NCBI RefSeq assembly: GCF_016901575.1
Contig: NZ_JACJKQ010000003.1
Location: forward strand, 1 to 64,000
Length of the DNA: 64,000 nucleotides
Direction of reading: 5' to 3'
Origin: Enorma phocaeensis
GTDB lineage: Bacteria > Actinomycetota > Coriobacteriia > Coriobacteriales > Coriobacteriaceae
Shown: positions 1 to 64,000 of the stretch, one piece after another
Position numbering within the stretch: the stretch's first letter is position 1
Layout of the letters: each line of letters opens with the position of its first letter
Translations under genes and position numbers: made by a program
The notes under the pieces: model-generated
What the model saw: the letters and a program-made list of their open reading frames with translations, nothing else
Databases searched by the model: none
What the model was told of the DNA's origin: nothing

Positions 1-74
1 GTGAGCGCGCCCACGAGCGACGCGGAGATCGCCAGGGCCACCCTCTTCGAATGGTTCTTGACGCAAGCTGTCAT
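1..74 (-). CDS. Secreted or membrane protein, N-terminal fragment only
   Basis: An ATG at 72-74 on the minus strand opens a frame that runs off the window edge. The 24 visible residues begin MTACVKNHSKRVALAIS and continue into a hydrophobic stretch, which is the basic-then-hydrophobic layout of a signal peptide or membrane anchor. A good ribosome binding site (GGAAGGAGAAAG) lies just upstream at about 79-90. A possible -10 element, TATAAC, sits on the minus strand at 112-117. The function cannot be judged from this fragment. Confidence 0.6.
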   Translation of the reverse strand, partial: MTACVKNHSKRVALAISASLVGAL

Positions 75-450
75 ACGTCTTTCTCCTTCCATAAGGAACA
101 GATAATCGCCAGTTATAGAGTTTAGTCCTTTTATCGCGGTTCTTCTAGCCATACGGCAAAAATGGCCACGACGGCAGACTAAGCTCCACCGGTGTAAGTT
201 AGTCTAACACCGTTTTGCTCTTTGTCCACTTCTTTTTGATTTCATGGCCCAGTTTTATCGCCCCTCTTCACATATGTAGCTGCGATTTTGATACTGAGAG
301 GTCCGCTGGTACGCCCTTCGGCATACCTCTTTGCGCGGTTGTACCTTGTGCATAATAGCCCATTTTTCTCCCTGCAAACACAACATGTTGATTTATTTTT
401 CGCTTCCTGACCATCATCTTTGTGTTTTTGCACACCAACTGCCCCCGCGT
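75..450. other. Intergenic region, no gene recognised
   Basis: This stretch is less G+C rich than its surroundings. It holds the leader of the secreted protein on the left (ribosome binding site and a TATAAC -10 candidate at 112-117) and the 3' side of the recombinase gene on the right. Short open frames here have no ribosome binding site and no recognisable content. I see no RNA gene. Confidence 0.4.
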
Positions 451-1527
451 CTAGCGCATTCCGACCTCTTCTTCCAACACATCGCGCGGATTGTGTTGTT
501 CCATGATCTCGCGCAGCTTTGCCGATGAAACATATGTGTAACGTTCCGTCGTCTTCACCGAGCTGTGTCCCAGCAGCTTCTGTATGTATCGGATGTCCAC
601 GTCCTCCTCGAGCAGCGCCGTCGCAAACGAGTGGCGAAACATGTGCGGGGTGATATGCGTGGGCACGCCTGCTTCCTTGGTCCGCTTGAATATGATCCTG
701 CGCACCGCCTGATCGGTTATCCGCCTTCTCGCCCTATTTAAAAAGAGTGCGTTTGTTTTTGGAACGCACCATGGGCTCAGCTCGTCCTGCCGGTCCTCCA
801 GATAGCTCTCGAGCACCTCCCGCGTGGTCTTTGACCCCAGGATCATCACGCGCTCCTTCGAGCCTTTGCCGAAGATGCGCAGCTGCTGCGACGACATGTC
901 CACGCTGTCCATATTGAGCGCGCAGAGCTCCGACACGCGAATGCCCGTTGCCACCAAGAGCTCTAGGATCGCCTGGTCCCGCAGGGCGAGGTCGGCCTCG
1001 TGCACGGTATGGCCCCCTTTGCGCTTCCTGCGCGCCAGCATGAGACGTCTCGAGTCCACGTCCAGGATGCGCTTGAGCTCTGCGGGCCGAATGATGCGCG
1101 GCAGCAGCAACGGCTGGCGAATGTTGACCTCGAGCTCCTCGAACGGGCTCATCTCTATATATTGCTCGCGCTTGAGCCAGCGGGTCCAAGCGCGAATCGA
1201 CGCGAGCTTGCGCCTTACCGTGCTCGCGGCGTGGTTGGCATTCAGATGCGCCATGTATGCCCGCAGCCCTTCGCGGTCTATGGCCCCGCCCATGTCGGCA
1301 AGCCACTCGATGCATTGGCTAATGTCGCAGCTGTACGCCTTGATGGTCTTGTCGTCGAGCCTTCGCTCGTTACGGCATCGCGCTAGATAGGTGTCCAGGT
1401 AGGAGTCCTGCTCGACGCGCGAGAGCTCCGAAGAGGGCCTGGGTTTGCGCCGTGAGCCCTTCTGCCGCAGCCCCGACACCTCCGCGCCTGTCCGCCAATC
1501 GATACGCGGCTCTCGCTGTTGTGCCAT
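451..1527 (-). CDS. Tyrosine recombinase / integrase, Xer-like
   Basis: This 358-residue protein has the two-part layout of Xer and phage-type integrases: an N-terminal SAM-like core-binding domain (about residues 45-130) and a C-terminal catalytic domain. All catalytic positions are visible: the first Arg in ATGIRVSEL, the Lys in FGKGSKER, the HxxR of HMFRHSFAT, the His of LLGHSS and the nucleophilic Tyr of TTERYTYV. The start at 1527 (MAQQREP) is preferred because GGGAGG lies just before it; an ATG four codons upstream lacks one. No att repeats or cargo are apparent next to it, so a housekeeping XerC/XerD-like role in dimer resolution is as likely as a mobile-element role. Confidence 0.9.
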   Translation of the reverse strand: MAQQREPRIDWRTGAEVSGLRQKGSRRKPRPSSELSRVEQDSYLDTYLARCRNERRLDDKTIKAYSCDISQCIEWLADMGGAIDREGLRAYMAHLNANHAASTVRRKLASIRAWTRWLKREQYIEMSPFEELEVNIRQPLLLPRIIRPAELKRILDVDSRRLMLARRKRKGGHTVHEADLALRDQAILELLVATGIRVSELCALNMDSVDMSSQQLRIFGKGSKERVMILGSKTTREVLESYLEDRQDELSPWCVPKTNALFLNRARRRITDQAVRRIIFKRTKEAGVPTHITPHMFRHSFATALLEEDVDIRYIQKLLGHSSVKTTERYTYVSSAKLREIMEQHNPRDVLEEEVGMR

Positions 1528-1761
1528 GTTGCCTCCCATTCACGCAGGTGACCTGCGGCGCCATCGGGGCGCCGCGCCCGTCATGCAGAGCATGGGGCAA
1601 CTATCGCGGCATTGGTCACGCTGCGGCGGCAGGAGGACAAAATTATCGCTCCTTGGTAGGAATATGCAGGATAGACGGCAAATCGCTATGGCATCGGGGC
1701 AGATATGGCCCCTGCCGAGAACGCGATGCGAACACGGCCCGGCGAGGACCTCGCCGCCCCG

Positions 1762-2520
1762 CTAGAAGTCAAACGCCTGGGCGATGTCGCAGGAGATCAC
1801 AACGTCCGCGAGCGCGTCTTGCGGCGTGGGGTCCCGGTTCACGATGACGAGGGCGTCGCCGCCGAAATAGCGGATGAGCCCCGCCGCCGGATACACCACG
1901 AGCGACGTTCCGCCCACGACCAGCAGATCCGCCGATGCAATGGCGTCGACCGCACCCATCAGGACGTTCTCGCTCAGCGGCTCCTCATATAGCACCACGT
2001 CGGGCTTGATGCGCCCGCCGCACGCAGGGCACACCGGCACGCCGCCCGCGTCCTCGTGCTCTCGCGCCACGACCCACTTCGCGCCATAGACCGCCCCGCA
2101 CGACTGGCATACGTTGCGATGCACCGAGCCGTGCAGCTCGTACACCCGCTTTGAGCCCGCCGCCTGGTGCAGGCCGTCGATGTTCTGCGTGACCACGGCA
2201 TCCAGCCTGCCCCGAAGCTCGAGCTCGGCGAGCTTTCGATGCGCCTGGTTCGGCTTGGCATCGAGGGCGATCATCCGCTCGCGATAGAACGAGAAGAACT
2301 CCGACGGATGCTCGACATAGAACGTGTGAGAGAGCATGGTCTCGGGCGGATAGGCAAAATGCTGGTGGTACAGGCCGTCGACGCTTCGAAAGTCGGGGAT
2401 GCCGCTCGCCGTGGAGACGCCGGCTCCCCCGAAGAAGACGGCATGGCTGTGCGAGGCAAACAGGCGCTCCAGCGCGTGCTGGGCCTCGGAGACATCTGAT
2501 ATGGCATGCGTTGCGCTCAT
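1762..2520 (-). CDS. cobB: NAD-dependent protein deacylase, Sir2 family
   Basis: A 252-residue sirtuin, close to the usual bacterial length. The NAD-binding signature GAGVSTASGIPDFRS is near residue 32, TQNIDGLHQ follows in the middle, the catalytic His is in YELHGS, and two CxxC pairs (CQSC and CPAC) form the zinc site. Sirtuins remove acyl groups from lysines using NAD and release O-acyl-ADP-ribose in the cytoplasm. The start has AAAGGAG upstream. It is transcribed away from the xth gene next to it and its targets cannot be read from context. Confidence 0.93.
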   Translation of the reverse strand: MSATHAISDVSEAQHALERLFASHSHAVFFGGAGVSTASGIPDFRSVDGLYHQHFAYPPETMLSHTFYVEHPSEFFSFYRERMIALDAKPNQAHRKLAELELRGRLDAVVTQNIDGLHQAAGSKRVYELHGSVHRNVCQSCGAVYGAKWVVAREHEDAGGVPVCPACGGRIKPDVVLYEEPLSENVLMGAVDAIASADLLVVGGTSLVVYPAAGLIRYFGGDALVIVNRDPTPQDALADVVISCDIAQAFDF

Positions 2521-2646
2521 GTGGCGGCTCCTTTACATCCCTGCGGCAAACGTACGCTTGGGCTGGCCCGCCGCATGGACGGAACATGGTGCGTCGGGTA
2601 CCATCCCAACCAAGCACGATACACCCTCCCGACAAAGGAGTCCTCC

Positions 2647-3474
2647 ATGTCCGACGCCACCTCCCCCGCCCGCACCTATGCGTTCGCCTCATGGAACGTC
2701 AACGGCCTGCGCGCGGTGCTCAAGAAAGACCCCGGCTTCATCGAGATCGCCGAGTCGCTCGACGCGGACATCCTCGCCCTGCAGGAAACCAAGCTGCAAG
2801 AAGGCCAGGTAGAGATCGACCTTCCGGGCTATCACCAGGTGTGGAGCTACGCCGAGCGCAAGGGATATTCCGGCACGGCGGTCTTTACGCGCGAAGAGCC
2901 GCTCTCGGTGCGCCGCGCCGACAGCCTCCTCCCCTACGCCTACGGCAACGAGCTCGTCGCCACGGCCGTCACCGAGGGACGCGTGTGCGCACTTGAATTC
3001 GACCGGTTCTGGTTTGTGGACGTATACACCCCCAACGCCCAGAACGAGCTCGCGCGCATCGATACGCGCATGGCCTGGGACGACGCCTACCGAGCCTTCC
3101 TCAAGGGACTTGAAGAGGAAACCGGCAAGCCCGTGGTCACCTGCGGCGACTTCAACGTGGCACATGAGGAAATCGACCTCAAGAACCCCCAGACCAACCG
3201 CGGCAACGCCGGCTTCTCCGACGAGGAGCGCGGCAAGTTCAGCGAGCTTCTGGACGCCGGCTTCACCGACACCTTCCGCTACCTGCACCCCGACGAGACC
3301 GGCGCCTACAGCTGGTGGAGCTATCGATTCAACGCCCGCAAGAACAACACGGGCTGGCGCATCGACTACTTCTTGGTGAGCGACTCGGTACGCGACCGCA
3401 TCCGCTCCGCCACCATCCGCAGCGACATATTTGGCTCGGACCACTGCCCCGTGGAGCTCACCATCGAGCTGTAG
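2647..3474 (+). CDS. xth: Exodeoxyribonuclease III
   Basis: A 275-residue member of the ExoIII/APE1 family, which cuts DNA at abasic sites and degrades from 3' ends in base-excision repair. The fold's landmarks are visible: WNVNGLRA near the N terminus, LQETKLQ with the metal-binding Glu, the CGDFNVAH loop, and the C-terminal GSDHCPV with the catalytic Asp-His. The open frame extends further upstream, but AAGGAG at 2635-2640 fixes the ATG at 2647. It is divergent from the sirtuin gene and is followed by a perfect hairpin. Confidence 0.95.
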   Translation: MSDATSPARTYAFASWNVNGLRAVLKKDPGFIEIAESLDADILALQETKLQEGQVEIDLPGYHQVWSYAERKGYSGTAVFTREEPLSVRRADSLLPYAYGNELVATAVTEGRVCALEFDRFWFVDVYTPNAQNELARIDTRMAWDDAYRAFLKGLEEETGKPVVTCGDFNVAHEEIDLKNPQTNRGNAGFSDEERGKFSELLDAGFTDTFRYLHPDETGAYSWWSYRFNARKNNTGWRIDYFLVSDSVRDRIRSATIRSDIFGSDHCPVELTIEL

Positions 3475-3488
3475 CGGGCACCGGGCAC

Positions 3489-3525
3489 CTGACATGCCGC
3501 CGAGGGAGGCCCGGCGGCATGTCAG
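3489..3525. terminator. Perfect 14-bp hairpin after xth
   Basis: CTGACATGCCGCCG (3489-3502) and its exact complement (3512-3525) enclose a 9-nt loop, 14 nt after the xth stop codon. It lacks a clear U tract, so it may terminate transcription in both directions with the larger palindrome that follows or simply protect the 3' end. The sequence CCGGGCACCTGACA at its left edge also occurs, inverted, near 23066. Confidence 0.6.
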
Positions 3526-3567
3526 AAATGCCTGCGTCCCAGGCGCAACAAGGTTGGCGACGCAAGG

Positions 3568-3682
3568 CTTCTTATGCAAAATGGACGCTTTGGAACAACT
3601 TCTTTAGCAATATGGCCGCTAAGGTGCCTTGTGAGGACCCTTAGCGGCCGTTCTGCATAAGAAGATGTTTCCGAGCGTCCAT
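3568..3682. repeat. Long imperfect palindrome, copy A of a repeat family
   Basis: The element folds as nested arms. ATGGACGC (3581-3588) pairs with GCGTCCAT (3675-3682), a middle arm near CTTCTT/GCA pairs with TGCATAAGAAG (3654-3664), and the inner stem GGCCGCTAAGG (3614-3624) pairs with 3639-3649. An extra copy of CTTCTTATGCA is at 3568-3578. The same outer and middle arms recur at 28736-28849 around a different inner stem. It lies between convergent genes. Confidence 0.7.
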
Positions 3683-3695
3683 GTTGCTACACAAG

Positions 3696-3759
3696 TTTCG
3701 AGGAGCGGCGGTCGGCCCCTAGGCGGGTTTCGGGGTGCGGCGGTCGGCCCCTAGGCGGC
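3696..3759. repeat. Two tandem copies of a 32-bp unit at the antiporter stop codon
   Basis: Units 3696-3727 and 3728-3759 both contain GCGGCGGTCGGCCCCTAGG and differ at only a few positions. The second copy includes the stop codon of the antiporter gene (3751-3753, minus strand), so the first looks like a duplication of the gene's 3' end. Confidence 0.75.
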
Positions 3760-5757
3760 AAGCAGCCTCTCCGCAGCCTCGAGAGCGTCGGCGGTACCGA
3801 TGAGCCCCACGTAGTCGCCGGCCTTGAGCACCGTCGAGGCATCCAGGAAAAGCTCCATCCCCTCCCCGCGGCGCAGCGCGACGGCGTTGGCACCGGTGCG
3901 TGCCCTAAGGTCGAGCTGCGCCAAGGTGCAGCCCGCAAGCGGGCACATCTCGCCCACCGCGACCCAATGCAGGTCTACATCGGCAAGCGAGGCCAGCAGG
4001 CGCTCAAAGGCGTGCATGCGCTTGCCCTGGGCGCCGTCGCCGAGCGCCTCGTAGCCGCTTGCACGCAGGTCGTTCGCATAACCTTGTATCTGCTTGGGTC
4101 GATACCCCAGGTCGAGCAGCGTATGGCGCATGAGCTCGATGCCGCCCTCGAGCTCGGGACGAACGACCTCGTCTGCGCCGGCGGCCACGAGCGCAGCGAC
4201 CCCGTCCTCGCCCTCGGCGCGCGTCACGATGCGAAGGCCCGGAGCCAGCTCGCGCGCGTCGCGGGCGATGAGCTCGGCGGTCGCGTCGCCGTGGCTCGCG
4301 ATCACCATGACCCGCGCGCCCGCCAGGTGCGCATGCTCCAAGATCTCGGAGTTCGCGGCGTCGCCCACGAGCACGCTGAAGCCGTCCGCCTCGGCCTCCT
4401 CGGCGACCTGCAGCTCGCGCTCGACCACCAGGCACGGAATCTCGAGGTTCTTGAGCACCTCGGTCACGCAGCGGCCGGCATGTCCGTAGCCGACCACCAC
4501 GACGTGGTCGTGAAGGTCTTCTGCCGGCGGGGCAACGTGGTGCACATGCCGCTCATACAGCGCCGAAAGGCGCGCGCGGGAGCTCATCCACCGCTCGATG
4601 GGCTCGATGCCCTTGAAGGCAAATGAGTTGAGCGCGATCGACACCACGGCTCCGCCCAGAATGATGCTGTACTGGTCAGGGGAGAGGATTCCGAGGGCCA
4701 TGCCCGTCTGCCCGATGATGAACGAGAACTCTCCGATCTGCGAGAGGCCGGCGGCCACGGTGAGCGTCGTGTGCAGGCCGGCCGAGAGCAGCGTTCCGAG
4801 CACCATGTTGATGAGCCACTTGCCCACGATGATGAGCGCCACGAGGGCCACGAGCTCGGGCAGGTGCGCAGCCAGCGTCGCGGGGTTCACGCTCATGCCC
4901 ACCGAGGCGAAGAAAATGATGGAGAACAGGTCTTTAAAGGGAATCGCCTCGGCGGCGACGCGGTGCGAGAGCTTGGAGCCGCTCACCACCACGCCGGCGA
5001 GGAAGGCGCCGAGCGCCACCGAAAGGTCGAAGAGCAGCGATGCCGCCATGGCGGTGCCGAGCGCAATGACCACCACGGCGAGCTGGAAGAGCTCGCTCGG
5101 GCAGAAGCGCGCGATACGGGAGAGCAGCCAGGGAAGCACGCGCGATCCCACGACCAGCATGATCGCCACGAAGGCCACCGTCTTGACGAGCGCCTCGGCT
5201 AGGCCCGCGGCAAGCGCCGGGCCCGAGACCTCGCCCGGACCAAACACCACCGGCAGCACCACCAGAATCACCACGGTGGCAAGGTCCTCCACGATGAGCC
5301 AGCCCGTGGCGACGCGCCCGCCATGGCTTTGGTAGAGCCCGGCGTCGGTGAGGTTCTTGATGAGGACCACGGTGGAGGCGATGCTCACCGAGAGCCCCAG
5401 CATGATTCCCGCCTCGGGCGACCAGCCAAATGCCATGGCCAGCGCGTAGCCGGCAAGCGTGCCGGCGACGATCTGCAGAATGGCGCCGGGGATCGCGATG
5501 CCCTTCACCTCGAAGAGGTCTTTGAGCGAGAAGTGAAGGCCCGTGCTGAACATCATGAACATGACGCCCACCTCGGAAAGCTGGTTCATGGCGTCCGAGT
5601 CCCCGATGAAGCCGGGGGTAAGCGGGCTCACCACGAGCCCTCCCAGCAGATAGCCCACGATGGGAGGCAGGCGCAACGCCCGCGCCACAAGGCCGCCGAC
5701 AAACGCGGCGACGAGCGCGAACACAAATGTCATGAGCAGAATGGTCTCTCCGTGCAT
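3751..5757 (-). CDS. Cation:proton antiporter, CPA2/KefB type, with TrkA domains
   Basis: A 668-residue membrane protein. About residues 1-390 form some 12 membrane segments of the Na+/H+ exchanger fold. A TrkA-N (RCK) nucleotide-binding domain follows, beginning with the Rossmann motif VVVVGYGHAGR near residue 415, and a TrkA-C domain closes the protein (about 590-668). This layout matches YbaL/KefB-like K+ or Na+/H+ antiporters gated by bound nucleotide. GGAGG precedes the ATG. It stands alone; the transported ion cannot be decided from sequence. Confidence 0.9.
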   Translation of the reverse strand: MHGETILLMTFVFALVAAFVGGLVARALRLPPIVGYLLGGLVVSPLTPGFIGDSDAMNQLSEVGVMFMMFSTGLHFSLKDLFEVKGIAIPGAILQIVAGTLAGYALAMAFGWSPEAGIMLGLSVSIASTVVLIKNLTDAGLYQSHGGRVATGWLIVEDLATVVILVVLPVVFGPGEVSGPALAAGLAEALVKTVAFVAIMLVVGSRVLPWLLSRIARFCPSELFQLAVVVIALGTAMAASLLFDLSVALGAFLAGVVVSGSKLSHRVAAEAIPFKDLFSIIFFASVGMSVNPATLAAHLPELVALVALIIVGKWLINMVLGTLLSAGLHTTLTVAAGLSQIGEFSFIIGQTGMALGILSPDQYSIILGGAVVSIALNSFAFKGIEPIERWMSSRARLSALYERHVHHVAPPAEDLHDHVVVVGYGHAGRCVTEVLKNLEIPCLVVERELQVAEEAEADGFSVLVGDAANSEILEHAHLAGARVMVIASHGDATAELIARDARELAPGLRIVTRAEGEDGVAALVAAGADEVVRPELEGGIELMRHTLLDLGYRPKQIQGYANDLRASGYEALGDGAQGKRMHAFERLLASLADVDLHWVAVGEMCPLAGCTLAQLDLRARTGANAVALRRGEGMELFLDASTVLKAGDYVGLIGTADALEAAERLLAA

Positions 5758-6335
5758 GGAACCTCCGAACAGGTTGGGGCGAGCGTGCTGGCTGTCGAGG
5801 ATGCGCTGCGAGGCCTACCGTGGCGGCACGACGCAGCAGCCGATGCTCAGATAGACGTCAGCAAAACGAGCATGCACGGCACGCGAACACCGACAAGGCG
5901 CAAACGAGGCCTGACGTCGCCTCGGCAAAACGCGGGTCCTGTCCTCGAGGCAGAGCCCGCGCCGATCGTTATAAGACGCTTGAGGAGCAACTGAGGGTGC
6001 GCACAACATGCCATAGCGCGGTCCAACCACATCCCCCACCGGCTTCAATATGGTACTGGTATACCCCACATTTTCAGAAGCTATTCACGGTCTGTCAAAG
6101 CAGGGACAGGCCCTGGGACGGAGCCGCCTTCAACGCGAGCGGGCTAGCCGGATGAGCGATCCGGGCGGGTCCGTGCGGGCGGGGCGTTTTGCACCATGCG
6201 AACGACGTGTCTTGACCCGCGGCTCAAGGCGCCGGTCGCTTGGGGCGAGCCCGACGCCCGCGCCAGACGCGCCGGCCCTTAGGCGGGATGGCTCAAGCCA
6301 AAGTGGTTCGAACGACCCCGTCCCCAAACGTCCAC
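5758..6335. other. 578-bp G+C-rich intergenic region, no gene recognised
   Basis: This stretch holds the leader of the antiporter gene on its left and the 3' side of the ECF operon on its right. Open frames in it look like composition artefacts. Around 6050-6070 there is a locally A+T-richer patch with GGTACTGGTATACC that could be a promoter, but I cannot assign it. No RNA gene is evident. Confidence 0.35.
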
Positions 6336-7079
6336 CTAGCCCCTTAGGTCGAACTTCCGAACGACCCGCTCGATCCGACGGGTCCACGGGACGTACAGCG
6401 CCCCCAAAAACACGACGGTCGCTGCCCCGTGCATGAGGTCAAACGGCAGCGCCGCGGCCACGCGCGCGACGGCGCCGGGCCATGTCAGCGGCTGGACAAA
6501 GGCGACCACGTCGTAGAGGTTGATCACCGCGCCGTACACCAGACCCGAGGCAAACCCCCATCCGAGCAGCGGGACCATGGCGACGCGCCCGCCACGGCGG
6601 CGGAAAGCGCCGGCATCGGCCAGAACGCCGCCCATGTACCCCACAAGGCCCCAGGCGTACATCTGCCAAGGCGTCCACATGCCCTGGCCAAAGAAGAAGT
6701 TGCTCGTCAGGGCGGCGAGCGCGCCCACCATGAATCCGTTCCTACGCCCGAGGACCGCCCCCGCGATGATGGCGATCGCAGAAACCGGCTTGAAGTCGGG
6801 CACCGCCGCAAAGAGCACGCGCCCCGCCGCCGCAAGCGACGCCAGCACCAGGGTCGGCATGATCTGCCTCAGCGCCGGCCGGCTCGCCTCGTAGCCAGCA
6901 AAGAACAGCCCAACCACCAGGCCCACGACGACAAGCAGCAGCAACGCAGACTGGGCGAGGCCCGCCGCGGCGCAGGCGAGCATGGCGGCCGGAACCGCAA
7001 ACAGCGCCGGAACCTCCAGATGGCGGAGCAGGCGCGCGCAGCGGCCCGGATTCTCAGGGGCGGTAGTAGACGTTTCCAC
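6336..7079 (-). CDS. ECF transporter substrate-binding (S) component
   Basis: A 247-residue membrane protein with about six hydrophobic segments, the expected size for an ECF S component, which captures a vitamin or similar micronutrient and docks on EcfT. The GTG start at 7079 is chosen because AAGGAG lies 7 nt upstream, inside the end of the ATPase gene, giving a 26-nt overlap; a longer frame reaches 7124 without a matching site. It is the last gene of a four-gene coupled operon. The substrate is unknown; coupling to an external propeller protein suggests a large, scarce ligand such as a cobamide, which is only inference. Confidence 0.82.
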   Translation of the reverse strand: METSTTAPENPGRCARLLRHLEVPALFAVPAAMLACAAAGLAQSALLLLVVVGLVVGLFFAGYEASRPALRQIMPTLVLASLAAAGRVLFAAVPDFKPVSAIAIIAGAVLGRRNGFMVGALAALTSNFFFGQGMWTPWQMYAWGLVGYMGGVLADAGAFRRRGGRVAMVPLLGWGFASGLVYGAVINLYDVVAFVQPLTWPGAVARVAAALPFDLMHGAATVVFLGALYVPWTRRIERVVRKFDLRG

Positions 7080-8583
7080 GGAAGAACTCCTTGGCAGGCG
7101 CGGTCGAGGCGACCTCGCCGTCAAATATCATCGAAACGGTATCGGCGAGCTGCTCCACGACATCCAGGTCATGCGTCGCCATGACGACCGACGCCCCCTC
7201 CTTGCGCATGTCGTCGAGCAGGCGCGCGACAATCCGGCGAGAAGCGAGGTCGAGCCCTTTGGTCGGCTCGTCGAGCAGCAGCAACTCGGGCCGCACGAGC
7301 AGCACCTTGCCCAGCGCCAGCAGCTGCTGCTGGCCGCCGGAGAGGTCATAGGGATGCCTGTCGCCCAGACCCCCGAGGCCGATCCGCTCCAGCATGCCGT
7401 CGGCGTCGGAGCGTCCGTAGCCCGCGGCGCGCGACCATTCCATGAGCTCGTCGGAGACGGTCTCCGCGACAAAGAGGGCACGCGGGTCCTGCGGAAGCAT
7501 CGCCCGCCGCTGCCGAGGCACGCGAAGGCCGCCCCGCTGAAGCTTGAGCACGCCCGCCATGATGGACAAGAGGGTCGACTTCCCGCAGCCGTTCCCGCCC
7601 ACCAGCGCGTGGATGCCGCCGCGGCGCGCCTCGATATCCAGGTTGCGCAGCACCCAGCCGGAATCACGCTCGTAGCGAAACCACGCCCGCTCCAACTCGA
7701 CGGCAGGCTCGCCGCGCATCCCGCCCGGCACGCCCCCATCGCGCACCCCAGGCCGCGGCCGCCCTTCGGCGTGCCCCGGACAGCGTCCGACGGCATCCAG
7801 GCCGGAATCGTCCCGCGCGCCTCCGTCCGCCTCGCCATCGCGCTCGGCGGAGGCGCGGGCGTCGACGAAAAGCGCCTCGCGGCGCCGCATGGCGTCGAGG
7901 TCTCCCACGTCGCGCAGGCGGCCGTCGACAAGTTCGAAGGCGCAGGTCGCGTAGTCGACCATCGCGCGGGGGGCATGCGTCGCCACCACGACGGTGCACC
8001 CCAGCTCGCGGTTCACGCGAAAGAGCGCGTGCAGGAAGTTCTTCTCGGCAATGGGGTCGAGCTGGGCCGTCGGCTCGTCGAGCAGCAGCAGCCGCGGCTG
8101 CATGACGAGGGTGGACGCCAGCGCAAGGAGCTGCTTGCGTCCGCCGGACAGCGTGTCGGTCTCGCGATGGAACCACTCGTCCATCCCAAAGAAATAGCTG
8201 GTCTCTGCCACCAGGCGCCGCATCTCGTCCTGCGGCGTGCCCAAGTTCTCGAGCCCAAAGGCCATCTCGTGCCAGACGGTCTCGCACACGATCTGGTTGT
8301 CAGGACTTTGAAAGACGTAGCCCACGGAGCGGGCGGCCTCCTCGTCCGAGAGGGCATCGGTCGAACGGCCGAACACGAGCACCTCGCCCGTCCTGTCGCC
8401 TGCGGGCGCGATCTCGCGCTTGGCGAGCGACAGCAGCGTCGACTTGCCCGACCCGGTCCCTCCCACGAGCAGCGCGAAGGCGCCCTCGGGCACGCGCCAC
8501 GACACGTCGCGCAGCACGGGGCGGCTGAGGCCGGGATAGGTGAAGGAGAGGCCGCGCATCTCAAGCGCGCAGACATCGCTCAT
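7054..8583 (-). CDS. ecfA: ECF transporter ATPase, two ABC domains fused in one chain
   Basis: This 509-residue protein carries two complete ABC ATPase domains, equivalent to separate EcfA1 and EcfA2. The first has Walker A GGTGSGKST and signature LSGGRKQ with LLLDEPT; the second has GGNGCGKST, LSGGQQQ and LLLDEPT. A linker of roughly 80 residues of low complexity joins them. It powers uptake by the EcfT/S module in the membrane. The ATG at 8583 has a perfect AAGGAGG and overlaps the EcfT stop by 4 nt (ATGA), so the two are translationally coupled. The Gln-to-Arg change in the first signature is unusual. Confidence 0.93.
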   Translation of the reverse strand: MSDVCALEMRGLSFTYPGLSRPVLRDVSWRVPEGAFALLVGGTGSGKSTLLSLAKREIAPAGDRTGEVLVFGRSTDALSDEEAARSVGYVFQSPDNQIVCETVWHEMAFGLENLGTPQDEMRRLVAETSYFFGMDEWFHRETDTLSGGRKQLLALASTLVMQPRLLLLDEPTAQLDPIAEKNFLHALFRVNRELGCTVVVATHAPRAMVDYATCAFELVDGRLRDVGDLDAMRRREALFVDARASAERDGEADGGARDDSGLDAVGRCPGHAEGRPRPGVRDGGVPGGMRGEPAVELERAWFRYERDSGWVLRNLDIEARRGGIHALVGGNGCGKSTLLSIMAGVLKLQRGGLRVPRQRRAMLPQDPRALFVAETVSDELMEWSRAAGYGRSDADGMLERIGLGGLGDRHPYDLSGGQQQLLALGKVLLVRPELLLLDEPTKGLDLASRRIVARLLDDMRKEGASVVMATHDLDVVEQLADTVSMIFDGEVASTAPAKEFFRGNVYYRP

Positions 8584-9458
8584 CTCAACCTCCTTGCCTC
8601 GCGCAGGTGCAACGTCGTCGGAACAAACATCCACAGAGCATACGGCAGGTAGCCCCACCACACAACGAGCCTGGTTGTTGTGGGATAGAACGAGAACTGC
8701 GCCGTCGCGGCAACGGCAAGCGCGGCAACGAACGACCCCGCCAGCGCGAGCACGACCAGGGCCGCGGCATCCGTCGCGGTGAAGCGATAGCGCGTGTAGG
8801 TGCTGCGCCGACCGGCAGCGCCCCACCCTCTCGCGCGCATCGCGTCTGCCGTCTGGAGCGAGTCCTCCATGCCCCACCCCATCAGCACCGTCGAAAGGCG
8901 CAGGCGCAGCCGCATGGCATCTGCGGCCGCACGCGCTCCAAATGTTCCCGGCTCCATCGCGCCCTGCACGGCAGAGACGAGCCTGCCCTGGCGGATGAAC
9001 TTGGGGATGAGGCGCATGCACATGGACACCATGAGCGCCAGCGTGGGCGCCGCGTTGCCAAAGAGCGCCATGACCTTGTCGAACGGGAGCAGCGAGGCCG
9101 CGGCGCAAAACCACAGCATGCTCGCTACAAACAGCGCGCCCATCGCACAGCCATACCACACGCTCTCGAGATACACCGCGCGCAGCCCGATGCGCATGAG
9201 CTCGGTGGAACCAGACGCCGAAAACAGCGGGTTCGCGATCGCGATGAGGGCGATGAGCGGCAGCTGCCAGCGCAGCGACCGCAAGGTGTCGCGCGCGCCG
9301 CGCTCAAGGCAGCCAAAGACGAGCGCCGCGACCAAGGAGATGCCGATGAGCACCGGCTGCATCGAGAACATGGTGAGGCAAAGCGTGATGAGCAGATATG
9401 TCGCGGGCACGGCGGGATGGTGCATGTCGAAGGCGGTGTGCCGGATGCGCTCCGTCAT
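8580..9458 (-). CDS. ecfT: ECF transporter transmembrane (T) component
   Basis: A 292-residue protein with membrane segments at both ends and the cytoplasmic coupling region between them. The coupling-helix motif ARG is visible in MRARGWG near residue 210; it contacts the ATPases. It overlaps the propeller gene upstream and the ATPase gene downstream by 4 nt each, so all are translated as one coupled unit. It provides the scaffold that transmits ATP-driven movement to the S component. Confidence 0.92.
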   Translation of the reverse strand: MTERIRHTAFDMHHPAVPATYLLITLCLTMFSMQPVLIGISLVAALVFGCLERGARDTLRSLRWQLPLIALIAIANPLFSASGSTELMRIGLRAVYLESVWYGCAMGALFVASMLWFCAAASLLPFDKVMALFGNAAPTLALMVSMCMRLIPKFIRQGRLVSAVQGAMEPGTFGARAAADAMRLRLRLSTVLMGWGMEDSLQTADAMRARGWGAAGRRSTYTRYRFTATDAAALVVLALAGSFVAALAVAATAQFSFYPTTTRLVVWWGYLPYALWMFVPTTLHLREARRLR

Positions 9459-11668
9459 GGGCGCCGACCCTTCCGGCCCCCTCGTGCAGAGGCTCGCCCC
9501 AGGCCCTGGGAAGCTTGTCCGCCGACGTCCTCGCCTCCGCCGGCCCCGCGCGAATCCTCGACGTACGAGGCGGAAGGCGAGCCGTCGCCCCCGTCATGCT
9601 CCTCGCGCCAGGCGACCACGCCCTCGTCGATCTTTGCACGGTTTCCTCGATTGCGGATCGCGTAGTACGCCACGAAGGCAGCGCCCAGAACAAGCACCCC
9701 TGCGCCCAGACCCGCCCCGTTGGGAAGGGTGATGAGCGTTCCCATGATGGTGTCGAGCCCGTTCGAACCGCCCACCACCGTGGGGCCCGCCTCGTCGGCA
9801 TCGGGAGCAAGCGCAAGAAGCGCGTCGCCGACCTGGTAGAAGATGGTGCCGTCCCGATTCGCCACCGGCGTAGACGCCGCAAGGGCCGTCTGCTCCACTT
9901 CGGCGGCGCGAAGGCTGTCCACCCGGGCCGCAGAGACGCCCTCCTCAGGTGAGAAGGCCACACGCATGAGGGAGCCGTCGACGCCCGGATACATGATGGC
10001 GGCCTCGGAGCCTTCGTCTGGCAGCGAGCGCGCCGTCGCCAGCATGCCGCCGGCGATCTTCGGCGTGGCCACGCTTCCTGCGACCTGGGGCGCGCTGGGC
10101 GCCGCAAAGCACGCCTCGGCACCCTCGTCGTCCGTCGATGCGCGGATGGACGCGATGCCCTCGAGTGAGGCGGCGAGGTCGATCGCCGTGAGCTCTGTGT
10201 CGCCCGCAAGCAGCGTGTCGCCTGGCGATGCGTCGCACGCGACATAAGCGATACCGCCCACGACCACCGGACGGACGTCCCGCACGTGGACGCCCATGGA
10301 AAGCGGCTCGGAGCTGCCGATGGCGCCTCCCGACACGTCGAGCACGTACACGCTTGAGCTGGCGGCGCGCTCGTCCGCGTCCGCCGCGGCATCTCCCGTG
10401 CCGGCATTCGCGCCTGCCGCCCCCGTCGTCACCGCCACAAAGACGTCGTCGCCCGCACCGGCACCGTACACGCGGGCCAGGCGCCCCGCGACCGGCGCGT
10501 CGAGCGTCACCTGCGAACGCAGGCTCCCATCCCGGCCATCAACGAGCGCCAGGGCGGCTCCGCCATAGCTCACCAGCAAATCGTCGCCCGCAAGAAAGAG
10601 CGAGGGGCGGACGCCGAAGCGCTCGATGCCGTTCGACGTCGCCAGAAGGGACGTCTGGGACGCCGCACCAGCATCCTTCAGGGGCGTCGCGTCAGCGCCC
10701 TCGGGGACGTCCGAATCGCTGGCCCCAAGCGAAGACGACCCCGCCGCAGCGTCCTGGGCGGCCGCCGCGCCGTCGCCGGATGCGCTGCCGGATCCGTCCG
10801 CGCCAGCGCCGTCCGCCTGCACCGAGGCGCTCGTCCACAGCAGGCTCCCGTCGTAGTCCGCGAACGAGGCGAGGACCGCCTCCGCAGACCCGTCAGGATG
10901 CTCGGGCGTCACGTCGCCCTCGGCCGCGAACGCGATGAAGATCTGCCCGTCCGCGCCCACGATCTGAGACGTCGCATCCCAAGTGCCGCCAACCGCGGGC
11001 CCGGGCAGCGCGGACGACTCCCATGCAAGCTCGAGGTCCTCGTCGAAGGCGACTAGGCCGCCCTGCGCCGTAGGCACCACCAGCAGGCTTCCCACGAAAG
11101 CGGCCTGTCCGTCACGCGGGAAGGCGGCGCCCAGGTCCGCGCGGGCGAGCTCCTCGCCGGTGGACGCGTCGAGCTTGTACACCGCGTCGTGGCCCACCAC
11201 GTAGGCATAGGTTGCCTGGCCCACCTGTCGCAAGACAAGCGGCGTCGAGCTCCGATCGCTCAAAAGCTCGTCGGATTGTCCAGAAGCGGCGACCTCGTCT
11301 CGGGCAGCGTCGTTCATCGCATCGATGCCGCGCCGGGCCCCGGTGACGTCGCAACTCCACAAAAGCGCCTCCAAAGGGGGCGAGCTCACGGGCACCGCGC
11401 CCGGAAGCATGCTGCCCGTCAGCGTGGAGGCATTGCCCGGCCAGGCGGTGTAGGCGCTCGTGAACCCGTCGTCGGGGCCGTCTGCCGTAGCCGCTCCCGC
11501 AGTCCCGTCAGCATAGGCATGGGCCAGCGGGACTCCGGCCGCCGTCCACGCAAGAGCGACAAGGCACGCAATGCCGCCCAGGCGGCGAAGCACCCTCTTG
11601 CCAGCATGCGCAGCGCCCGCGCCGGCATCGCCCGCTCCCCCCATGCCAGGGATCTTTCGCCTCGTCAT
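9455..11668 (-). CDS. Surface-anchored PQQ-like beta-propeller protein of the ECF operon
   Basis: About 737 residues. A basic N terminus and hydrophobic segment ending near AHAYADG make a signal peptide. The body has repeated propeller-blade patterns such as YKLDASTGEELARADL and ALVDGRDGSLRSQVTL, typical of PQQ-like repeats. A Ser/Ala/Gly-rich linker lies mid-protein, and a single C-terminal membrane segment (LGAGVLVLGAAFVAYYA) precedes a charged tail. It would sit outside the membrane. As first gene of the ECF operon it probably captures or presents the transported ligand. The start is uncertain: ATG at 11668, or GTG codons at 11677 or 11680. Confidence 0.8.
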   Translation of the reverse strand: MTRRKIPGMGGAGDAGAGAAHAGKRVLRRLGGIACLVALAWTAAGVPLAHAYADGTAGAATADGPDDGFTSAYTAWPGNASTLTGSMLPGAVPVSSPPLEALLWSCDVTGARRGIDAMNDAARDEVAASGQSDELLSDRSSTPLVLRQVGQATYAYVVGHDAVYKLDASTGEELARADLGAAFPRDGQAAFVGSLLVVPTAQGGLVAFDEDLELAWESSALPGPAVGGTWDATSQIVGADGQIFIAFAAEGDVTPEHPDGSAEAVLASFADYDGSLLWTSASVQADGAGADGSGSASGDGAAAAQDAAAGSSSLGASDSDVPEGADATPLKDAGAASQTSLLATSNGIERFGVRPSLFLAGDDLLVSYGGAALALVDGRDGSLRSQVTLDAPVAGRLARVYGAGAGDDVFVAVTTGAAGANAGTGDAAADADERAASSSVYVLDVSGGAIGSSEPLSMGVHVRDVRPVVVGGIAYVACDASPGDTLLAGDTELTAIDLAASLEGIASIRASTDDEGAEACFAAPSAPQVAGSVATPKIAGGMLATARSLPDEGSEAAIMYPGVDGSLMRVAFSPEEGVSAARVDSLRAAEVEQTALAASTPVANRDGTIFYQVGDALLALAPDADEAGPTVVGGSNGLDTIMGTLITLPNGAGLGAGVLVLGAAFVAYYAIRNRGNRAKIDEGVVAWREEHDGGDGSPSASYVEDSRGAGGGEDVGGQASQGLGRASARGGRKGRRP

Positions 11669-12161
11669 GCGCCTCACCACCTCACCGCCGCGCCTCCGCG
11701 GCCCTATCCCACCTCATAAACCCGGGGCCCGCGCCACCAAGGCCGTCCGCGCGGCACGCCCCGAACGTGCCCGTCGGAGCGCCCAAAGCCGAAGCGACAT
11801 GCTCGAGCGGCGCGGCCGGCGGCCGCGCCTGCCCCGCCCGCGGGCGCGGGGGCGCCCCTTGCGTGAGACCAGTGTACCCGCACCGCTCGTCCCATCCACA
11901 TGCGAATTCCTTGGGCGTTCCCGTGAAAAGCCGTGCACCTCCGCCATCCCCGCGCGCGCTGCGGTATCATCGGGGGCGAAACCGGGGAGGGCTACGGTTT
12001 ATGCGGCTGCCTGCGCGCCTACGTGGGCAAAGCCGCACGCGGCAACGGGACGGCACGCGCAGGCGGCACGCCCCTGCATATGCGGCGCCATCGGCGCTGC
12101 GAACAACCGCCGCGCCTGCCGATGCGCCCACGGCAAACGCTTCGACACGACTGGGGGATAT
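11669..12161. other. Divergent promoter region between ECF operon and glmU
   Basis: This 493-bp stretch separates two divergent operons, so it must hold promoters in both directions. It is very G+C rich with short inverted repeats around 11805-11860. Open frames that enter it are in-frame extensions upstream of glmU without a ribosome binding site. On the minus strand around 11870-11975 a vague resemblance to a cobalamin riboswitch was examined and rejected. Confidence 0.4.
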
Positions 12162-13559
12162 ATGGAGTCAACCGCCATCATTCTCGCCGCTGGCGAGGGA
12201 ACCCGTATGAAGTCCAACCATGCCAAGGTCGCCCATGAGATTCTTGGCAAGCCCATGATTTCGTGGGTGATCGACGCCGCGCTCAAGGCGGGCGTCTCCC
12301 GCGTTGTAGCCGTCATCGGCAGCCACGCCGACGAGGTTCGCACCCTGCTGGACGCGACCTACGGCAATCTCGCCGACGCCCATATCGAGTGCGTCGAGCA
12401 GACCGAGCGCCTGGGCACCGGGCATGCCGTGCGCGTCGCGTTGGAGGCCACCGGCGTCGATGCCGGCCCCGTCGTGGTGCTTAACGGCGACCTGCCGCTC
12501 GTGCAGCCCGAAACCATCGCCCAATTCGTCCAGACCGTCGCCGCCGGAGACTGCGCGGCATCGATTCTCACCTGCACGCCGCCCGACCCCTTTGGCTATG
12601 GGCGCCTGCTGCTCGACGACAACGGCGAGGTCGTGCGCAACATCGAGCAGAAGGACTGCACGCCCGAGCAGGCAGCCCGGCTCACCGAATGCAATATGGG
12701 CTGCTACGCCTTTGACGGCGCGAAGCTCGCGGCGCATATCGGCGAGGTCGGCTGCGACAACGCGCAGGGCGAGTACTATCTGCCCGACATGATCGAGATC
12801 CTGAAAGCCGCCGGCGACGTCGTTCGCATCTGCCACCTGGACGACTATCGCGAGGCGCTGGGCGTGAACAGCCGCGCCCAGCTTGCCGAGCTCACCGCCA
12901 TCGCGCGCGACCGCGAGAACGAGCGCCACATGGCTGAGGGCGTCACCATCATCGACCCGGCCACCACATGGATCGCTCCCGGCGTCACCATCGGCCGCGA
13001 CACCGTGGTATGGCCGCTCACCTTCCTGCTGGGCGACACCCACGTCGGCGAAGGCTGCACCGTGGGCCCCAACACCCGCCTCACCGACTGCACCGTGGGC
13101 GGCGGCTCCTCCGTCGAGGAGACCGTGGGCATCAGCGCCACAATCGAGCGCAACGTCTCCGTGGGTCCGCGCGCCTACCTGCGCCCCGGCGCGCACCTGC
13201 TCGACGGCGCCCACGTGGGCACGCACGTCGAAATCAAGAACTCCACCATCGGCGAAGGCTCCAAGGTGCCCCACCTCTCCTATATTGGCGACACGCAGAT
13301 GGGCTCCGGCGTCAACATCGGCGCCGGGTCCATCACCTGCAACTACGACGGCGTGCGCAAGAACCGCACCACCATCGGCGACGGCGCCTTCATTGGTTCT
13401 GACACCATGATGGTGGCTCCGGTGAACATCGGCTCACACGTGGTGACCGGTGCGTCGAGCTGCATCACCAAGGATGTCCCTGACGGAGCGCTTGCGATCG
13501 AGCGTTCCGAGCAGCGCATCATAGCCGGATACGGCGAGCAGAAGTTCGCGCGCAAGTGA
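12162..13559 (+). CDS. glmU: Bifunctional GlmU: GlcNAc-1-P uridyltransferase / glucosamine-1-P acetyltransferase
   Basis: A 465-residue protein of typical GlmU length. The N-terminal pyrophosphorylase domain starts with LAAGEGTRMKS and has the QTERLGTGHA and LNGDLPL motifs. The C-terminal half is a left-handed beta-helix of hexapeptide repeats with the acetyltransferase region NIGAGSITCNYDG. It makes UDP-GlcNAc for peptidoglycan in the cytoplasm. The frame is open further upstream, but GGGGG at about 12153 and the conserved N terminus set the start at 12162. prs follows within 70 nt, and both genes are likely cotranscribed, as in many Gram-positives. Confidence 0.96.
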   Translation: MESTAIILAAGEGTRMKSNHAKVAHEILGKPMISWVIDAALKAGVSRVVAVIGSHADEVRTLLDATYGNLADAHIECVEQTERLGTGHAVRVALEATGVDAGPVVVLNGDLPLVQPETIAQFVQTVAAGDCAASILTCTPPDPFGYGRLLLDDNGEVVRNIEQKDCTPEQAARLTECNMGCYAFDGAKLAAHIGEVGCDNAQGEYYLPDMIEILKAAGDVVRICHLDDYREALGVNSRAQLAELTAIARDRENERHMAEGVTIIDPATTWIAPGVTIGRDTVVWPLTFLLGDTHVGEGCTVGPNTRLTDCTVGGGSSVEETVGISATIERNVSVGPRAYLRPGAHLLDGAHVGTHVEIKNSTIGEGSKVPHLSYIGDTQMGSGVNIGAGSITCNYDGVRKNRTTIGDGAFIGSDTMMVAPVNIGSHVVTGASSCITKDVPDGALAIERSEQRIIAGYGEQKFARK

Positions 13560-13628
13560 GCGAGCCCGCACGAGACGGCACGTAAGACGGCTTCGGAAGT
13601 CATGGCAATTCAAGCAGAAGGGGAAGCA

Positions 13629-14612
13629 ATGCCGACAATCGAATCCCGCAAGACCATGCAGATGTGCAAGAGCCTGCGCGTCTACTCGGGGTCTGCAAAC
13701 AGGCCACTCGCAGAGAAAATCGCGCAGATTCTGGGAGTGGAGCTCTCGGGTCTTGCGCTGGAGAAGTTCGCGAACGGCGAGATCTACGCGCGCTTCGACG
13801 AGTCCGTGCGCGGTGCGGACGTGTTCCTGGTGCAGTCCATCTCGGGCGACGTGAACGATGCCCTGATGGAGCTCCTCATTGCCACCGACGCCGCCAAGCG
13901 CGCCTCGGCACGCACCATCACCGCCTGCATCACCCACTACGGCTATGCGCGCCAGGACCGCAAGGCCGCTCCGCGCGAGCCCATCACCGCGCGCCTCGTA
14001 GCCAACCTCATCGAGCGCGCCGGCGTGGACCGCGTCATCACGCTCGATTTGCACCAGGGCCAGATTCAGGGCTTCTTCGACATCCCGGTCAACCACCTTT
14101 CGGCACTTCCGCTGTTTGGCGAGTACTACAACCACATGGGCTTTGACACCGACAACCTCGTGGTGGTTTCCCCCGACGTGGGACGTGCCAAGGCTGCCAA
14201 GAAGCTCTCCGACATGCTGGGCTGCAACCTCGCCATCGCCCACAAGGGACGCCCGCGCCACAACGCCGCCGAGGTCATGGGCATCATCGGTGATATCGAG
14301 GGCAAGACCTGCATCATCAACGACGACATGATCGACACCGCCGGAACGCTGTGCGCCGGCGTCAAGGAGCTCAAGAACATGGGCGCTGGCGACATCTATG
14401 TGTGCGCCACGCACGGCATCTTCTCGGGTCCCGCCATCGAGCGCCTGAACAACGCGCCGATCGTCGAGTGCGTCGTGACCGACTCCATCCCCGTCGTCGA
14501 GGGCGGCAAGATCAAGACCATCTCGGTCGCGGGCGAGTTTGCCGACGCCATCAGCGCGGTGTACGAGGAGCATTCGGTCTCCAAGCTCGTGGGCGGCGAC
14601 TTCGCGCTGTAG
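13629..14612 (+). CDS. prs: Ribose-phosphate pyrophosphokinase
   Basis: A 327-residue PRPP synthetase, which makes PRPP from ribose 5-phosphate and ATP for purine, pyrimidine, His and Trp synthesis. Visible motifs are the flexible-loop YGYARQDRK, the ribose-5-phosphate region and the PRPP-binding NDDMIDTAGT. AGAAGGGG ahead of 13629 supports that start; an in-frame ATG at 13602 with GGAAG is the alternative. It follows glmU and ends before a strong terminator. Confidence 0.96.
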   Translation: MPTIESRKTMQMCKSLRVYSGSANRPLAEKIAQILGVELSGLALEKFANGEIYARFDESVRGADVFLVQSISGDVNDALMELLIATDAAKRASARTITACITHYGYARQDRKAAPREPITARLVANLIERAGVDRVITLDLHQGQIQGFFDIPVNHLSALPLFGEYYNHMGFDTDNLVVVSPDVGRAKAAKKLSDMLGCNLAIAHKGRPRHNAAEVMGIIGDIEGKTCIINDDMIDTAGTLCAGVKELKNMGAGDIYVCATHGIFSGPAIERLNNAPIVECVVTDSIPVVEGGKIKTISVAGEFADAISAVYEEHSVSKLVGGDFAL

Positions 14613-14703
14613 GCCAGCCGCTCTACGTCTCTCCGTAGCCGCGTCCGGCTTCGCGAGACCGCATGGTGCAAGAGTTGCAGTCGCTGCATACATTGCCTTT
14701 GGA

Positions 14704-14740
14704 ACGCCGTCCGGCACTGCCTTGCCGGACGGCGTTTCTC
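14704..14740 (+). terminator. Terminator of glmU-prs
   Basis: ACGCCGTCCGGCA (14704-14716) pairs perfectly with 14723-14735 across a 6-nt loop and is followed by a short U run, about 90 nt after the prs stop codon. Confidence 0.85.
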
Positions 14741-14942
14741 ATGTGTCCTTGCCTTATGGGCGCCCAGTGGCCCGCCCACTGGCGATAGGAGCGCCGCAGT
14801 CGTCTTCAGCAGCTCCCCGCCACTCCAGGACCGCTGGAAGCCAGTCCCCGCTGACGCCGCGTCGGCAGATGACAGCAGGATGCCACCCCATGGATGCCGG
14901 GCGCGACCCCACTTTCAGCTGTAGGACAAACTTTTTCTCGAT

Positions 14943-15163
14943 CTTTTTTGATTTCTGGCCGTTTTTGCCAGATACGAACGATTGGCCATGGCGTCGCTGC
15001 AAGCGGTTTCCGTCTGGCCCGCCCATGTGGTCAATTATCTTGGGATAATTGACCGGAGGGCACCCATTTCGGGCGAGACAAGGCGCTCCGGCGGGTTGCT
15101 GCAGAGTTGCAATCGTTCGTATCTGGCAAAAACGGCCACTATTTTCAAAATCAAAGAAAAAAC
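14943..15163. repeat. Large inverted repeat with a nested hairpin
   Basis: A perfect 29-bp arm at 14956-14984 (containing GGCCGTTTTTGCCAGATACG) is repeated inverted at 15110-15138, and both are flanked by partly matching T-rich/A-rich tails. In the middle sits a perfect 11-bp hairpin, GGTCAATTATC TTGG GATAATTGACC, at 15029-15054. The element fills the space between the convergent prs and 15197-16309 genes. It has no coding frame of its own and looks like a palindromic repeat element or a bidirectional terminator. Confidence 0.8.
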
Positions 15164-15196
15164 TGCCGTGCTGCCCCCTCAAGCGACGCTCACCCC

Positions 15197-16309
15197 CTAC
15201 ACCGGCGTCAGCCCTGCCGCACGGCGCAAGCCGTTAAGCAGCCATAGCTGGCGCGGCCTGGTGTTCTCGATGCGATAACGGAAGCGCTTCCCCGCTTCTT
15301 GGTAGATGGATTGCGCTATGGCCTCGAGTGCGACGATGTCTTGCATCTGCTGTCTGTTGATCACCAACACGCGAACTCCCATGCCCCTTAGGCCATTGTT
15401 GCGGTTGCCGTCGTGAATCCGGGCGTTTACCTGCTCGTGGCCTATACCGTTGTATTCGAGGTCGGTCTTTGCCGCCTCTATGTAGGCATCGCAGACAGCC
15501 CATGGCATGCCCGATGACATGTTGACCGCCTGGCCGCTGAACTCGATGCGGTGATTGAGCCTCATGCCGCCGCGAGGCAGCTGGTCGCAGCCAAAGCCGC
15601 CGTAGCGCATGGGCAGCCCCAGCATGGCCGCCATGATGGTCTCTCCCGGCGACGCCGAGCCGGGCATGGCGAGACCCACCGCCGTGCGCATCGAGCGGTC
15701 GTTGCTGCTTGCGCTCAATCTGAGGACCCGCCTGAGCTCAAGCAAAGTCGTCGCGGGGGTGCAACGATAGTGCGCCTGCTCGACCGGCTCGTCGCCGTCC
15801 TGGCGGGCGTTGTCCGGCGCCAGAAAGCCCGGTCGCGCGCGCCACACGTCCCCGCGCGCCAGGCCAAACGTTGGCTCGGCTGGCAGCGTATAGGAGCCCA
15901 ACAGCTCCATGACCAGCGAGAACACCTCGGGTAAGCCTCTGCCACGCGCGTACTGCATAGCGGCGAGCGCCGGCGAGGCGCAATAGATCCCCGGTTCGAC
16001 CCTAAGCAGCATTCCGCGCTCCAAGTCGCGGCGCTGCACGTGGCAGCAGAGTTCCTCGCGGGATCGGCGGTCTTCGTCGCGTCCCACGAGCACGTGGAGG
16101 GACTCGCCTCCGTTTGCCCCTTCGTCTACGACAAACCCGTAGCGCCGGAGCACATCCCAGTCGATACGGTCCCTGTTAGGCGCACCATCCTCGAGCGCGT
16201 GGCGAATCTCGACGCGCCCGACCGGCTCCCAGGGCACCACGTCATATCGCTGGCGCGCCCATCTGATCGCCCGCAGAGCCGAGACGTTGCATATGATCAA
16301 AGCGCTCAC
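15197..16309 (-). CDS. Hypothetical protein with a possible DUF559-like nuclease C terminus
   Basis: A protein of about 370 residues that I cannot name firmly. The C-terminal third has DLEYNG, then His, then DGNRNNGLRGMGVRVLVI. This resembles the PD-(D/E)XK layout of DUF559/Vsr-like proteins (acidic strand, His, Asp-x-Arg, then a Gly-x-x-Val strand). The N-terminal part starts with a SALRAIRWAR-like motif and has a central His/Arg-rich region, reminiscent of AbiEi-like antitoxin-type proteins. GTG at 16309 is preferred, with GGGAGG 11 nt upstream; TTG at 16375 is possible. No toxin partner lies next to it. A large palindrome follows its stop codon. Confidence 0.6.
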   Translation of the reverse strand: MSALIICNVSALRAIRWARQRYDVVPWEPVGRVEIRHALEDGAPNRDRIDWDVLRRYGFVVDEGANGGESLHVLVGRDEDRRSREELCCHVQRRDLERGMLLRVEPGIYCASPALAAMQYARGRGLPEVFSLVMELLGSYTLPAEPTFGLARGDVWRARPGFLAPDNARQDGDEPVEQAHYRCTPATTLLELRRVLRLSASSNDRSMRTAVGLAMPGSASPGETIMAAMLGLPMRYGGFGCDQLPRGGMRLNHRIEFSGQAVNMSSGMPWAVCDAYIEAAKTDLEYNGIGHEQVNARIHDGNRNNGLRGMGVRVLVINRQQMQDIVALEAIAQSIYQEAGKRFRYRIENTRPRQLWLLNGLRRAAGLTPV

Positions 16310-16635
16310 CGAAGCCGTCGCCTCCCTATACGTACCTCCTCCGAATATACGTGGTTGATGCGCTGCCTGGCGCAATTACGCGCGCGAGCGGGCCAGACGG
16401 TCGATACAGCGGCCCAAGCGTAACCCCCCCCTGGGGCCTTTCGGCCGCATGTGACCCCGGCCACCTCACTGCGGATTGTCACGCCCACCCCTCGATGCAC
16501 GGCCCCGACGGCCGCCCCGCACCTCGACACGTCTTCACAGGTCGTTCAAACGCCGACGGCAGCTGGACCGCAGCATTTGACTTCGCCTACGGTCCCCATC
16601 AGTATGGGAGGGTCGAAACGTAAAGGAGGAGCCGC
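16310..16635. other. Divergent promoter region, no gene
   Basis: This 326-bp gap separates the minus-strand hypothetical gene from pth. It holds GGAGGAGG and GGGAGG sites for the former and AAAGGAGG for pth. I see no hairpin or RNA gene in it. Confidence 0.4.
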
Positions 16636-17265
16636 ATGGCAGCAGCGCAGCCGGGAAAGATCCGCATGGTGGCGGGCTTGGGCAACCCAGGGCCCGAATA
16701 TGCCGAGACAAGGCACAACGCCGGCTTCAAGACGATAGACGAGATCGCTCGAAGAGCAGGGGCGTCCTATTGGAAAAACCAGCTTGGCGCCGAGGTCGCC
16801 GTCGTCAACGTCAACGACCCCGAGGAGCAGGCCTGCCGCCGGGAGGTCGTGCTCGTCAAGCCGCAGAGCTTTATGAACACGAGCGGCGGCCCCATCTCGA
16901 AGCTTTGCCGCGAATACGGCATCAAGCCCGAAGAGGTCCTCGTCGTCCACGACGAGCTCGACATCCCCGAGGGCGACGTGCGCGTCAAGGTGGGCGGCGG
17001 CCATGCCGGCCACAACGGCCTGCGCTCGATTATCGACAAGCTGGGCAGTCGCGACTTCAGCCGCATCCGCGTGGGCATCGGCGACCCGCCGGGACGCATG
17101 CCGGTGGCAGACTTTGTGCTCAAGCAGCTGCGCGGCAAGGACGTCGAGGCGTTTGCCGACACCGCCATGCGCGCCGCCGACGCCTGCGAGCTTGCGCTCA
17201 CCCGCGGCGTGATCTTTGCCCGCGACCATGTGAACGGCGGCGCGGCGCAAAACGGCAAGCACTAG
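16636..17265 (+). CDS. pth: Peptidyl-tRNA hydrolase
   Basis: A 209-residue bacterial Pth, which frees tRNAs from stalled peptidyl-tRNA. The family signatures are clear: VAGLGNPGPEYAETRHNAGF near the N terminus with the catalytic His, KPQSFMNTSG, VVHDELD with the catalytic-site Asp, and GGGHAGHNGLRSI. AAAGGAGGAG stands before the ATG. A hairpin lies 37 nt after the stop, suggesting a single-gene unit. Confidence 0.97.
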   Translation: MAAAQPGKIRMVAGLGNPGPEYAETRHNAGFKTIDEIARRAGASYWKNQLGAEVAVVNVNDPEEQACRREVVLVKPQSFMNTSGGPISKLCREYGIKPEEVLVVHDELDIPEGDVRVKVGGGHAGHNGLRSIIDKLGSRDFSRIRVGIGDPPGRMPVADFVLKQLRGKDVEAFADTAMRAADACELALTRGVIFARDHVNGGAAQNGKH

Positions 17266-17301
17266 CGACATTCATCCCGTACATCCAAGTATGCGCAGAT
17301 G

Positions 17302-17330
17302 ACCCCCGTCAGGCCCCGCCTGGCGGGGGT
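17302..17330 (+). terminator. Hairpin after pth
   Basis: CCCCCGTCAGGC and GCCTGGCGGGGG pair with one T/G mismatch across a 3-nt loop. The tail is not a clear U tract, so termination strength is uncertain. Confidence 0.55.
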
Positions 17331-17499
17331 ATACTTGAGCTGTATGTGCACCTTGTTGGCTGCACACGGCGGCAGCCTTCGCCAGGTACGCCACCCAACA
17401 AGGCGCGCGCCACAAGCCATGCATCAGCAGGGTACGAAGTCGAGCCGTGGGCGCAGGCCTCTGCCACAGAGGCGGCTCCTCATGGCAGAGAGGGGTTTT

Positions 17500-18336
17500 A
17501 TGTACAAGATCCTCAAGAAGACGCAGTTCTCGGAGAAGGTCTTCGAGTTCCGTGTCGACGCACCCAGGATGGCCAAGCATGCGCATGCCGGCCAGTTCCT
17601 CATGGTGCGCATCAACGAGACGGGCGAACGCGTCCCGTTCACCTTCGCCAACTGGAACCCGGATGAGGGATGGATCGAGTTCATCTTCATGGTAGTCGGC
17701 AAGACCACCGAGTGCCTGTCCAAGCTTGAAGAGGGCGACTACATCCAGGACATCACCGGCCCGCTGGGCTGCCCCACCGAGATCGAGGGCGACCGCGTTG
17801 CCGTCGTGGGCGGCGGCGTGGGCCTCGCCATCGCCTATCCTGTCGCACGCATGCTCTGCGAGCAAGGCAAGCAGGTGAGCGTCATCATGGGCGCCCGCAA
17901 CAAGGACCTGCTCATCCTGTTCGAGCAGTTCGCCGCGCTTCCGCTTGAGAACCTCTTCATCACCACCGACGACGGCTCCATGGGCGAGAAGGGCGTCGTG
18001 ACCCTGCCGCTCGCGCGCCTGTGCGAGACCGACTCCATCGACCAGGCATTCGTGGTCGGTCCGGTCCCCATGATGAAGTTCTCGACCCTCACCTGCCGCC
18101 AGCACAAGATTCCTATCATGGCGAGCCTCAACCCCATCATGGTCGACGGCACCGGCATGTGCGGATGCTGCCGCGTCGAGGTGGGCGGCGAGACCAAGTT
18201 CGCCTGCGTCGACGGCCCCGACTTCGACGCCAACCTGGTCGACTGGGACGACCTTGCGCACCGTCAGGCCAGCTACAAGGCCGAGGAGGCCGCTTCCATC
18301 AAGCACTATGAGGAGGACTGCGCATGCCAGAAGTAA
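17500..18336 (+). CDS. nfnA: NADH-dependent ferredoxin:NADP+ oxidoreductase, small subunit
   Basis: A 278-residue flavoprotein of the NfnA/SudB family. It has an FAD-binding beta-barrel (PFTFANWN), an NAD-binding Rossmann half (VAVVGGGVGLAIAYP) and a C-terminal [2Fe-2S] site with Cys clustered in MCGCCRVEV and FACVDGPDF. With NfnB it bifurcates electrons between NADH, NADPH and ferredoxin, which suits a strict anaerobe. GAGAGGGG precedes ATG at 17500; a longer frame starts 7 codons earlier. The last 13 nt overlap nfnB, which indicates coupling. Confidence 0.9.
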   Translation: MYKILKKTQFSEKVFEFRVDAPRMAKHAHAGQFLMVRINETGERVPFTFANWNPDEGWIEFIFMVVGKTTECLSKLEEGDYIQDITGPLGCPTEIEGDRVAVVGGGVGLAIAYPVARMLCEQGKQVSVIMGARNKDLLILFEQFAALPLENLFITTDDGSMGEKGVVTLPLARLCETDSIDQAFVVGPVPMMKFSTLTCRQHKIPIMASLNPIMVDGTGMCGCCRVEVGGETKFACVDGPDFDANLVDWDDLAHRQASYKAEEAASIKHYEEDCACQK

Positions 18337-19730
18337 AGTATCGTCCCAACATCGGGGCGCCCCGCACCCCTGCGAACGAGGAGCCGGCCGCCGAGCGCGC
18401 CCGCGACTTCCGCCCCGTTGACACCGGATACACCAAGGCCGACGCCATCGCCGAGGCCAACCGCTGCCTGGACTGCAAGAAGCCCCTGTGCATGGAAGGC
18501 TGCCCGGTAGGCGTCCATATCCCCCAGTTCATCGAGAAGATCCGCGAAGAGGACTGGGCGGGCGCCCTTGAGACCATCAAGAACGACAACCTGCTGCCGT
18601 CTGTCTGCGGCCGCGTCTGCCCGCAGGAGAACCAGTGCGAGGGCAAGTGCGTGCTCGGCCGCAAGGGCGAGCCCGTCGCGATCGGCCAGCTCGAGCGCAT
18701 GCTGGGCGACATGGCCGACGAGGTCGGCAAGGCGCCTGAGTGCAAGCCCAAAAACGGCAAGAAGGTCGCCATCGTGGGCTCCGGCCCCTCCGGCATCGCC
18801 TGCGCCGGCGAGCTCGCGCGCGAAGGCTTCGACGTCACCGTGTTCGAGGCGTTCTTCACGGGCGGCGGCGTGCTCACCTACGGCATCCCCGAGTTCCGCC
18901 TGCCGAAGGCGATCGTCAAGCGCGAGATCGACGGCCTGGAGCAGCTCGGCGTGAAGTTCGAGTACAACTCGGTCGCCGGCCGCCTGTTCACCGCCGAGGA
19001 GCTCTTCGAGGACGAGGGCTTCGACGCCCTGTACCTCGCCGTGGGCGCGGGCCTTCCGCGTTTCCTGCACGTTCCCGGCGAGAACCTGCCGGGCGTCTAC
19101 TGCGCCAACGAGTACCTCACCCGCACGAACCTCATGCGCGCCTACGAGTTCCCCGAGTACGACACGCCCGTCCGCCACGGCAAGAACGTCGTGGTCTTCG
19201 GCGGCGGCAACGTCGCCATGGACGCCGCGCGCACCGCGCTGCGCCTGGGTGCCGAGAAGGTCACGCTGGCCTACCGCCGCACCGAGGCCGAGATGCCGGC
19301 CCGCCGCGCCGAGATTCACCACGCCAAGGAGGAGGGCGTGGAGATCCTCGAGCTCTCCAACCCGCTGCGCTTCCTGCCCGGCCCCGACGGCTTCGTGTCC
19401 ACCATCGAGCTGCAGCGCATGGAGCTCGGCGAGCCCGATGCCTCCGGACGCCGCCGTCCCGTCGCCATCCCGAACTCCGAGTTCGCCATCCCCTGCGACG
19501 TTGCCGTGACCGCCATCGGCACGCGCGCCAACCCCTTTGCCAAGCTCTGCGCAGACGTCGAGCTTGACCGCTGGGGCCTCATCCAGACCGATGAGGACGG
19601 CCGCACCTCCAACCCCAAGGTGTGGGCCGGCGGCGACATCGTGACGGGCGCCGCGACCGTCATTCTTGCCATGGGCGCCGGCAAGACCGCAGCCGCAAGC
19701 ATCAAGAAGACGCTTCTCGGCGAGGAGTAG
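18324..19730 (+). CDS. nfnB: NADH-dependent ferredoxin:NADP+ oxidoreductase, large subunit (GltD-like)
   Basis: A 468-residue protein of the glutamate-synthase small-subunit family. N-terminal cysteines in NRCLDCKKPLCMEGCP and CGRVCPQ..QCEGKC bind two [4Fe-4S] clusters. FAD binds at VGSGPSG and NADPH at FGGGNVAMDAARTA. No glutamate synthase large subunit is nearby, and the partner NfnA overlaps it, so the pair is read as the electron-bifurcating transhydrogenase rather than GOGAT. The gene ends before an excellent terminator. Confidence 0.92.
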   Translation: MPEVKYRPNIGAPRTPANEEPAAERARDFRPVDTGYTKADAIAEANRCLDCKKPLCMEGCPVGVHIPQFIEKIREEDWAGALETIKNDNLLPSVCGRVCPQENQCEGKCVLGRKGEPVAIGQLERMLGDMADEVGKAPECKPKNGKKVAIVGSGPSGIACAGELAREGFDVTVFEAFFTGGGVLTYGIPEFRLPKAIVKREIDGLEQLGVKFEYNSVAGRLFTAEELFEDEGFDALYLAVGAGLPRFLHVPGENLPGVYCANEYLTRTNLMRAYEFPEYDTPVRHGKNVVVFGGGNVAMDAARTALRLGAEKVTLAYRRTEAEMPARRAEIHHAKEEGVEILELSNPLRFLPGPDGFVSTIELQRMELGEPDASGRRRPVAIPNSEFAIPCDVAVTAIGTRANPFAKLCADVELDRWGLIQTDEDGRTSNPKVWAGGDIVTGAATVILAMGAGKTAAASIKKTLLGEE

Positions 19731-19760
19731 CCCGTCGGCTGGTCGTTTTTCCAGCACACA

Positions 19761-19797
19761 AAAGCCGCCGCAGGCAAACGCTTGCGGCGGCTTTTTC
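19761..19797 (+). terminator. Rho-independent terminator of nfnAB
   Basis: AAAGCCGCCGCA (19761-19772) pairs with TGCGGCGGCTTT (19783-19794), followed by a run of U. It is a textbook intrinsic terminator 30 nt after the nfnB stop. Confidence 0.92.
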
Positions 19798-19837
19798 ATA
19801 CCGATGGATGTGTCTCCGGGACAACCGGGCCGTCTGG

Positions 19838-20590
19838 CTACTCTACCGAGGCGGGGACGTGAAGCGTGGTATAGAATGCGGCCTCGGCTGCAGCGGTCGC
19901 CGCCTCCTCCTCGTAGATGCCCAGCTCGCGCAGCTTGGCGCGATAGGCGGCGGCGATCACGTCGACGCAGCCCTGGCGGCCCAGCTTCGCGCGGTTGACC
20001 ACAATGTCCTTGCCCATGTCCATGCGCCACTTGCCGGCTGAATAGCGCTTGTAGAAGCTCTCGCGCGCACGCTGCATCTTGCGCACGAGCTTCACGCCCT
20101 TGGCATGCGTGAGGTTGCGCTTCCTGCTCACGATCTCGACGCGGTCCTCGAACGGCGCGGTCACCAGCACGGCGATGTGGTTGGGGTTGGTGCGCAGCAG
20201 GTAGTCAGAAAGGCGCCCCTCGATGATGCAGCTCTCGGTGGCACCAAGGTCCACGATCACGCGGGCCATGGCCTCCCACAGCTTGTCGGCGACCGTGCGG
20301 GCATCCACGCGGTCGGGCATGAACGCCATGAACTCCGCAGCGAGCTGCTCGTCATAGGCCGCCATCTTGTCTACCGACTCGCCGGCGCGCATGGCAGAGC
20401 GCACCAGGATCTCGTTGTCATACAGCGGAATGCCCAGCTCGCTCGAAAGCATCTTGCCGACCTCATGTCCCTCGGCACCAAAATCGCGCGCGATGGTGAT
20501 GACTACCGGCTGCCCGGCTCGATCGACGTCCTCGCCGGTGGCGCGCGCCTCAAGCCGGCTCTTGATAGATGGGCGGGTGATGATCCTCAT
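19838..20590 (-). CDS. Cytidylate kinase-like family protein
   Basis: A 250-residue protein of the Cytidylate_kin2/AAA-type kinase family. It starts with VVITIARDFGAEGHEVG, where a degenerate P-loop region replaces the usual GxxGSGKG, followed by LYDNEIL, the Arg-rich lid around ARESFYKRYSAGKWRMD, and a helical C terminus. True cytidylate kinase phosphorylates CMP; this subfamily has no agreed substrate. AGAGGGG lies before ATG at 20590. It follows the permease gene by 13 nt and so probably belongs to the amino acid ABC operon. Confidence 0.8.
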   Translation of the reverse strand: MRIITRPSIKSRLEARATGEDVDRAGQPVVITIARDFGAEGHEVGKMLSSELGIPLYDNEILVRSAMRAGESVDKMAAYDEQLAAEFMAFMPDRVDARTVADKLWEAMARVIVDLGATESCIIEGRLSDYLLRTNPNHIAVLVTAPFEDRVEIVSRKRNLTHAKGVKLVRKMQRARESFYKRYSAGKWRMDMGKDIVVNRAKLGRQGCVDVIAAAYRAKLRELGIYEEEAATAAAEAAFYTTLHVPASVE

Positions 20591-20603
20591 AGCCAATCCC
20601 CTC

Positions 20604-21251
20604 TTACGCCGCGACCACACGACGCTGGTAGGCGCGCACGATCAGCGAAATGCCGAAGTTCAGGACGAAGTATAGCGCGAACACCAGGCCGTACATGAGC
20701 AGCTTGGAGCCAAGGCTGGGAATCTGGGCCATGACGACGCGCGCATTGAACATGAGCTCCATGACGCTGATGCTCGCAAGATACGAAGAGTCCTTGATGA
20801 CCGTGGTGCACTGGCTGAAGAGCGCCGGGATGATGGTCTTGAACGTCTGCGGCAAGATGATGTAGCGCATCGACGAGAAAAAGCCGAATCCCTGCGACTT
20901 GGCCGCCTCGAACTGGCTCTTAGGGATGGAGTTGAAGCCGCCGCGGATGATCTCGGCCATGACCGCCGAGGTGAAGACCGTGAAGGCCACGACAGAGACG
21001 ACGAAGTTCGACGCGCGCAGCGTGAAATAGATGAACAGGATCCACAGCAGGTTCGGCGTGCAGCGGAACAGCTCGATGTAGGCGGTCACCAGCCAGCGGA
21101 AGATGGAGAGCTTGCCTCGGCAGAACTGCTTCACCATGGCGAGCACGGTGCCCAAGATGATGGAGAACACGATCGCGAGCGCCGAGATCCGAATCGTGAG
21201 CCAAAAGCCGTCCAGGATGAACGAGAGGTTTGTTGCGTTGAATGCATCCAT
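20604..21251 (-). CDS. Polar amino acid ABC transporter permease
   Basis: A 215-residue inner-membrane permease of the His/Glu/Gln/Arg/opine family, with about five membrane segments. The EAA loop that contacts the ATPase is visible as AAKSQGFGFFSSMRYIILPQ. GAGGAGG precedes ATG and overlaps the stop of the upstream permease gene. It probably forms a heterodimer with that paralogue and works with the ATPase and binding protein of the same operon. Confidence 0.93.
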   Translation of the reverse strand: MDAFNATNLSFILDGFWLTIRISALAIVFSIILGTVLAMVKQFCRGKLSIFRWLVTAYIELFRCTPNLLWILFIYFTLRASNFVVSVVAFTVFTSAVMAEIIRGGFNSIPKSQFEAAKSQGFGFFSSMRYIILPQTFKTIIPALFSQCTTVIKDSSYLASISVMELMFNARVVMAQIPSLGSKLLMYGLVFALYFVLNFGISLIVRAYQRRVVAA

Positions 21252-21256
21252 GGTCG

Positions 21257-22009
21257 TTACGCCTCCTCTGCCGTGTCGCTAGGAATGGTGATGCCGGGAA
21301 TGACCTTGGCCTTGGGGCGACGCGTGGAGCGGCGCTCCAGGTACTGCACGAGCATGGCCAGCGGGAAGCAGATGATGAAGTACATGACGCATGCGAGGAT
21401 GTACCCCTGCAGGTAGCCATAGGTGCCCACGAAGCTGTTGGAGCGATACATGAGGTCGCCGCCGGCGACGAGGGCAAGCACCGAGCTGTTCTTCACCAGG
21501 TTCAGCGCCTGGTTGCACAACGGGGGCAGCACGACCTTGATGGTCTGCGGCAGGATGATGTAGATGTATGCCTGCACGCGGCTGAAGCCCTGCGAGAGCG
21601 CGGCCTCCATCTGACCGCGTGGAACGCTCTCGATGCCCGTGCGGATGACCTCGGAGACGTACGCCGCGTGATACAGGCCTACGCCGACGAATCCCAGCAC
21701 CACCGAGGGGATGGGCACCGGCGTGGGCGCGCCAGAGATGAGCTGCAGAAGCTGCGGGCCCATGAGGTACATGAACACCACCTGCACCGGCAGCGGCGTG
21801 TTCTGGTAGAACTCGACGTACACGCGGCTGATGGCGCGCAGCACGCGCGACTGCGTGGTCGAGAACACGCCCAGAATCGTTCCGAGCAACAGTGCGAGGA
21901 TGAGGCCGAAGACCGATACCTGCAGGGTGACGAAGAAGCCGTCCCAAAAGGCATCGATCGAAGCAAGCGTGATCTCCCAGCGCCGGGGATCAAGAATCGA
22001 CTCGAGCAT
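21257..22009 (-). CDS. Polar amino acid ABC transporter permease
   Basis: A 250-residue permease of the same family, with the EAA-type loop AALSQGFSRVQAYIYIILPQ. It has a longer C terminus than its partner. The frame reaches back to 22126, but GGAAAGGAG sets ATG at 22009. It begins just after two stem-loops that separate it from the binding-protein gene, a common arrangement that lowers permease output relative to the binding protein. Confidence 0.93.
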   Translation of the reverse strand: MLESILDPRRWEITLASIDAFWDGFFVTLQVSVFGLILALLLGTILGVFSTTQSRVLRAISRVYVEFYQNTPLPVQVVFMYLMGPQLLQLISGAPTPVPIPSVVLGFVGVGLYHAAYVSEVIRTGIESVPRGQMEAALSQGFSRVQAYIYIILPQTIKVVLPPLCNQALNLVKNSSVLALVAGGDLMYRSNSFVGTYGYLQGYILACVMYFIICFPLAMLVQYLERRSTRRPKAKVIPGITIPSDTAEEA

Positions 22010-22026
22010 AACGCTCCTTTCCAGTA

Positions 22027-22158
22027 TGTCCCAAAAGGAAACAGGTTCGCTCCGCGTGGTGCCGCGCCCTCGACGCCCCGGTGAACCGGCATCCTTTTGG
22101 GACACGCAAACACGCAGGCGGGGCACGGCGAGATTTCTCCCGCCGCGCCCGCCTGCGT
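22027..22158. promoter_or_regulatory. Two stem-loops between binding-protein and permease genes
   Basis: The first, read on the minus strand, is ACGCAGGCGGG (22112-22122) pairing with 22148-22158, extended by partial inner pairing. The second pairs TGTCCCAAAAGGA (22027-22039) perfectly with 22092-22104 and has an inner GGTTC/GAACC stem. They lie after the binding-protein stop and just before the permease ribosome binding site. They could act as partial terminator and mRNA-end protector, giving more binding protein than permease. Confidence 0.65.
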
Positions 22159-22173
22159 ACCATTCACATCACA

Positions 22174-23043
22174 TTAGGCGCTTGCGCCCAGCCAGGTGGT
22201 GATCTCCTCGTCCATCCAGCCGCTGTCGAGCAGCTCGTTCACGGTCTCGTCCACCAGGTCGGAGAGGTCGCAGCCCTTCTCGGTGGCCACGCCGTACTCC
22301 TGCGTGCCAAACTCGATCTCGGGCTGCAGAAGCTCCACGGTGTCGTCCATGTAGGTGTTGAGGGTGGAGCGGTCCATGGCGAAGGCCTGAACCATCCCGG
22401 CGTCGAGCGCGTCCTTGATCTCGGGATAGGACTGGTACTCGGTGAAGTTGGGGGTGCAGTCGAAGCCCTCGTCCGCGATCATCTCGGTGACGAGCTGCTG
22501 CGTGGTGGAGCCGGTGGAAACGCCGATGGTCTGGCCGTCCAGGTCCTCCATGGAGTCCCAGCCGTTGGAGGTCTTGACCATGATGCCCACGGAGTCGGTG
22601 CGGTAAGGCGTGGAGAAGTCCCAGTCCTCCTCGCGCTCGGGCGTGATGGTGTAGGTGGCGGCCACGATATCCAGCTGGCCGGAGTCGATGAGCGTGCCGC
22701 GCGTAGAGGGCGTAACGGTGGTGAAGGCGCAGAGCCCCTGCTCCTTGGCCTCCTCGTAGGAGACCTCGAAGACCGCCGCGGCGATCTGATAGCAAAGGTC
22801 GATCTCAAGGCCCTCGTACTCACCGGTCGCGGTGTCAAGATAGCCGTAGCCAAGCACGTCGGCCTTCACGCCGCAGTTGAGCTTGCCGCGGTCCTTGATG
22901 GTCTGAATCTTGGAATCGGAGGAGGAACCCGAAGATCCGCTCGGAGTGGACGTATCGGAGCTGCAGCCAGCAAGGCCCAGGCCGGCCACGGCAGCAGCGG
23001 CGCCGAAAGCGCCCAGGAACTGGCGGCGAGACATATCCATCAT
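22174..23043 (-). CDS. Amino acid ABC transporter substrate-binding lipoprotein
   Basis: A 289-residue family-3 solute-binding protein. The N terminus has twin arginines (SRRQFLGAFG), a hydrophobic core and lipobox LAGC, so it is a lipoprotein and possibly Tat-exported. A Ser/Gly-rich linker follows, then two binding lobes with GYLDTATGEYEGLEIDL and the typical FSTPYRTDSVG motif. AAAGGGG precedes ATG at 23043; a second ATG follows at once. It is the second gene of the operon. The ligand is a polar amino acid of unknown identity. Confidence 0.92.
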   Translation of the reverse strand: MMDMSRRQFLGAFGAAAAVAGLGLAGCSSDTSTPSGSSGSSSDSKIQTIKDRGKLNCGVKADVLGYGYLDTATGEYEGLEIDLCYQIAAAVFEVSYEEAKEQGLCAFTTVTPSTRGTLIDSGQLDIVAATYTITPEREEDWDFSTPYRTDSVGIMVKTSNGWDSMEDLDGQTIGVSTGSTTQQLVTEMIADEGFDCTPNFTEYQSYPEIKDALDAGMVQAFAMDRSTLNTYMDDTVELLQPEIEFGTQEYGVATEKGCDLSDLVDETVNELLDSGWMDEEITTWLGASA

Positions 23044-23138
23044 GACAATCCCCTTTCGTCTGGTGTCAGGTGCCCGGCGCGAGCGCCAGACATATGTCAG
23101 CCGCCTCCACGCCACGAAGCGCGGAGGCGACAGGTGAC

Positions 23139-23873
23139 CTAGTGCAGAATCTTGTTCAGGAAGTCCTTGCAGCGCGGATTCTGCGGATTGGTGAAGAAGT
23201 GCTCCGGCGTGCCCTCTTCCAAGATCTGGCCATCGTCCATAAACAGCACGCGGTCGGCGACCTGCTTGGCGAAGTTCATCTCGTGCGTGACGCAGATCAT
23301 GGTGATGTTGTCGTGCGCGAGCTCGATCATGACGTCGAGCACTTCCTGGATCATCTCGGGATCGAGCGCCGAGGTGGGCTCGTCGAAGAGGATGATGGGC
23401 TGCTTGGTGCACATGGCGCGGGCGATGGCGACGCGCTGCTGCTGGCCGCCGGAGAGGTTTTGCGGATACTCGCCGGCCTTCTGGGCGAGGCCCACGCGCT
23501 CAAGCGCCGCCATGGCGACCTTCGTCGCCTCGGCCTTGCTCTTCTTCTGGAGCTTGATGGGGGCAAGCGTGAGGTTGCCCAGCACGGTCATGTTGGGATA
23601 CAGGTTGAACTGCTGGAACACCATGGAGGAATACTTGCGCGCCATCTCCAGGTGGTTCTTCTTGGTGAGCGGCGTGCCGTCGATAATGACCTCGCCCGAG
23701 GTGGGCTCCTCAAGGAAGTCGACGCAGCGAATGAGCGTGGACTTGCCCGAGCCGGACGGGCCGATCACGACGACCTTCTCGCCCGCCTTCACGGTGAGGT
23801 TGATGTCCTTCAGGACGTGAAGGTCGCCGAAGTACTTGTTCAACCCCTTGATTTCAATCATGTTCTCGGCCAT
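23139..23873 (-). CDS. glnQ: Amino acid ABC transporter ATP-binding protein
   Basis: A 244-residue ABC ATPase of the GlnQ/HisP type with Walker [10 protein letters not shown], the Q-loop [11 protein letters not shown], signature LSGGQQQR, Walker [15 protein letters not shown] and the switch His in VTHEM. It is the first gene of the operon. AGGAAGGAA stands upstream of ATG at 23873. It drives uptake through the two permeases encoded downstream. Confidence 0.95.
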
Positions 23874-24288
23874 GGGCTCGATTCCTTCCTGTCTGAGTGC
23901 ACGGACCGGGCCCGGATTGGCCGGTGCGGACAGATGACATGCATATACGGTTCGGTCTCACATTGTACGGTGGGGCGGTCGGCGGAATGCGGCGCGCGCA
24001 GAGCTGCAACGAGCAGGAAACTGAGACGTTACAAACACCCGATCGCGGCGACCGTGCATACAAATGAGTAAACCGCCGTACAATGTGCAAAAGTATACCC
24101 AATTGGTTCAGCAGTATTCACTTTAGCAAAGTGGAGTACATCATGGTAGCCCCCTGCTGCCATTTGTATCGTCCACGTTTCGTGCACTGCATAAAACGGG
24201 ACAAGACGGTGCCGTGCGCGTCGCGCGCCGTCGGCAGGCGGACCCGTCCTCCCGCCGACGGCAAGACGCCGTCCCCTTGGACCATGGG
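23874..24288. other. Leader region of the amino acid ABC operon
   Basis: This 415-bp gap lies upstream of glnQ and downstream of yqeY. It is more A+T rich than its surroundings, as expected of a promoter. A short inverted repeat CACTTT AGC AAAGTG is at 24119-24133, and GTGCATACAAATGAG and TGCATATACGG patches occur near 24053 and 23939. These may be operator sites, but no regulator can be assigned. No gene is seen. Confidence 0.4.
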
Positions 24289-24732
24289 CTAGGCGAGGCG
24301 GGCGCCGACCTCCTTGGCGGCCGCGGCCTTATCAAAGTTGCCGCCCGTCGCCTTGTTGAGCGCGCCCATGACGCGGCCCATGTCCTTGCGCGTGGTGGCT
24401 CCCACCTCGGCGATGGTCTGCTCGATGAGCGCCACCAGCTCGTCGCCCGAAAGCTGTGCGGGCAGCAGGCTCTCGAGAATCTTGACCTGCTCGGTCAGGG
24501 TGTCGGTGCGCTCCTGGTTGTTCGCCGCCTTGATAGACATCTCGAGCGTCTCGCTCGTCTGCTTGATGAGGCGCTTCACCATGCTCGTGACATCCTCCTC
24601 GGTGGCGTCGCGGCGCTCGTTCACCTCGACGTTTTTCACCTCCGCCATCACCTGGCGAATGATGGACAGACGCGTCTTGTCCTTGGCCTTCATGGCGGCG
24701 ACCATCTCGTCGTGCAGTTCCTGGTTGGTCAT
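24289..24732 (-). CDS. yqeY: GatB/YqeY domain protein
   Basis: A 147-residue helical protein of the YqeY family, which shares the tRNA-binding tail domain of GatB. Typical elements are the N-terminal helix with MKAKDKTRLSIIRQVMAEVKN and the C-terminal TRKDMGRVMGALN. The cellular role of stand-alone YqeY is not settled; an amidotransferase-related function is usually assumed. GAAAGGAAGC precedes ATG. It follows the foldase gene after a hairpin. Confidence 0.93.
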   Translation of the reverse strand: MTNQELHDEMVAAMKAKDKTRLSIIRQVMAEVKNVEVNERRDATEEDVTSMVKRLIKQTSETLEMSIKAANNQERTDTLTEQVKILESLLPAQLSGDELVALIEQTIAEVGATTRKDMGRVMGALNKATGGNFDKAAAAKEVGARLA

Positions 24733-24749
24733 GATGCTTCCTTTCTAGC

Positions 24750-24777
24750 AAGCGGGCGCCCCAAGAGGCGCCCGCTT
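24750..24777 (-). terminator. Hairpin after the PrsA-like gene
   Basis: AAGCGGGCGCC (24750-24760) pairs perfectly with 24767-24777 across a 6-nt loop. On the minus strand it lies between the foldase stop and the yqeY start, so it probably ends or attenuates transcription from the foldase gene. Confidence 0.75.
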
Positions 24778-24819
24778 AAACGCATTCGCTGTCACAGGGG
24801 GCTCTTTCGGGCCGGCTGT

Positions 24820-26031
24820 TTACTGGGCGCTGCCCTCGTCGGTCGAGGAGGTGGTGCCCGACATGTCGACGTTGTAGGGAACGTCGGACGGCATGGGGTT
24901 GATCTGGATGTCGGCGGCGTCCACGTAGTCGTTGAGCCACGTATTGTAATCGTTGTTGGCGTTCGTCGACTTGATGTTGTCGGAAAGGCTGGTACGCAGG
25001 TCCTCGGGAATCTGGTCGATCGAGGTCACCTCGCCGTCGACATGGAAGTAGTCGGTGCACTTGATGATATGGAAGCCGTAGGAGCTCTCGACGATCCCGC
25101 TCACCTGGTCCTTGGAAAGGGCCGAAAGGGCGTCCTGGTACTCGGTGACAAACGAGGTCATCTTGTCCCAGCCCACGTCGCCGCCGTCAGAAGCAGAGCT
25201 GTCCTCGGAGTACTCCTTGGCGGCGTCCTCGAACGAGATCTCGCCGTTGTTGATCTTGTCGAGCACCTCCTGGGCCTTCTGGCGGGCCTCTTCCTTGGTG
25301 GCGTCATCGGCATCGGAGGCAACCTTGATGAGGATGTGCGACGAACGGCGGGCATCGTTGTAGGTGTCGATGTTGTCGTTCACATACTCGATGATCTCGT
25401 CGTCGGTGGGATCCTGCTCGGGAGCCACCTCGTCACGCAGCTTCTGCTGGGCAAGGCTCGACTCCATGCTCTGCAGGTAGGTGTCCTTGGTGTAGCCCAC
25501 GTTGGTGAGCGTCTCCAGCGCGGCGTCCTCGGAGTCGTAGTTTGCGACAAAGTCCTCCCACGCCTTGTCGAGGTCATCCTGGGTGACGGTGATGTCGTAC
25601 TCCTTGATGGCCTCGGTCACCAGGTACTGGCGCGCGTACTGGTTGATCACGTTCTCGCGATAGCTCTCGGGCGTCATGCCGCTGCTCGCCAGATAGTCCG
25701 CCCAGCCCTGGTCGCTGCCATAGCCCATCGAGCTGCGGGTGCTCATGATCTGCTTGGTAATGGTGTCCTCGGTGATGTTCACGCCGTTCACCGTTGCGGC
25801 GACGCCGCCGGTCAGCGTGTAGTCTTCACCCGAAGACTGGAACTGGCTCAAGATCCCCGAGCACGCCATGGCGGTCACCGAAAGCAGCATGGCTGCAACG
25901 CCGATGGCCACAAGGACGTACTTGGCACCCTTGCCGAGCGCCTTCTTGCTCTCGCGCTTGAAGTCTCCCTTCGTGGGGGTCTTGCCGCCCGCTCCCTCAT
26001 GCTTTTGATTATGGTTCTTCTTCATTGCCAT
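24820..26031 (-). CDS. Membrane-anchored peptidylprolyl isomerase (SurA/PrsA-like foldase)
   Basis: A 403-residue exported foldase. A charged cytoplasmic N terminus is followed by one membrane segment (about residues 37-57) ending in MACSG, where the Cys could be an atypical lipidation site. An N-terminal SurA_N-like helical domain follows, and a parvulin PPIase domain spans about 235-350 with SSHILIKV, SEDSSASDGGDVGW and SYGFHIIK. It helps secreted proteins fold outside the membrane. GAAGGA lies upstream of ATG. Confidence 0.9.
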   Translation of the reverse strand: MAMKKNHNQKHEGAGGKTPTKGDFKRESKKALGKGAKYVLVAIGVAAMLLSVTAMACSGILSQFQSSGEDYTLTGGVAATVNGVNITEDTITKQIMSTRSSMGYGSDQGWADYLASSGMTPESYRENVINQYARQYLVTEAIKEYDITVTQDDLDKAWEDFVANYDSEDAALETLTNVGYTKDTYLQSMESSLAQQKLRDEVAPEQDPTDDEIIEYVNDNIDTYNDARRSSHILIKVASDADDATKEEARQKAQEVLDKINNGEISFEDAAKEYSEDSSASDGGDVGWDKMTSFVTEYQDALSALSKDQVSGIVESSYGFHIIKCTDYFHVDGEVTSIDQIPEDLRTSLSDNIKSTNANNDYNTWLNDYVDAADIQINPMPSDVPYNVDMSGTTSSTDEGSAQ

Positions 26032-26235
26032 GATCGGTCCTTCGACGTGTCTGCGCGCCCGATGTCAGGCCAGGTGCTGAAGTCTGGCCCGCGCATCAAG
26101 GCGTCAGGATATGTCCTCGATGTACAAACGCGCTTATTGTCGCACATCGCGGGGGTCGGTCGCTACCGCACGAACACGTGTCCCGGTAAGCACCATATTC
26201 TTGCCCGAATCCGCATCCCATGCGCGCGACTTTTC

Positions 26236-26375
26236 ACTCGCTTCGGTTTTATGCAGGTTTTTCTGGAACCCCCGAGTCGACAGCCTGTTTTCTGAACAAA
26301 ACCGCAGGTCGCAGTCGAGCGATGTGCGGGCCTACTCGCAGGATTCGAAAAAAGCTGCATAAAACCGAAGCGAGT
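26236..26375. repeat. Palindromic element with perfect 20-bp arms
   Basis: ACTCGCTTCGGTTTTATGCA at 26236-26255 is repeated inverted at 26356-26375, and the TTTTTC/GAAAAA just inside also matches. The 100-bp centre folds only weakly. The core CGGTTTTAT is shared with the palindrome at 48072-48116. It lies in the 577-bp gap between purN and the foldase gene, and no coding frame in that gap looks real. Confidence 0.8.
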
Positions 26376-26445
26376 GTTGTCAGGACGCTTTGCGCGAGGC
26401 CCATCTCGACGCGAGCGTCGGCGCCAAAAGCGAATCGAAGCGAAA

Positions 26446-26486
26446 AAGCCGCCGCCCGAGCTGTCTGATAGCCTGGGCGGCGGCTT
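26446..26486 (-). terminator. Rho-independent terminator of purM-purN
   Basis: AAGCCGCCGCCC (26446-26457) and GGGCGGCGGCTT (26475-26486) pair perfectly, and reading on the minus strand the stem is followed by TTTTTCG. It lies about 120 nt after the purN stop codon. Confidence 0.88.
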
Positions 26487-26608
26487 GCATAGCGTCAGAA
26501 AGGACGATTCCGGCAGCTGGGGACCAGGCCTCATCGAGCCCTTGTGGACAGCGCCACAGCAGATGGCGAGGGGCGCCTCGAGCAAGGCGGGGCATTCGTG
26601 CCAAAAGC

Positions 26609-27496
26609 CTAGACAGCGGCCGGCGCGACCTCCACGGTGAGGTCGTCACGCACGTACACGCGGCCCTCGGCAAGAAGCTGGACCACCTGCGGATACAGCT
26701 GGTGCTCGGTCGCATGGATGGCCGCCTCGAGGTCGTCCACCGACCATCCCTCTTCAACGCGCACCGGCTCCTGGGCGATGATGGGGCCCTGGTCGTAGAC
26801 CTCGTTGGCGAAGTGGACGGTCACGCCGGTGACCTTCACCCCGCGCGCGTAAGCATCGGCGATGCCGTGCGCGCCCTGGAAGCTGGGCAGCAGGGCGGGA
26901 TGCAGGTTCACCACGCGGTTCGGCCACAGCGCCAGCAGCGGCTCGTGAATCTTGCGCATATAGCCCGCCATGACGATGTATTCGGCACCGGCATGCATGA
27001 GCTCGGTCGCAATCACTTCGTCGGCCACCCAGGGGTCCTCGGCATAGAGCTCCTTCGAAAGGGCGAGGGTCTGGATGCCGGCGTCGGCCGCACGCTTGAG
27101 GCCTGCCGCCGACGGTCGGCTCGAGATGACCATGACGATCTTGGCGTTGAGCGTGCCCGCGGCGATGCAGTCGATGAGCGCCTGCAGGTTGGTGCCGGAA
27201 CCGGAGATCAGCACGCCGATCTTAAGCGGCTCGGCGGTGCCGGCGGCAACCTCTGCAGCGCGGCGAGCCTGGATGTCATTTCCGGTCTTGCCGTCAAGTC
27301 CGAGCGCGTGCAGGCGCTCGACGGCCCGCGCAACCGCCGCGGCGTAGGCGGCGTCATCCCCCGCGGCGGCAGCGGCAAGCGCCCTGTCCACCTCATGCTC
27401 GGCGCCTTTGCCGAAGAACCCCGCGCTCGGCTGGGCCTCGGGCGGGAGCCCGGCCTCCTCGACCAGGCGACGATACTCCTCGTCGTTAACGCTCAT
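26609..27496 (-). CDS. purN: Phosphoribosylglycinamide formyltransferase with N-terminal extension
   Basis: The last 200 residues or so are a normal PurN, which formylates GAR using 10-formyl-THF. The catalytic set is present: ISGSGTNLQAL, the NLHPALLPSFQG loop with Asn and His, and the Asp of YDQGPI. About 90 residues precede the normal start (KIGVLISG); they contain an Ala-rich helical stretch (DRALAAAAAGDDAAY) of unknown role. The ATG at 27496 overlaps purM by 11 nt, which supports the long form, although an internal start cannot be excluded. Confidence 0.9.
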   Translation of the reverse strand: MSVNDEEYRRLVEEAGLPPEAQPSAGFFGKGAEHEVDRALAAAAAGDDAAYAAAVARAVERLHALGLDGKTGNDIQARRAAEVAAGTAEPLKIGVLISGSGTNLQALIDCIAAGTLNAKIVMVISSRPSAAGLKRAADAGIQTLALSKELYAEDPWVADEVIATELMHAGAEYIVMAGYMRKIHEPLLALWPNRVVNLHPALLPSFQGAHGIADAYARGVKVTGVTVHFANEVYDQGPIIAQEPVRVEEGWSVDDLEAAIHATEHQLYPQVVQLLAEGRVYVRDDLTVEVAPAAV

Positions 27497-28592
27497 CGGT
27501 GTACACCACCTTGCCGGTACCCTCCACACACGTGCCTACATGGAAGGGACGCTCGCCCATGGCCTCGAGGGCGGCGATCACGCCGGCCTCCTCCTCCGCA
27601 GGGCAGATGATCATGAGGCCGACGCCCATGTTGAAGGTCTTGCAGGCCTCCGCCGGGGTCAACCCCGCCTGCCGCGAGATATAGGAGATGACAGGAGGCA
27701 TGTCCCAGCCCATCTGCTCTCCGTCGCGCTCGACCACCGCGTCGACGTCATGGGCCAAGGCGCGGTTGAGGTTCTCGGTGATGCCGCCGCCGGTGATGTG
27801 GGCGATGGCATGCACCGTCACGCCGCCGCGCAGCAGCTCCAGAATAGGTTTCACATAGATGCGCGTGGGCTCCAGGAGCGCGTCTGCGAGAGAGCGGCCC
27901 GCGAGCTCCTCGAGCGGCTGCTCGAGCTCGGCTCGCTTCGCGTCGGCCTCAGGAGTTCCCGGCACGATGCCGTCGACGCCGATCACGCGGCGCACGAGCG
28001 AATAGCCATTGGAATGTACGCCGGAGCTCGGCAGGCCGATGATGGCGTCACCGGGTCGGACGTTGGCGGGGTCGAGCATCTTCGGGCGGTCGACCACACC
28101 CACGGTAAAGCCAGCCATGTCGTAGTCATCGGGGCGCATGACCCCTGGGTGCTCGGCCATCTCGCCGCCCACGAGCGCGCATCCGGCAAGCTTGCAGCCG
28201 TCGGCGACGCCCTTCACGATCTTCGCCATGTGATCGGCCTCGATGTGGCCGATCGCGATGTAATCCAGGAAAAAGAGCGGCTCGGCACCCGAGGCGAGGA
28301 TGTCGTTCACGCACATGGCGACCAAGTCCTGGCCAACCGTCTCATGGCGGTCGAGGATCTGCGCCAGCACGAGCTTGGTGCCCACGCCGTCGGTGCCCGA
28401 GATGAGAATGGGGTCTTCCATGTCCTTGAGCGCGGCGGCGGAGAAGAGGCCGCCGAAGCCGCCGATGCCGCCTATGACCTCGGGGCGGTTGGTCTCGGCA
28501 ACCATCTGCTTGATGGCGTCGACCGCACGGCCTCCCTCGGCGGTGTCCACGCCGGCATCCTCATAGGTCACGTGCTTGGGTGTGTCGCTCAT
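27486..28592 (-). CDS. purM: Phosphoribosylformylglycinamidine cyclo-ligase
   Basis: A 368-residue AIR synthetase, step 5 of purine synthesis, which closes the imidazole ring with ATP. The N-terminal YEDAGVD, the Gly-rich IGGIGGFGG, GTDGVGTKL and the C-terminal HITGGG are all typical of PurM. The frame is open to 28751, but GGAAAGGAA and the conserved start place ATG at 28592. It overlaps purN and the two form a short operon. Confidence 0.95.
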   Translation of the reverse strand: MSDTPKHVTYEDAGVDTAEGGRAVDAIKQMVAETNRPEVIGGIGGFGGLFSAAALKDMEDPILISGTDGVGTKLVLAQILDRHETVGQDLVAMCVNDILASGAEPLFFLDYIAIGHIEADHMAKIVKGVADGCKLAGCALVGGEMAEHPGVMRPDDYDMAGFTVGVVDRPKMLDPANVRPGDAIIGLPSSGVHSNGYSLVRRVIGVDGIVPGTPEADAKRAELEQPLEELAGRSLADALLEPTRIYVKPILELLRGGVTVHAIAHITGGGITENLNRALAHDVDAVVERDGEQMGWDMPPVISYISRQAGLTPAEACKTFNMGVGLMIICPAEEEAGVIAALEAMGERPFHVGTCVEGTGKVVYTDER

Positions 28593-28735
28593 GCGATTCC
28601 TTTCCCAGAAGGTGTAGGTTATCCACATCATAGCAGGCCGGATGGCGCAAACGCGGGGCTTCGGCGGCTTGCCCCTCGTCCTCAAATATTCGGCGGCTCG
28701 CCCCTCGTCCTCAAACATAAACTTGTGATGCATTT

Positions 28736-28849
28736 TGGACGCTCCGGACAAGCTTCTTATGCAAAAGGGACGTTAAGAGCCCGATTGGAGGCCCTTACCG
28801 TCCCTTTTGCACAAGAAGTCTTCCGGGGGCGTCCATTCTGCATAAGAAG
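28736..28849. repeat. Long imperfect palindrome, copy B of the repeat family
   Basis: TGGACGC (28736) pairs with GCGTCCA (ending 28835), CTTCTTATGCA (28753-28763) pairs with TGCACAAGAAG (28808-28818), and the inner stem continues with AAAAGGGACG. A further TGCATAAGAAG follows at 28839-28849. Outer and middle arms match the element at 3568-3682; the inner stem differs. It lies between the purF stop and the purM start. Confidence 0.75.
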
Positions 28850-28907
28850 TTATCTACGGCTGGGTGAGGACAGCCGCCGTGCGCGGGAGCCTTTCTACTC
28901 CGCGAGG

Positions 28908-28995
28908 GCGTGCGTCGCAAGGCCACCGGGCGTGCGTCGCAAGGCCACCGGGCGTGCGTCGCAAGGCCAGCGGACATCCGCCGCAAGGCCACCGG
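28908..28995. repeat. 22-bp tandem repeat, four copies, beside the purF stop codon
   Basis: Units start at 28908, 28930, 28952 and 28974. The first two (GCGTGCGTCGCAAGGCCACC plus GG) are identical, the third differs at one base and the fourth at several. The array ends a few bases before the purF stop codon at 29001. Confidence 0.85.
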
Positions 28996-29000
28996 GCATC

Positions 29001-30707
29001 CTAGGCCCGATGGGCCTCCTCCCAGCTGTGGTCATGCTCCTTCTCCACCACCACGTCGCGCGGCAGCACGGGGCTGTCGGTCAGGTTGCAGGGGTCGTAG
29101 CCGGGCATGAACTTATCTCGCCCGAAGCTCTCGGGGATGGCGACGGGGTATACGCCCGTGAAGCACGCCGTGCAGTAGCCGTGCGCCGGCCCCTCCCCCG
29201 TCGAGGCGGCGCCCCTGCCGCAGGGCGGCACGCAGGCGAGCAGGCCCTGCACCGAAAGAAATGCCAAGGAATCGGCGCCGATGTAGCCGCAGATCTCGTC
29301 GACGCTCTTGTTGGCGCTGATGAGCTGCTCTTGGATATCGGTATCGATGCCATAAAAGCACGGCCACACGACCTCGGGCGAGTTGATGCGCACGTGCACC
29401 TCGGCGGCGCCCGCCTGGCGCAGCATACGCACAAGCTGCACCATGGTGGTGCCGCGCACGATGGAATCATCGATGACCACGAGACGCTTGCCCGCGATGT
29501 TGTCGCGCAGCGGGTTGAGCTTCATGCGCACGCCCATGGCGCGCAGCTCTTGGGTGGGCTGGATGAAGGTGCGAGCCACATAGCGGTTCTTGATGAGGCC
29601 CTCGCCAAAGGGGATGCCGCTCTCGCGCGCGTAGCCCTCCGCCGGCGGCAGGCCGGAGTCGGGCACGCCGATGACCATGTCGGCGTCGACGGGTGCCTCG
29701 CGTGCCAGCTGCCTGCCCATGTCGTAGCGGCAGGCATAGACCGATTTGCCCGCCATGATGGAATCCGGACGAGCGAAGTAGACCTGCTCGAAGATGCACT
29801 CGGCAAGCTCGTCGGCGGCGGGGACGCCCTGCTCGGAGACAAGGCCCTCGGCGCTGATGCGCAAAATCTCGCCGGGGCGGATGTCGCGCACGTACTCGGC
29901 GCCCACGATGTCGAGCGCGCAGGTCTCAGATGCCACGACCCAGCCGGCGGCGTCCTGCGCGCCGCGGGACGAGGCACCGGTGGTTGCATGAGTGGTTGCA
30001 TTGAACCCGTCCCCATCGGACTCATCGGGGCGATGGGATGAGGAGGCGCCGTCCGCGCCCGCATCGCCGAGCGGAAGGCGGCCGAGCACGAGCGGACGGA
30101 TGCCGTATGGGTCGCGGAACGCATACATGGCCTGCTCGTTGATGAGCGTCATGGCATAGCCGCCGCGAACGAGCTCCATGGTCTTGCGAATGCCCTCGCG
30201 CAGGTGCTTGGTGCGCTGCGTGAAGTAGCCGATGAGCTTCGTTGCCACCTCGGAGTCGGAGTTGGACAAAAACGGCACGTTGAGGTCAATGAGCTGGCGC
30301 CGCAGCTCGTCGGTGTTCACCAGGGTGCCGTTGTGCGCGAGGGCGATGATCACGTCGTTGATGGTGGAGAGGTGGGGCTGCGCGGCCTCCCAGCTTTTGG
30401 CGCCGGCGGTGCCGTAGCGCACATGTCCCACGGCGAGCTGCCCGGTAAGGGTCGAGAGGTCCGCGTCGGAAAACACCTGGTCGCAGAGACCGAGGTCCTT
30501 GCGGACGAGAACCGTCCCGCCATCGCCCACCGCGATGCCCGCGGATTCCTGGCCGCGATGCTGCAGGGCCTTCAGGCCAAAGTAGGTGAGACGTGCCACG
30601 TCGCGACCGGGCGCCCAGATGCCGAAGACGCCGCACTCCTCGTGCAGCTGATCCGCCTCGGAAGGATCCGCCTGCCACTTCGCGCCGGAGAACACCTCTG
30701 AACCCAT
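29001..30707 (-). CDS. purF: Amidophosphoribosyltransferase
   Basis: A 568-residue PurF, first enzyme of purine synthesis. A 24-residue propeptide precedes Cys25, the glutaminase nucleophile in EECGVFGI. The PRPP loop is VVIDDSIVRGTT. Cysteines in SETCALD, WPCFYG and YCTAC match the [4Fe-4S]-binding set of the Bacillus-type enzyme, suggesting oxygen sensitivity. About 40 Ser/Asp/Gly/Ala-rich residues are inserted before GWVVASETC, which makes the protein longer than usual. AAAAGGAG precedes ATG. A -10-like CATAAT on the minus strand lies at 30746-30751. Confidence 0.95.
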   Translation of the reverse strand: MGSEVFSGAKWQADPSEADQLHEECGVFGIWAPGRDVARLTYFGLKALQHRGQESAGIAVGDGGTVLVRKDLGLCDQVFSDADLSTLTGQLAVGHVRYGTAGAKSWEAAQPHLSTINDVIIALAHNGTLVNTDELRRQLIDLNVPFLSNSDSEVATKLIGYFTQRTKHLREGIRKTMELVRGGYAMTLINEQAMYAFRDPYGIRPLVLGRLPLGDAGADGASSSHRPDESDGDGFNATTHATTGASSRGAQDAAGWVVASETCALDIVGAEYVRDIRPGEILRISAEGLVSEQGVPAADELAECIFEQVYFARPDSIMAGKSVYACRYDMGRQLAREAPVDADMVIGVPDSGLPPAEGYARESGIPFGEGLIKNRYVARTFIQPTQELRAMGVRMKLNPLRDNIAGKRLVVIDDSIVRGTTMVQLVRMLRQAGAAEVHVRINSPEVVWPCFYGIDTDIQEQLISANKSVDEICGYIGADSLAFLSVQGLLACVPPCGRGAASTGEGPAHGYCTACFTGVYPVAIPESFGRDKFMPGYDPCNLTDSPVLPRDVVVEKEHDHSWEEAHRA

Positions 30708-30818
30708 ACCCGCTCCTTTTGATAGCCCATCGGAAACAAAGGCACATTATGGCATCTCGGCAGGCCCTCTTGCGCGGCGCGCACGATTTCACATTGCTCG
30801 CAACACGTCCGCAAGGTC

Positions 30819-30849
30819 AGGGCCCGCCCCGCACAGCGGAGCGGGCCCT
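30819..30849 (-). terminator. Hairpin after the PTS operon
   Basis: AGGGCCCGC-CCG (30819-30831) pairs with 30837-30849 with one mismatch and a short loop. It lies downstream of the IIA gene and upstream of the purF promoter region, so it probably separates the two units. Confidence 0.6.
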
Positions 30850-30966
30850 CTCACGCATAGGTGTCCGCAGAGCGCCCTCGGCCGCATCCGGCAAGGTCGC
30901 ATGCGCGGACACGGCACCGCGGGCACCACGCCTCGTCGCGCGCCGCGATTGGGCGCGCGTGCGTCT

Positions 30967-31440
30967 TTAGGCGCAATACTTCTTCATGGTGTCGACCATG
31001 CCCTCGGGCGTGGTCTGGGCGCGAATGTCTGCCACGGTGTCCCCCTCCATGAACACGCCCATGAGCGCCTGGAGCACCGCCACCTGGCCCTCGGCATGAG
31101 CGAGCAGGCCGAGGTTGACGATGAGCTCGGCGGGAATGTCGCCGCCGATGCCCGCCATGCCCTCGAAGATCACCGGCTCCTTCGGCTTGATCACGGCGAT
31201 GTACGGCTTCACGAGGTGCTCGGGGTCGACGTGCGGCAGCGCGACCGAGATGTGCTCGAAGGCAAGGCCCGTGGGGTAGTTCTTCTCACGGGTCATGATC
31301 GCGTCGAGCCAGCTCTCCTTCACGTAGCCCTTATCCATCAGGATCTGGGACATCTTGGTGAAGAAGTCGACGCGGTCGGACGCCTCGAAATCAAAGAACA
31401 CGAGCTCGGGGGTGAACAGGCTGGTATCTACGGTGGACAT
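30967..31440 (-). CDS. PTS sugar transporter subunit IIA
   Basis: A 157-residue type-2 IIA protein (fructose/mannitol/galactitol fold). The phosphorylated His is in SVALPHVDPEHL, and EKNYPTGLAFEH is the conserved stretch before it. It passes phosphate from HPr to the IIB protein. AGGAAGGAA precedes ATG at 31440. It is the last gene of the cluster with galactitol-type IIB and IIC, so it most likely serves them. Confidence 0.9.
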   Translation of the reverse strand: MSTVDTSLFTPELVFFDFEASDRVDFFTKMSQILMDKGYVKESWLDAIMTREKNYPTGLAFEHISVALPHVDPEHLVKPYIAVIKPKEPVIFEGMAGIGGDIPAELIVNLGLLAHAEGQVAVLQALMGVFMEGDTVADIRAQTTPEGMVDTMKKYCA

Positions 31441-31532
31441 ACGTGGTTCCTTCCTAGGTTGGATGCCAGATTGCACGGTACGGTGCGGCGGGGCTGGGGC
31501 TGTCCGAGGTGCGGGACGGCTCGCGGGAGAGC

Positions 31533-32414
31533 CTATGCCACGGGGTCTGCCCCGTTGGCAAAGACCTTGATGACCTGGGTGAAGTCTTCAAGCAGACGCT
31601 CGTAGGCAACCGAGGAGAGCTTGCTCCAGTACACCACATCACCGGCGGCGCGCGCGGCGTCGACCGCGGAGGATGCGGCCTCGCCGGCAAACTTGTCGCC
31701 ATAGGTGAAGTAGTTTACCTTGCGGATGCCCGCGTCGATAGCCTTGTGGTAGTCCTCGTCGGATACGCCCGAGCCGCCATGCATGACCAGCGGCACCTTC
31801 ACGCGCTCCCGGATCTGGGTGAGCACGTCAAACGACAGGTGCGGCTCACCCTTATAGATGCCGTGCACGGTGCCGAACGAGCATGCCAGGGCATCGAGCC
31901 CCGTGGCCTCGACGAAGGCGCGGGCCTGGTCGGGATTGGTGTAGATGGCGCCCGCCTCCTCGGCCGTGCCGCCCTGGGCGGTCGCGCCGCCCTCGCGCGA
32001 TCCCATGGATCCCAGCTCGCACTCGAGGCCGCAGTCAAAGTCGTGGCACATCGCCGCGGCGCGGGCAGAGTTCTCGACATTCACCTCATAGGGCTCCATG
32101 GATCCGTCATACATGGCGCCCGTGAAGCCAAGCTCGAGGGCACGGCGCATGTATGAGAGGTGCTCGCAGTGGTCCAGGTGCACGCACACCGGGACGCTCG
32201 CACGTTCGGCGAGCGCCACCATGGCGGGGCCTACCACGTCGAGCGGGGCCACGTCCTCGTGCACCTCGGCGTGACCGATCATCACGGGGTAGCCCGTGGC
32301 CTCGGCGGCGTCCACGACGGCGCGCATGGCTTCGAGCGTCGGAGCGTTGAACTGGCCGATGGCCATGTTGTTTTGTTCGGCGATGGCGCAGATGTCGCGC
32401 AGATTGACGAGCAT
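31533..32414 (-). CDS. Class II ketose-bisphosphate aldolase (GatY/KbaY/Fba family)
   Basis: A 293-residue zinc-dependent aldolase. Metal-binding His residues are in HLDHCEH, GTVHGIYKGEPH and VMHGGSG, and the start LVNLRDICAIAEQNNMAIGQFN is typical of this family. Such enzymes split ketose 1,6-bisphosphates into DHAP and an aldehyde. In a galactitol-type PTS operon the substrate is more likely tagatose 1,6-bisphosphate or a related ketose phosphate than fructose bisphosphate. GAAAGGAAC sets the start at 32414. Confidence 0.9.
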   Translation of the reverse strand: MLVNLRDICAIAEQNNMAIGQFNAPTLEAMRAVVDAAEATGYPVMIGHAEVHEDVAPLDVVGPAMVALAERASVPVCVHLDHCEHLSYMRRALELGFTGAMYDGSMEPYEVNVENSARAAAMCHDFDCGLECELGSMGSREGGATAQGGTAEEAGAIYTNPDQARAFVEATGLDALACSFGTVHGIYKGEPHLSFDVLTQIRERVKVPLVMHGGSGVSDEDYHKAIDAGIRKVNYFTYGDKFAGEAASSAVDAARAAGDVVYWSKLSSVAYERLLEDFTQVIKVFANGADPVA

Positions 32415-32492
32415 GGATGTTCCTTTCTCAAAATACAAAGACCGCGGCAAGCATGGGTACGGGCCCCAAGGCAGGCGGCACGATACGGCCCC

Positions 32493-33179
32493 CTAGCGCT
32501 TCTTCTTGCGTCGGCGCTTGCCAATAGGTGCCGGGGCGCTCGCCGTCCCGCCCTCGAGCTTGCGCGCCTCGGCACGGCGCGCGCGCACGCGGATGTTGTC
32601 GGGATCCAGGCGGGCCTCGGTGGCGAGGAAAAACTGGTAGAGCGCCTCGCCGCTCTCGCCTTCGGGCGTACGCATGTCACCGCATCCCACAAAGTAGCGA
32701 CCCCGTAGGATGCCGCCGCCGTTCACGCGGACATAGGCGCTGCGGACCTGGCCGTTCTCACGCACCGGCATGCGGGAGATGTCCGCAAGCGGATAGGTGT
32801 CGGTGCGGCCGAAGGACTCGAAGACGAGCGCGTCGTCGGACAGCGTCGCCACGCGCGGATAGCATTTGGCGACAAACGTGTTGAACACCGTATAGGCGCC
32901 CACCACCGCCACGATGATCCCGATGGGTGCCAAAAAGCCCGCGACGGCCATGCCGACGCCGACGGGAACCGCAAGTGCGCCCACCACGCCGGGCACCATC
33001 ACGTCGAAGAGATAGCGGTGCTCATCGTAGGTAAAGGTCTGCACCGAGGCGTCCTCGTCTGCAGGAACGCTCGACGCGCCGCCCTTCGCACCTTTATCTG
33101 AGCCCCGTGTCGCGGGCGACGCCTGGGGCGTGGCGCCCGGCGCCTCCGCGGAGACATGTTCTTGACGGGAACCCTTCAC
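32493..33179 (-). CDS. Hypothetical membrane protein inside the PTS cluster
   Basis: A 228-residue protein I cannot assign to a named family. It has a disordered Ser/Ala/Gly-rich N terminus (about 1-40), two hydrophobic segments (about 58-102), then a domain with a PH-like strand pattern (RVATLSDDALVFESFGRTDTYPLADI) and a Lys/Arg-rich tail (GKRRRKKKR). The layout resembles small bacterial PH-domain membrane proteins. The GTG start has GGGAGGG upstream. A strong hairpin separates it from the IIC gene, so it may not be coexpressed with the PTS. Confidence 0.65.
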   Translation of the reverse strand: MKGSRQEHVSAEAPGATPQASPATRGSDKGAKGGASSVPADEDASVQTFTYDEHRYLFDVMVPGVVGALAVPVGVGMAVAGFLAPIGIIVAVVGAYTVFNTFVAKCYPRVATLSDDALVFESFGRTDTYPLADISRMPVRENGQVRSAYVRVNGGGILRGRYFVGCGDMRTPEGESGEALYQFFLATEARLDPDNIRVRARRAEARKLEGGTASAPAPIGKRRRKKKR

Positions 33180-33220
33180 GGGACCCTCCCTTCGGCGGCC
33201 GTCGCAGGCCCTTGAAATAT

Positions 33221-33258
33221 CGCGGGGCCCGCGCCCGGAAGTGAGCGCGGGCCCCGCG
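33221..33258 (-). terminator. Perfect 14-bp hairpin inside the PTS cluster
   Basis: CGCGGGGCCCGCGC (33221-33234) pairs perfectly with 33245-33258. On the minus strand it follows the IIC stop codon and precedes ATATTTC. It could end most transcripts after IIC and leave the membrane protein, aldolase and IIA genes on a weaker read-through or separate message. Confidence 0.75.
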
Positions 33259-33318
33259 GAGCTTAGCTGTCACGCCAACGTTATACCCACGTTGCACGTG
33301 TCGTGGCGCTATGTCGCG

Positions 33319-34725
33319 TTACTGCTGGGCGTGAAGCTCAGCGGCCTCCTTGAGGATGCGACGACGGTTCCAGATGGCGAAGACGATGGCGAGCACGCCG
33401 GTGACGCCCACGCACACGTAGCCGTTGATGTTGCTCAGGAACACGAAGATGAACGTGAGCGGGTTGGCGCCGTCGCACAGCGACGAGATCATGGCGTTGG
33501 CGCTGCCAGCGGCGCTGGCGATGTCAAAGCCAGACTGCAGGGCGGCAGCGGTCTGGAACGGGGCCATGTAGGTGGAGATGAGCAGGCCCACGGCGAGCAC
33601 GATGATGCCGACGATGAGGCCGCGGAAGCCGTTCTGGTTCACGATCGGGGTGATGAGAACGAGCATGTAGGTAGCGGTGGACAGGTCGCCGAAGGGGATG
33701 ACCTGGTTGCCGAGCGGCTGCAGGATGACGGCGAGCAGCAGCATGACGGGAATCAGGATGAGGGCGAGCGACAGGGTCACGGGATGGCCGACGCCAACGG
33801 CGGAGTCGAGGCCGATGTAGATCTTGCCGCGGCTCTGGAAGTGCTTCTGGATGAACTCGGAGGCGGCGTCGGAGATGGGGAGCAGGCCCTCCATGAGCAG
33901 CGCGGCCATACGGGGGATGAGCACCAGCACGGCGCCCAGCGAGACGCCGAGCGTCAAGATGGTGGTCACGGAGCCGGCGATGTCGGCGGCGTCGAAGTAG
34001 GCGATGCAGCCGATGACGATGCCGATGATGGTGCCGACGAACAGAGGCTCGCCGAAGACGCCGAACTTCTTCTGCATGGACTCGACGTCGATGTTGATGT
34101 CGCGCACGCCAGGGATCTTATCGATGACCCAGTTCACGAACATGGCGATGGGGGCGAAGGCTGCGGTGAAGCCGTGCGGCAGCGAGACGCCGGGCATGCC
34201 GAGGGATTTCTCGACCTGAGGCGCGGTGATGTCGCCCAGGATGAGCACCACGACCATGTTGATGACGGCGGCGGCGAAGCCGAGCATGATGTTGTCGGTG
34301 ATGATGGCGACGATGGAGCCGGTGAAGGCGAAGTGCCAGTAGTTCCAGATGTCGACGTCAACGGTCTGGGTGGTGTTGGTGATGAGCATGAGGATGTTCA
34401 CCACGAGGCCCAGCGGGATGATGAACAGGCCGACCGTCGAGCCCATGGCGATCGCCGAGGACGCCGGCCAACCCACGTCGATGATGTTGAGCGCGAGGCC
34501 GAAGCGGGTGGTCATCTGCTCGACGGCAGGCGCGAGGCTGGTGCCGAGCACGTTGTTGATGACCAGGTTCAGGCCGATGAAGCCCACGCCTACGGTGAGG
34601 CCGGCCTTGAGACTCTTGCCGAAGCCGGCGCCAAGAGCGGTGCCGATGATGGTGATGATGATGGGCATCATGACCGAGACGCCCAGGCCCTGGATAAAGG
34701 TGAAGAAAGATAGAATCGCGTCCAT
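33319..34725 (-). CDS. gatC: PTS galactitol-type transporter subunit IIC
   Basis: A 468-residue polytopic membrane protein of the galactitol (GatC) family, about 10-12 segments. The N terminus (FFTFIQGLGVSVMMPIIITI) and the LVINNVLGT and SLPHGF motifs are typical. It moves the sugar across the membrane while IIB phosphorylates it. AGAGGGG precedes ATG. The matching IIB lies 86 nt upstream and IIA at the end of the cluster. The actual sugar may not be galactitol. Confidence 0.92.
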   Translation of the reverse strand: MDAILSFFTFIQGLGVSVMMPIIITIIGTALGAGFGKSLKAGLTVGVGFIGLNLVINNVLGTSLAPAVEQMTTRFGLALNIIDVGWPASSAIAMGSTVGLFIIPLGLVVNILMLITNTTQTVDVDIWNYWHFAFTGSIVAIITDNIMLGFAAAVINMVVVLILGDITAPQVEKSLGMPGVSLPHGFTAAFAPIAMFVNWVIDKIPGVRDINIDVESMQKKFGVFGEPLFVGTIIGIVIGCIAYFDAADIAGSVTTILTLGVSLGAVLVLIPRMAALLMEGLLPISDAASEFIQKHFQSRGKIYIGLDSAVGVGHPVTLSLALILIPVMLLLAVILQPLGNQVIPFGDLSTATYMLVLITPIVNQNGFRGLIVGIIVLAVGLLISTYMAPFQTAAALQSGFDIASAAGSANAMISSLCDGANPLTFIFVFLSNINGYVCVGVTGVLAIVFAIWNRRRILKEAAELHAQQ

Positions 34726-34811
34726 TGCCCCTCTTTTCTATTGAAGCGTTTGGCCGGGGCGCAGATGCGCCCCGCGTGACCCGGACAGACCGGGGAGCCG
34801 CAAGCGGCTTG

Positions 34812-35096
34812 TCACTTCTTGAGGATCTCGAGAATCTGCTGCTCGGCAGCGGGACGGCCCATGCCCGTCAGGAACGGCACGCCGTTCACATATGGGCACG
34901 GCAGCCCATCGGGGACCACGGTGGTGGAAATGAGCAGGTCGGCAGAGCTCGCGCGGTTGACCGCCTCGGCAATCGCGCACTGCGTGATGGTGTACTGCCC
35001 GGCAAGTCCGTTGGCATCCAAAAAGTCGGACACCTTCTTTGCCACCGCCGTCGACGTAGCGATGCCCGATCCGCACGCCAGGATGATGGTCTTCAC
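34812..35096 (-). CDS. gatB: PTS galactitol-type transporter subunit IIB
   Basis: A 94-residue IIB of the lactose/galactitol fold. The phosphorylated Cys is at position 8 (IILACGSGIATSTAV). It starts with GTG at 35096, with AAAGGAGGG well placed. It takes phosphate from IIA and hands it to the sugar bound in IIC. Confidence 0.93.
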   Translation of the reverse strand: MKTIILACGSGIATSTAVAKKVSDFLDANGLAGQYTITQCAIAEAVNRASSADLLISTTVVPDGLPCPYVNGVPFLTGMGRPAAEQQILEILKK

Positions 35097-35177
35097 GAAT
35101 TCCCTCCTTTCGTTGCACTCCCGATAGCCGGACCATTCCGGCAGGCTATCTACGGTACCCGAAGATCGCCTTGACGA

Positions 35178-35699
35178 CTACTCGCCGATGACGATCACCT
35201 TGACCTTGCGCGTGCGCTCACGCGTGCGGTCAAAATCCACGAAATAGATGCTGGCAAGGCCGTTCATCTGCAGCTTGCCATCCTCGACCTCGAATGTCTG
35301 GTTGCTGCCCACGATGGTGGAGCGCAGGTGGGCGTCGCCGTTCCAGAGCATCGTGCGGTCGCCGCCCGGCAGCCAGGAATCGAGGTTGGGCCAGGTTTCT
35401 ACCTCCTCGAAGTGCTGGATGCCCGGATAGCGATAGGTCTTCCAGTCGTGCTGCTCGGGGAAGATCTTGTCCAGGCCATCGGACAGGTCTGCCTGGAGGA
35501 AGGTGTCGCCGGCAGGGGTGTGGTCGTGGTCATACTCTTCGGAGAACACCGCGCAGGTGGTGTGGCATGAAATGACGACGGCGATGCCCTCCTTCACGCC
35601 CGACTCGGCGATGACGCCCTCGACGCCCTCGGTGATATCCACATACGTGGGCTTTCCCGCCAACGTCTGCATCTCGAGCTTGCCCTTGTACACAGTCAT
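35178..35699 (-). CDS. yjbQ: YjbQ family protein (UPF0047)
   Basis: A 173-residue YjbQ. The conserved HTTCAVF, AHLRSTIVGSNQ and C-terminal FVDFDRTRERTRKVKVIVIGE are all present. The E. coli member shows weak thiamine-phosphate synthase activity, and the true role of the family is unsettled. It is 3 nt from the TIM-like gene and heads a PTS operon, so here a role in phospho-sugar chemistry seems more likely than thiamine synthesis. No thiamine gene is nearby. Confidence 0.88.
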   Translation of the reverse strand: MTVYKGKLEMQTLAGKPTYVDITEGVEGVIAESGVKEGIAVVISCHTTCAVFSEEYDHDHTPAGDTFLQADLSDGLDKIFPEQHDWKTYRYPGIQHFEEVETWPNLDSWLPGGDRTMLWNGDAHLRSTIVGSNQTFEVEDGKLQMNGLASIYFVDFDRTRERTRKVKVIVIGE

Positions 35700-35702
35700 G
35701 GC

Positions 35703-36416
35703 CTAGGCCTCCTTGCAGAAGTCGGTGCGCGCCTGGTCGAGCGCCGCGAACATCTCTTCGAGGGTCGCCATGGGATCGTCGGCGGCGACGATGCCCGAGG
35801 TGCCGCCCGTGCCGTCGGCGCCAAAACGGATGGCGTCGTAGACGTTCTCGCCGCTCGAGATGCCCGCCGCCTGCAAGACGAGGGTCTCGGGCGAAATGGC
35901 CTTCACGGCCTCGGTGGAGCCGCGCATGTATTCCTCGCCGGCAACCTGACCGGTCCCGATAAGGCTCGTGAGCTCGCAGACCATGACGTCGGGATGGAGC
36001 TGCGCGATGGCGGCGCCCTCCTCGACGGAGTCGGCGCACACGACGGTGAGGATACCCACCTCGTTGGCGCGCGCGATCGTCGCAGCGAGCTCGTGCACCG
36101 TGAGGGGGTTCTCGGCGTGGTTCAAAAACGTCGCCTTCACGCCTGCGGCAGCAAGCGCCTCGGGCAGAATGTGGCCCATGCCGCGGCCGGGCACGAGGCT
36201 CTCCATGGCCTGGGCGCAGGGAATCAGATGAGGACACTCGGCGATGATGTGGGGAAGGTCGATGAGCTGCGCCGTGAACAGGCAGTCAAGGTCGTAGCGG
36301 GCGGCCAGCTCGTCAGCCTTGCGCGCAAGCGCATAGGCCTGTTCCCCATAGAGGTACGACTTGGGGTTTACGACGAAGAACGGCTTCCGAAGCTTGGTCT
36401 TCTCCATAGGCACCAT
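35703..36416 (-). CDS. Triose-phosphate isomerase-like protein
   Basis: A TIM-barrel protein of about 237 residues, shorter than bacterial TpiA and closer to the archaeal type. The three catalytic positions are kept: Asn/Lys in VVNPKSYL, His in FLNHAENP and Glu in VCELTSLIGTG; the phosphate loop is GADGTGGTSG. As first gene of the PTS operon, with an aldolase downstream, it may isomerise a phosphorylated C3 or C4 sugar specific to the pathway rather than serve glycolysis. AAAGGAG lies just before ATG 36416; GTG 36413 and ATG 36407 are alternative starts. Confidence 0.85.
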   Translation of the reverse strand: MVPMEKTKLRKPFFVVNPKSYLYGEQAYALARKADELAARYDLDCLFTAQLIDLPHIIAECPHLIPCAQAMESLVPGRGMGHILPEALAAAGVKATFLNHAENPLTVHELAATIARANEVGILTVVCADSVEEGAAIAQLHPDVMVCELTSLIGTGQVAGEEYMRGSTEAVKAISPETLVLQAAGISSGENVYDAIRFGADGTGGTSGIVAADDPMATLEEMFAALDQARTDFCKEA

Positions 36417-36603
36417 CTGCTCCTTTCCTTCTGCCCGGGCCGGTACGGCCGCGGGACACGACCCTTGCGGGCCCGCATCGCCCCGAAACGGGCCCAACAC
36501 CCCTCCCCCGACGGCCCCGGAGGGCCTGCCGTGACCGATCGGGGCAATCAAAGGTGCCTCGGGTAGGGTGGGCTGTGGTCCATCGGCTCGGGGGCGGGAA
36601 ATA

Positions 36604-36634
36604 TGTACATAACTTGTTCATTAAGTTATGTACA
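36604..36634. promoter_or_regulatory. Operator-like palindrome upstream of the PTS operon
   Basis: TGTACATAACTT (36604-36615) and its exact complement (36623-36634) flank a 7-nt spacer. It lies in an A+T-rich divergent region, about 190 nt before the TIM-like gene and 135 nt before the MoaE-like gene. A perfect 12-bp dyad of this kind is typical of a dimeric repressor site. The GntR-family regulator at 39080 is a candidate binder, by inference only. Confidence 0.7.
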
Positions 36635-36769
36635 AGTTTCTTTATATCTGGTCCACATATCACATTCGTTCGACCTTGTTGCATTTTTCCGCGAGCGGCG
36701 CGTTTTCCACGATGGGCGGCGCCTGCTACAATGCCGGCATCGACCCGAACCCCTTGCAAGGAGGCGCCC

Positions 36770-37189
36770 ATGTCCCAGCCCATGCCCTCAATCGACGCCT
36801 GGCTCACCGAGGCCAAGCAGGACCCGGCCTTCCAACGCTGCGGCATGTACCTGGTGCACAACGGCGTCGTGCGCGCCACGCCCAAGGCGCGCGTGCGCGA
36901 GGGGGCATCGGGCGGCGTCGAAAAAGACGGCTCGGTCGGCAGCCTCACCTTTGGCTACGACGCAGAGAAGGTCGAGCAGGCCGTTAAGGCTGCCCGCAAG
37001 CTGCCCGGGATCTTCTATGTCCGGGTCTGGCTCAACGAAGGCGAGCTGGCTGTGGGCGACGACATCATGCTCGTCCTGATCGGCGGGGATATCCGCCCCC
37101 ACGTCGTCGATGCCCTGCAGACGCTCGTCGGCACCATCAAGAACGAGTGCGTGCACGAAGTCGAACACGAGAGCCGCGACGGCGAGTAG
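36770..37189 (+). CDS. MoaE-like protein (molybdopterin synthase large-subunit family)
   Basis: A 139-residue protein similar to MoaE in its second half (VRVWLNEGELAVGDDIMLVLIGGDIRPHVVDALQTLVGTIKNECV). The usual catalytic PIWKKE segment is not present in that form. MoaE transfers sulfur to precursor Z in molybdenum cofactor synthesis, but no MoaD or other cofactor gene is in the window, so function is uncertain. AAGGAGG fixes ATG at 36770; the longer open frame upstream has no such site. It is divergent from the PTS operon. Confidence 0.75.
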   Translation: MSQPMPSIDAWLTEAKQDPAFQRCGMYLVHNGVVRATPKARVREGASGGVEKDGSVGSLTFGYDAEKVEQAVKAARKLPGIFYVRVWLNEGELAVGDDIMLVLIGGDIRPHVVDALQTLVGTIKNECVHEVEHESRDGE

Positions 37190-37213
37190 GCGGCGCGCGT
37201 CGCGCAGGCTACG

Positions 37214-37265
37214 GCGCCATGCACGCCGCGGGCGCCATGCACGCCGCGGGCGCCATGCACGCCGG
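37214..37265. repeat. 18-bp tandem repeat, nearly three copies
   Basis: GCGCCATGCACGCCGCGG begins at 37214 and 37232, with a partial third copy from 37250. It lies 25 nt after the stop of the MoaE-like gene, in a G+C-rich spacer with inverted GCCGCCCG/CGGGCGGC pairs (37401-37408 with 37433-37440) that may end transcription of the next minus-strand gene. Confidence 0.85.
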
Positions 37266-37439
37266 CGCTGTCCGCGCGGCGCCACGGTTGACCATCGTCG
37301 CGCCGCCGTTGCCCATCTCGGCACCACCGGACAACCCGTATGCCCGGGGATGCCGCCCGATTGTCCTTTGCGGCGCCTGCGGGCGGCTCGCGGGCTCAGA
37401 GCCGCCCGATTGACCACCAGACCAGAAGCGACCGGGCGG

Positions 37440-38759
37440 CTAGGCGGACGGCTGCCCTACCGCCTCGGCAACCTTCGAGGAGTCCACGCGGTTGGAGTCC
37501 TCGGGCGTGATGGTCATGCTCTGGAAGCGATGCTCCATATAGCTGTTGTCGAAGTTTTTGGCGTAAAACTCCTCGACGGGAGAGGTGGGCTCGATGCCCG
37601 AGACGCGCTCGAACCAGCAGTCAAGCGACTGGAGCGTCATGACCGCGTTCACCATCATGAGCAGCGCGCAAAGCGTGGTGAGGGAGTAGCGCATCTTCCA
37701 GGGAATCATGTTGATGAGCTTCAGAAGGCGCGGCAGGCAGAGCTTGATCCACACAAATCCGAGAAGGCCCCACATGCACATGAACGGGGTGCTGGTGCGG
37801 CCGCCGAAGATGATCGCCACGGGGTCCGGAATGCCGAAGAGGGTCGTTCCCGTGTAGTCCCATGCGACCGCGCCGAAGCCGGTCTGCATGAACCAGCTCA
37901 CAAACGCCTCGAAGAGGCCGCCGATAACCGCGGAGACCACGAAGATGATGAGCGGATTCGAGCGATAGAAGCGGTTGAGCGCAACGGTCATGAGCACGGC
38001 GCCCACCCCGTAGATGGGTGAAAACGGACCAAAGAGCATGCCGGCGCGATCCTGGTATACGCCCGGATCGACGACGACCATGTGCCAGATGACCTCGATG
38101 ATGAGCCCCAGCACGCTGCAGACCACAAACACCCAGAAGATGTTGAAGAAGTTGAGCTGGATGTAGCCACGGCCCTTCAGGTCACGCCCGAGCATGCCCG
38201 CCTCTGCCGCCTCGCGCTCCTCAAGATCGCGCAGGCGCCTCCTGAGACGGCGCTCCTGGCGCAGCGACGGGTCGACCGTGACCGAGAGGGCGAGCAGGAT
38301 GACGAGCTGGATAAACGGCGCGATCAGGTGCTCGCCGATGCCCTGGAGCATGATGCTGAACAAAAACTGGGTCAGGTTGAGCGCGAGCAGCACGTGCGAC
38401 CAGCGCGCCGTGTTGCGCCGATGGTTGCGAAGAATCGAAATGCCGAAGAAGATGAGGACGCCCGCCGTCACCACGGTGACAACGAAGCTCATCACCATGA
38501 GAATGGTGGTGAGCGTGGGGTCTTGCCCGACAGAGATCAGGTCGGGCCTGCTCTGCAGCGCCCACACCACCATGCCGATGAAGATGACGGCGACAGGCAG
38601 CGTGACGATGCCGTCGATGAGGCACAGCAGGCCGTACACCTTGGCGATGAGGGAAATCTTCTTGCGCTGTTCTGGCGTCGTCGTGTTGGGATCGAGATCG
38701 TTGCCAGGCAGGTCGTAGTCCTTGAGGACCGCGCGCTCTCCTGTGGACTGGTCGGTCAT
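37440..38759 (-). CDS. Putative membrane protein, ABC_trans_CmpB/DUF1113-like
   Basis: A 439-residue membrane protein with about 10 hydrophobic segments in two groups, split by a charged stretch rich in Arg/Glu (RQERRLRRRLRDLEEREAAE). The second half resembles the family named putative ABC transporter permease CmpB: IFWVFVVCSVLGLIIEVIWH, FGPFSPIYGVGAVL and GLFEAFVSWF. No ATPase is adjacent and the family's function is not established. ATG at 38759 is preceded by a weak AAGGAGC. Confidence 0.75.
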   Translation of the reverse strand: MTDQSTGERAVLKDYDLPGNDLDPNTTTPEQRKKISLIAKVYGLLCLIDGIVTLPVAVIFIGMVVWALQSRPDLISVGQDPTLTTILMVMSFVVTVVTAGVLIFFGISILRNHRRNTARWSHVLLALNLTQFLFSIMLQGIGEHLIAPFIQLVILLALSVTVDPSLRQERRLRRRLRDLEEREAAEAGMLGRDLKGRGYIQLNFFNIFWVFVVCSVLGLIIEVIWHMVVVDPGVYQDRAGMLFGPFSPIYGVGAVLMTVALNRFYRSNPLIIFVVSAVIGGLFEAFVSWFMQTGFGAVAWDYTGTTLFGIPDPVAIIFGGRTSTPFMCMWGLLGFVWIKLCLPRLLKLINMIPWKMRYSLTTLCALLMMVNAVMTLQSLDCWFERVSGIEPTSPVEEFYAKNFDNSYMEHRFQSMTITPEDSNRVDSSKVAEAVGQPSA

Positions 38760-39079
38760 GCATGCTCCTTACAGCTGCCGCGACACCTTGTCTTAGGCGC
38801 GCGGCGTGGAATCGTGGAGCCATGATACCGCGGAGCCCGCATATATTTGCCGGCTCCGCTCGATGGCGCCGCAAACGGTCGATTCTTGACGAATCGTCGA
38901 CAAGCCGGGGCCCTTCGCGCGCCTGTCGGCCGTGGCACGAACATGTTGGACGAACCGCCGTGGCGGAAGCGCCCACAGGTACAGCCATCCCCCCTTTTTA
39001 GGGTGTCTGTCGAAAGCTTGGAACCTATTCCTGGCGTTTTGGGTATCGTTGGTTTCGAGGATTGTAAGAAGGAGATCGC
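38760..39079. other. Divergent promoter region, no gene
   Basis: This 320-bp gap lies between the minus-strand membrane protein and gntR. The part next to gntR (about 38990-39075) is A+T richer and should hold its promoter and AAGGAG. No operator dyad like the one at 36604 is visible here, so autoregulation by the same site is not supported. Confidence 0.4.
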
Positions 39080-39904
39080 ATGGCTGCACGGACACTCAAA
39101 TCGGATGCATCCCTACTTGACTGCGCCGAACCCCTGATTGCCGACGACTCGGGTCTTGAGCGGCGAGGCCGCTCTGCCGAGACCAGGACGGCGCCGGCGC
39201 TCCACGTGCAGCTCGCCGACATCATTCGCGAGAAGATCTATGCGCGCGAATGGGGCTCTGGAAGCAAGATCCCCTCGGAGCACGAGCTCATGGTCCGCTT
39301 CGGCCTCGCCCGCGGCACGGTGCGGCGCGCCATAACCCTGCTGGTCGACGAGGGGCTGCTGGTACGCCGCCACGGCAAGGGGACGTTTGTGGCGGAGCCC
39401 GGCATCTCGCACGCGGCGGGCACCCGCCCCTTCTCGTTTGCGGCGACCCTGCGCGAACAGGGCAAAGACTTCACGACGCGGGTCGTCGACTCATGGGCGA
39501 CCCCCGCCCCGACCGACGTCGCGAACGAGCTTGAAATCTCCCCCGGCACCGACGTCATGTTTTTGCGGCGCGTGCGCTCGGTGGACGGCGAGCCCATCAT
39601 GTGTCAAGAGAGCTGGCTCAACCTGAGCGAATGCCCCGGCCTTGCCGACGCCGACTTCACGAGCGAGCCGCTCTTCGACGCCGTGCAGCGGTGCGCCGGC
39701 CGCAAGATCAAGTACTCCCGCATGCGCTATCGCGCCCGCGTCGCCGGAAAGGAGCACGGCGAGCTGCTGGGCTGCGACGAGGCCGCGGCGGTGCTGCTGC
39801 TCGAACAGACCATCCGTCTTGTCGACAAGCGGCCCATCGAATGGAGCACCACCTGGTTCAAGCCGGGGCAGTCGGTGGTGGCAGACGCCGTCCAGCCCGA
39901 CTAG
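39080..39904 (+). CDS. GntR family transcriptional regulator, HutC subfamily
   Basis: A 274-residue regulator with an extra N-terminal stretch of about 35 residues. A GntR winged-helix domain follows (IREKIYAREWGSGSKIPSEH and LARGTVRRAITLLVDEGLL), then a UTRA effector domain (about 115-265; PFSFAATLREQGK, EFSxGT-like EISPGTDV and LLLEQTI). Such proteins usually repress sugar or amino-acid genes until a phosphorylated effector binds. AAGGAG precedes ATG. Its stop interlocks with that of sortase B in CTAG at 39901-39904. The nearby PTS operon is the likeliest target. Confidence 0.9.
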   Translation: MAARTLKSDASLLDCAEPLIADDSGLERRGRSAETRTAPALHVQLADIIREKIYAREWGSGSKIPSEHELMVRFGLARGTVRRAITLLVDEGLLVRRHGKGTFVAEPGISHAAGTRPFSFAATLREQGKDFTTRVVDSWATPAPTDVANELEISPGTDVMFLRRVRSVDGEPIMCQESWLNLSECPGLADADFTSEPLFDAVQRCAGRKIKYSRMRYRARVAGKEHGELLGCDEAAAVLLLEQTIRLVDKRPIEWSTTWFKPGQSVVADAVQPD

Positions 39905-40992
39905 CCGCTCGAACCGGTCGGGCGGACCGTCTCCTCGAGGGTGCACACCATGACGGCGCGACGAGGAGACGGCACGATGTTGTCGCTGCAGGTGATGAGC
40001 GTGAGCACCTGCGTCGCAGACTGCGCGCGCTCCTGGGCGTCTTCGGCCTGGGCGGCGGCGCTGCCCAGCATCTCGTTCAAGTAGCTCGCAAGCGTCTGGT
40101 CCCCTGTGAAGTTTGCCGTCCGCGCATCCAGAAAGGTCTCCTCCACAAGCGAGGTCACGAGCGGTCGGAACCGATAGGTGGCGTCGGGCGTGATGTAGAA
40201 CACGTCCTGCCACGTATCGAAGGTCGCCTGGTCCTGCGTCTGGTTCACCTGGTTGAACATGGCGCCGTCGAGCATCTGGTGCCCATACAGCACCGTCTGC
40301 TGGTCGAGCACGCCGGGGGCCTGGTTGTCGCAGTCCATGAAGATCGAGCCGGAAGCGTTCGTCACGCCGTTGAACAGGCGATCGAGATAGGTGCTGTTAT
40401 CGTCCGCCTGCACCACGGGATAGTTGATGTTGGTGCCCGGAACGTATATCCACCCCACCACATCGGGGTTTATCGCGGCGAGGGCGTCGAAATCGGGCTG
40501 GGGAACGCCGCTCTGCTCGGCGCTCGAATCGCTCACCGGGGCGAGCGTCGCCAGCTCATCGTAGGCGCCCTGCGCTTCGCGATAGCCGAGCTGCGCCGAA
40601 ATGAAAATCCCCGCCGCCGCGACGAGCAGGGCCATGCCTATGACGGCAAGCCCGATCGAGAGCGCGCGGCGCGGCGAGCGGCGTGCCTTGGGGGCGGGCC
40701 CGCCCGACGATGCCCGACGATGCCGCGGCTGACGGGCGACGTTCGCGCTGCGAGAGCTTCCGCGATGGCCCGCTGCCCCCTGCCCGCCGTGCGCGGGGAC
40801 GACGGGGCGCACGCCGGCGGCCGGGCGAGCGTGAAAATGCGCTGCCCCGGCCGCATAATTGTCTGGGTTCGCCACATAGCCGGCGGGCGTCTTCGCCTGC
40901 GGCGCGCCGCCGTCTGCCGGAAGCTTCCGCTCGTGTCGCCCTGCCTCATCCGACTCCGTGCGCTTGAAGCGCTTGCCCTGGTACGCGGCCAT
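39901..40992 (-). CDS. srtB: Class B sortase
   Basis: A 363-residue sortase. A long polar N terminus of about 115 residues rich in Arg, Ala and Pro precedes one membrane segment (about 118-140). The catalytic domain follows with His in VLYGHQM, Cys in LTLITCSD and Arg in PRRAVMVC; DVVGWIYVPGTNINYPV is typical of class B. It links secreted proteins to the wall or assembles pili. AGAAGGGG precedes ATG at 40992. The N-terminal extension is longer than usual. Its substrate is not in the window. Confidence 0.9.
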   Translation of the reverse strand: MAAYQGKRFKRTESDEAGRHERKLPADGGAPQAKTPAGYVANPDNYAAGAAHFHARPAAGVRPVVPAHGGQGAAGHRGSSRSANVARQPRHRRASSGGPAPKARRSPRRALSIGLAVIGMALLVAAAGIFISAQLGYREAQGAYDELATLAPVSDSSAEQSGVPQPDFDALAAINPDVVGWIYVPGTNINYPVVQADDNSTYLDRLFNGVTNASGSIFMDCDNQAPGVLDQQTVLYGHQMLDGAMFNQVNQTQDQATFDTWQDVFYITPDATYRFRPLVTSLVEETFLDARTANFTGDQTLASYLNEMLGSAAAQAEDAQERAQSATQVLTLITCSDNIVPSPRRAVMVCTLEETVRPTGSSG

Positions 40993-41075
40993 AGCATGCC
41001 CCTTCTCGGCCCGACATCGGAGCCGGGCCCTATGCAGCCTCACATGCAGCGACTGGAGAGGTTGGTCAGAAGGCG

Positions 41076-41549
41076 CTACGCCTCGGCCATCTCCTGCTTC
41101 ATCTTGGCGATCGTCTCGCGATACTCGGGCATCGTGGCGCCCAAGATCTGCGTGGCATAGATGGCGGCGTTCTTCGCGCCGTTGATGGCGACGCACGCCA
41201 CGGGGACGCCGGAGGGCATCTGCACCATGGAGAGCAGCGAGTCCAGGCCACCCAGGTCGCTCGTCTTCATGGGCACGCCGATCACCGGCAGCGGCGTGAA
41301 CGCCGCGACGACGCCGCCCAGATGGGCGGCCTTGCCGGCGGCGGCGACGATCACCTTGATGCCGCGGTCGGCAGCGGTGCCGGCCCACTCATGGACCTTG
41401 TCGGGGTTGCGGTGCGCGCTGGCGATGACCAGCTCGTACGGCACGCCGAGCGCCTCGAGCTCAGCGGTGCAGCCCTCCATGGTGGGCAGGTCGGATTTAG
41501 AGCCCATGATGATGCCAACGAGCGGTGCCTTGTCCTGCGTATCGGCCAT
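41076..41549 (-). CDS. purE: 5-(carboxyamino)imidazole ribonucleotide mutase
   Basis: A 157-residue PurE, purine synthesis step 6. The active-site loops are visible: [35 protein letters not shown] and [24 protein letters not shown] precedes ATG at 41549; the longer frame upstream is not supported. No purK lies next to it, so it is uncertain whether this is the class I or II reaction. Confidence 0.95.
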
Positions 41550-41670
41550 GACGTCCTCCTTTGTCGATGTCCGGGCGCGTCGTCGCGCCCTCTGATTAGT
41601 ATAGCCCGAGGGCGCGCCCCAAGCCCGGCCGCATGCGCGGCGTCGCGCCCGGCACCCGCCCAAACAAAAA

Positions 41671-41733
41671 CGCCCCGGCCGCGGCACGCAGGCTCGACAC
41701 AAAGGTCTTGCTCGTCGCGCCGCGACCGGGGCG
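41671..41733 (-). terminator. Rho-independent terminator of carAB
   Basis: CGCCCCGGCCGCGGC (41671-41685) pairs with 41719-41733 with one mismatch. Read on the minus strand the stem is followed by TTTTTGTTTG, giving a U tail. It lies just after the carB stop codon. Confidence 0.88.
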
Positions 41734-41750
41734 GGGAGCGCCGCGCCTCT

Positions 41751-44700
41751 CTACACCTCGTGCTGCGGAAGGTCCTGCAGGGCGATGACGTCCATGCCGC
41801 TGCCCTCGCCCGCCGCGCTTGCCTGCTGCACGGCCTCGACGGCGGCGATGAAGGCGTTTGCCGCCGAAAGCGCCGTGAGGCACGTGACGCCGCGACGGAT
41901 GGCCTCGGTGCGCATGATGTAGCCGTCACCGCGCGAGCCGGGGCCGTAGGGGGTGTTGATGATGAAGGCGATCTCGCCGTTTGCGATCATGTCACCCACG
42001 TTGGGATGCGCCCCGCTGATCTTTTCGACCACTTCGCATGCCACGTTGCCTCCGGCAAGCACCCGTGCGGTGCCCTCGGTCGAGCAGATCTCGAAACCGA
42101 GGTGGCGCAGGATGCGGGCGAGCGACAGGATGTGGCGCTTGTCGCGGTCGTTGACCGAAATGAACACCTTGCCGCTCTCGGGCGACGGCAGCTTGTAGTC
42201 GATGGCGAGCTGCGTCTTGGCATACGCCTCGGGATAGCTCTTGGCGATGCCCATGACCTCGCCGGTGGACTTCATCTCGGGCCCCAGCACCACGTCCGCC
42301 CCGGGGAAGCGACCCCACGGCATGACGGCCTCCTTCATGCAGAACCAGTCGAGCTCGCGGTCGTCCGCCGGCAGGTGCAGGTCGGCGATGCTCTCGCCCG
42401 CCATGATGCAGGCGGCGCACTTGGCGAGAGGCACGCCCGTCGCCTTGGAGATGAACGGCACCGTGCGGCTCGCGCGCGGGTTGGCCTCGATCACGTAGAC
42501 GGTCTCGCCGCGGATGGCATACTGGACGTTCACCAGTCCGCGCACCCCCAGCTCGAGGGCGATGCGGCGCGTCGTGTCGCGCAGCTTCTCGACCAGGCTC
42601 TGCGAGAACGAGAAGGGCGGGATGCACGTGGCAGAATCGCCGGAATGGATGCCCGCCTCCTCGATGTGCTCCAGGATGCCGCCGATGTAGACCTCGTCGC
42701 CGTCGCAAAGCGCATCCACGTCGCACTCGATGGCGCCCTCCAGGAAGCGGTCGAGGTAGACGGGGTAATCGGGCGAGACGCGCGTCGCCTCGGCCATGTA
42801 GGTGCGCAGCTGCTCGGCATCGTAGGCGATCATCATGCCGCGGCCGCCGAGCACGTAGGAGGGGCGCACGAGCAGCGGGTAGCCGATGCGCGCCGCCACG
42901 GCCTCGGCCTCCTCGAAGCTGCGGGCCTCGCCTGCGGGCGGATACATGATGGACAGGCGGTCCAGCACGGCGCTGAAGCGCTCGCGGTCCTCGGCGAGGT
43001 CGATGGCCTCGGGCTGCGTGCCCATGATGGTCACGCCCGACTCCTGCAGCATGCGCGCCAGCTTGAGCGGCGTCTGGCCTCCGAGCGTGACCACCACGCC
43101 GTCCGGACGCTCGACGTCGATGATGTCCATGACGTCCTCGTAGGTGAGCGGCTCGAAATACAGGCGGTCGGAGGTGTCGTAGTCGGTGGAGACGGTCTCG
43201 GGGTTGCAGTTCACCATGATGGTCTCGAAGCCGCGGCTCGCAAGCGCATAGCTTGCGTGCACGCAGCAATAGTCAAACTCGATGCCCTGCCCGATGCGGT
43301 TGGGGCCCGCGCCCAGGATCATCGCCTTGGGCTTGCGCGCCGGCGTGACCTCGTCGGCGGCAACGGTCTTCGACGCCTCCGGCTCGGGGCGCATGAGGCC
43401 CTCGTAGGTCTTGTAGTGGTATTCGGTGGCGCTTGGGAACTCGGCGGCGCAGGTGTCGACCGTCTTCATGCACGGGCGCACCCCCAGGCCCTTGCGATAG
43501 GCGCGCACAAACCGCTCGGTCGATCCCGTGAGCGCCGCGATCTCGGCGTCGGAGGTGCCATATTGCTTCAGGAGGCGCATGGCGTCGGCGTCGATGTCCT
43601 CCACGCGCATGCCTCGGACGCTCTCCTGCACGGCCACCATGTCGCCGATGCGGGAGAGGAACCACGGATCGATTCCGGTGAGCCCGTGCACGCGGTCCAC
43701 GCCCCATCCGCGGCGCAGCGCCTCGGCCACATAGAAGATGCGGTGCTCGGTGGGCTCGGCGACCTCGGCGGCGAGCTCGTCGTCGGCAAGCTCCCGCGCG
43801 TGCTCGCTGCCGCCGGCGAGCAGGCCCGCATGCCCGTCCTCGAGCGAGCGCATGGCCTTGCCGAGCGCCTCCTCGAAGGTGCGGCCGATGGCCATGATCT
43901 CGCCCACGGCCTTCATGCGCGTGGTGAGGGTCGTGTCGGTTCCCTTGAACTTCTCGAACGCGAACCGCGGGACCTTGACCACGCAGTAATCGATCGAGGG
44001 CTCGAAGCAGGCAGGCGTGGCCTTGGTGATGTCGTTCACGATCTCGTCGAGCGTATAGCCGACCGCAAGGCGCGCGGCGGCCTTGGCGATGGGGAAGCCC
44101 GTGGCCTTGGAGGCGAGCGCCGACGAGCGGCTCACGCGCGGGTTCATCTCGATGACGATGAGGCGGCCGTTCTTGGGGTTCACGGCAAACTGCACGTTTG
44201 ACCCGCCGGTCTCGACGCCGACCTTCTCCAGGATGGCGAGCGACGCCACGCGCATGCGCTGGTATTCCAGGTCCGAGAGGGTCTGCGCGGGCGCCACGGT
44301 GATGGAGTCGCCGGTATGGACGCCCATGGGATCGAGGTTCTCGATGGAGCACACGATGATGCCGTTGCCGGCGTGGTCGCGCATGACCTCCATCTCGTAC
44401 TCTTTCCACCCCTCGATGGACTCCTCGACAAGCACCTCGCCGGCGGGCGACAGCTCGAGTCCCTGGCGCACGATCTGGCGCAGCTCCTCCTCTGTATGGG
44501 CGATGCCGCCGCCAGCCCCGCCGAGCGTGTAGCTGGGACGAAGCACGCAGGGATACCCCACGCGCCCCGCGATCTCGACGGCCTCGTCGACGGAATAGGC
44601 ATAGCCGGAACGCGCCACCTCGAGCCCGATCTCGGCCATGGCCTCGTTGAACAGCTTGCGGTCCTCGCCGCGCTCGATGGCCGCCAGGTCGCAGCCGATC

Positions 44701-45044
44701 ATCTCGACGCCATAGCGCTCGAGCACGCCGCTTTTCGCGAGTTCGACCGCGGTGTTGAGGCCGGTCTGCCCGCCGAGCGTGGGGAGCAGCGCGTCCGGAC
44801 GCTCGCGAGCGATGACCTTCTCGACGAACTCGGGCGTCACGGGCTCGACATAGGTGCGGTCCGCCAGCCCCGGGTCGGTCATGATGGTCGCCGGGTTGGA
44901 ATTGACGAGCACGACCTCGTAGCCGTCCTCCTTGAGCACCTTGCAGGCCTGGGCTCCCGAATAGTCAAACTCGCAAGCCTGGCCGATGACGATCGGGCCA
45001 GACCCGATGACGAGAATTCGTTTGATATCTGTACGCTTGGGCAT
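41751..45044 (-). CDS. carB: Carbamoyl phosphate synthase large subunit
   Basis: A 1097-residue CarB with the internal duplication of two ATP-grasp halves. The first half opens with [21 protein letters not shown], the second with [19 protein letters not shown], and an MGS-like allosteric domain ends the protein ([18 protein letters not shown]). It makes carbamoyl phosphate for pyrimidine and arginine synthesis together with CarA. The GGGAGAG site sets ATG at 45044. It follows carA by 49 nt. Confidence 0.97.
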
Positions 45045-45093
45045 GATTGTCTCTCCCTTTTCCCTACGGTGGGCCGTGGTGGCCGCTCGCCGC

Positions 45094-46596
45094 CTACTCG
45101 GTCGCAAACTGCCAGCCGGCGAGTCGATCCTTGGCGATATCGATGTCCAGGTAGTCCGCGTCGCCGCCCATGAGACGGGTGAACGCGGTGAACAGATAGT
45201 GCGAGTCGGTAGGGCCGGGCGATGCCTCGGGGTGATACTGGACCGAGAAGGCCGGAACGTCCAGCAGCTGGATGCCCTCGGCGGTGCCGTCATTGAGGTT
45301 TACATGGGTGAGGCGAATGCGGCCGAAGCGCTCGTTGGAGACGACGGGTGCCACGCCGCGCTCGACCCAAAAGCGCAGGTCGCCATCGGAGGGATGGGAC
45401 TCCACGCCGCCAGACAGCTCGGGCACAAGCTCGCCCAGGCTGGGGAACAGAAGGCCGAAGCCATGGTTTTGAGCGGTGATCTCGACCCTTCGGCTGATCA
45501 GGTTCATGACCGGCTGGTTGCCGCCGCGGTGGCCGTACTTGAGCTTCTCCATCTGGGCGCCGGCGGCAAGGCTGATCATCTGATGCCCCAGGCAGATGCC
45601 AAAGACCGGCACGCGGCCGAGCAGGTTTTGCACCTGCGTGTACGTCGCCTCGACAGCATCCGGGTCGCCGGGGCCGTTGGAGAGAAACACGCCGTCGGGC
45701 ATGCTGCCGTCGGGACCCATGGCGAGCACCTCGTCGGCAGGGGTGTCCCACGGCACGACGGTCAGGTCGCAGCCGGCACGGACCAGCCCCTCGAGAATGC
45801 CGCGCTTGATGCCGCAGTCATACACGACCACGTTGAAGCGGGCGCCGTCGACGGGAAGCTGGGCAAACCTGCGGCCCTCCGGAAGGTCGGCGGCGGTATA
45901 GGCGCGACGTCCGGCGGCGCTCACCGTCTTGACCAAGTTGGTGCCCACGAGCGCCGGCGCCGCCGCCAGGCGGGCAGCCAGCTCGTCAAGCTCAAAGATC
46001 TCGGTGGAAACGATGCCCTGCATGGCACCGTGCTCGCGTAGGTGCTGCACGAGCGAGCGGGTGTCGAGCCCCTCGATGGCGACCACGCCCTGCTGGGCAA
46101 GGTAGTCGGGCAGGCTCACGGTCGAGCGCCAGTTTGAGGGGGTGCGGCACATGTCGTGCACCACAAGGGCGCGCAGCGCGGGCCGCGGATGGTCGGACGC
46201 GTCCGATCCGGTGGGGCCCAGCGCTCCCTGCGCGTCGTCCACGTCCACGCCGTAGTTGCCGATCTGCGGATAGGTCATGGTGACGATCTGGCCCGCGTAG
46301 GACGGGTCGGTCAGAACCTCGAAATAGCCTTCGAGCGAGGTGTTGAAGCACACCTCGCCGGTCGCGGTGCCCGTCGCGCCGCATGCCCGGCCGTAAAAGA
46401 CGGTACCGTCGGCGAGGTAGAGAATCGCCGGCTCCGCGTCACCCTTGCTCGTGGCGGCAAGTATGCGCGCCGCCAGCGCGCTCGGCGCCGCAGAACGCCA
46501 GGCGTGGCCGCTCCGACGCGGCGCGCAGGACGCTGCAGACATCACTGTCTCCCCCGGTATTTCGTTGCTGTTGGATGGTTTGAAGTCACAAGCCAT
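45094..46596 (-). CDS. carA: Carbamoyl phosphate synthase small subunit
   Basis: A CarA of about 500 residues: N-terminal domain ([36 protein letters not shown]) and a class I glutaminase with the Cys in GICLGHQ and His in [10 protein letters not shown]. It frees ammonia from glutamine for CarB. It has about 55 more N-terminal residues than usual. Two in-frame starts each have a site: ATG 46596 with AAAAGGAG and ATG 46542 with GGGGGAG. A -10 element TACAAT lies about 60 nt upstream. Confidence 0.95.
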
Positions 46597-47074
46597 GTTC
46601 TCTCCTTTTCGGTCTCTCGGTACCGGTTTAAAGGGCCATGTGGTTCTGGCTATTGTAGAGCTTCGTCGAGAAAAAACGAGAGTGGCCGGCCAATTCATTC
46701 AATTTTTTCTATTTCAGCACCGTCTTATACATTATCTTTTGATTTTGATACATTTACCTGTTGATGCGGACAATCATATGACCCCGCTCGCCGCGCCCGC
46801 TGCGCGACAACGGCCCCACGCCGGCCGCCGCGCGGCAACGGCGCTGCACGCGAAAACGTTCCTCCACCGTCTGCCCAGCGCTCCTGTGAAGTCCTGCTCG
46901 GATCGCGACCTCGTCACAGCCCCCTCCCCGTCTCCTGGCGCTCCCCGATCCAATGTGAGCATCCTGTTTCGGGCATGTGTTGTTCTCGCACCCGATGGCC
47001 ACGAGGGCGGGCACGTACTATGCTGGTCGAGCAACGCTGGTCCATAAGTCCGCGGAAGAAAGAAGGAAACCCTT
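46597..47074. other. Divergent control region between carA and pyridoxamine kinase
   Basis: This 478-bp region is A+T rich near carA (46640-46770). On the minus strand TACAAT near 46655 is a good -10 candidate, followed by an untranslated leader with a CCGGTACCG palindrome. No PyrR-type loop or attenuator with a U run was recognised. The part next to the kinase gene has AAGGAAAC as ribosome binding site and TACTAT near 47017 as a possible -10. Confidence 0.45.
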
Positions 47075-47977
47075 ATGTCCAACGAAATCACCGGTGCGGC
47101 AGCACCCACGCAACCCCTGTACAAGCGCTCGGGGGACTACATCCCCCGCGTCGCCGCCGTGCACGACCTGTGCGGCTATGGCAAATGCTCGCTCGGCGTA
47201 GCCATTCCCGTGCTCTCGGCAGCCGGATGCGACGTGTGCCCCGTGCCTACCGGCCTTTTCTCCAGCCACACGGCATTCCCTGGCTGGTACATGCATGACA
47301 CCACCGAGATCCTGCCCGACTACCTGGCGGCATGGCAGAACATCGGTGTCGAGATCGACGCCATCTACTCCGGATTCCTCGGCGCCCCCGAGCAGGTCGA
47401 CCGCATTCGCGACCTGTACGCCGCATACCCAAAGGCCCTGCGGGTGGTCGACCCCGTTATGGCAGACCACGGCAAGGTCTATCCCACCTACACGCCCGAG
47501 CTCTGCAAGGCCATGGGCGAGCTTGCCGAGGGGGCGGACATCCTGACGCCCAACCTCACCGAGGCCGCCATCATCCTCTCTCGCCCCATCGGCGACGCCT
47601 GGGCGGGCGAGGACATCGCCGACGAAGCGGCCCGCGAGCTGGTCGACGCCCTGCTTGCCAAGGGGACCAAGACCGTCGTGCTCAAGGGCATCCAGCGCAA
47701 CGACGGATTGATCCGCAACTTCGTCGGCACTCACGACGGCGCCTTCTTCGAGGTGAACAACGAGCTCTTGCCCTATATGCTCCATGGCACCGGCGACCTG
47801 TACTGCTCGTGCCTGCTTGCCGCCGTCATGGCCGGGCGCGCCCTCGACGAGGCGGTGCGCTTTGCGGGCGACTTCGTCCACGACGCGATGATCGTCTCTT
47901 CGAAGCAGCCGCAGTTCCAAGACCGCGGCGTCTCCTTCGAACCCCTGCTCGGCAAGGTCTGCGCCTTGCTGGCATAA
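47075..47977 (+). CDS. pdxY: Pyridoxamine/pyridoxal kinase
   Basis: A 300-residue ribokinase-fold kinase of the PdxY type, which salvages vitamin B6 as pyridoxal phosphate. Landmarks are VAAVHDLCGYGKCSL near the N terminus, PVPTGLFSSHTAF, VVDPVMADHG and the ATP/catalytic GTGDLYCS with the base Asp. AAGGAAAC precedes ATG. The gene stands alone and is followed by a palindromic element. Confidence 0.92.
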   Translation: MSNEITGAAAPTQPLYKRSGDYIPRVAAVHDLCGYGKCSLGVAIPVLSAAGCDVCPVPTGLFSSHTAFPGWYMHDTTEILPDYLAAWQNIGVEIDAIYSGFLGAPEQVDRIRDLYAAYPKALRVVDPVMADHGKVYPTYTPELCKAMGELAEGADILTPNLTEAAIILSRPIGDAWAGEDIADEAARELVDALLAKGTKTVVLKGIQRNDGLIRNFVGTHDGAFFEVNNELLPYMLHGTGDLYCSCLLAAVMAGRALDEAVRFAGDFVHDAMIVSSKQPQFQDRGVSFEPLLGKVCALLA

Positions 47978-48071
47978 GGATTCCGCCGGCGGACCCGTTC
48001 TTGTGGGCACTGCCCCTGCATATGTCATCGCGCTCTCGGGGCCCATCCTATGTGGGCCCCTTTCCTCGTTG

Positions 48072-48116
48072 CTCGGTTTATTACAGAATCGGGCCCCAAT
48101 TTGTAATAAAACCGAG
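48072..48116. terminator. Palindromic hairpin between convergent genes
   Basis: CTCGGTTTATTACA (48072-48085) pairs with TGTAAT-A-AAACCGAG (48102-48116) with a single bulged base. It sits between the convergent kinase gene and the minus-strand gene at 48247, so a bidirectional terminator is likely. Its CGGTTTTAT core resembles the arms of the palindrome at 26236-26375. Confidence 0.65.
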
Positions 48117-48246
48117 CTTTGGCGAATTTTTCGGGCATCGTTGCTACATAGTTTTCGAGCGACGGCGAAACACGCGGCACGGCGCGCGCCCGACACGCGG
48201 CACGGCGCGGGCGGCCGCATATGCAAGACCGCGAGTGGCGGAAGCG

Positions 48247-49224
48247 CTACGAATACGACTCCTGCATGAGGCGCTCGACTTCCTCGGGCGTCTTTTCCGT
48301 TGCGCCGCCGTTGAAGATCTCGCTGCCGTGCATGAGGCGCTCTGCCTGGCGCTCGCGCTCCTGCGCGTCGTATTCCTTCTGCGTGAGGCCGGGCTGCTCC
48401 ACCAGCGACGACACGGAGTTCACCTGTTCCTGGATGCGACCGGTGATCTGCTCATCCATGCCCACGATATGCATCTCCCAGTCGATGCTCGAGGTGTTTG
48501 CCTGGTCGGGCTTGGTCCACACGAAGGTGAAGATCGCCTTGCACGTTCCGCCGGCGGGAATGAGGCCGAAGAAGCGATCGTGCTGGATGTTGCCGGCGTC
48601 GTCGACATAGGCGTAGACGTTGTAGACCACGCGGTCGATGCTGGTGTTGAACAGGGCGTTGGTGGCGAGCGCGGCGGCTTGGATCTGCCCGTTGGAAAGC
48701 AGCTCGAGCTCGTTGGCAGAATCGGTGTCGACCACCGTCACCTCGACTTCGCCGGTGACCTCGTTGGCGCTGTCGACGGTGAAGCGCTGCGGAAACTGCG
48801 TGAAGCCGTTTCCCCATTCAAGGCCGCCCTCGAGGGCGTTGGTCACCGTCTCGCGCGTCACCGACTCCGAGAGGTTCGCGGTGTTCAGGCGGCGATTCAC
48901 GCCATAGAACACCTGCATGCCCATGATCAGCACGAACACCACGAGCACGAAGCCCACAGCCGTGCGCGTGATGGTGTCGCCCACCTTGGAGCCCGAGGGA
49001 TCGTCTGCAGAAAGCGGGTCGACCTTGGAGCCGCCGCGCCTCTTGCGGTCGAGCGCCGCCAGGCGCTGCACCGCGTCGCGGCCTCCCGCCGACCTCGCCT
49101 CGGCGCGGGCCTTCATGCGCCGCTCGCGATCGTCCGCACGCCCCGGATCGACCACACCGGACTCGTCGAGCTCAGAAAAGAGCTCGCTGATCTCATCTGG
49201 TGTGAGTTGGTGCTTCTTCGACAT
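48247..49224 (-). CDS. Hypothetical single-pass membrane protein
   Basis: A 325-residue protein without a recognised family. About 80 charged cytoplasmic residues (MSKKHQLTPDEISELFSELD and basic stretches) precede one membrane segment (about 82-105, TAVGFVLVVFVLIMGMQVFYG). An external domain follows with beta-rich patterns and many Asn/Asp, and the C terminus is Glu-rich. GATAAGGCG precedes ATG at 49224. It starts 29 nt after the ABC exporter stop, so the two are probably cotranscribed and may work together. Confidence 0.65.
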   Translation of the reverse strand: MSKKHQLTPDEISELFSELDESGVVDPGRADDRERRMKARAEARSAGGRDAVQRLAALDRKRRGGSKVDPLSADDPSGSKVGDTITRTAVGFVLVVFVLIMGMQVFYGVNRRLNTANLSESVTRETVTNALEGGLEWGNGFTQFPQRFTVDSANEVTGEVEVTVVDTDSANELELLSNGQIQAAALATNALFNTSIDRVVYNVYAYVDDAGNIQHDRFFGLIPAGGTCKAIFTFVWTKPDQANTSSIDWEMHIVGMDEQITGRIQEQVNSVSSLVEQPGLTQKEYDAQERERQAERLMHGSEIFNGGATEKTPEEVERLMQESYS

Positions 49225-49253
49225 CTTGCGCCTTATCGCCAAGCCGACCGGGT

Positions 49254-51104
49254 CTATCCACGCGTAGCCGTCGCCGCGGGCTCGTCGAGCTCGCGGGCGC
49301 GCACGCCTTCAAACTGCATTCGATAGTAACGGGCATAGGTGCCCCCGCGCGCGAGAAGCTCCTCATGCGTGCCACGTTCCACGACCTGACCATGTTCTAC
49401 CGTGGCGATCTCGTCGGCGCCTTTGATGGTGGAGAGGCGGTGGGCGATGATGATCGTGGTGCGGTCCGCCGCCAGACGCTCGAGCGACTCCTGCACGGCC
49501 TCCTCGCTCTCGTTGTCGAGCGCCGAGGTCGCCTCGTCGAGGATGAGGATCTTCGGGTCCTTCAGGAATACGCGCGCGATGGCGATGCGCTGCTTCTGGC
49601 CACCGGAAAGCCTGCCGCCGCGCTCGCCCACCACGGTGTCGTAGCCGTCTTCGAGCGACTCGATGAAGTCGTGGATGTTGGCGCGGCGAGCCGCCTGGGC
49701 GATCTCGTCGTCGGTCGCGCCGGGGCGCCCGTAGGCGATGTTTTCGCGGATCGTGCCGTCAAACAGATACACGTCCTGCTGCACAAGGCCGATCGCCCGG
49801 CGCAGGCTCTCCTGCGTGACGTCGCGCACGTCCTGTCCGTCGATGGTGATGGAGCCGGACTGCACGTCATAAAAGCGCGGCAGCAGCGAGCAGGTGGTCG
49901 ACTTGCCGCCGCCGGAGGGCCCGACGAGCGCGATGGTCTCGCCCGGGCGGATGGACAGGCTCAAGTGGTCGATCACGGGACGCTCGACGCCTGCACGCCT
50001 GTCGGCGCCGATCTCGCGGTCCTCATAGGTGAAGCACACGTCGCGGTACTCGATGGCGCCGGCGCTCACCTCGAGCGGCCGCGCATCGGGCTTGTCGAGC
50101 ACGTCGGGGGTGCTCATGAGCACCTCATCCATGCGGCGGAAGCCCGCGATGGCCTTCTGGAAGGTCTCGGTTGAGTTCACGAGCGTCTCGATGGGCGTCG
50201 TGAAGAGGCTGATGTAGAGCGCAAAGGTCGCCATGTCCACCGCGGTCATCTGTCCCTGGGCCACCAGATAGCCGCCCAAGACCACGATGATGGTAAACAG
50301 CACGCCGGTCATGAGGGCGCTTGTGGCCTGGTAGGTTCCCATGACGCGATACATGGCCTCCTTGGAGTCCAGGTAGCGGTCGTTGGAACGACGGAACTTC
50401 GCGCGCTCGGTCTCCTCGTTGGCGAAGGACTTCACCACGCGCATGCCGGCAAGCGAGTCCTGCAGCTGGGAGTTCACGCCGGAGATCTTCAGGCGATTGT
50501 CGGTGTAGACGGCGCGCATGCGGAAGTTTTGGCGCACCATGACCACCACGAACAAGGCGGTGACCGCCGCCATGACGCCCGCAAGCACCGGCGAGATGGT
50601 GAACAGGATGACGAAGGCACCCACGATCTCTACTCCGCAGATGATGATCCACTCCGGAACGTGGTGCGCGGCCTCGCAGATGTCAAACAGGTCGTTCACC
50701 ACGCGGCTCATCATGTCGCCGGAGTTCACCCGGTCGAAATAGCTAAAGCTGAAGCGCTCGTACTGGTCAAAGAGGTCCTGGCGCATCTTGGACTCCATGC
50801 GCGCGCCCATGATGTGACCCTGCGCAGAGACAAAGTAGCGGCAGGCGCAGCGGACGAGATACATGGCGACGAGCCCGGCGGCTATCATGCCGAGCGAGGC
50901 CATGATGGCGGAGGGGCCCTCGGTGAAGAGGCCTCCGGTCAGCGACCTCAGAATGCTTGGAAACGCAAGGTCGATGCCCGCGATGACAAGCGCGCAGACG
51001 GTGTCGGCGATAAAGAGGTGCTTCTGGGGCCCGTAGTAGGCCAAGAAGCGTCGGAACATGGTTTTTGGCCGCTCGGCGGCGGTAGAGGATGTGGTGCTGG
51101 TCAC
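49254..51104 (-). CDS. ABC exporter, fused membrane and ATPase domains
   Basis: A 616-residue half-transporter of the MsbA/BmrA type. Six membrane segments occupy about 15-310, with the NSGDMMSRVVND coupling region. The ATPase domain has Walker A GPSGGGKST, the Q-loop LVQQDVYLFDGTIRENI, signature LSGGQKQRIA, LILDEATSALD and the switch His IIAHRLST. It works as a homodimer, since no partner half lies nearby. GTG at 51104 with AAGGATAC is the likely start. The substrate (lipid, drug or peptide) is unknown. Confidence 0.92.
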   Translation of the reverse strand: MTSTTSSTAAERPKTMFRRFLAYYGPQKHLFIADTVCALVIAGIDLAFPSILRSLTGGLFTEGPSAIMASLGMIAAGLVAMYLVRCACRYFVSAQGHIMGARMESKMRQDLFDQYERFSFSYFDRVNSGDMMSRVVNDLFDICEAAHHVPEWIIICGVEIVGAFVILFTISPVLAGVMAAVTALFVVVMVRQNFRMRAVYTDNRLKISGVNSQLQDSLAGMRVVKSFANEETERAKFRRSNDRYLDSKEAMYRVMGTYQATSALMTGVLFTIIVVLGGYLVAQGQMTAVDMATFALYISLFTTPIETLVNSTETFQKAIAGFRRMDEVLMSTPDVLDKPDARPLEVSAGAIEYRDVCFTYEDREIGADRRAGVERPVIDHLSLSIRPGETIALVGPSGGGKSTTCSLLPRFYDVQSGSITIDGQDVRDVTQESLRRAIGLVQQDVYLFDGTIRENIAYGRPGATDDEIAQAARRANIHDFIESLEDGYDTVVGERGGRLSGGQKQRIAIARVFLKDPKILILDEATSALDNESEEAVQESLERLAADRTTIIIAHRLSTIKGADEIATVEHGQVVERGTHEELLARGGTYARYYRMQFEGVRARELDEPAATATRG

Positions 51105-51252
51105 GGCGTATCCTTGCGTTGATAGGCTTGCTTGTTGCGGCTCACCAGTATATACGCCGCGCCCGCCGCGCGCACGGGAGCCGCGTGACGGGCAGGTGTT
51201 GAAACGATTGAGGGACGGCGTGCGCCGCCGCGTCAGGTGGCGGCACCACGTG

Positions 51253-52422
51253 CTACAGCGGGTCGCTTCCTTGGCGCAAGATATGTAGATACGCCTCATA
51301 CATATACGTGCGGTAGCGCGCGCGTTCGGCATCCTTGCGCTGTAAGATGCCGCACGTCTCGAATTCTTTCACCAGGTTGGCTGCGGTGCCACGTGAGACC
51401 TCTAACCTGTCACGAACATAGTTAACGTCCACAATGGGATTGCCCTCAAGCACATCGAGCAACTTGAGCGCGTTGGGGACCGACCGGTCGAAGCGCTCGC
51501 GAACAAGCGCCACCGTTTTGTTGTGCAGTTCGACCAGCTGGTTCAGCGATGCCACGGCATCTTTCGCTCCGTCGAGCATGCATTGGCAGAAGAACTCAAT
51601 CCAATCCTCGAACGCTCCCGTCTCACGCACCGCCGTCAAATGAGCGTAGTACTCCTGGCGATTGAGTTTGAACTGGTAGGAGGGGTAAAACAGAGGCGAA
51701 TCGAGAACGCCGTCGTTGATGAGCGACAACGTTATGAGCAACCGTCCAAGACGCCCATTGCCGTCAAGAAACGGATGAATGCTCTCAAACTGATAATGAA
51801 CGAGCGCGGCCTTGATAACCGGGTCGACTCCTTCCTCCGTGTTAATGAATTTGTCTAGCTCGAAGAGGGCATCGCGCATGTCCTCAACATTCGGCGGGAG
51901 ATAGAACGCCGATTTAATGTCACACCCCTGTGGACCAATCCAGTTTTGCGAAACCCTGATTTCTCCCGGTTGCTTCTCACCACCACGACCGCTTTGCAGC
52001 AGCACCCTATGCACCTCTCGCAGAAGGCGCGTACAAAGCGGCAGCGTTTTCATGCGTTCGACAGCGAAATCGGAAGCCTGCACGTTATTCACCACGTCGG
52101 CTACATCTTCATGAGTTGCCGCGCTATTCTCGGGATCAAGAACGTCATCAAAGGTGCACTGCGTTCCCTCAATCTGCGCGGAAAGCAGCGCCTCTTTACG
52201 AACATACATAGTGAGATACATATCGGCATTCGGCACAAACTGAGCCATGCCGGACAGCATGCCGACCTGTCGAGAACATGCTGCCAGCAAATCGATTTGC
52301 CGAGCCGATAGCTGCAAGGTCGGCAATACATCATGCAGCGACGCCGGAAGAAACGACTGATAGGCGAGCTCTCCCGATAGATTATTGCGCAGGGTGCCCT
52401 GTCTGCCGGGAACGATATTCAT
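51253..52422 (-). CDS. Fic family protein with C-terminal winged helix
   Basis: A 389-residue Fic protein. The catalytic loop HPFLDGNGRLGR starts at His216, so AMP transfer to target proteins is expected. The N-terminal inhibitory helix is LSAQIEG (Ser81 to Glu85), which makes it a class II, self-inhibited Fic. The last 100 residues carry a winged helix (VNYVRDRLEVSRGTAANLVKEFE). AAGGAGGCGGC fixes ATG at 52422. Its codon use is visibly more A+T rich than that of its neighbours, suggesting transfer. A palindrome array lies in its upstream region. Confidence 0.92.
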   Translation of the reverse strand: MNIVPGRQGTLRNNLSGELAYQSFLPASLHDVLPTLQLSARQIDLLAACSRQVGMLSGMAQFVPNADMYLTMYVRKEALLSAQIEGTQCTFDDVLDPENSAATHEDVADVVNNVQASDFAVERMKTLPLCTRLLREVHRVLLQSGRGGEKQPGEIRVSQNWIGPQGCDIKSAFYLPPNVEDMRDALFELDKFINTEEGVDPVIKAALVHYQFESIHPFLDGNGRLGRLLITLSLINDGVLDSPLFYPSYQFKLNRQEYYAHLTAVRETGAFEDWIEFFCQCMLDGAKDAVASLNQLVELHNKTVALVRERFDRSVPNALKLLDVLEGNPIVDVNYVRDRLEVSRGTAANLVKEFETCGILQRKDAERARYRTYMYEAYLHILRQGSDPL

Positions 52423-52470
52423 GCCGCCTCCTTGCATTCAACATGAGCAGGATGCGAAGCATTGTAACAC

Positions 52471-52637
52471 CTAACGACAATTTTAAGCCTGTTTTTGACG
52501 TTAGGAGAATTGCATGGGCTCTAACGACAAGTTATTGTCGTTAGAGCCGTCTACAAGATTCTAACGACAATTTCAGGTTGATTTTTGTCGTTAGAATTCG
52601 ATCGGATGCTCTAACGTCAACAACTTGTCGTTAGAGC
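52471..52637. repeat. Array of four palindromes, centres 45 bp apart, upstream of fic
   Basis: Eight copies of the half-site CTAACGACAA stand as four inverted pairs: 52471/52495, 52521/52535, 52561/52585 and 52611/52625 (start positions). The centres fall at 52487.5, 52532.5, 52577.5 and 52622.5, exactly 45 bp apart. Loops alternate 14, 4, 14 and 4 nt. The second palindrome is a perfect 14-bp stem (52517-52548). Spacer sequences differ. It lies 50-215 nt upstream of the fic start and after the Nudix gene stop, so it is best read as an operator array or hairpin series. Confidence 0.9.
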
Positions 52638-52756
52638 GCAAAGCCAGGCTCGTCGCTATGGCGAGCGAGCCTCCGTTCCGCAATTTGGATTCTGTCCCGA
52701 GACGCAGGGCGTCTCGGGCACAACCTAGCCATTCTTCAATCAGGACATGCGGCACA

Positions 52757-53428
52757 TTACTTGGAGCGACGGTGCAGCGCGGCCTCGCGGGCATGCGCCG
52801 CAAGGATGCCGGCAACGGTCTTCGCATCCGTGATGGATCCGTCCAGGACGGCCGCCACGAGCTCGGACATGTCCACCATGTCGACATTCAGAAACTCGTC
52901 GGCATCGGGGCTTGCGCCCACGAAGCGCAGCCCGTGCGCAAGGTACACGTGCACCACCTCATCGCTATAGCCCGGCGACGGGGCAACGCTTACCAGCGGC
53001 ACCAGCTCGTCCGCCACAAAGCCGGTCTCCTCGCGAAGCTCGCGGCGGGCGGCAACGGCCGGCTCCTCGCCGGGGTCGAGCTTGCCGGCGGGGATCTCCA
53101 CCGTCACGGCATCGAAGGGCGTGCGATACTGTCGGACTACGGGAACCTGGCCGCCAGGCGTCACGGCGACCACGGCCACGCCGCCCGGATGGCGCACCAC
53201 GTCGCGATGCTCCGCAGCGCCGTCGGGCAGCGTCACGCTCAGGTTGTGAACGTCGATGACGCCGCCGCGCCACACCGGCTCATCCGCACCGATCTGCTCG
53301 TGAAGCGCGGCGTCGCGCGCATCCGCGTCTCCCGGCGTGAAGGGCCGGGCAGGCCACGGGGACTCCGCGAAAGACGACGGCATCGCATGGGGCAGCCCTG
53401 CAGAGGCGCCCCTCTCCTCCGCCGCCAT
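52757..53428 (-). CDS. Nudix hydrolase, ADP-ribose pyrophosphatase type (second copy)
   Basis: A 223-residue Nudix protein with the full box GKLDPGEEPAVAARRELREETGF and the flanking VVRQYRTPFDAVTVEIP typical of ADP-ribose pyrophosphatases. It hydrolyses a nucleoside diphosphate derivative, probably ADP-ribose. It starts 3 nt before the stop region of the upstream paralogue (53431), with GGAGGAG placed inside that gene's end, so the two are coupled. It closely resembles the upstream protein from about residue 45 on. Confidence 0.9.
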   Translation of the reverse strand: MAAEERGASAGLPHAMPSSFAESPWPARPFTPGDADARDAALHEQIGADEPVWRGGVIDVHNLSVTLPDGAAEHRDVVRHPGGVAVVAVTPGGQVPVVRQYRTPFDAVTVEIPAGKLDPGEEPAVAARRELREETGFVADELVPLVSVAPSPGYSDEVVHVYLAHGLRFVGASPDADEFLNVDMVDMSELVAAVLDGSITDAKTVAGILAAHAREAALHRRSK

Positions 53429-53430
53429 CG

Positions 53431-54189
53431 CTACTCCTCCGCCAGACGATGCGCCATGACCTCGCAGGCGAGCGCACCGACGACGGTCTTGGAGTCCTCG
53501 ATCTTGCCGTCGAGCACGGCGTCGACGAGCTCGTTCACCGGCACCAGGTCGACATTCAAGAACTCGTCCTCGTCGGGCTTGGCGCCTTCGAAGCTCAGCT
53601 GCGTGGCGAGGTAGATGTGGATAAGCTCGTCGGAGAAGCCGCAGGACGAGGCGATCGTGGTGAGATAGGCGATGCGTCCCGCCACGAAGCCGGTCTCCTC
53701 TTTCAGCTCGCGCTTGGCGCACTCGAGCGGCTCCTCGCCGGGGTCGAGCTTGCCGGCGGGAATCTCGACCGTCACGCAATCGAGCGAGGTGCGGTACTGG
53801 CGAACGAGCGCGATCTTTCCCGTCTCGGTCAGGGCGACGATGGCCACGGCGCCGCGGTGGCGCACCACGTCGCGAAGCGAGGTGCGGCCGTTGGGCAGAC
53901 GGACCTCCAGGCGTTCGACGTCGAAGATCTTGCCCCTCCAGGCTATATCGCTCGAGATGACCTCCTCATGCAGGTCGGCATCATGCTCGGCCTCGTCGCC
54001 CAATATGAGCGACGGGGTCTCTTCGGGCTCGGGGCTATCGGCAGTCTCATAGGGCTCGCGAGCGCAGGCGTCGGCATCGGCCTCCTCGGCTACGCAGGAG
54101 TCGTCCTCCACGTCGACATCGGCGGAACAGGAGCAAGCCTCGGGCTCCGAAGTCTCAAGACGCTCATCGGTCTGGTCAAGCTCTGCCAT
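53431..54189 (-). CDS. Nudix hydrolase, ADP-ribose pyrophosphatase type (first copy)
   Basis: A 252-residue Nudix protein with box GKLDPGEEPLECAKRELKEETGF. Its first 75 residues are acidic (many Asp/Glu, several Cys) and have no counterpart in known family members I recall. The core resembles the downstream paralogue, which points to tandem duplication. GAGGAGG precedes ATG at 54189. ADP-ribose, which sirtuins and Fic-like reactions do not release directly, is only the likely substrate. Confidence 0.9.
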   Translation of the reverse strand: MAELDQTDERLETSEPEACSCSADVDVEDDSCVAEEADADACAREPYETADSPEPEETPSLILGDEAEHDADLHEEVISSDIAWRGKIFDVERLEVRLPNGRTSLRDVVRHRGAVAIVALTETGKIALVRQYRTSLDCVTVEIPAGKLDPGEEPLECAKRELKEETGFVAGRIAYLTTIASSCGFSDELIHIYLATQLSFEGAKPDEDEFLNVDLVPVNELVDAVLDGKIEDSKTVVGALACEVMAHRLAEE

Positions 54190-54360
54190 GGATCCTCCTC
54201 ATCGTTCCGCGCGCGACGGTCCCGCGCGGAGACACGGACACTCACACAATCACGCTTGTTGTACCCAACCTTGGGCGTGCTCCTGCAGGCTAATTTGGCA
54301 TCAGCGGCACACGATACCCGCGCAGTCGGCCCCGACACCGCGAGCTGCGGCTGCCATGCC

Positions 54361-54723
54361 TTATGCGTGCTCCGCCTTCGGCTTTGCTGCGGGACGCTTT
54401 GCAGCCTTTTCCAGCTCCGCTGCACGGGCGACGCCCTTGGGCGTGGCCCGATACTCGTTGCCCAGCTGCCCACCCGATTCGTCGTACACCGCCGTAGAGG
54501 TGATGAACCCGTCGCGACGCAGGCGCGTCACCGCATGGTCGAGCGAACGCACGCAGCAGCCCAGCCGCCGCGCGAGGTCCGTCTTGTGAAACTGGACCGA
54601 CCCGCGCATCTGCGTCTCGCGCGCGACCAGCTCGAGCACGCGCTCGTGTATGAACGCGTGCCTCCCGTTGATTTTGGTACTGATGCCCTTCAGAGAAGAG
54701 CCCTCTCCCGCCTTCATGCCCAT
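54361..54723 (-). CDS. Small winged-helix DNA-binding protein
   Basis: A 120-residue protein with a helix-turn-helix of the winged type: VQFHKTDLARRLGCCVRSLDHAVTRL then the wing RRDGFITSTAVYDESGG. The C terminus is an Ala/Lys/Pro tail (EKAAKRPAAKPKAEHA) like that of nucleoid proteins. GAGGACGG lies before ATG at 54723, with a second ATG two codons on. It could be a local regulator; its targets are unknown. Confidence 0.65.
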   Translation of the reverse strand: MGMKAGEGSSLKGISTKINGRHAFIHERVLELVARETQMRGSVQFHKTDLARRLGCCVRSLDHAVTRLRRDGFITSTAVYDESGGQLGNEYRATPKGVARAAELEKAAKRPAAKPKAEHA

Positions 54724-55477
54724 GGTTAGCCGTCCTCATCAGCGCCGGCACGCGCGCATCCCCTCAATGGCAACGCGCCGGCATTCTCCCATAGACATCA
54801 TTGTGGGGGGAGGTAGACATTTTGCTATACCCCTCCCCAAGTTTTTCGGTAAACGGACACCCGGGAGTCACGGGCTAGCTGCTCCTTTCCGTTCGCCGAA
54901 TCTCGCCCCTCAACCTGTCGGATGAGCCCGCATCCCAAGAGCTGACGAGGGCCCAATTGTTTGAGTTCACTCCAGAGAGCAAAAGAGCGCAAAAGATAAA
55001 AAGAAGAGCAAAAAGAAAAAAGGCGATTATTCACGGGGTTCGATGAAACGGTGGTCTGTGTCTGCTGACGACTCCAAGGTCAAATAGAGCGACATTTGGG
55101 CAAACCGTTTGCGGATGAGGGGACATCTGGTCAATCCACCCGATCGCTGGGTACAGGCTTCGCGGAGGCATATGGGCAGCGGTCAATTGGCACGGCTCCT
55201 GGGCAGAAAGATGCTTCTTGCAGACGTCGGCAACCTGAGCTAGAACCATTTGGGGACGCGTCACGCCATGATTTATACCATCAGGCATCTTTCCCAAAGA
55301 TTGCTCTGGTAGTTTCCTGCCCAGGGTTCGGTGATGCTGACCAGACGAGACCCAACCCCACGAGGGGTGTACCCAGCTCACAGGGAGAATGACCATTACA
55401 TCCCATTCGCATCTTTTTGATTGCTATTTGACTCTACCTATTGAGTCACATTGTTAGAAAGTTGCCTGCTTCAGCCC
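54724..55477. other. 754-bp lower-G+C region without an intact gene
   Basis: Composition drops towards 50% G+C between about 54950 and 55480, including an A-rich tract (54981-55020). Open frames here are short, lack ribosome binding sites and match nothing I recognise. With the recombinase remnant that follows, it looks like decayed mobile DNA. The left part (54800-54860) must hold the promoter of the winged-helix gene; TATAGC on the minus strand at about 54820 is a weak -10 candidate. Confidence 0.5.
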
Positions 55478-55657
55478 TTAATCTTCATTCGGACTGTCCG
55501 CTCGCAGCCATTTTTCGAACGTTGACCGACACACGCCAAGTTCTCGGGTCGCTGAAGCGGAGGCCTTCCAAACCGCCTGCCGCGTGCCCGGGCCGCCGCG
55601 ATACCCTCCGCCTGGCGCTGACGAATCTCATCGCACTGCACACGCCACCTACCTGAA
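55478..55657 (-). pseudogene. Serine recombinase (resolvase/invertase) C-terminal remnant
   Basis: On the minus strand one frame reads IRQRQAEGIAAARARGRRFGRP, the typical end of the resolvase catalytic domain. Another frame, starting just after, reads SATRELGVCRSTFEKWLRAD and stops at 55478-55480, which is the expected C-terminal helix-turn-helix. The linker between them is missing and the frame shifts near 55560, and no N-terminal catalytic domain with its Ser precedes it. The gene is therefore broken by deletion and frameshift. Confidence 0.75.
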
Positions 55658-55711
55658 GCTTCTACAACCAGGGCCGGGCAGCGCATCGCACCGCCCGGCC
55701 CTGATAGAAGC
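55658..55711 (-). terminator. Strong hairpin after purD
   Basis: GCTTCTA (55658-55664) and CAGGGCCGGGC (55669-55679) pair with GCCCGGCCCTG (55693-55703) and TAGAAGC (55705-55711). It lies 57 nt after the purD stop on the minus strand. A U run is lacking. Confidence 0.75.
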
Positions 55712-55767
55712 ACATGTATATTAGACTCGCGGCGCCCTACGTGCGTCTCGTCCAATGTTCCCTGGCG

Positions 55768-57072
55768 CTAGTCCCATGCCTCGCGGCCCTTGAGGGCACG
55801 CAGACCGATGTCGCGACGCAGCGTCTTGCCTTCGAAGCCAATCTTCTCGCAGGCCTCGTAGGCCAGGTTGCGGGCCGCCTCGAATGTGTCGCCCAGCGCC
55901 GTCACGGCCAGGACGCGGCCGCCGCTCGTCACAAGCTCGCCGGCCTCGTTCACGGCGGTGCCCGCGTGATAGACCGTCACGCCGTCCATCGCTGCGGCGT
56001 CCTCGATGCCTGTGATGACCTTGCCCTTCTCGTAGCTGCCCGGATAGCCGGCGCTCGTCAGCACCACGGCCACCGCCCACTCGTCGCGCCAGCTCAGCTC
56101 GATCTCGTCCAGGCGCTGCTCGGCACAGGCGAGCATGACCTCCACCAGGTCGTTCTCAAGGCGCGGCAGGATAACCTGGGTCTCTGGATCGCCAAAGCGT
56201 GCGTTGAACTCAAGCACCTTCGGCCCCTGGGGCGTTAGCATGAAGCCGCCATAGAGGCATCCGCGATAGTCGATGCCCTCCGCTGCAAGCTCGGCCACGG
56301 TAGCGTCCATGATGCGCTCCATCTCGGCATGCTCCTCGGGGGTCACGATGGGCACGGGGCTGTAGACGCCCATGCCGCCCGTGTTGGGACCGCGGTCGCC
56401 CTCGAGCGCGCGCTTGTGGTCCTGCGAGGTCGCCATGGGACGCACGGTCTTGCCGTCGGTAAACGCCAGAAGCGAGCACTCGGGACCGGTGAGCATCTCC
56501 TCGATCACCACGGTCGAGCCAGCGTCGCCAAAGGTACCCGAGAAGCACTCGTGCACGGCCTCTTCTGCCTGGGCAAGCTCGGTCGCCACGATGACACCCT
56601 TGCCAGCAGCCAGTCCGTCCGCCTTCACGACGAGCGGCGCGCCCTGCTCGCGCACGTATGCAAGCGCCGATTCCTCATCGGTAAAGGAGCCGTATGCAGC
56701 CGTGGGAATGTTCGCGCGACCCATGAGCTCCTTGGAGAAGAGCTTCGAGCCCTCGACCTGGGCGCCGGCGGCGCCGGGGCCGAAGCAGGGGATGCCCGCC
56801 TCGCGCACCGCGTCGGCGACGCCGACGACGAGCGGGGCCTCGGGACCGATCACCACAAGGCCGATACCGGACTCGCGCGCGAAGTCGGCCACCGCCGCCG
56901 GATCGTTCTCGTCGAGCGCGACGTTCTCGCCCACCTCGAGGGTGCCGCCGTTGCCGGGCGCGATGTAGAGCGTGCCGCACCGAGGCGACGAGGCGAGCTT
57001 CACTGCCAGCGCATGTTCGCGGCCGCCGCTGCCCAGCAGCAAGATGTCGATGGTCTGCAGTGCTTCGTTCAT
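55768..57072 (-). CDS. purD: Phosphoribosylamine-glycine ligase
   Basis: A 434-residue ATP-grasp ligase, purine synthesis step 2. Landmarks: LLGSGGREHALAVKL at the N terminus, VIGPEAPLVVGVAD, VKADGLAAGKGV, the DHKRALEGDRGPNTGGMG signature and EFNARFGDPETQ. GAAAGGAAG sets ATG at 57072; the longer frame is not supported. It is transcribed as a single gene ahead of a hairpin. Confidence 0.96.
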   Translation of the reverse strand: MNEALQTIDILLLGSGGREHALAVKLASSPRCGTLYIAPGNGGTLEVGENVALDENDPAAVADFARESGIGLVVIGPEAPLVVGVADAVREAGIPCFGPGAAGAQVEGSKLFSKELMGRANIPTAAYGSFTDEESALAYVREQGAPLVVKADGLAAGKGVIVATELAQAEEAVHECFSGTFGDAGSTVVIEEMLTGPECSLLAFTDGKTVRPMATSQDHKRALEGDRGPNTGGMGVYSPVPIVTPEEHAEMERIMDATVAELAAEGIDYRGCLYGGFMLTPQGPKVLEFNARFGDPETQVILPRLENDLVEVMLACAEQRLDEIELSWRDEWAVAVVLTSAGYPGSYEKGKVITGIEDAAAMDGVTVYHAGTAVNEAGELVTSGGRVLAVTALGDTFEAARNLAYEACEKIGFEGKTLRRDIGLRALKGREAWD

Positions 57073-57279
57073 GAGGGGCTTCCTTTCAGTCGATACCCGT
57101 CGCCTCGGCGGCGTCGCATATGCCTGTCGCACCTCTTAATCATATGGGATTGAGGGGCATGTCGCGGGGGAACTTGAAAAGACCTCTGGACACGATCCTT
57201 CCAGCGATGCATGCCGCTAATACGCGCTGCCCGCAGCTGGTGCGGCGCATCCAACGCCAGCGGAGACCTCGGCGGGACG

Positions 57280-58191
57280 CTAGAACTCCGGCGTCAGATA
57301 CTCCGACACGCCGTCGAGCTCAGAGGAGTGCAGCGCCTCGGGATAGCAGAAGATTCCAAAGGCGCCCTCGCCCACATGCGTCGCGATGACGGGGCCGATG
57401 GTCGCGTCGGTAAGCACCCTGACCTTGGCGCCCGCGCGGACCAGCGCGTCCTCGATGGCGCGAACGTGAGGCTCGGCATCGGTGTGCAGCAAATAGCACA
57501 CCTGCGCGCCACGCTCCTGCACGAGCTTTGCGACGTGCTTGGCGATGTAGCTCACCGCGCCCTTCGCGCCCTTCGCCTTGTGCAGGACCTCGATTCCGCC
57601 CGCGCTGTTGAGCCCTGCGACGATCTTGATATTCAGAAGCGACGTGACGAGTCCCTGCATCTTGGTGGCACGACCGCCCTTCACCAGGTTGTCGAGCGTA
57701 TCCGGGACAAACAAAATGGAATAGCTGGCGCGGATGTCCTCGACGCGCTTCAGCGCCTCGTCGAGCGTCGCGCCGTGTTGCGCCATCACGGCCGCCTCGA
57801 GCACCATGGCGCCCTGCGCCACCGTGGCAGAGCAGCTGTCGACCACTTCGAGACGCGCTCCCTCGGGAATGCGGCCGGCGATCGCCCGCGCGCTCTCGAT
57901 GGTAGAGGATAGCTCGCGCGAGAGGTGTATGGACAAGACCTGCGTATAGCCCTCGTCGTAGAGCTGCTGGTAGACCTCCAAGAAGTCCGCCGGAGTCGGC
58001 TGCGACGTCTGCGGAAGCGTCTCGGCCCCTCGCATCAGGTCAAGCAGGCCGGCGGTGGATATGTCTTCTCCGTCGCGATAGTCGCGCCCCATAAACGTCA
58101 CATGGAGAGGCACGATACGAATGTCGAGCTTTTGGGCAAGGTCGACCGGGATGTCGGCGGCGCTATCGGTGACCACGGCAAACTTATTCAT
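57280..58191 (-). CDS. DegV family fatty acid-binding protein
   Basis: A 303-residue DegV protein: AVVTDSAADIP at the start, TSQPTPADFLEVYQ, the lipid-binding HLSRELSSTIESAR, VVDSCSATVAQG and FVPDTLDNLVKGGRA. Family members bind fatty acids in the cytoplasm, and the FakB-type members present them to the kinase FakA. No fakA is in the window. AAGGAGC precedes ATG at 58191. It follows purA after a hairpin. Confidence 0.93.
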   Translation of the reverse strand: MNKFAVVTDSAADIPVDLAQKLDIRIVPLHVTFMGRDYRDGEDISTAGLLDLMRGAETLPQTSQPTPADFLEVYQQLYDEGYTQVLSIHLSRELSSTIESARAIAGRIPEGARLEVVDSCSATVAQGAMVLEAAVMAQHGATLDEALKRVEDIRASYSILFVPDTLDNLVKGGRATKMQGLVTSLLNIKIVAGLNSAGGIEVLHKAKGAKGAVSYIAKHVAKLVQERGAQVCYLLHTDAEPHVRAIEDALVRAGAKVRVLTDATIGPVIATHVGEGAFGIFCYPEALHSSELDGVSEYLTPEF

Positions 58192-58268
58192 GATGCTCCT
58201 TGACGGCAAACGGGCTATCTGCCAAAACGAGGACCTTAGTGCCGAGCAGCTTCACGCCCGGCGGGCAG

Positions 58269-58294
58269 AGGGGGCGGGTACCCACCCGCCCCCT
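58269..58294 (-). terminator. Hairpin after purA
   Basis: AGGGGGCGGGT (58269-58279) pairs perfectly with ACCCGCCCCCT (58284-58294) across a 4-nt loop, 10 nt after the purA stop on the minus strand. No U tract follows. Confidence 0.7.
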
Positions 58295-58304
58295 GATTCA
58301 AACC

Positions 58305-59591
<1,287 letters not shown>

Positions 59592-59786
59592 GATGCATCT
59601 CCTTCTGAACCGTCGTTCCGGCCCCTTGGCCGGACGAGTATCGTTTCCTTCGCCCGCGCGCCATGACTCAGGCGTCGCGCGGCGACTCAACCCTTTTATT
59701 ATATCAACGGCCTCGGCGACTAACCATGCAGGCTCGGCAGGCGGCGCGAACGACGCCGCAAACCGCATGGACGGCCGATCAGGCGG

Positions 59787-61190
59787 CTACTCGTGCATGC
59801 CGTCCAGTTCGTAGAACTTGGTGGACGCCGGCAGGAACATGAGGTCGACGTCGCCAATGGGGCCGGAGCGGTTCTTGGCGACGATGACGCGCGTCACGCC
59901 TTCGTCCGGACGGTCGTCTCGGCTCGCCTCCTGCTCGTCCGACGAGCGGTCCAAGAACATGACGATGTCGGCGTCCTGCTCGATCGAGCCCGACTCGCGC
60001 AGGTCCGAAAGCTGGGGCCGCTTGCCGGTGCGGCTTTCGACCGCACGGGAGAGCTGCGAGAGCGCGATGAGGGGAATCTCGAGATCTTTGGCCATGATCT
60101 TCAGGCCACGGCTCATCTCCGACACCTCGACGGCGCGGTTCTCGGCGCGGCGTCCCGGCGGCGGGCTCACCAGCTGCAGGTAGTCCAGGATGATGACGGC
60201 CTTCTCTTTGTTGTGCAGCATGCGGCGCGCCTTGGCGCGAATCTCGGTCACCGTGGTGCCCGGCGTGTCGTCGATGAGGATGTCGAGCTTCGAGAGCTCC
60301 TGCGTGGCCTCATTGATGTTGGCCCACTGCTCGGGCGTGATGCGTCCCGTACGGAAATCCGAGATGGAGAGCATCGCGTGTGCGCAGATCAGGCGCTGCG
60401 CGATTTCCTTGCCGGACATCTCCAGCGAGAAGAAGCCCACGGTAAAGCCCGCGGCCGCCGCATTGAGCGCCAGGTTGAGTGCAAACGAGGTCTTACCGAC
60501 GGCAGGACGCGCGCCGATGATGATGAGCTGGCCCTCGCGGAACCCCAGCAGCAGCCGGTCAAGGCTCGGGAAGCCCGTGGGAACGCCATGCGCCTGTCCT
60601 CCGGCGGCGCAGACCTCCGAGGCCTCGTTGTATGCCTCGATCATGAATTCGGTGAGCGACTTGTATGAGCTCGACACCTCGCGCTCGGTCACCGACAGCA
60701 GCATGCTCTCGGCGCGCTCGACGACCTCTTTGGTGTCGAGGGGGGCATCGTAGGCAAGCGCGTTGATCTGGTTGGTGGCGCCGATGATCTCGCGCAACAT
60801 GGAGTCGCGCCGCACGATGCCCGCATGGTGCTGCCAGTTCACCAGGGCGATGGTGTTGCCCACCAGCTCCAGGATATAGGCCTCGCCGCCCACCTGCGCC
60901 AGCGTCCCCTCTGAGGTGAGATAGTCGATCAGCGAGATGGAGTCGACCGGGATGCTGCGCTCGTTCATCTCTATCATGGCCGTGAAGAGCGTGCGATGGC
61001 TCGGACGGTAGAAATCGTCCGGACGCAGCTCGGAGATGGCGTCGGAGACGACCTCGGGCGAGAGGATCATGGCGGCGAGCACGTTCGCTTCGGCCTCGGC
61101 GTTATTGGGCAGGCCCTGGCGGGCGCCCCGATCGGAGGCGCCGGCGGGAGTCCACGCGTAGTCGCCATACTCGGTTGTCGATGCGTCCAT
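59787..61190 (-). CDS. dnaB: Replicative DNA helicase
   Basis: A 467-residue DnaB. The N-terminal helical domain starts around LPNNAEAEANVLAAMI. The RecA-like C-terminal domain has Walker A ARPAVGKTS, Walker B IILDYLQL, and the SQLSRAVESRTGKRP and LRESGSIEQDAD motifs. It unwinds DNA ahead of the fork. No intein is seen. CAAGGAG precedes ATG at 61190; ATG 61211 is the alternative. The 698-bp region upstream holds DnaA-box-like sites. Confidence 0.96.
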   Translation of the reverse strand: MDASTTEYGDYAWTPAGASDRGARQGLPNNAEAEANVLAAMILSPEVVSDAISELRPDDFYRPSHRTLFTAMIEMNERSIPVDSISLIDYLTSEGTLAQVGGEAYILELVGNTIALVNWQHHAGIVRRDSMLREIIGATNQINALAYDAPLDTKEVVERAESMLLSVTEREVSSSYKSLTEFMIEAYNEASEVCAAGGQAHGVPTGFPSLDRLLLGFREGQLIIIGARPAVGKTSFALNLALNAAAAGFTVGFFSLEMSGKEIAQRLICAHAMLSISDFRTGRITPEQWANINEATQELSKLDILIDDTPGTTVTEIRAKARRMLHNKEKAVIILDYLQLVSPPPGRRAENRAVEVSEMSRGLKIMAKDLEIPLIALSQLSRAVESRTGKRPQLSDLRESGSIEQDADIVMFLDRSSDEQEASRDDRPDEGVTRVIVAKNRSGPIGDVDLMFLPASTKFYELDGMHE

Positions 61191-61374
61191 GTTCTCTCCT
61201 TGATAGCTCATCGGCCGGAGCCGGACGAAGACAGGCCTCAGCGGGCAGGCGCGCGCCCTTTCTCCAAAGCCGCTCGGGAAGACTCGGCCGCAAGATGAGG
61301 GCGGCCCATCCAGCACCGGGCCATCCATGGTACGGTATCCACGGCAGGCATGGTGGCTGACCTGCTCAGTTTTT

Positions 61375-61702
61375 CTTTCCACATGAAGCTGTCGATAACC
61401 TCGTGCGGCGACCCTGCGAAAACAACGGTTCTCAACGTTTTCCACAATTTGATGGGAGCTTCGTTTCAAGTTATCCACATCCCTACCGCTGACCTGCCAT
61501 TATTCGGTTTTACCATCATCTTTCTGCTGCTTTACAGAAATTTATTTGTAGATTCAGTGAAACCGCAGGTAGTTGAGCAGATGCTATACATTGCGCAGGA
61601 AAACACTGTCGCATGATATCGTGTCTCCTTGGCAAACGGCCTGTGCACAACACCTGTTCGCCCGGCACTTTTCCCAGTATTGCGCAGCCGACCTGTGGAT
61701 TT
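61375..61702. promoter_or_regulatory. DnaA-box cluster with A+T-rich stretch upstream of dnaB
   Basis: Box-like sites are CTTTCCACA (61375), TTTTCCACA (61438), a perfect TTATCCACA (61471), TGTGCACAA (61642, reverse TTGTGCACA) and TGTGGATTT (61694, reverse AAATCCACA). Between them, 61500-61620, lies a stretch clearly richer in A+T than the rest of the window. The region contains no gene and carries the dnaB promoter. It may be a DnaA-controlled promoter or part of a replication origin. Confidence 0.5.
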
Positions 61703-61888
61703 CTTCTTTGTTCGATTTGTCAAGACGGGTGACATCTTTTTGTCGACACGCGAACCGCCCCGCCGACGCCTCGGGGGCGAGAGGCGGGAACGGAAATGCA
61801 TTCGAGAAGCCATCGCTCCGGCATACCGGGGCCGCGCGGCAGGCGTCGCGTTTGCCGCGGCGCCGCCAGGCCCCAAGAGCAAGCCGGC

Positions 61889-62650
61889 CTACTCAGTCCA
61901 GCACTGCACGCCCGAAAGGCGCGTCATCCCGATGCTTGCCTGCAGCGCAAACGACGCCTCGTTGCCGATGACGATCTGCCCAAACGGAACGCGGCCCGCC
62001 TCAAGCATTCGGTTCACGGCATATCCCTCAAGCTCGCGCGCGTATCCGCGGCGGCGATGCTCGGGAAACACCTCGAGCATGCCCATGGACCCCTCGTCGT
62101 GCTCGCCGATAAAGCCGACCAGGTCGCCAGCGGCATCAAAGCCTCCCCACACCCAGCCGTCTTCGAGGTGGCGGGCGACATCCGCGGGCGAGATCATGTC
62201 GTAATGGGCGACGACGGCATCCAGGTCGTCCAGACCGAGCTGGCGGATGGACAGGCCGCCCGACAGCCCAACGGGTCGCTCGCCCTCATATATACAAATG
62301 TTGTAGCAGGTCTCCGGCGTCACGGGAAACCCGATCGCCTCGGGCTGGCGGGCGTCGTGCGACATGGTGATGGGACGCTCGCCATCGGGGAGCTTGGCCG
62401 CCTCCGCCAGGGTCACGCCGCCCGGAAGCAGCGGCAACCGGGCAATGGAGCAGGCCGCCTCGACGTCGCGTCCGGCGATGAAGACCATCCCCGAGCGTCG
62501 CACCCGGGCGAGAACGCCGTCATCTCCGGCGTACAGGCAGTCCGCCCGCCCGAGGCGCAGCATCTCATCCAGGGTCACGAGCTCGCGGGGATCTTCCTGC
62601 GACGCGATAAACGCATGAACGTGTTCGAGCACGGCGGCCACCCCTTTCAC
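61889..62650 (-). CDS. GNAT family N-acetyltransferase
   Basis: A 253-residue protein with a GNAT domain in its C-terminal half: the acetyl-CoA loop is MLEVFPEHRRRGYAREL, followed by GQIVIGNEASFALQASIGM, the typical helix and strand. The N-terminal half (residues 1-120) is a different domain with DCLYAGDDGVLARVRRSG, possibly substrate-binding. It starts with GTG at 62650 behind a poor TAAGAG site, so the start is uncertain. The substrate is unknown. Confidence 0.85.
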   Translation of the reverse strand: MKGVAAVLEHVHAFIASQEDPRELVTLDEMLRLGRADCLYAGDDGVLARVRRSGMVFIAGRDVEAACSIARLPLLPGGVTLAEAAKLPDGERPITMSHDARQPEAIGFPVTPETCYNICIYEGERPVGLSGGLSIRQLGLDDLDAVVAHYDMISPADVARHLEDGWVWGGFDAAGDLVGFIGEHDEGSMGMLEVFPEHRRRGYARELEGYAVNRMLEAGRVPFGQIVIGNEASFALQASIGMTRLSGVQCWTE

Positions 62651-62760
62651 CTCTTACCGACCGCCCATGGTACCCTCCCGGCTCATCATCTCGCAACATC
62701 TTGAAACTCACTCTTGCGCTCCATCAAAGTAAAGCGTAGAGTCACAAGTGCTTTGCACGG

Positions 62761-62780
62761 TACTTTAGTTAACTAAAGTA
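62761..62780. promoter_or_regulatory. Perfect 20-bp palindrome, probable operator
   Basis: TACTTTAGTTAACTAAAGTA is a perfect dyad ending 20 nt before the start of the binding-protein gene. TTGCAC at 62753-62758 could be a -35 element, which would place the dyad over the spacer and -10 region. A repressor bound here would block the amino acid transport operon. Confidence 0.75.
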
Positions 62781-62800
62781 TTTCTCTGGAAGGGTCTCTC

Positions 62801-63679
62801 ATGGACAACACTCGCACCCCCTCGCGCCGCAGGTTTGCACTGCTCGCCTGCTTCGCCACCCTGGCTTGCGCCGTCGCGCTGCTTACCGGATGCAACTCCT
62901 CCACGCCGTCCGCCGGCTCGGCCGGCTCTGCCGACACCGGCAGCGCCGCCGAGGACACCAGCGCGTCGGCCACCGGCACCCTCATCGTCGGCTTCGACCA
63001 GTCGTATCCTCCCTATGGCTTCGTAGGCGATGACGGCGAGTTCACCGGCTTCGACCTCGACCTTGCCGCCGCCGTCGCCGACAAGCTCGGCTGGGACGTT
63101 CAGTATGAGGCAATCGACTGGGACGCCAAGGACACGCTGCTCAACTCCGGCGCCATCAACTGCATCTGGAACGGCTTCACCATGGAGGGCCGCGAGGACG
63201 ACTACACCTTCTCCGAGCCCTACATGCTCAACGAGCAGGTCGTCGTGGTTCGCGCCGACAGCGGCATCACGAGCCTTGAGGACCTCGCCGGCAAGACCGT
63301 CATCACCCAGGTAGACTCCGCCGCGCTCGACGTCCTCGAGGGCGACCAGGCCGACCTTGCCGCCACCTTCGCGTCGCTCGAGCAGATCGGCGAGTACAAC
63401 ACCGCCTTCATGCAGCTCGAGTCCGGCGCCGTCGACGCCGTCGCCTGCGACCTCTCCATCGCCGCCTATCAGCTGGCAGCAAACCCCGACGCCTACCTCC
63501 AGCTTGACGAGGCGCTTTCGTCCGAGCACTACGCCGTGGGCTTCAAGCAGGGCGACACCGAGACCGCCGATGCCGTGACCGAGGCGCTGCGCGAGCTCAA
63601 CGCTGACGGAACGGTCCAGGAGCTCTGCGACAAGTACGCCGAGTACGGCCTTACCTACGACAACTGGGTCCTGGAGTAA
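62801..63679 (+). CDS. Amino acid ABC transporter substrate-binding lipoprotein
   Basis: A 292-residue family-3 solute-binding protein with signal peptide and lipobox LLTGC, a Ser/Ala/Gly-rich linker (about 32-58), then GFDQSYPPYGFVGDDGEF and FSEPYMLNEQVVVVR in the two lobes. It captures a polar amino acid outside the membrane for the permease that follows. GGAAGG precedes ATG. It belongs to a second transporter, separate from that at 20.6-23.9 kb. Confidence 0.92.
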   Translation: MDNTRTPSRRRFALLACFATLACAVALLTGCNSSTPSAGSAGSADTGSAAEDTSASATGTLIVGFDQSYPPYGFVGDDGEFTGFDLDLAAAVADKLGWDVQYEAIDWDAKDTLLNSGAINCIWNGFTMEGREDDYTFSEPYMLNEQVVVVRADSGITSLEDLAGKTVITQVDSAALDVLEGDQADLAATFASLEQIGEYNTAFMQLESGAVDAVACDLSIAAYQLAANPDAYLQLDEALSSEHYAVGFKQGDTETADAVTEALRELNADGTVQELCDKYAEYGLTYDNWVLE

Positions 63680-63737
63680 CCCCATGCAACGCCGCGCGAT
63701 GCCGGACACCGAGCGGCATCGCGCGGCAACGTCGCTT

Positions 63738-63789
63738 GGGACGGGGCCATTCGTCATCCTGCAAGCTGTGTGACGAGTGGCCCCGTCCC
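63738..63789 (+). promoter_or_regulatory. Intra-operon hairpin between binding protein and permease
   Basis: A 19-bp stem (63738-63756 with 63771-63789; GGGACGGGGCCA pairing with TGGCCCCGTCCC) with one G-U pair and a 14-nt loop. It lacks a U tract. Its place between the binding-protein and permease genes suggests attenuation or mRNA-end protection, as also seen in the other amino acid operon at 22.0-22.2 kb. Confidence 0.7.
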
Positions 63790-63860
63790 CGTGTGGCTAC
63801 GAGGCCATCCGTCGCCGTCGAGCGCGCCAGCACACCCACCTGCCAACGACCGGAGGAGAT

Positions 63861-64000
63861 ATGGATATCGCAACCATGCTGCAAATGCTCTTCGAGGGCT
63901 TCCTCGTAAGCATGCAGATCTTCGCGTTCACACTCATCGGCGCCGTGCCGCTGGGCATCGTGGTGGCATTGCTGCGCATGAGCCGCGTCGCACCCGTGCG
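63861..64000 (+). CDS. Amino acid ABC transporter permease, N-terminal fragment
   Basis: The frame opens with MDIATMLQMLFEGFLVSM and a membrane segment (IFAFTLIGAVPLGIVVALL) and runs off the window. The sequence matches the start of polar amino acid permeases. GGAGGAGAT precedes ATG at 63861. It pairs with the binding protein just upstream. Confidence 0.85.
   Translation, partial: MDIATMLQMLFEGFLVSMQIFAFTLIGAVPLGIVVALLRMSRVAPV

Follow-up and report, generated by a model that had tools for sequence, protein, structure and literature searches.

A 45-bp-phased palindromic array before a SoFic-type fic gene of Enorma phocaeensis: a candidate operator for autorepression

Operator control through palindromes is familiar for toxins of the Fic superfamily from the phd-doc system. 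There it is the antitoxin Phd that binds DNA, whereas at the locus described here the Fic protein carries its own DNA-binding domain, and the window (the whole stretch of 64,000 nucleotides analysed) showed no antitoxin gene adjacent to fic. CccR from Yersinia pseudotuberculosis, a T6SS effector comprising a Fic domain and a C-terminal helix-turn-helix, binds as a dimer and represses its own gene through AGATAATCAT-N26-ATGATAATCT, as demonstrated by footprint, EMSA and reporter assays (PMC9755527; structure PDB 7xux). For SoFic (SO_4266), the namesake of a type of toxic phage-defence enzymes, no DNA binding had been demonstrated as of 2023 (PMC10628234), and we found no description of an operator or of DNA binding in either PMC10628234 or PMC12249575. 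E. coli Sofic is restrained by AS1, a small protein encoded downstream, and the wild-type enzyme is toxic under leaky expression (PMC12249575). Finally, CbFic2 from Coxiella burnetii (PDB 8cil) is a class II Fic protein with a winged helix, whose activity is stimulated by DNA binding (PMC10628234).

Like CccR, the Fic protein encoded in the window combines a Fic domain with a DNA-binding C-terminus, and in both cases inverted half-sites of about 10 bp lie near the gene's own promoter (close to -35 and -10 for CccR). Here, we examine an array of palindromes upstream of this gene as a candidate operator.

The fic gene and its upstream array

The gene and the relevant parts of its product are:

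51253 to 52422, minus strand: fic, encoding a SoFic-type protein adenylyltransferase with a C-terminal winged helix (Pfam, PADLOC, PDB)
52165 to 52182, minus strand: SAQIEG, residues 86-91
51742 to 51777, minus strand: Fic catalytic motif HPFLDGNGRLGR, residues 221-232, numbered from 52437
51355 to 51393, minus strand: recognition helix RGTAANLVKEFET, residues 349-361 (AlphaFold model)

Pfam identifies Fic_N and Fic (both above cut-off) and a MarR_2-like domain in the product, and HPFLDGNGRLGR agrees with HPFx(D/E)GNGRxxR. SAQIEG fits (S/T)xxxE(G/N), the pattern of the inhibitory motif in class II Fic enzymes. The PADLOC SoFic model matches residues 28-388 (E 1.2e-103), the SoFic structures 3eqx and 3zcn align over residues 23-386 with the winged helix included (E 2.4e-28), and Foldseek comparison with the SoFic structure gives the same fold (TM 0.74). 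The score against the NCBIfam SoFic equivalog NF046030 is 153.6 bits for a cut-off of 550, suggesting that the protein is a SoFic relative rather than the narrow equivalog. That it ends in a winged helix, as a preliminary description of this DNA had held, is supported both by the AlphaFold model, which places the recognition helix at 349-361, and by the SoFic alignment. The product is predicted to act in phage defence via AMPylation.

A half-site scan located eight CTAACGACAA half-sites forming four inverted pairs at 52471-52634, next to a -10-like hexamer:

52461 to 52466, minus strand: -10-like hexamer TACAAT, 4 nt past L1 on the fic strand
52471 to 52504: L1, long palindrome, half-sites 52471-52480 and 52495-52504, spacer 14, adjoining the fic promoter
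52521 to 52544: S1, short palindrome, half-sites 52521-52530 and 52535-52544, spacer 4
52561 to 52594: L2, long palindrome, half-sites 52561-52570 and 52585-52594, spacer 14
52611 to 52634: S2, short palindrome, half-sites 52611-52620 and 52625-52634, spacer 4

The half-sites start at 52471+, 52495-, 52521+, 52535-, 52561+, 52585-, 52611+ and 52625-; six are exactly CTAACGACAA and the remaining two are CTAACGTCAA. Pair centres fall at 52487.5, 52532.5, 52577.5 and 52622.5, a step of exactly 45 bp, with spacers of 14, 4, 14 and 4 inside the pairs and 16 between every two neighbouring pairs. On the fic strand this reads S-16-L-16-S-16-L, where S and L are the short and long palindromes. With up to one mismatch allowed, the 64-kb window contains eight half-site matches, all inside the array's 164 bp, against a mean of 1.5 anywhere per 64 kb in shuffled windows, and the same genome holds no second copy of the array. 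Recomputing the coordinates reproduced exactly the four inverted pairs, the 45-bp step and the alternating 14/4 loops first described, and the geometry recurs in relatives, where the conserved module is S-16-L-16-S. The accompanying claim that the spacing is under selection is well supported. Among the 31 exact-core pairs of relatives, the centres of S and L are 45 bp apart in 24, 46 bp in six and 47 bp in one.

Regularly spaced repeats might also be iterons or some other replication-related site, as had been suggested. We regard this as scarcely credible, as the repeats form symmetric dyads beside a promoter, have no adjacent Rep gene, vary in chromosomal position and are tied to fic.

The likely fic start codon is the ATG at 52422, preceded by AGGAGG, within an open frame that begins at 52437; the L1 centre lies 65.5 bp upstream of this codon. 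The array had been placed in the fic transcribed leader, but TACAAT (52466-52461) falls between it and the start, which puts the array on the upstream side of the predicted -10, abutting the promoter. This -10 was assigned from its conserved position; a sigma-70 consensus scan of the window gave no promoter, and fic has no consensus -35, the -35 position falling within L1. Since no -35 is recognisable, the site could conceivably serve activation in place of repression.

In most close homologues an L-type dyad sits some 60-67 bp ahead of the start codon, with TATAAT-like hexamers concentrated 5-6 nt past its 32-bp core, and in several the final half-site overlaps the Shine-Dalgarno sequence. 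By shuffling (P<=0.05), a significant dyad precedes 26 of 39 genes in the closest group, 13 of 19 in the next and 4 of 18 in the most distant, and the shuffling scan also found dyads of the same shape before relatives in Lachnospira eligens, Aminobacter and Cupriavidus. In an outgroup scan, some of the plasmid relatives (L236, L240, L242) had clear dyads, while those in Rhizobium and Citrobacter were borderline; Thermus, S. meliloti and Acetobacter yielded none, and the dyad of a Brochothrix phage relative resembles the terminator of the preceding gene. Taken together, these positions point to an operator overlapping the promoter rather than to leader RNA. As a separate observation, the Fic relative of L240 (Aminobacter plasmid pAA04) has a TIR-domain gene on one side and a HamA (Hachiman) gene on the other, which is a defence-island setting.

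On the far side of the window array, two adjacent and related genes, named by eye as NUDIX-type (52757-53383 and 53431-54189), lie upstream on the same strand. Two GC-rich inverted repeats without T runs, CCCGAGACGC..GCGTCTCGGG and GGCTCGTCGC..GCGAGCGAGCC, are located at 52646-52717, where they separate the array from the end of the NUDIX gene, and are possibly where the NUDIX transcript ends.

Arrays with and without fic

To follow the array beyond the window, a flexible pattern permitting gaps of 14-20 and 20-24 bp was run against a collection of 84,980 species. It matched 20 contigs, all apparently Coriobacteriia (one or two labelled only 'actinobacterium'), and nearly all matches were exactly 74 bp long. 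A covariance model of S-16-L then showed the array to be widespread in the Coriobacteriia, a class of gut bacteria, with hits in 73 of the 398 genomes. Most of these have a single site, or two that are 1.3-1.7 kb apart; in the two-site genomes examined, the arrangement is array-fic-array. The Fic subfamily is present in 75 of the 398 genomes and occurs together with the array in 33 (Fisher P 5e-9). In 31 of these 33 the two lie within 300 bp of each other, and in the two exceptions (G232, G322) fic has a separate, different dyad with half-site TTATTTCAA. Array-fic pairs occupy many different chromosomal sites, which makes fic, rather than another neighbour, the common factor; it is the sole gene recurring next to arrays. 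Regulation by a neighbouring gene was rejected, as the other neighbours vary from site to site.

The search for 45-bp-phased pairs upstream of Fic homologues in Coriobacteriia, proposed in the preliminary description, thus found them there. The same description would have given up the link to fic had the array been missing before orthologous genes and present at unrelated loci. The first half of this did not occur, arrays being found upstream of homologous fic genes; the second did, as solo arrays also lie at unrelated loci. The Fic subfamily is absent from 40 of the 73 array-bearing genomes, some of which keep both palindromes intact, and autoregulation alone leaves these solo arrays unexplained. 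They look largely like places where fic was lost.

Many fic genes lie between two sharp-edged arrays that are nearly identical to each other, also in their linkers. The 5' and 3' arrays agree at 72/74 positions in L040, 71/74 in L093, 71/75 in L096 and 65/74 in both L024 and L036, while the L040 flanks outside the arrays are identical at only 6/20 and 9/30 positions. The stop codon of fic may overlap with the CTAACG that comes first in the 3' array. Arrays on this side of the gene lack a promoter that they could control, which counts against the operator reading. At least five chromosomal sites (UDG/CorA, ior, pyrE and two more) hold array-fic(-array) in one species and a solo array in another. 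At UDG/CorA, the intergenic gap is mostly <=88 bp (one of 194) in relatives without the array, 116-494 bp where a solo array lies directly between the genes, and 1.3 kb in L215 (from the genome of L109), where fic occupies the site. Of about nine solo arrays there, three retain S with L lost, and several are intact across genera. A fic N-terminal remnant (MSNARLGHYEMQPSGYRSYVPQPLPPHLR*) follows a solo array in L129 (reverse complement, ~5060-5200) and a C-terminal remnant precedes the 5' array in Collinsella sp. An2, showing that fic loss happens.

In many relatives the arrays form direct repeats around fic, and they largely seem to stay behind as solo arrays once fic is lost, a pattern resembling that of solo LTRs. 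Deletion between direct repeats would explain the solo arrays, and this is the mechanism of loss that we infer. Sister fics belong to different families, which suggests horizontal transfer of fic. We tentatively raise the possibility, short of an even chance, that the operator arrays are boundaries of a removable cassette, with fic recombining out precisely, a solo array remaining and re-entry being possible. If so, a single site would serve both regulation and gene turnover.

A stronger version, in which the arrays are mainly recombination or attachment sites of a mobile fic cassette and regulation is secondary, seems unlikely. It would account for near-identical 5' and 3' arrays between dissimilar flanks (L040, L093, L096), for the sites that are solo in one species and occupied in another, and for sister fics in different families. 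However, no integrase or recombinase was recognised by eye among the gene calls adjacent to arrays, the promoter L dyad is retained in homologues without flanking repeats, homologous deletion between repeats yields solo arrays with no dedicated system, and viral contigs (IMG/VR) gave no match to the array. An attC-like, REP-like or viral element was rejected on the missing recombinase, the usual single site per genome and the IMG/VR result.

Several features near arrays may be recorded here. Homologues of a small helix-turn-helix-like ORF in the window (54361-54723) lie close to the solo arrays of L081 and L089, which probably reflects conserved gene order around purD. In L025 (3132-3458; also L074, 5133-5459) a short ORF starts within the end of the solo array, and its product (EVDFNSGVGHEPAKRRPAIVV) presumably resembles a MazF/PemK-type toxin. 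L106 (G165:C143) has enlarged arrays at 4943-5335 and 6583-6948, with extra palindromes on both sides of fic and half-site TAATCACAA.

Half-sites and the recognition helix

Across homologues, half-site classes track the start of the recognition helix. Proteins with helix RTTA have mostly TAACGnnAn half-sites (some have TAAT, others TAAC), ASG goes with TAAGAACGA, YNT with TTATTTCAA, and xPTA mostly with ..AAAG. Half-sites ending in AAAG accompany seven of nine proteins with Pro350 and none of the 36 others, and in a tree that used the Fic core and left out the winged helix, this combination occurs on at least two separate branches. In a column-wise test using hand-curated half-sites and corrected for overall distance, columns 347-352 rank high among 327 alignment columns (P 1.6e-5), although phylogeny is a confounder here: high ranks also go to unrelated columns, and the overall winged-helix partial correlation is only 0.18. 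The comparison suggests that the half-sites of many SoFic-type genes can be read as a code, under which G350P in the winged helix would shift preference from TAACGACAA towards TAACGAAAG.

Another host DNA-binding protein might instead read the arrays, with fic merely adjacent. The solo arrays in genomes without the Fic subfamily, several of them intact across genera at UDG/CorA, are what such a reader would leave. On the other hand, the half-site follows the Fic recognition helix, also on the other, separate branch where Pro350 goes with AAAG; there is usually one array site per genome with fic as its only recurring neighbour; and the remnants beside two arrays show that fic can be lost. We consider another reader improbable.

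Slightly less probable again is that the palindromes act as RNA or single-stranded DNA hairpins, whether as leader RNA, terminators or attC-like recombination hairpins. They fold strongly (z -9.1) and their arms covary (0.270 against 0.140 shuffled); the S hairpin of Eggerthellaceae resembles a terminator, with T runs coming after a stem that is extended and GC-rich; solo arrays are often found between convergent genes, and the three reduced UDG/CorA loci retain S alone. However, a dimer-bound double-stranded operator yields equal arm covariation, and since this measure fits both cases it was left out of the evidence. What separates them is the agreement of half-site bases 7-10, which is 0.71 within a palindrome, 0.70 across the palindromes of an array and 0.45 between loci: arms are no more alike within palindromes than between them, as for one double-stranded-DNA-binding reader and not for hairpins. 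Most arrays also lack the S stem extension, no terminator was found in the window array, and an Rfam search of the array gave chance matches only, none near the gathering score. The structured leader RNA put forward in the preliminary description, and hairpins generally, were set aside on the arm comparison and the position upstream of the -10.

The reading that we favour, at a probability of roughly 0.83, is that the array is the operator for autorepression by the SoFic-type Fic protein. Autoregulation of this kind had been proposed at the outset, and it is well supported by fic linkage, promoter position, half-site/helix covariation and the CccR precedent. The putative reader would be a SoFic-type Fic protein with an adenylyltransferase domain, a built-in inhibitory motif and a C-terminal winged helix, binding half-sites as dimers, one per palindrome. 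As L1 overlaps the -35 region and lies directly beside the -10, protein bound there would shut off transcription, and further palindromes at 45-bp steps could recruit several dimers for cooperative binding and tight repression, which a toxic abortive-infection enzyme would need. Binding, its repressing rather than activating sense, cooperativity and an eventual relief of repression are all steps that we infer. For the control of SoFic-type expression, this would provide a candidate operator with a half-site code covering a large gene set. An operator that can outlive or bound its gene would also bear on the gain and loss of defence genes.

Comparison with known Fic systems

SoFic itself (PDB 3eqx, 3zcn) has the same domain order as the window Fic protein over residues 23-386. 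CbFic2 likewise pairs a class II Fic domain with a winged helix; unlike the case here, it has no defined specific DNA site (PMC10628234). Sequence similarity between CccR and the window Fic protein is weak, and the sites are arranged differently: CccR uses one pair with a 26-bp spacer, whereas the spacers here are 14 and 4 with linkers of 16. In place of a single pair, the palindromes number three or four at a phasing of 45 bp, often with a second array downstream of the gene. On our reading, autorepression by a Fic protein, so far a single case in CccR, would extend to a phased array of several sites.
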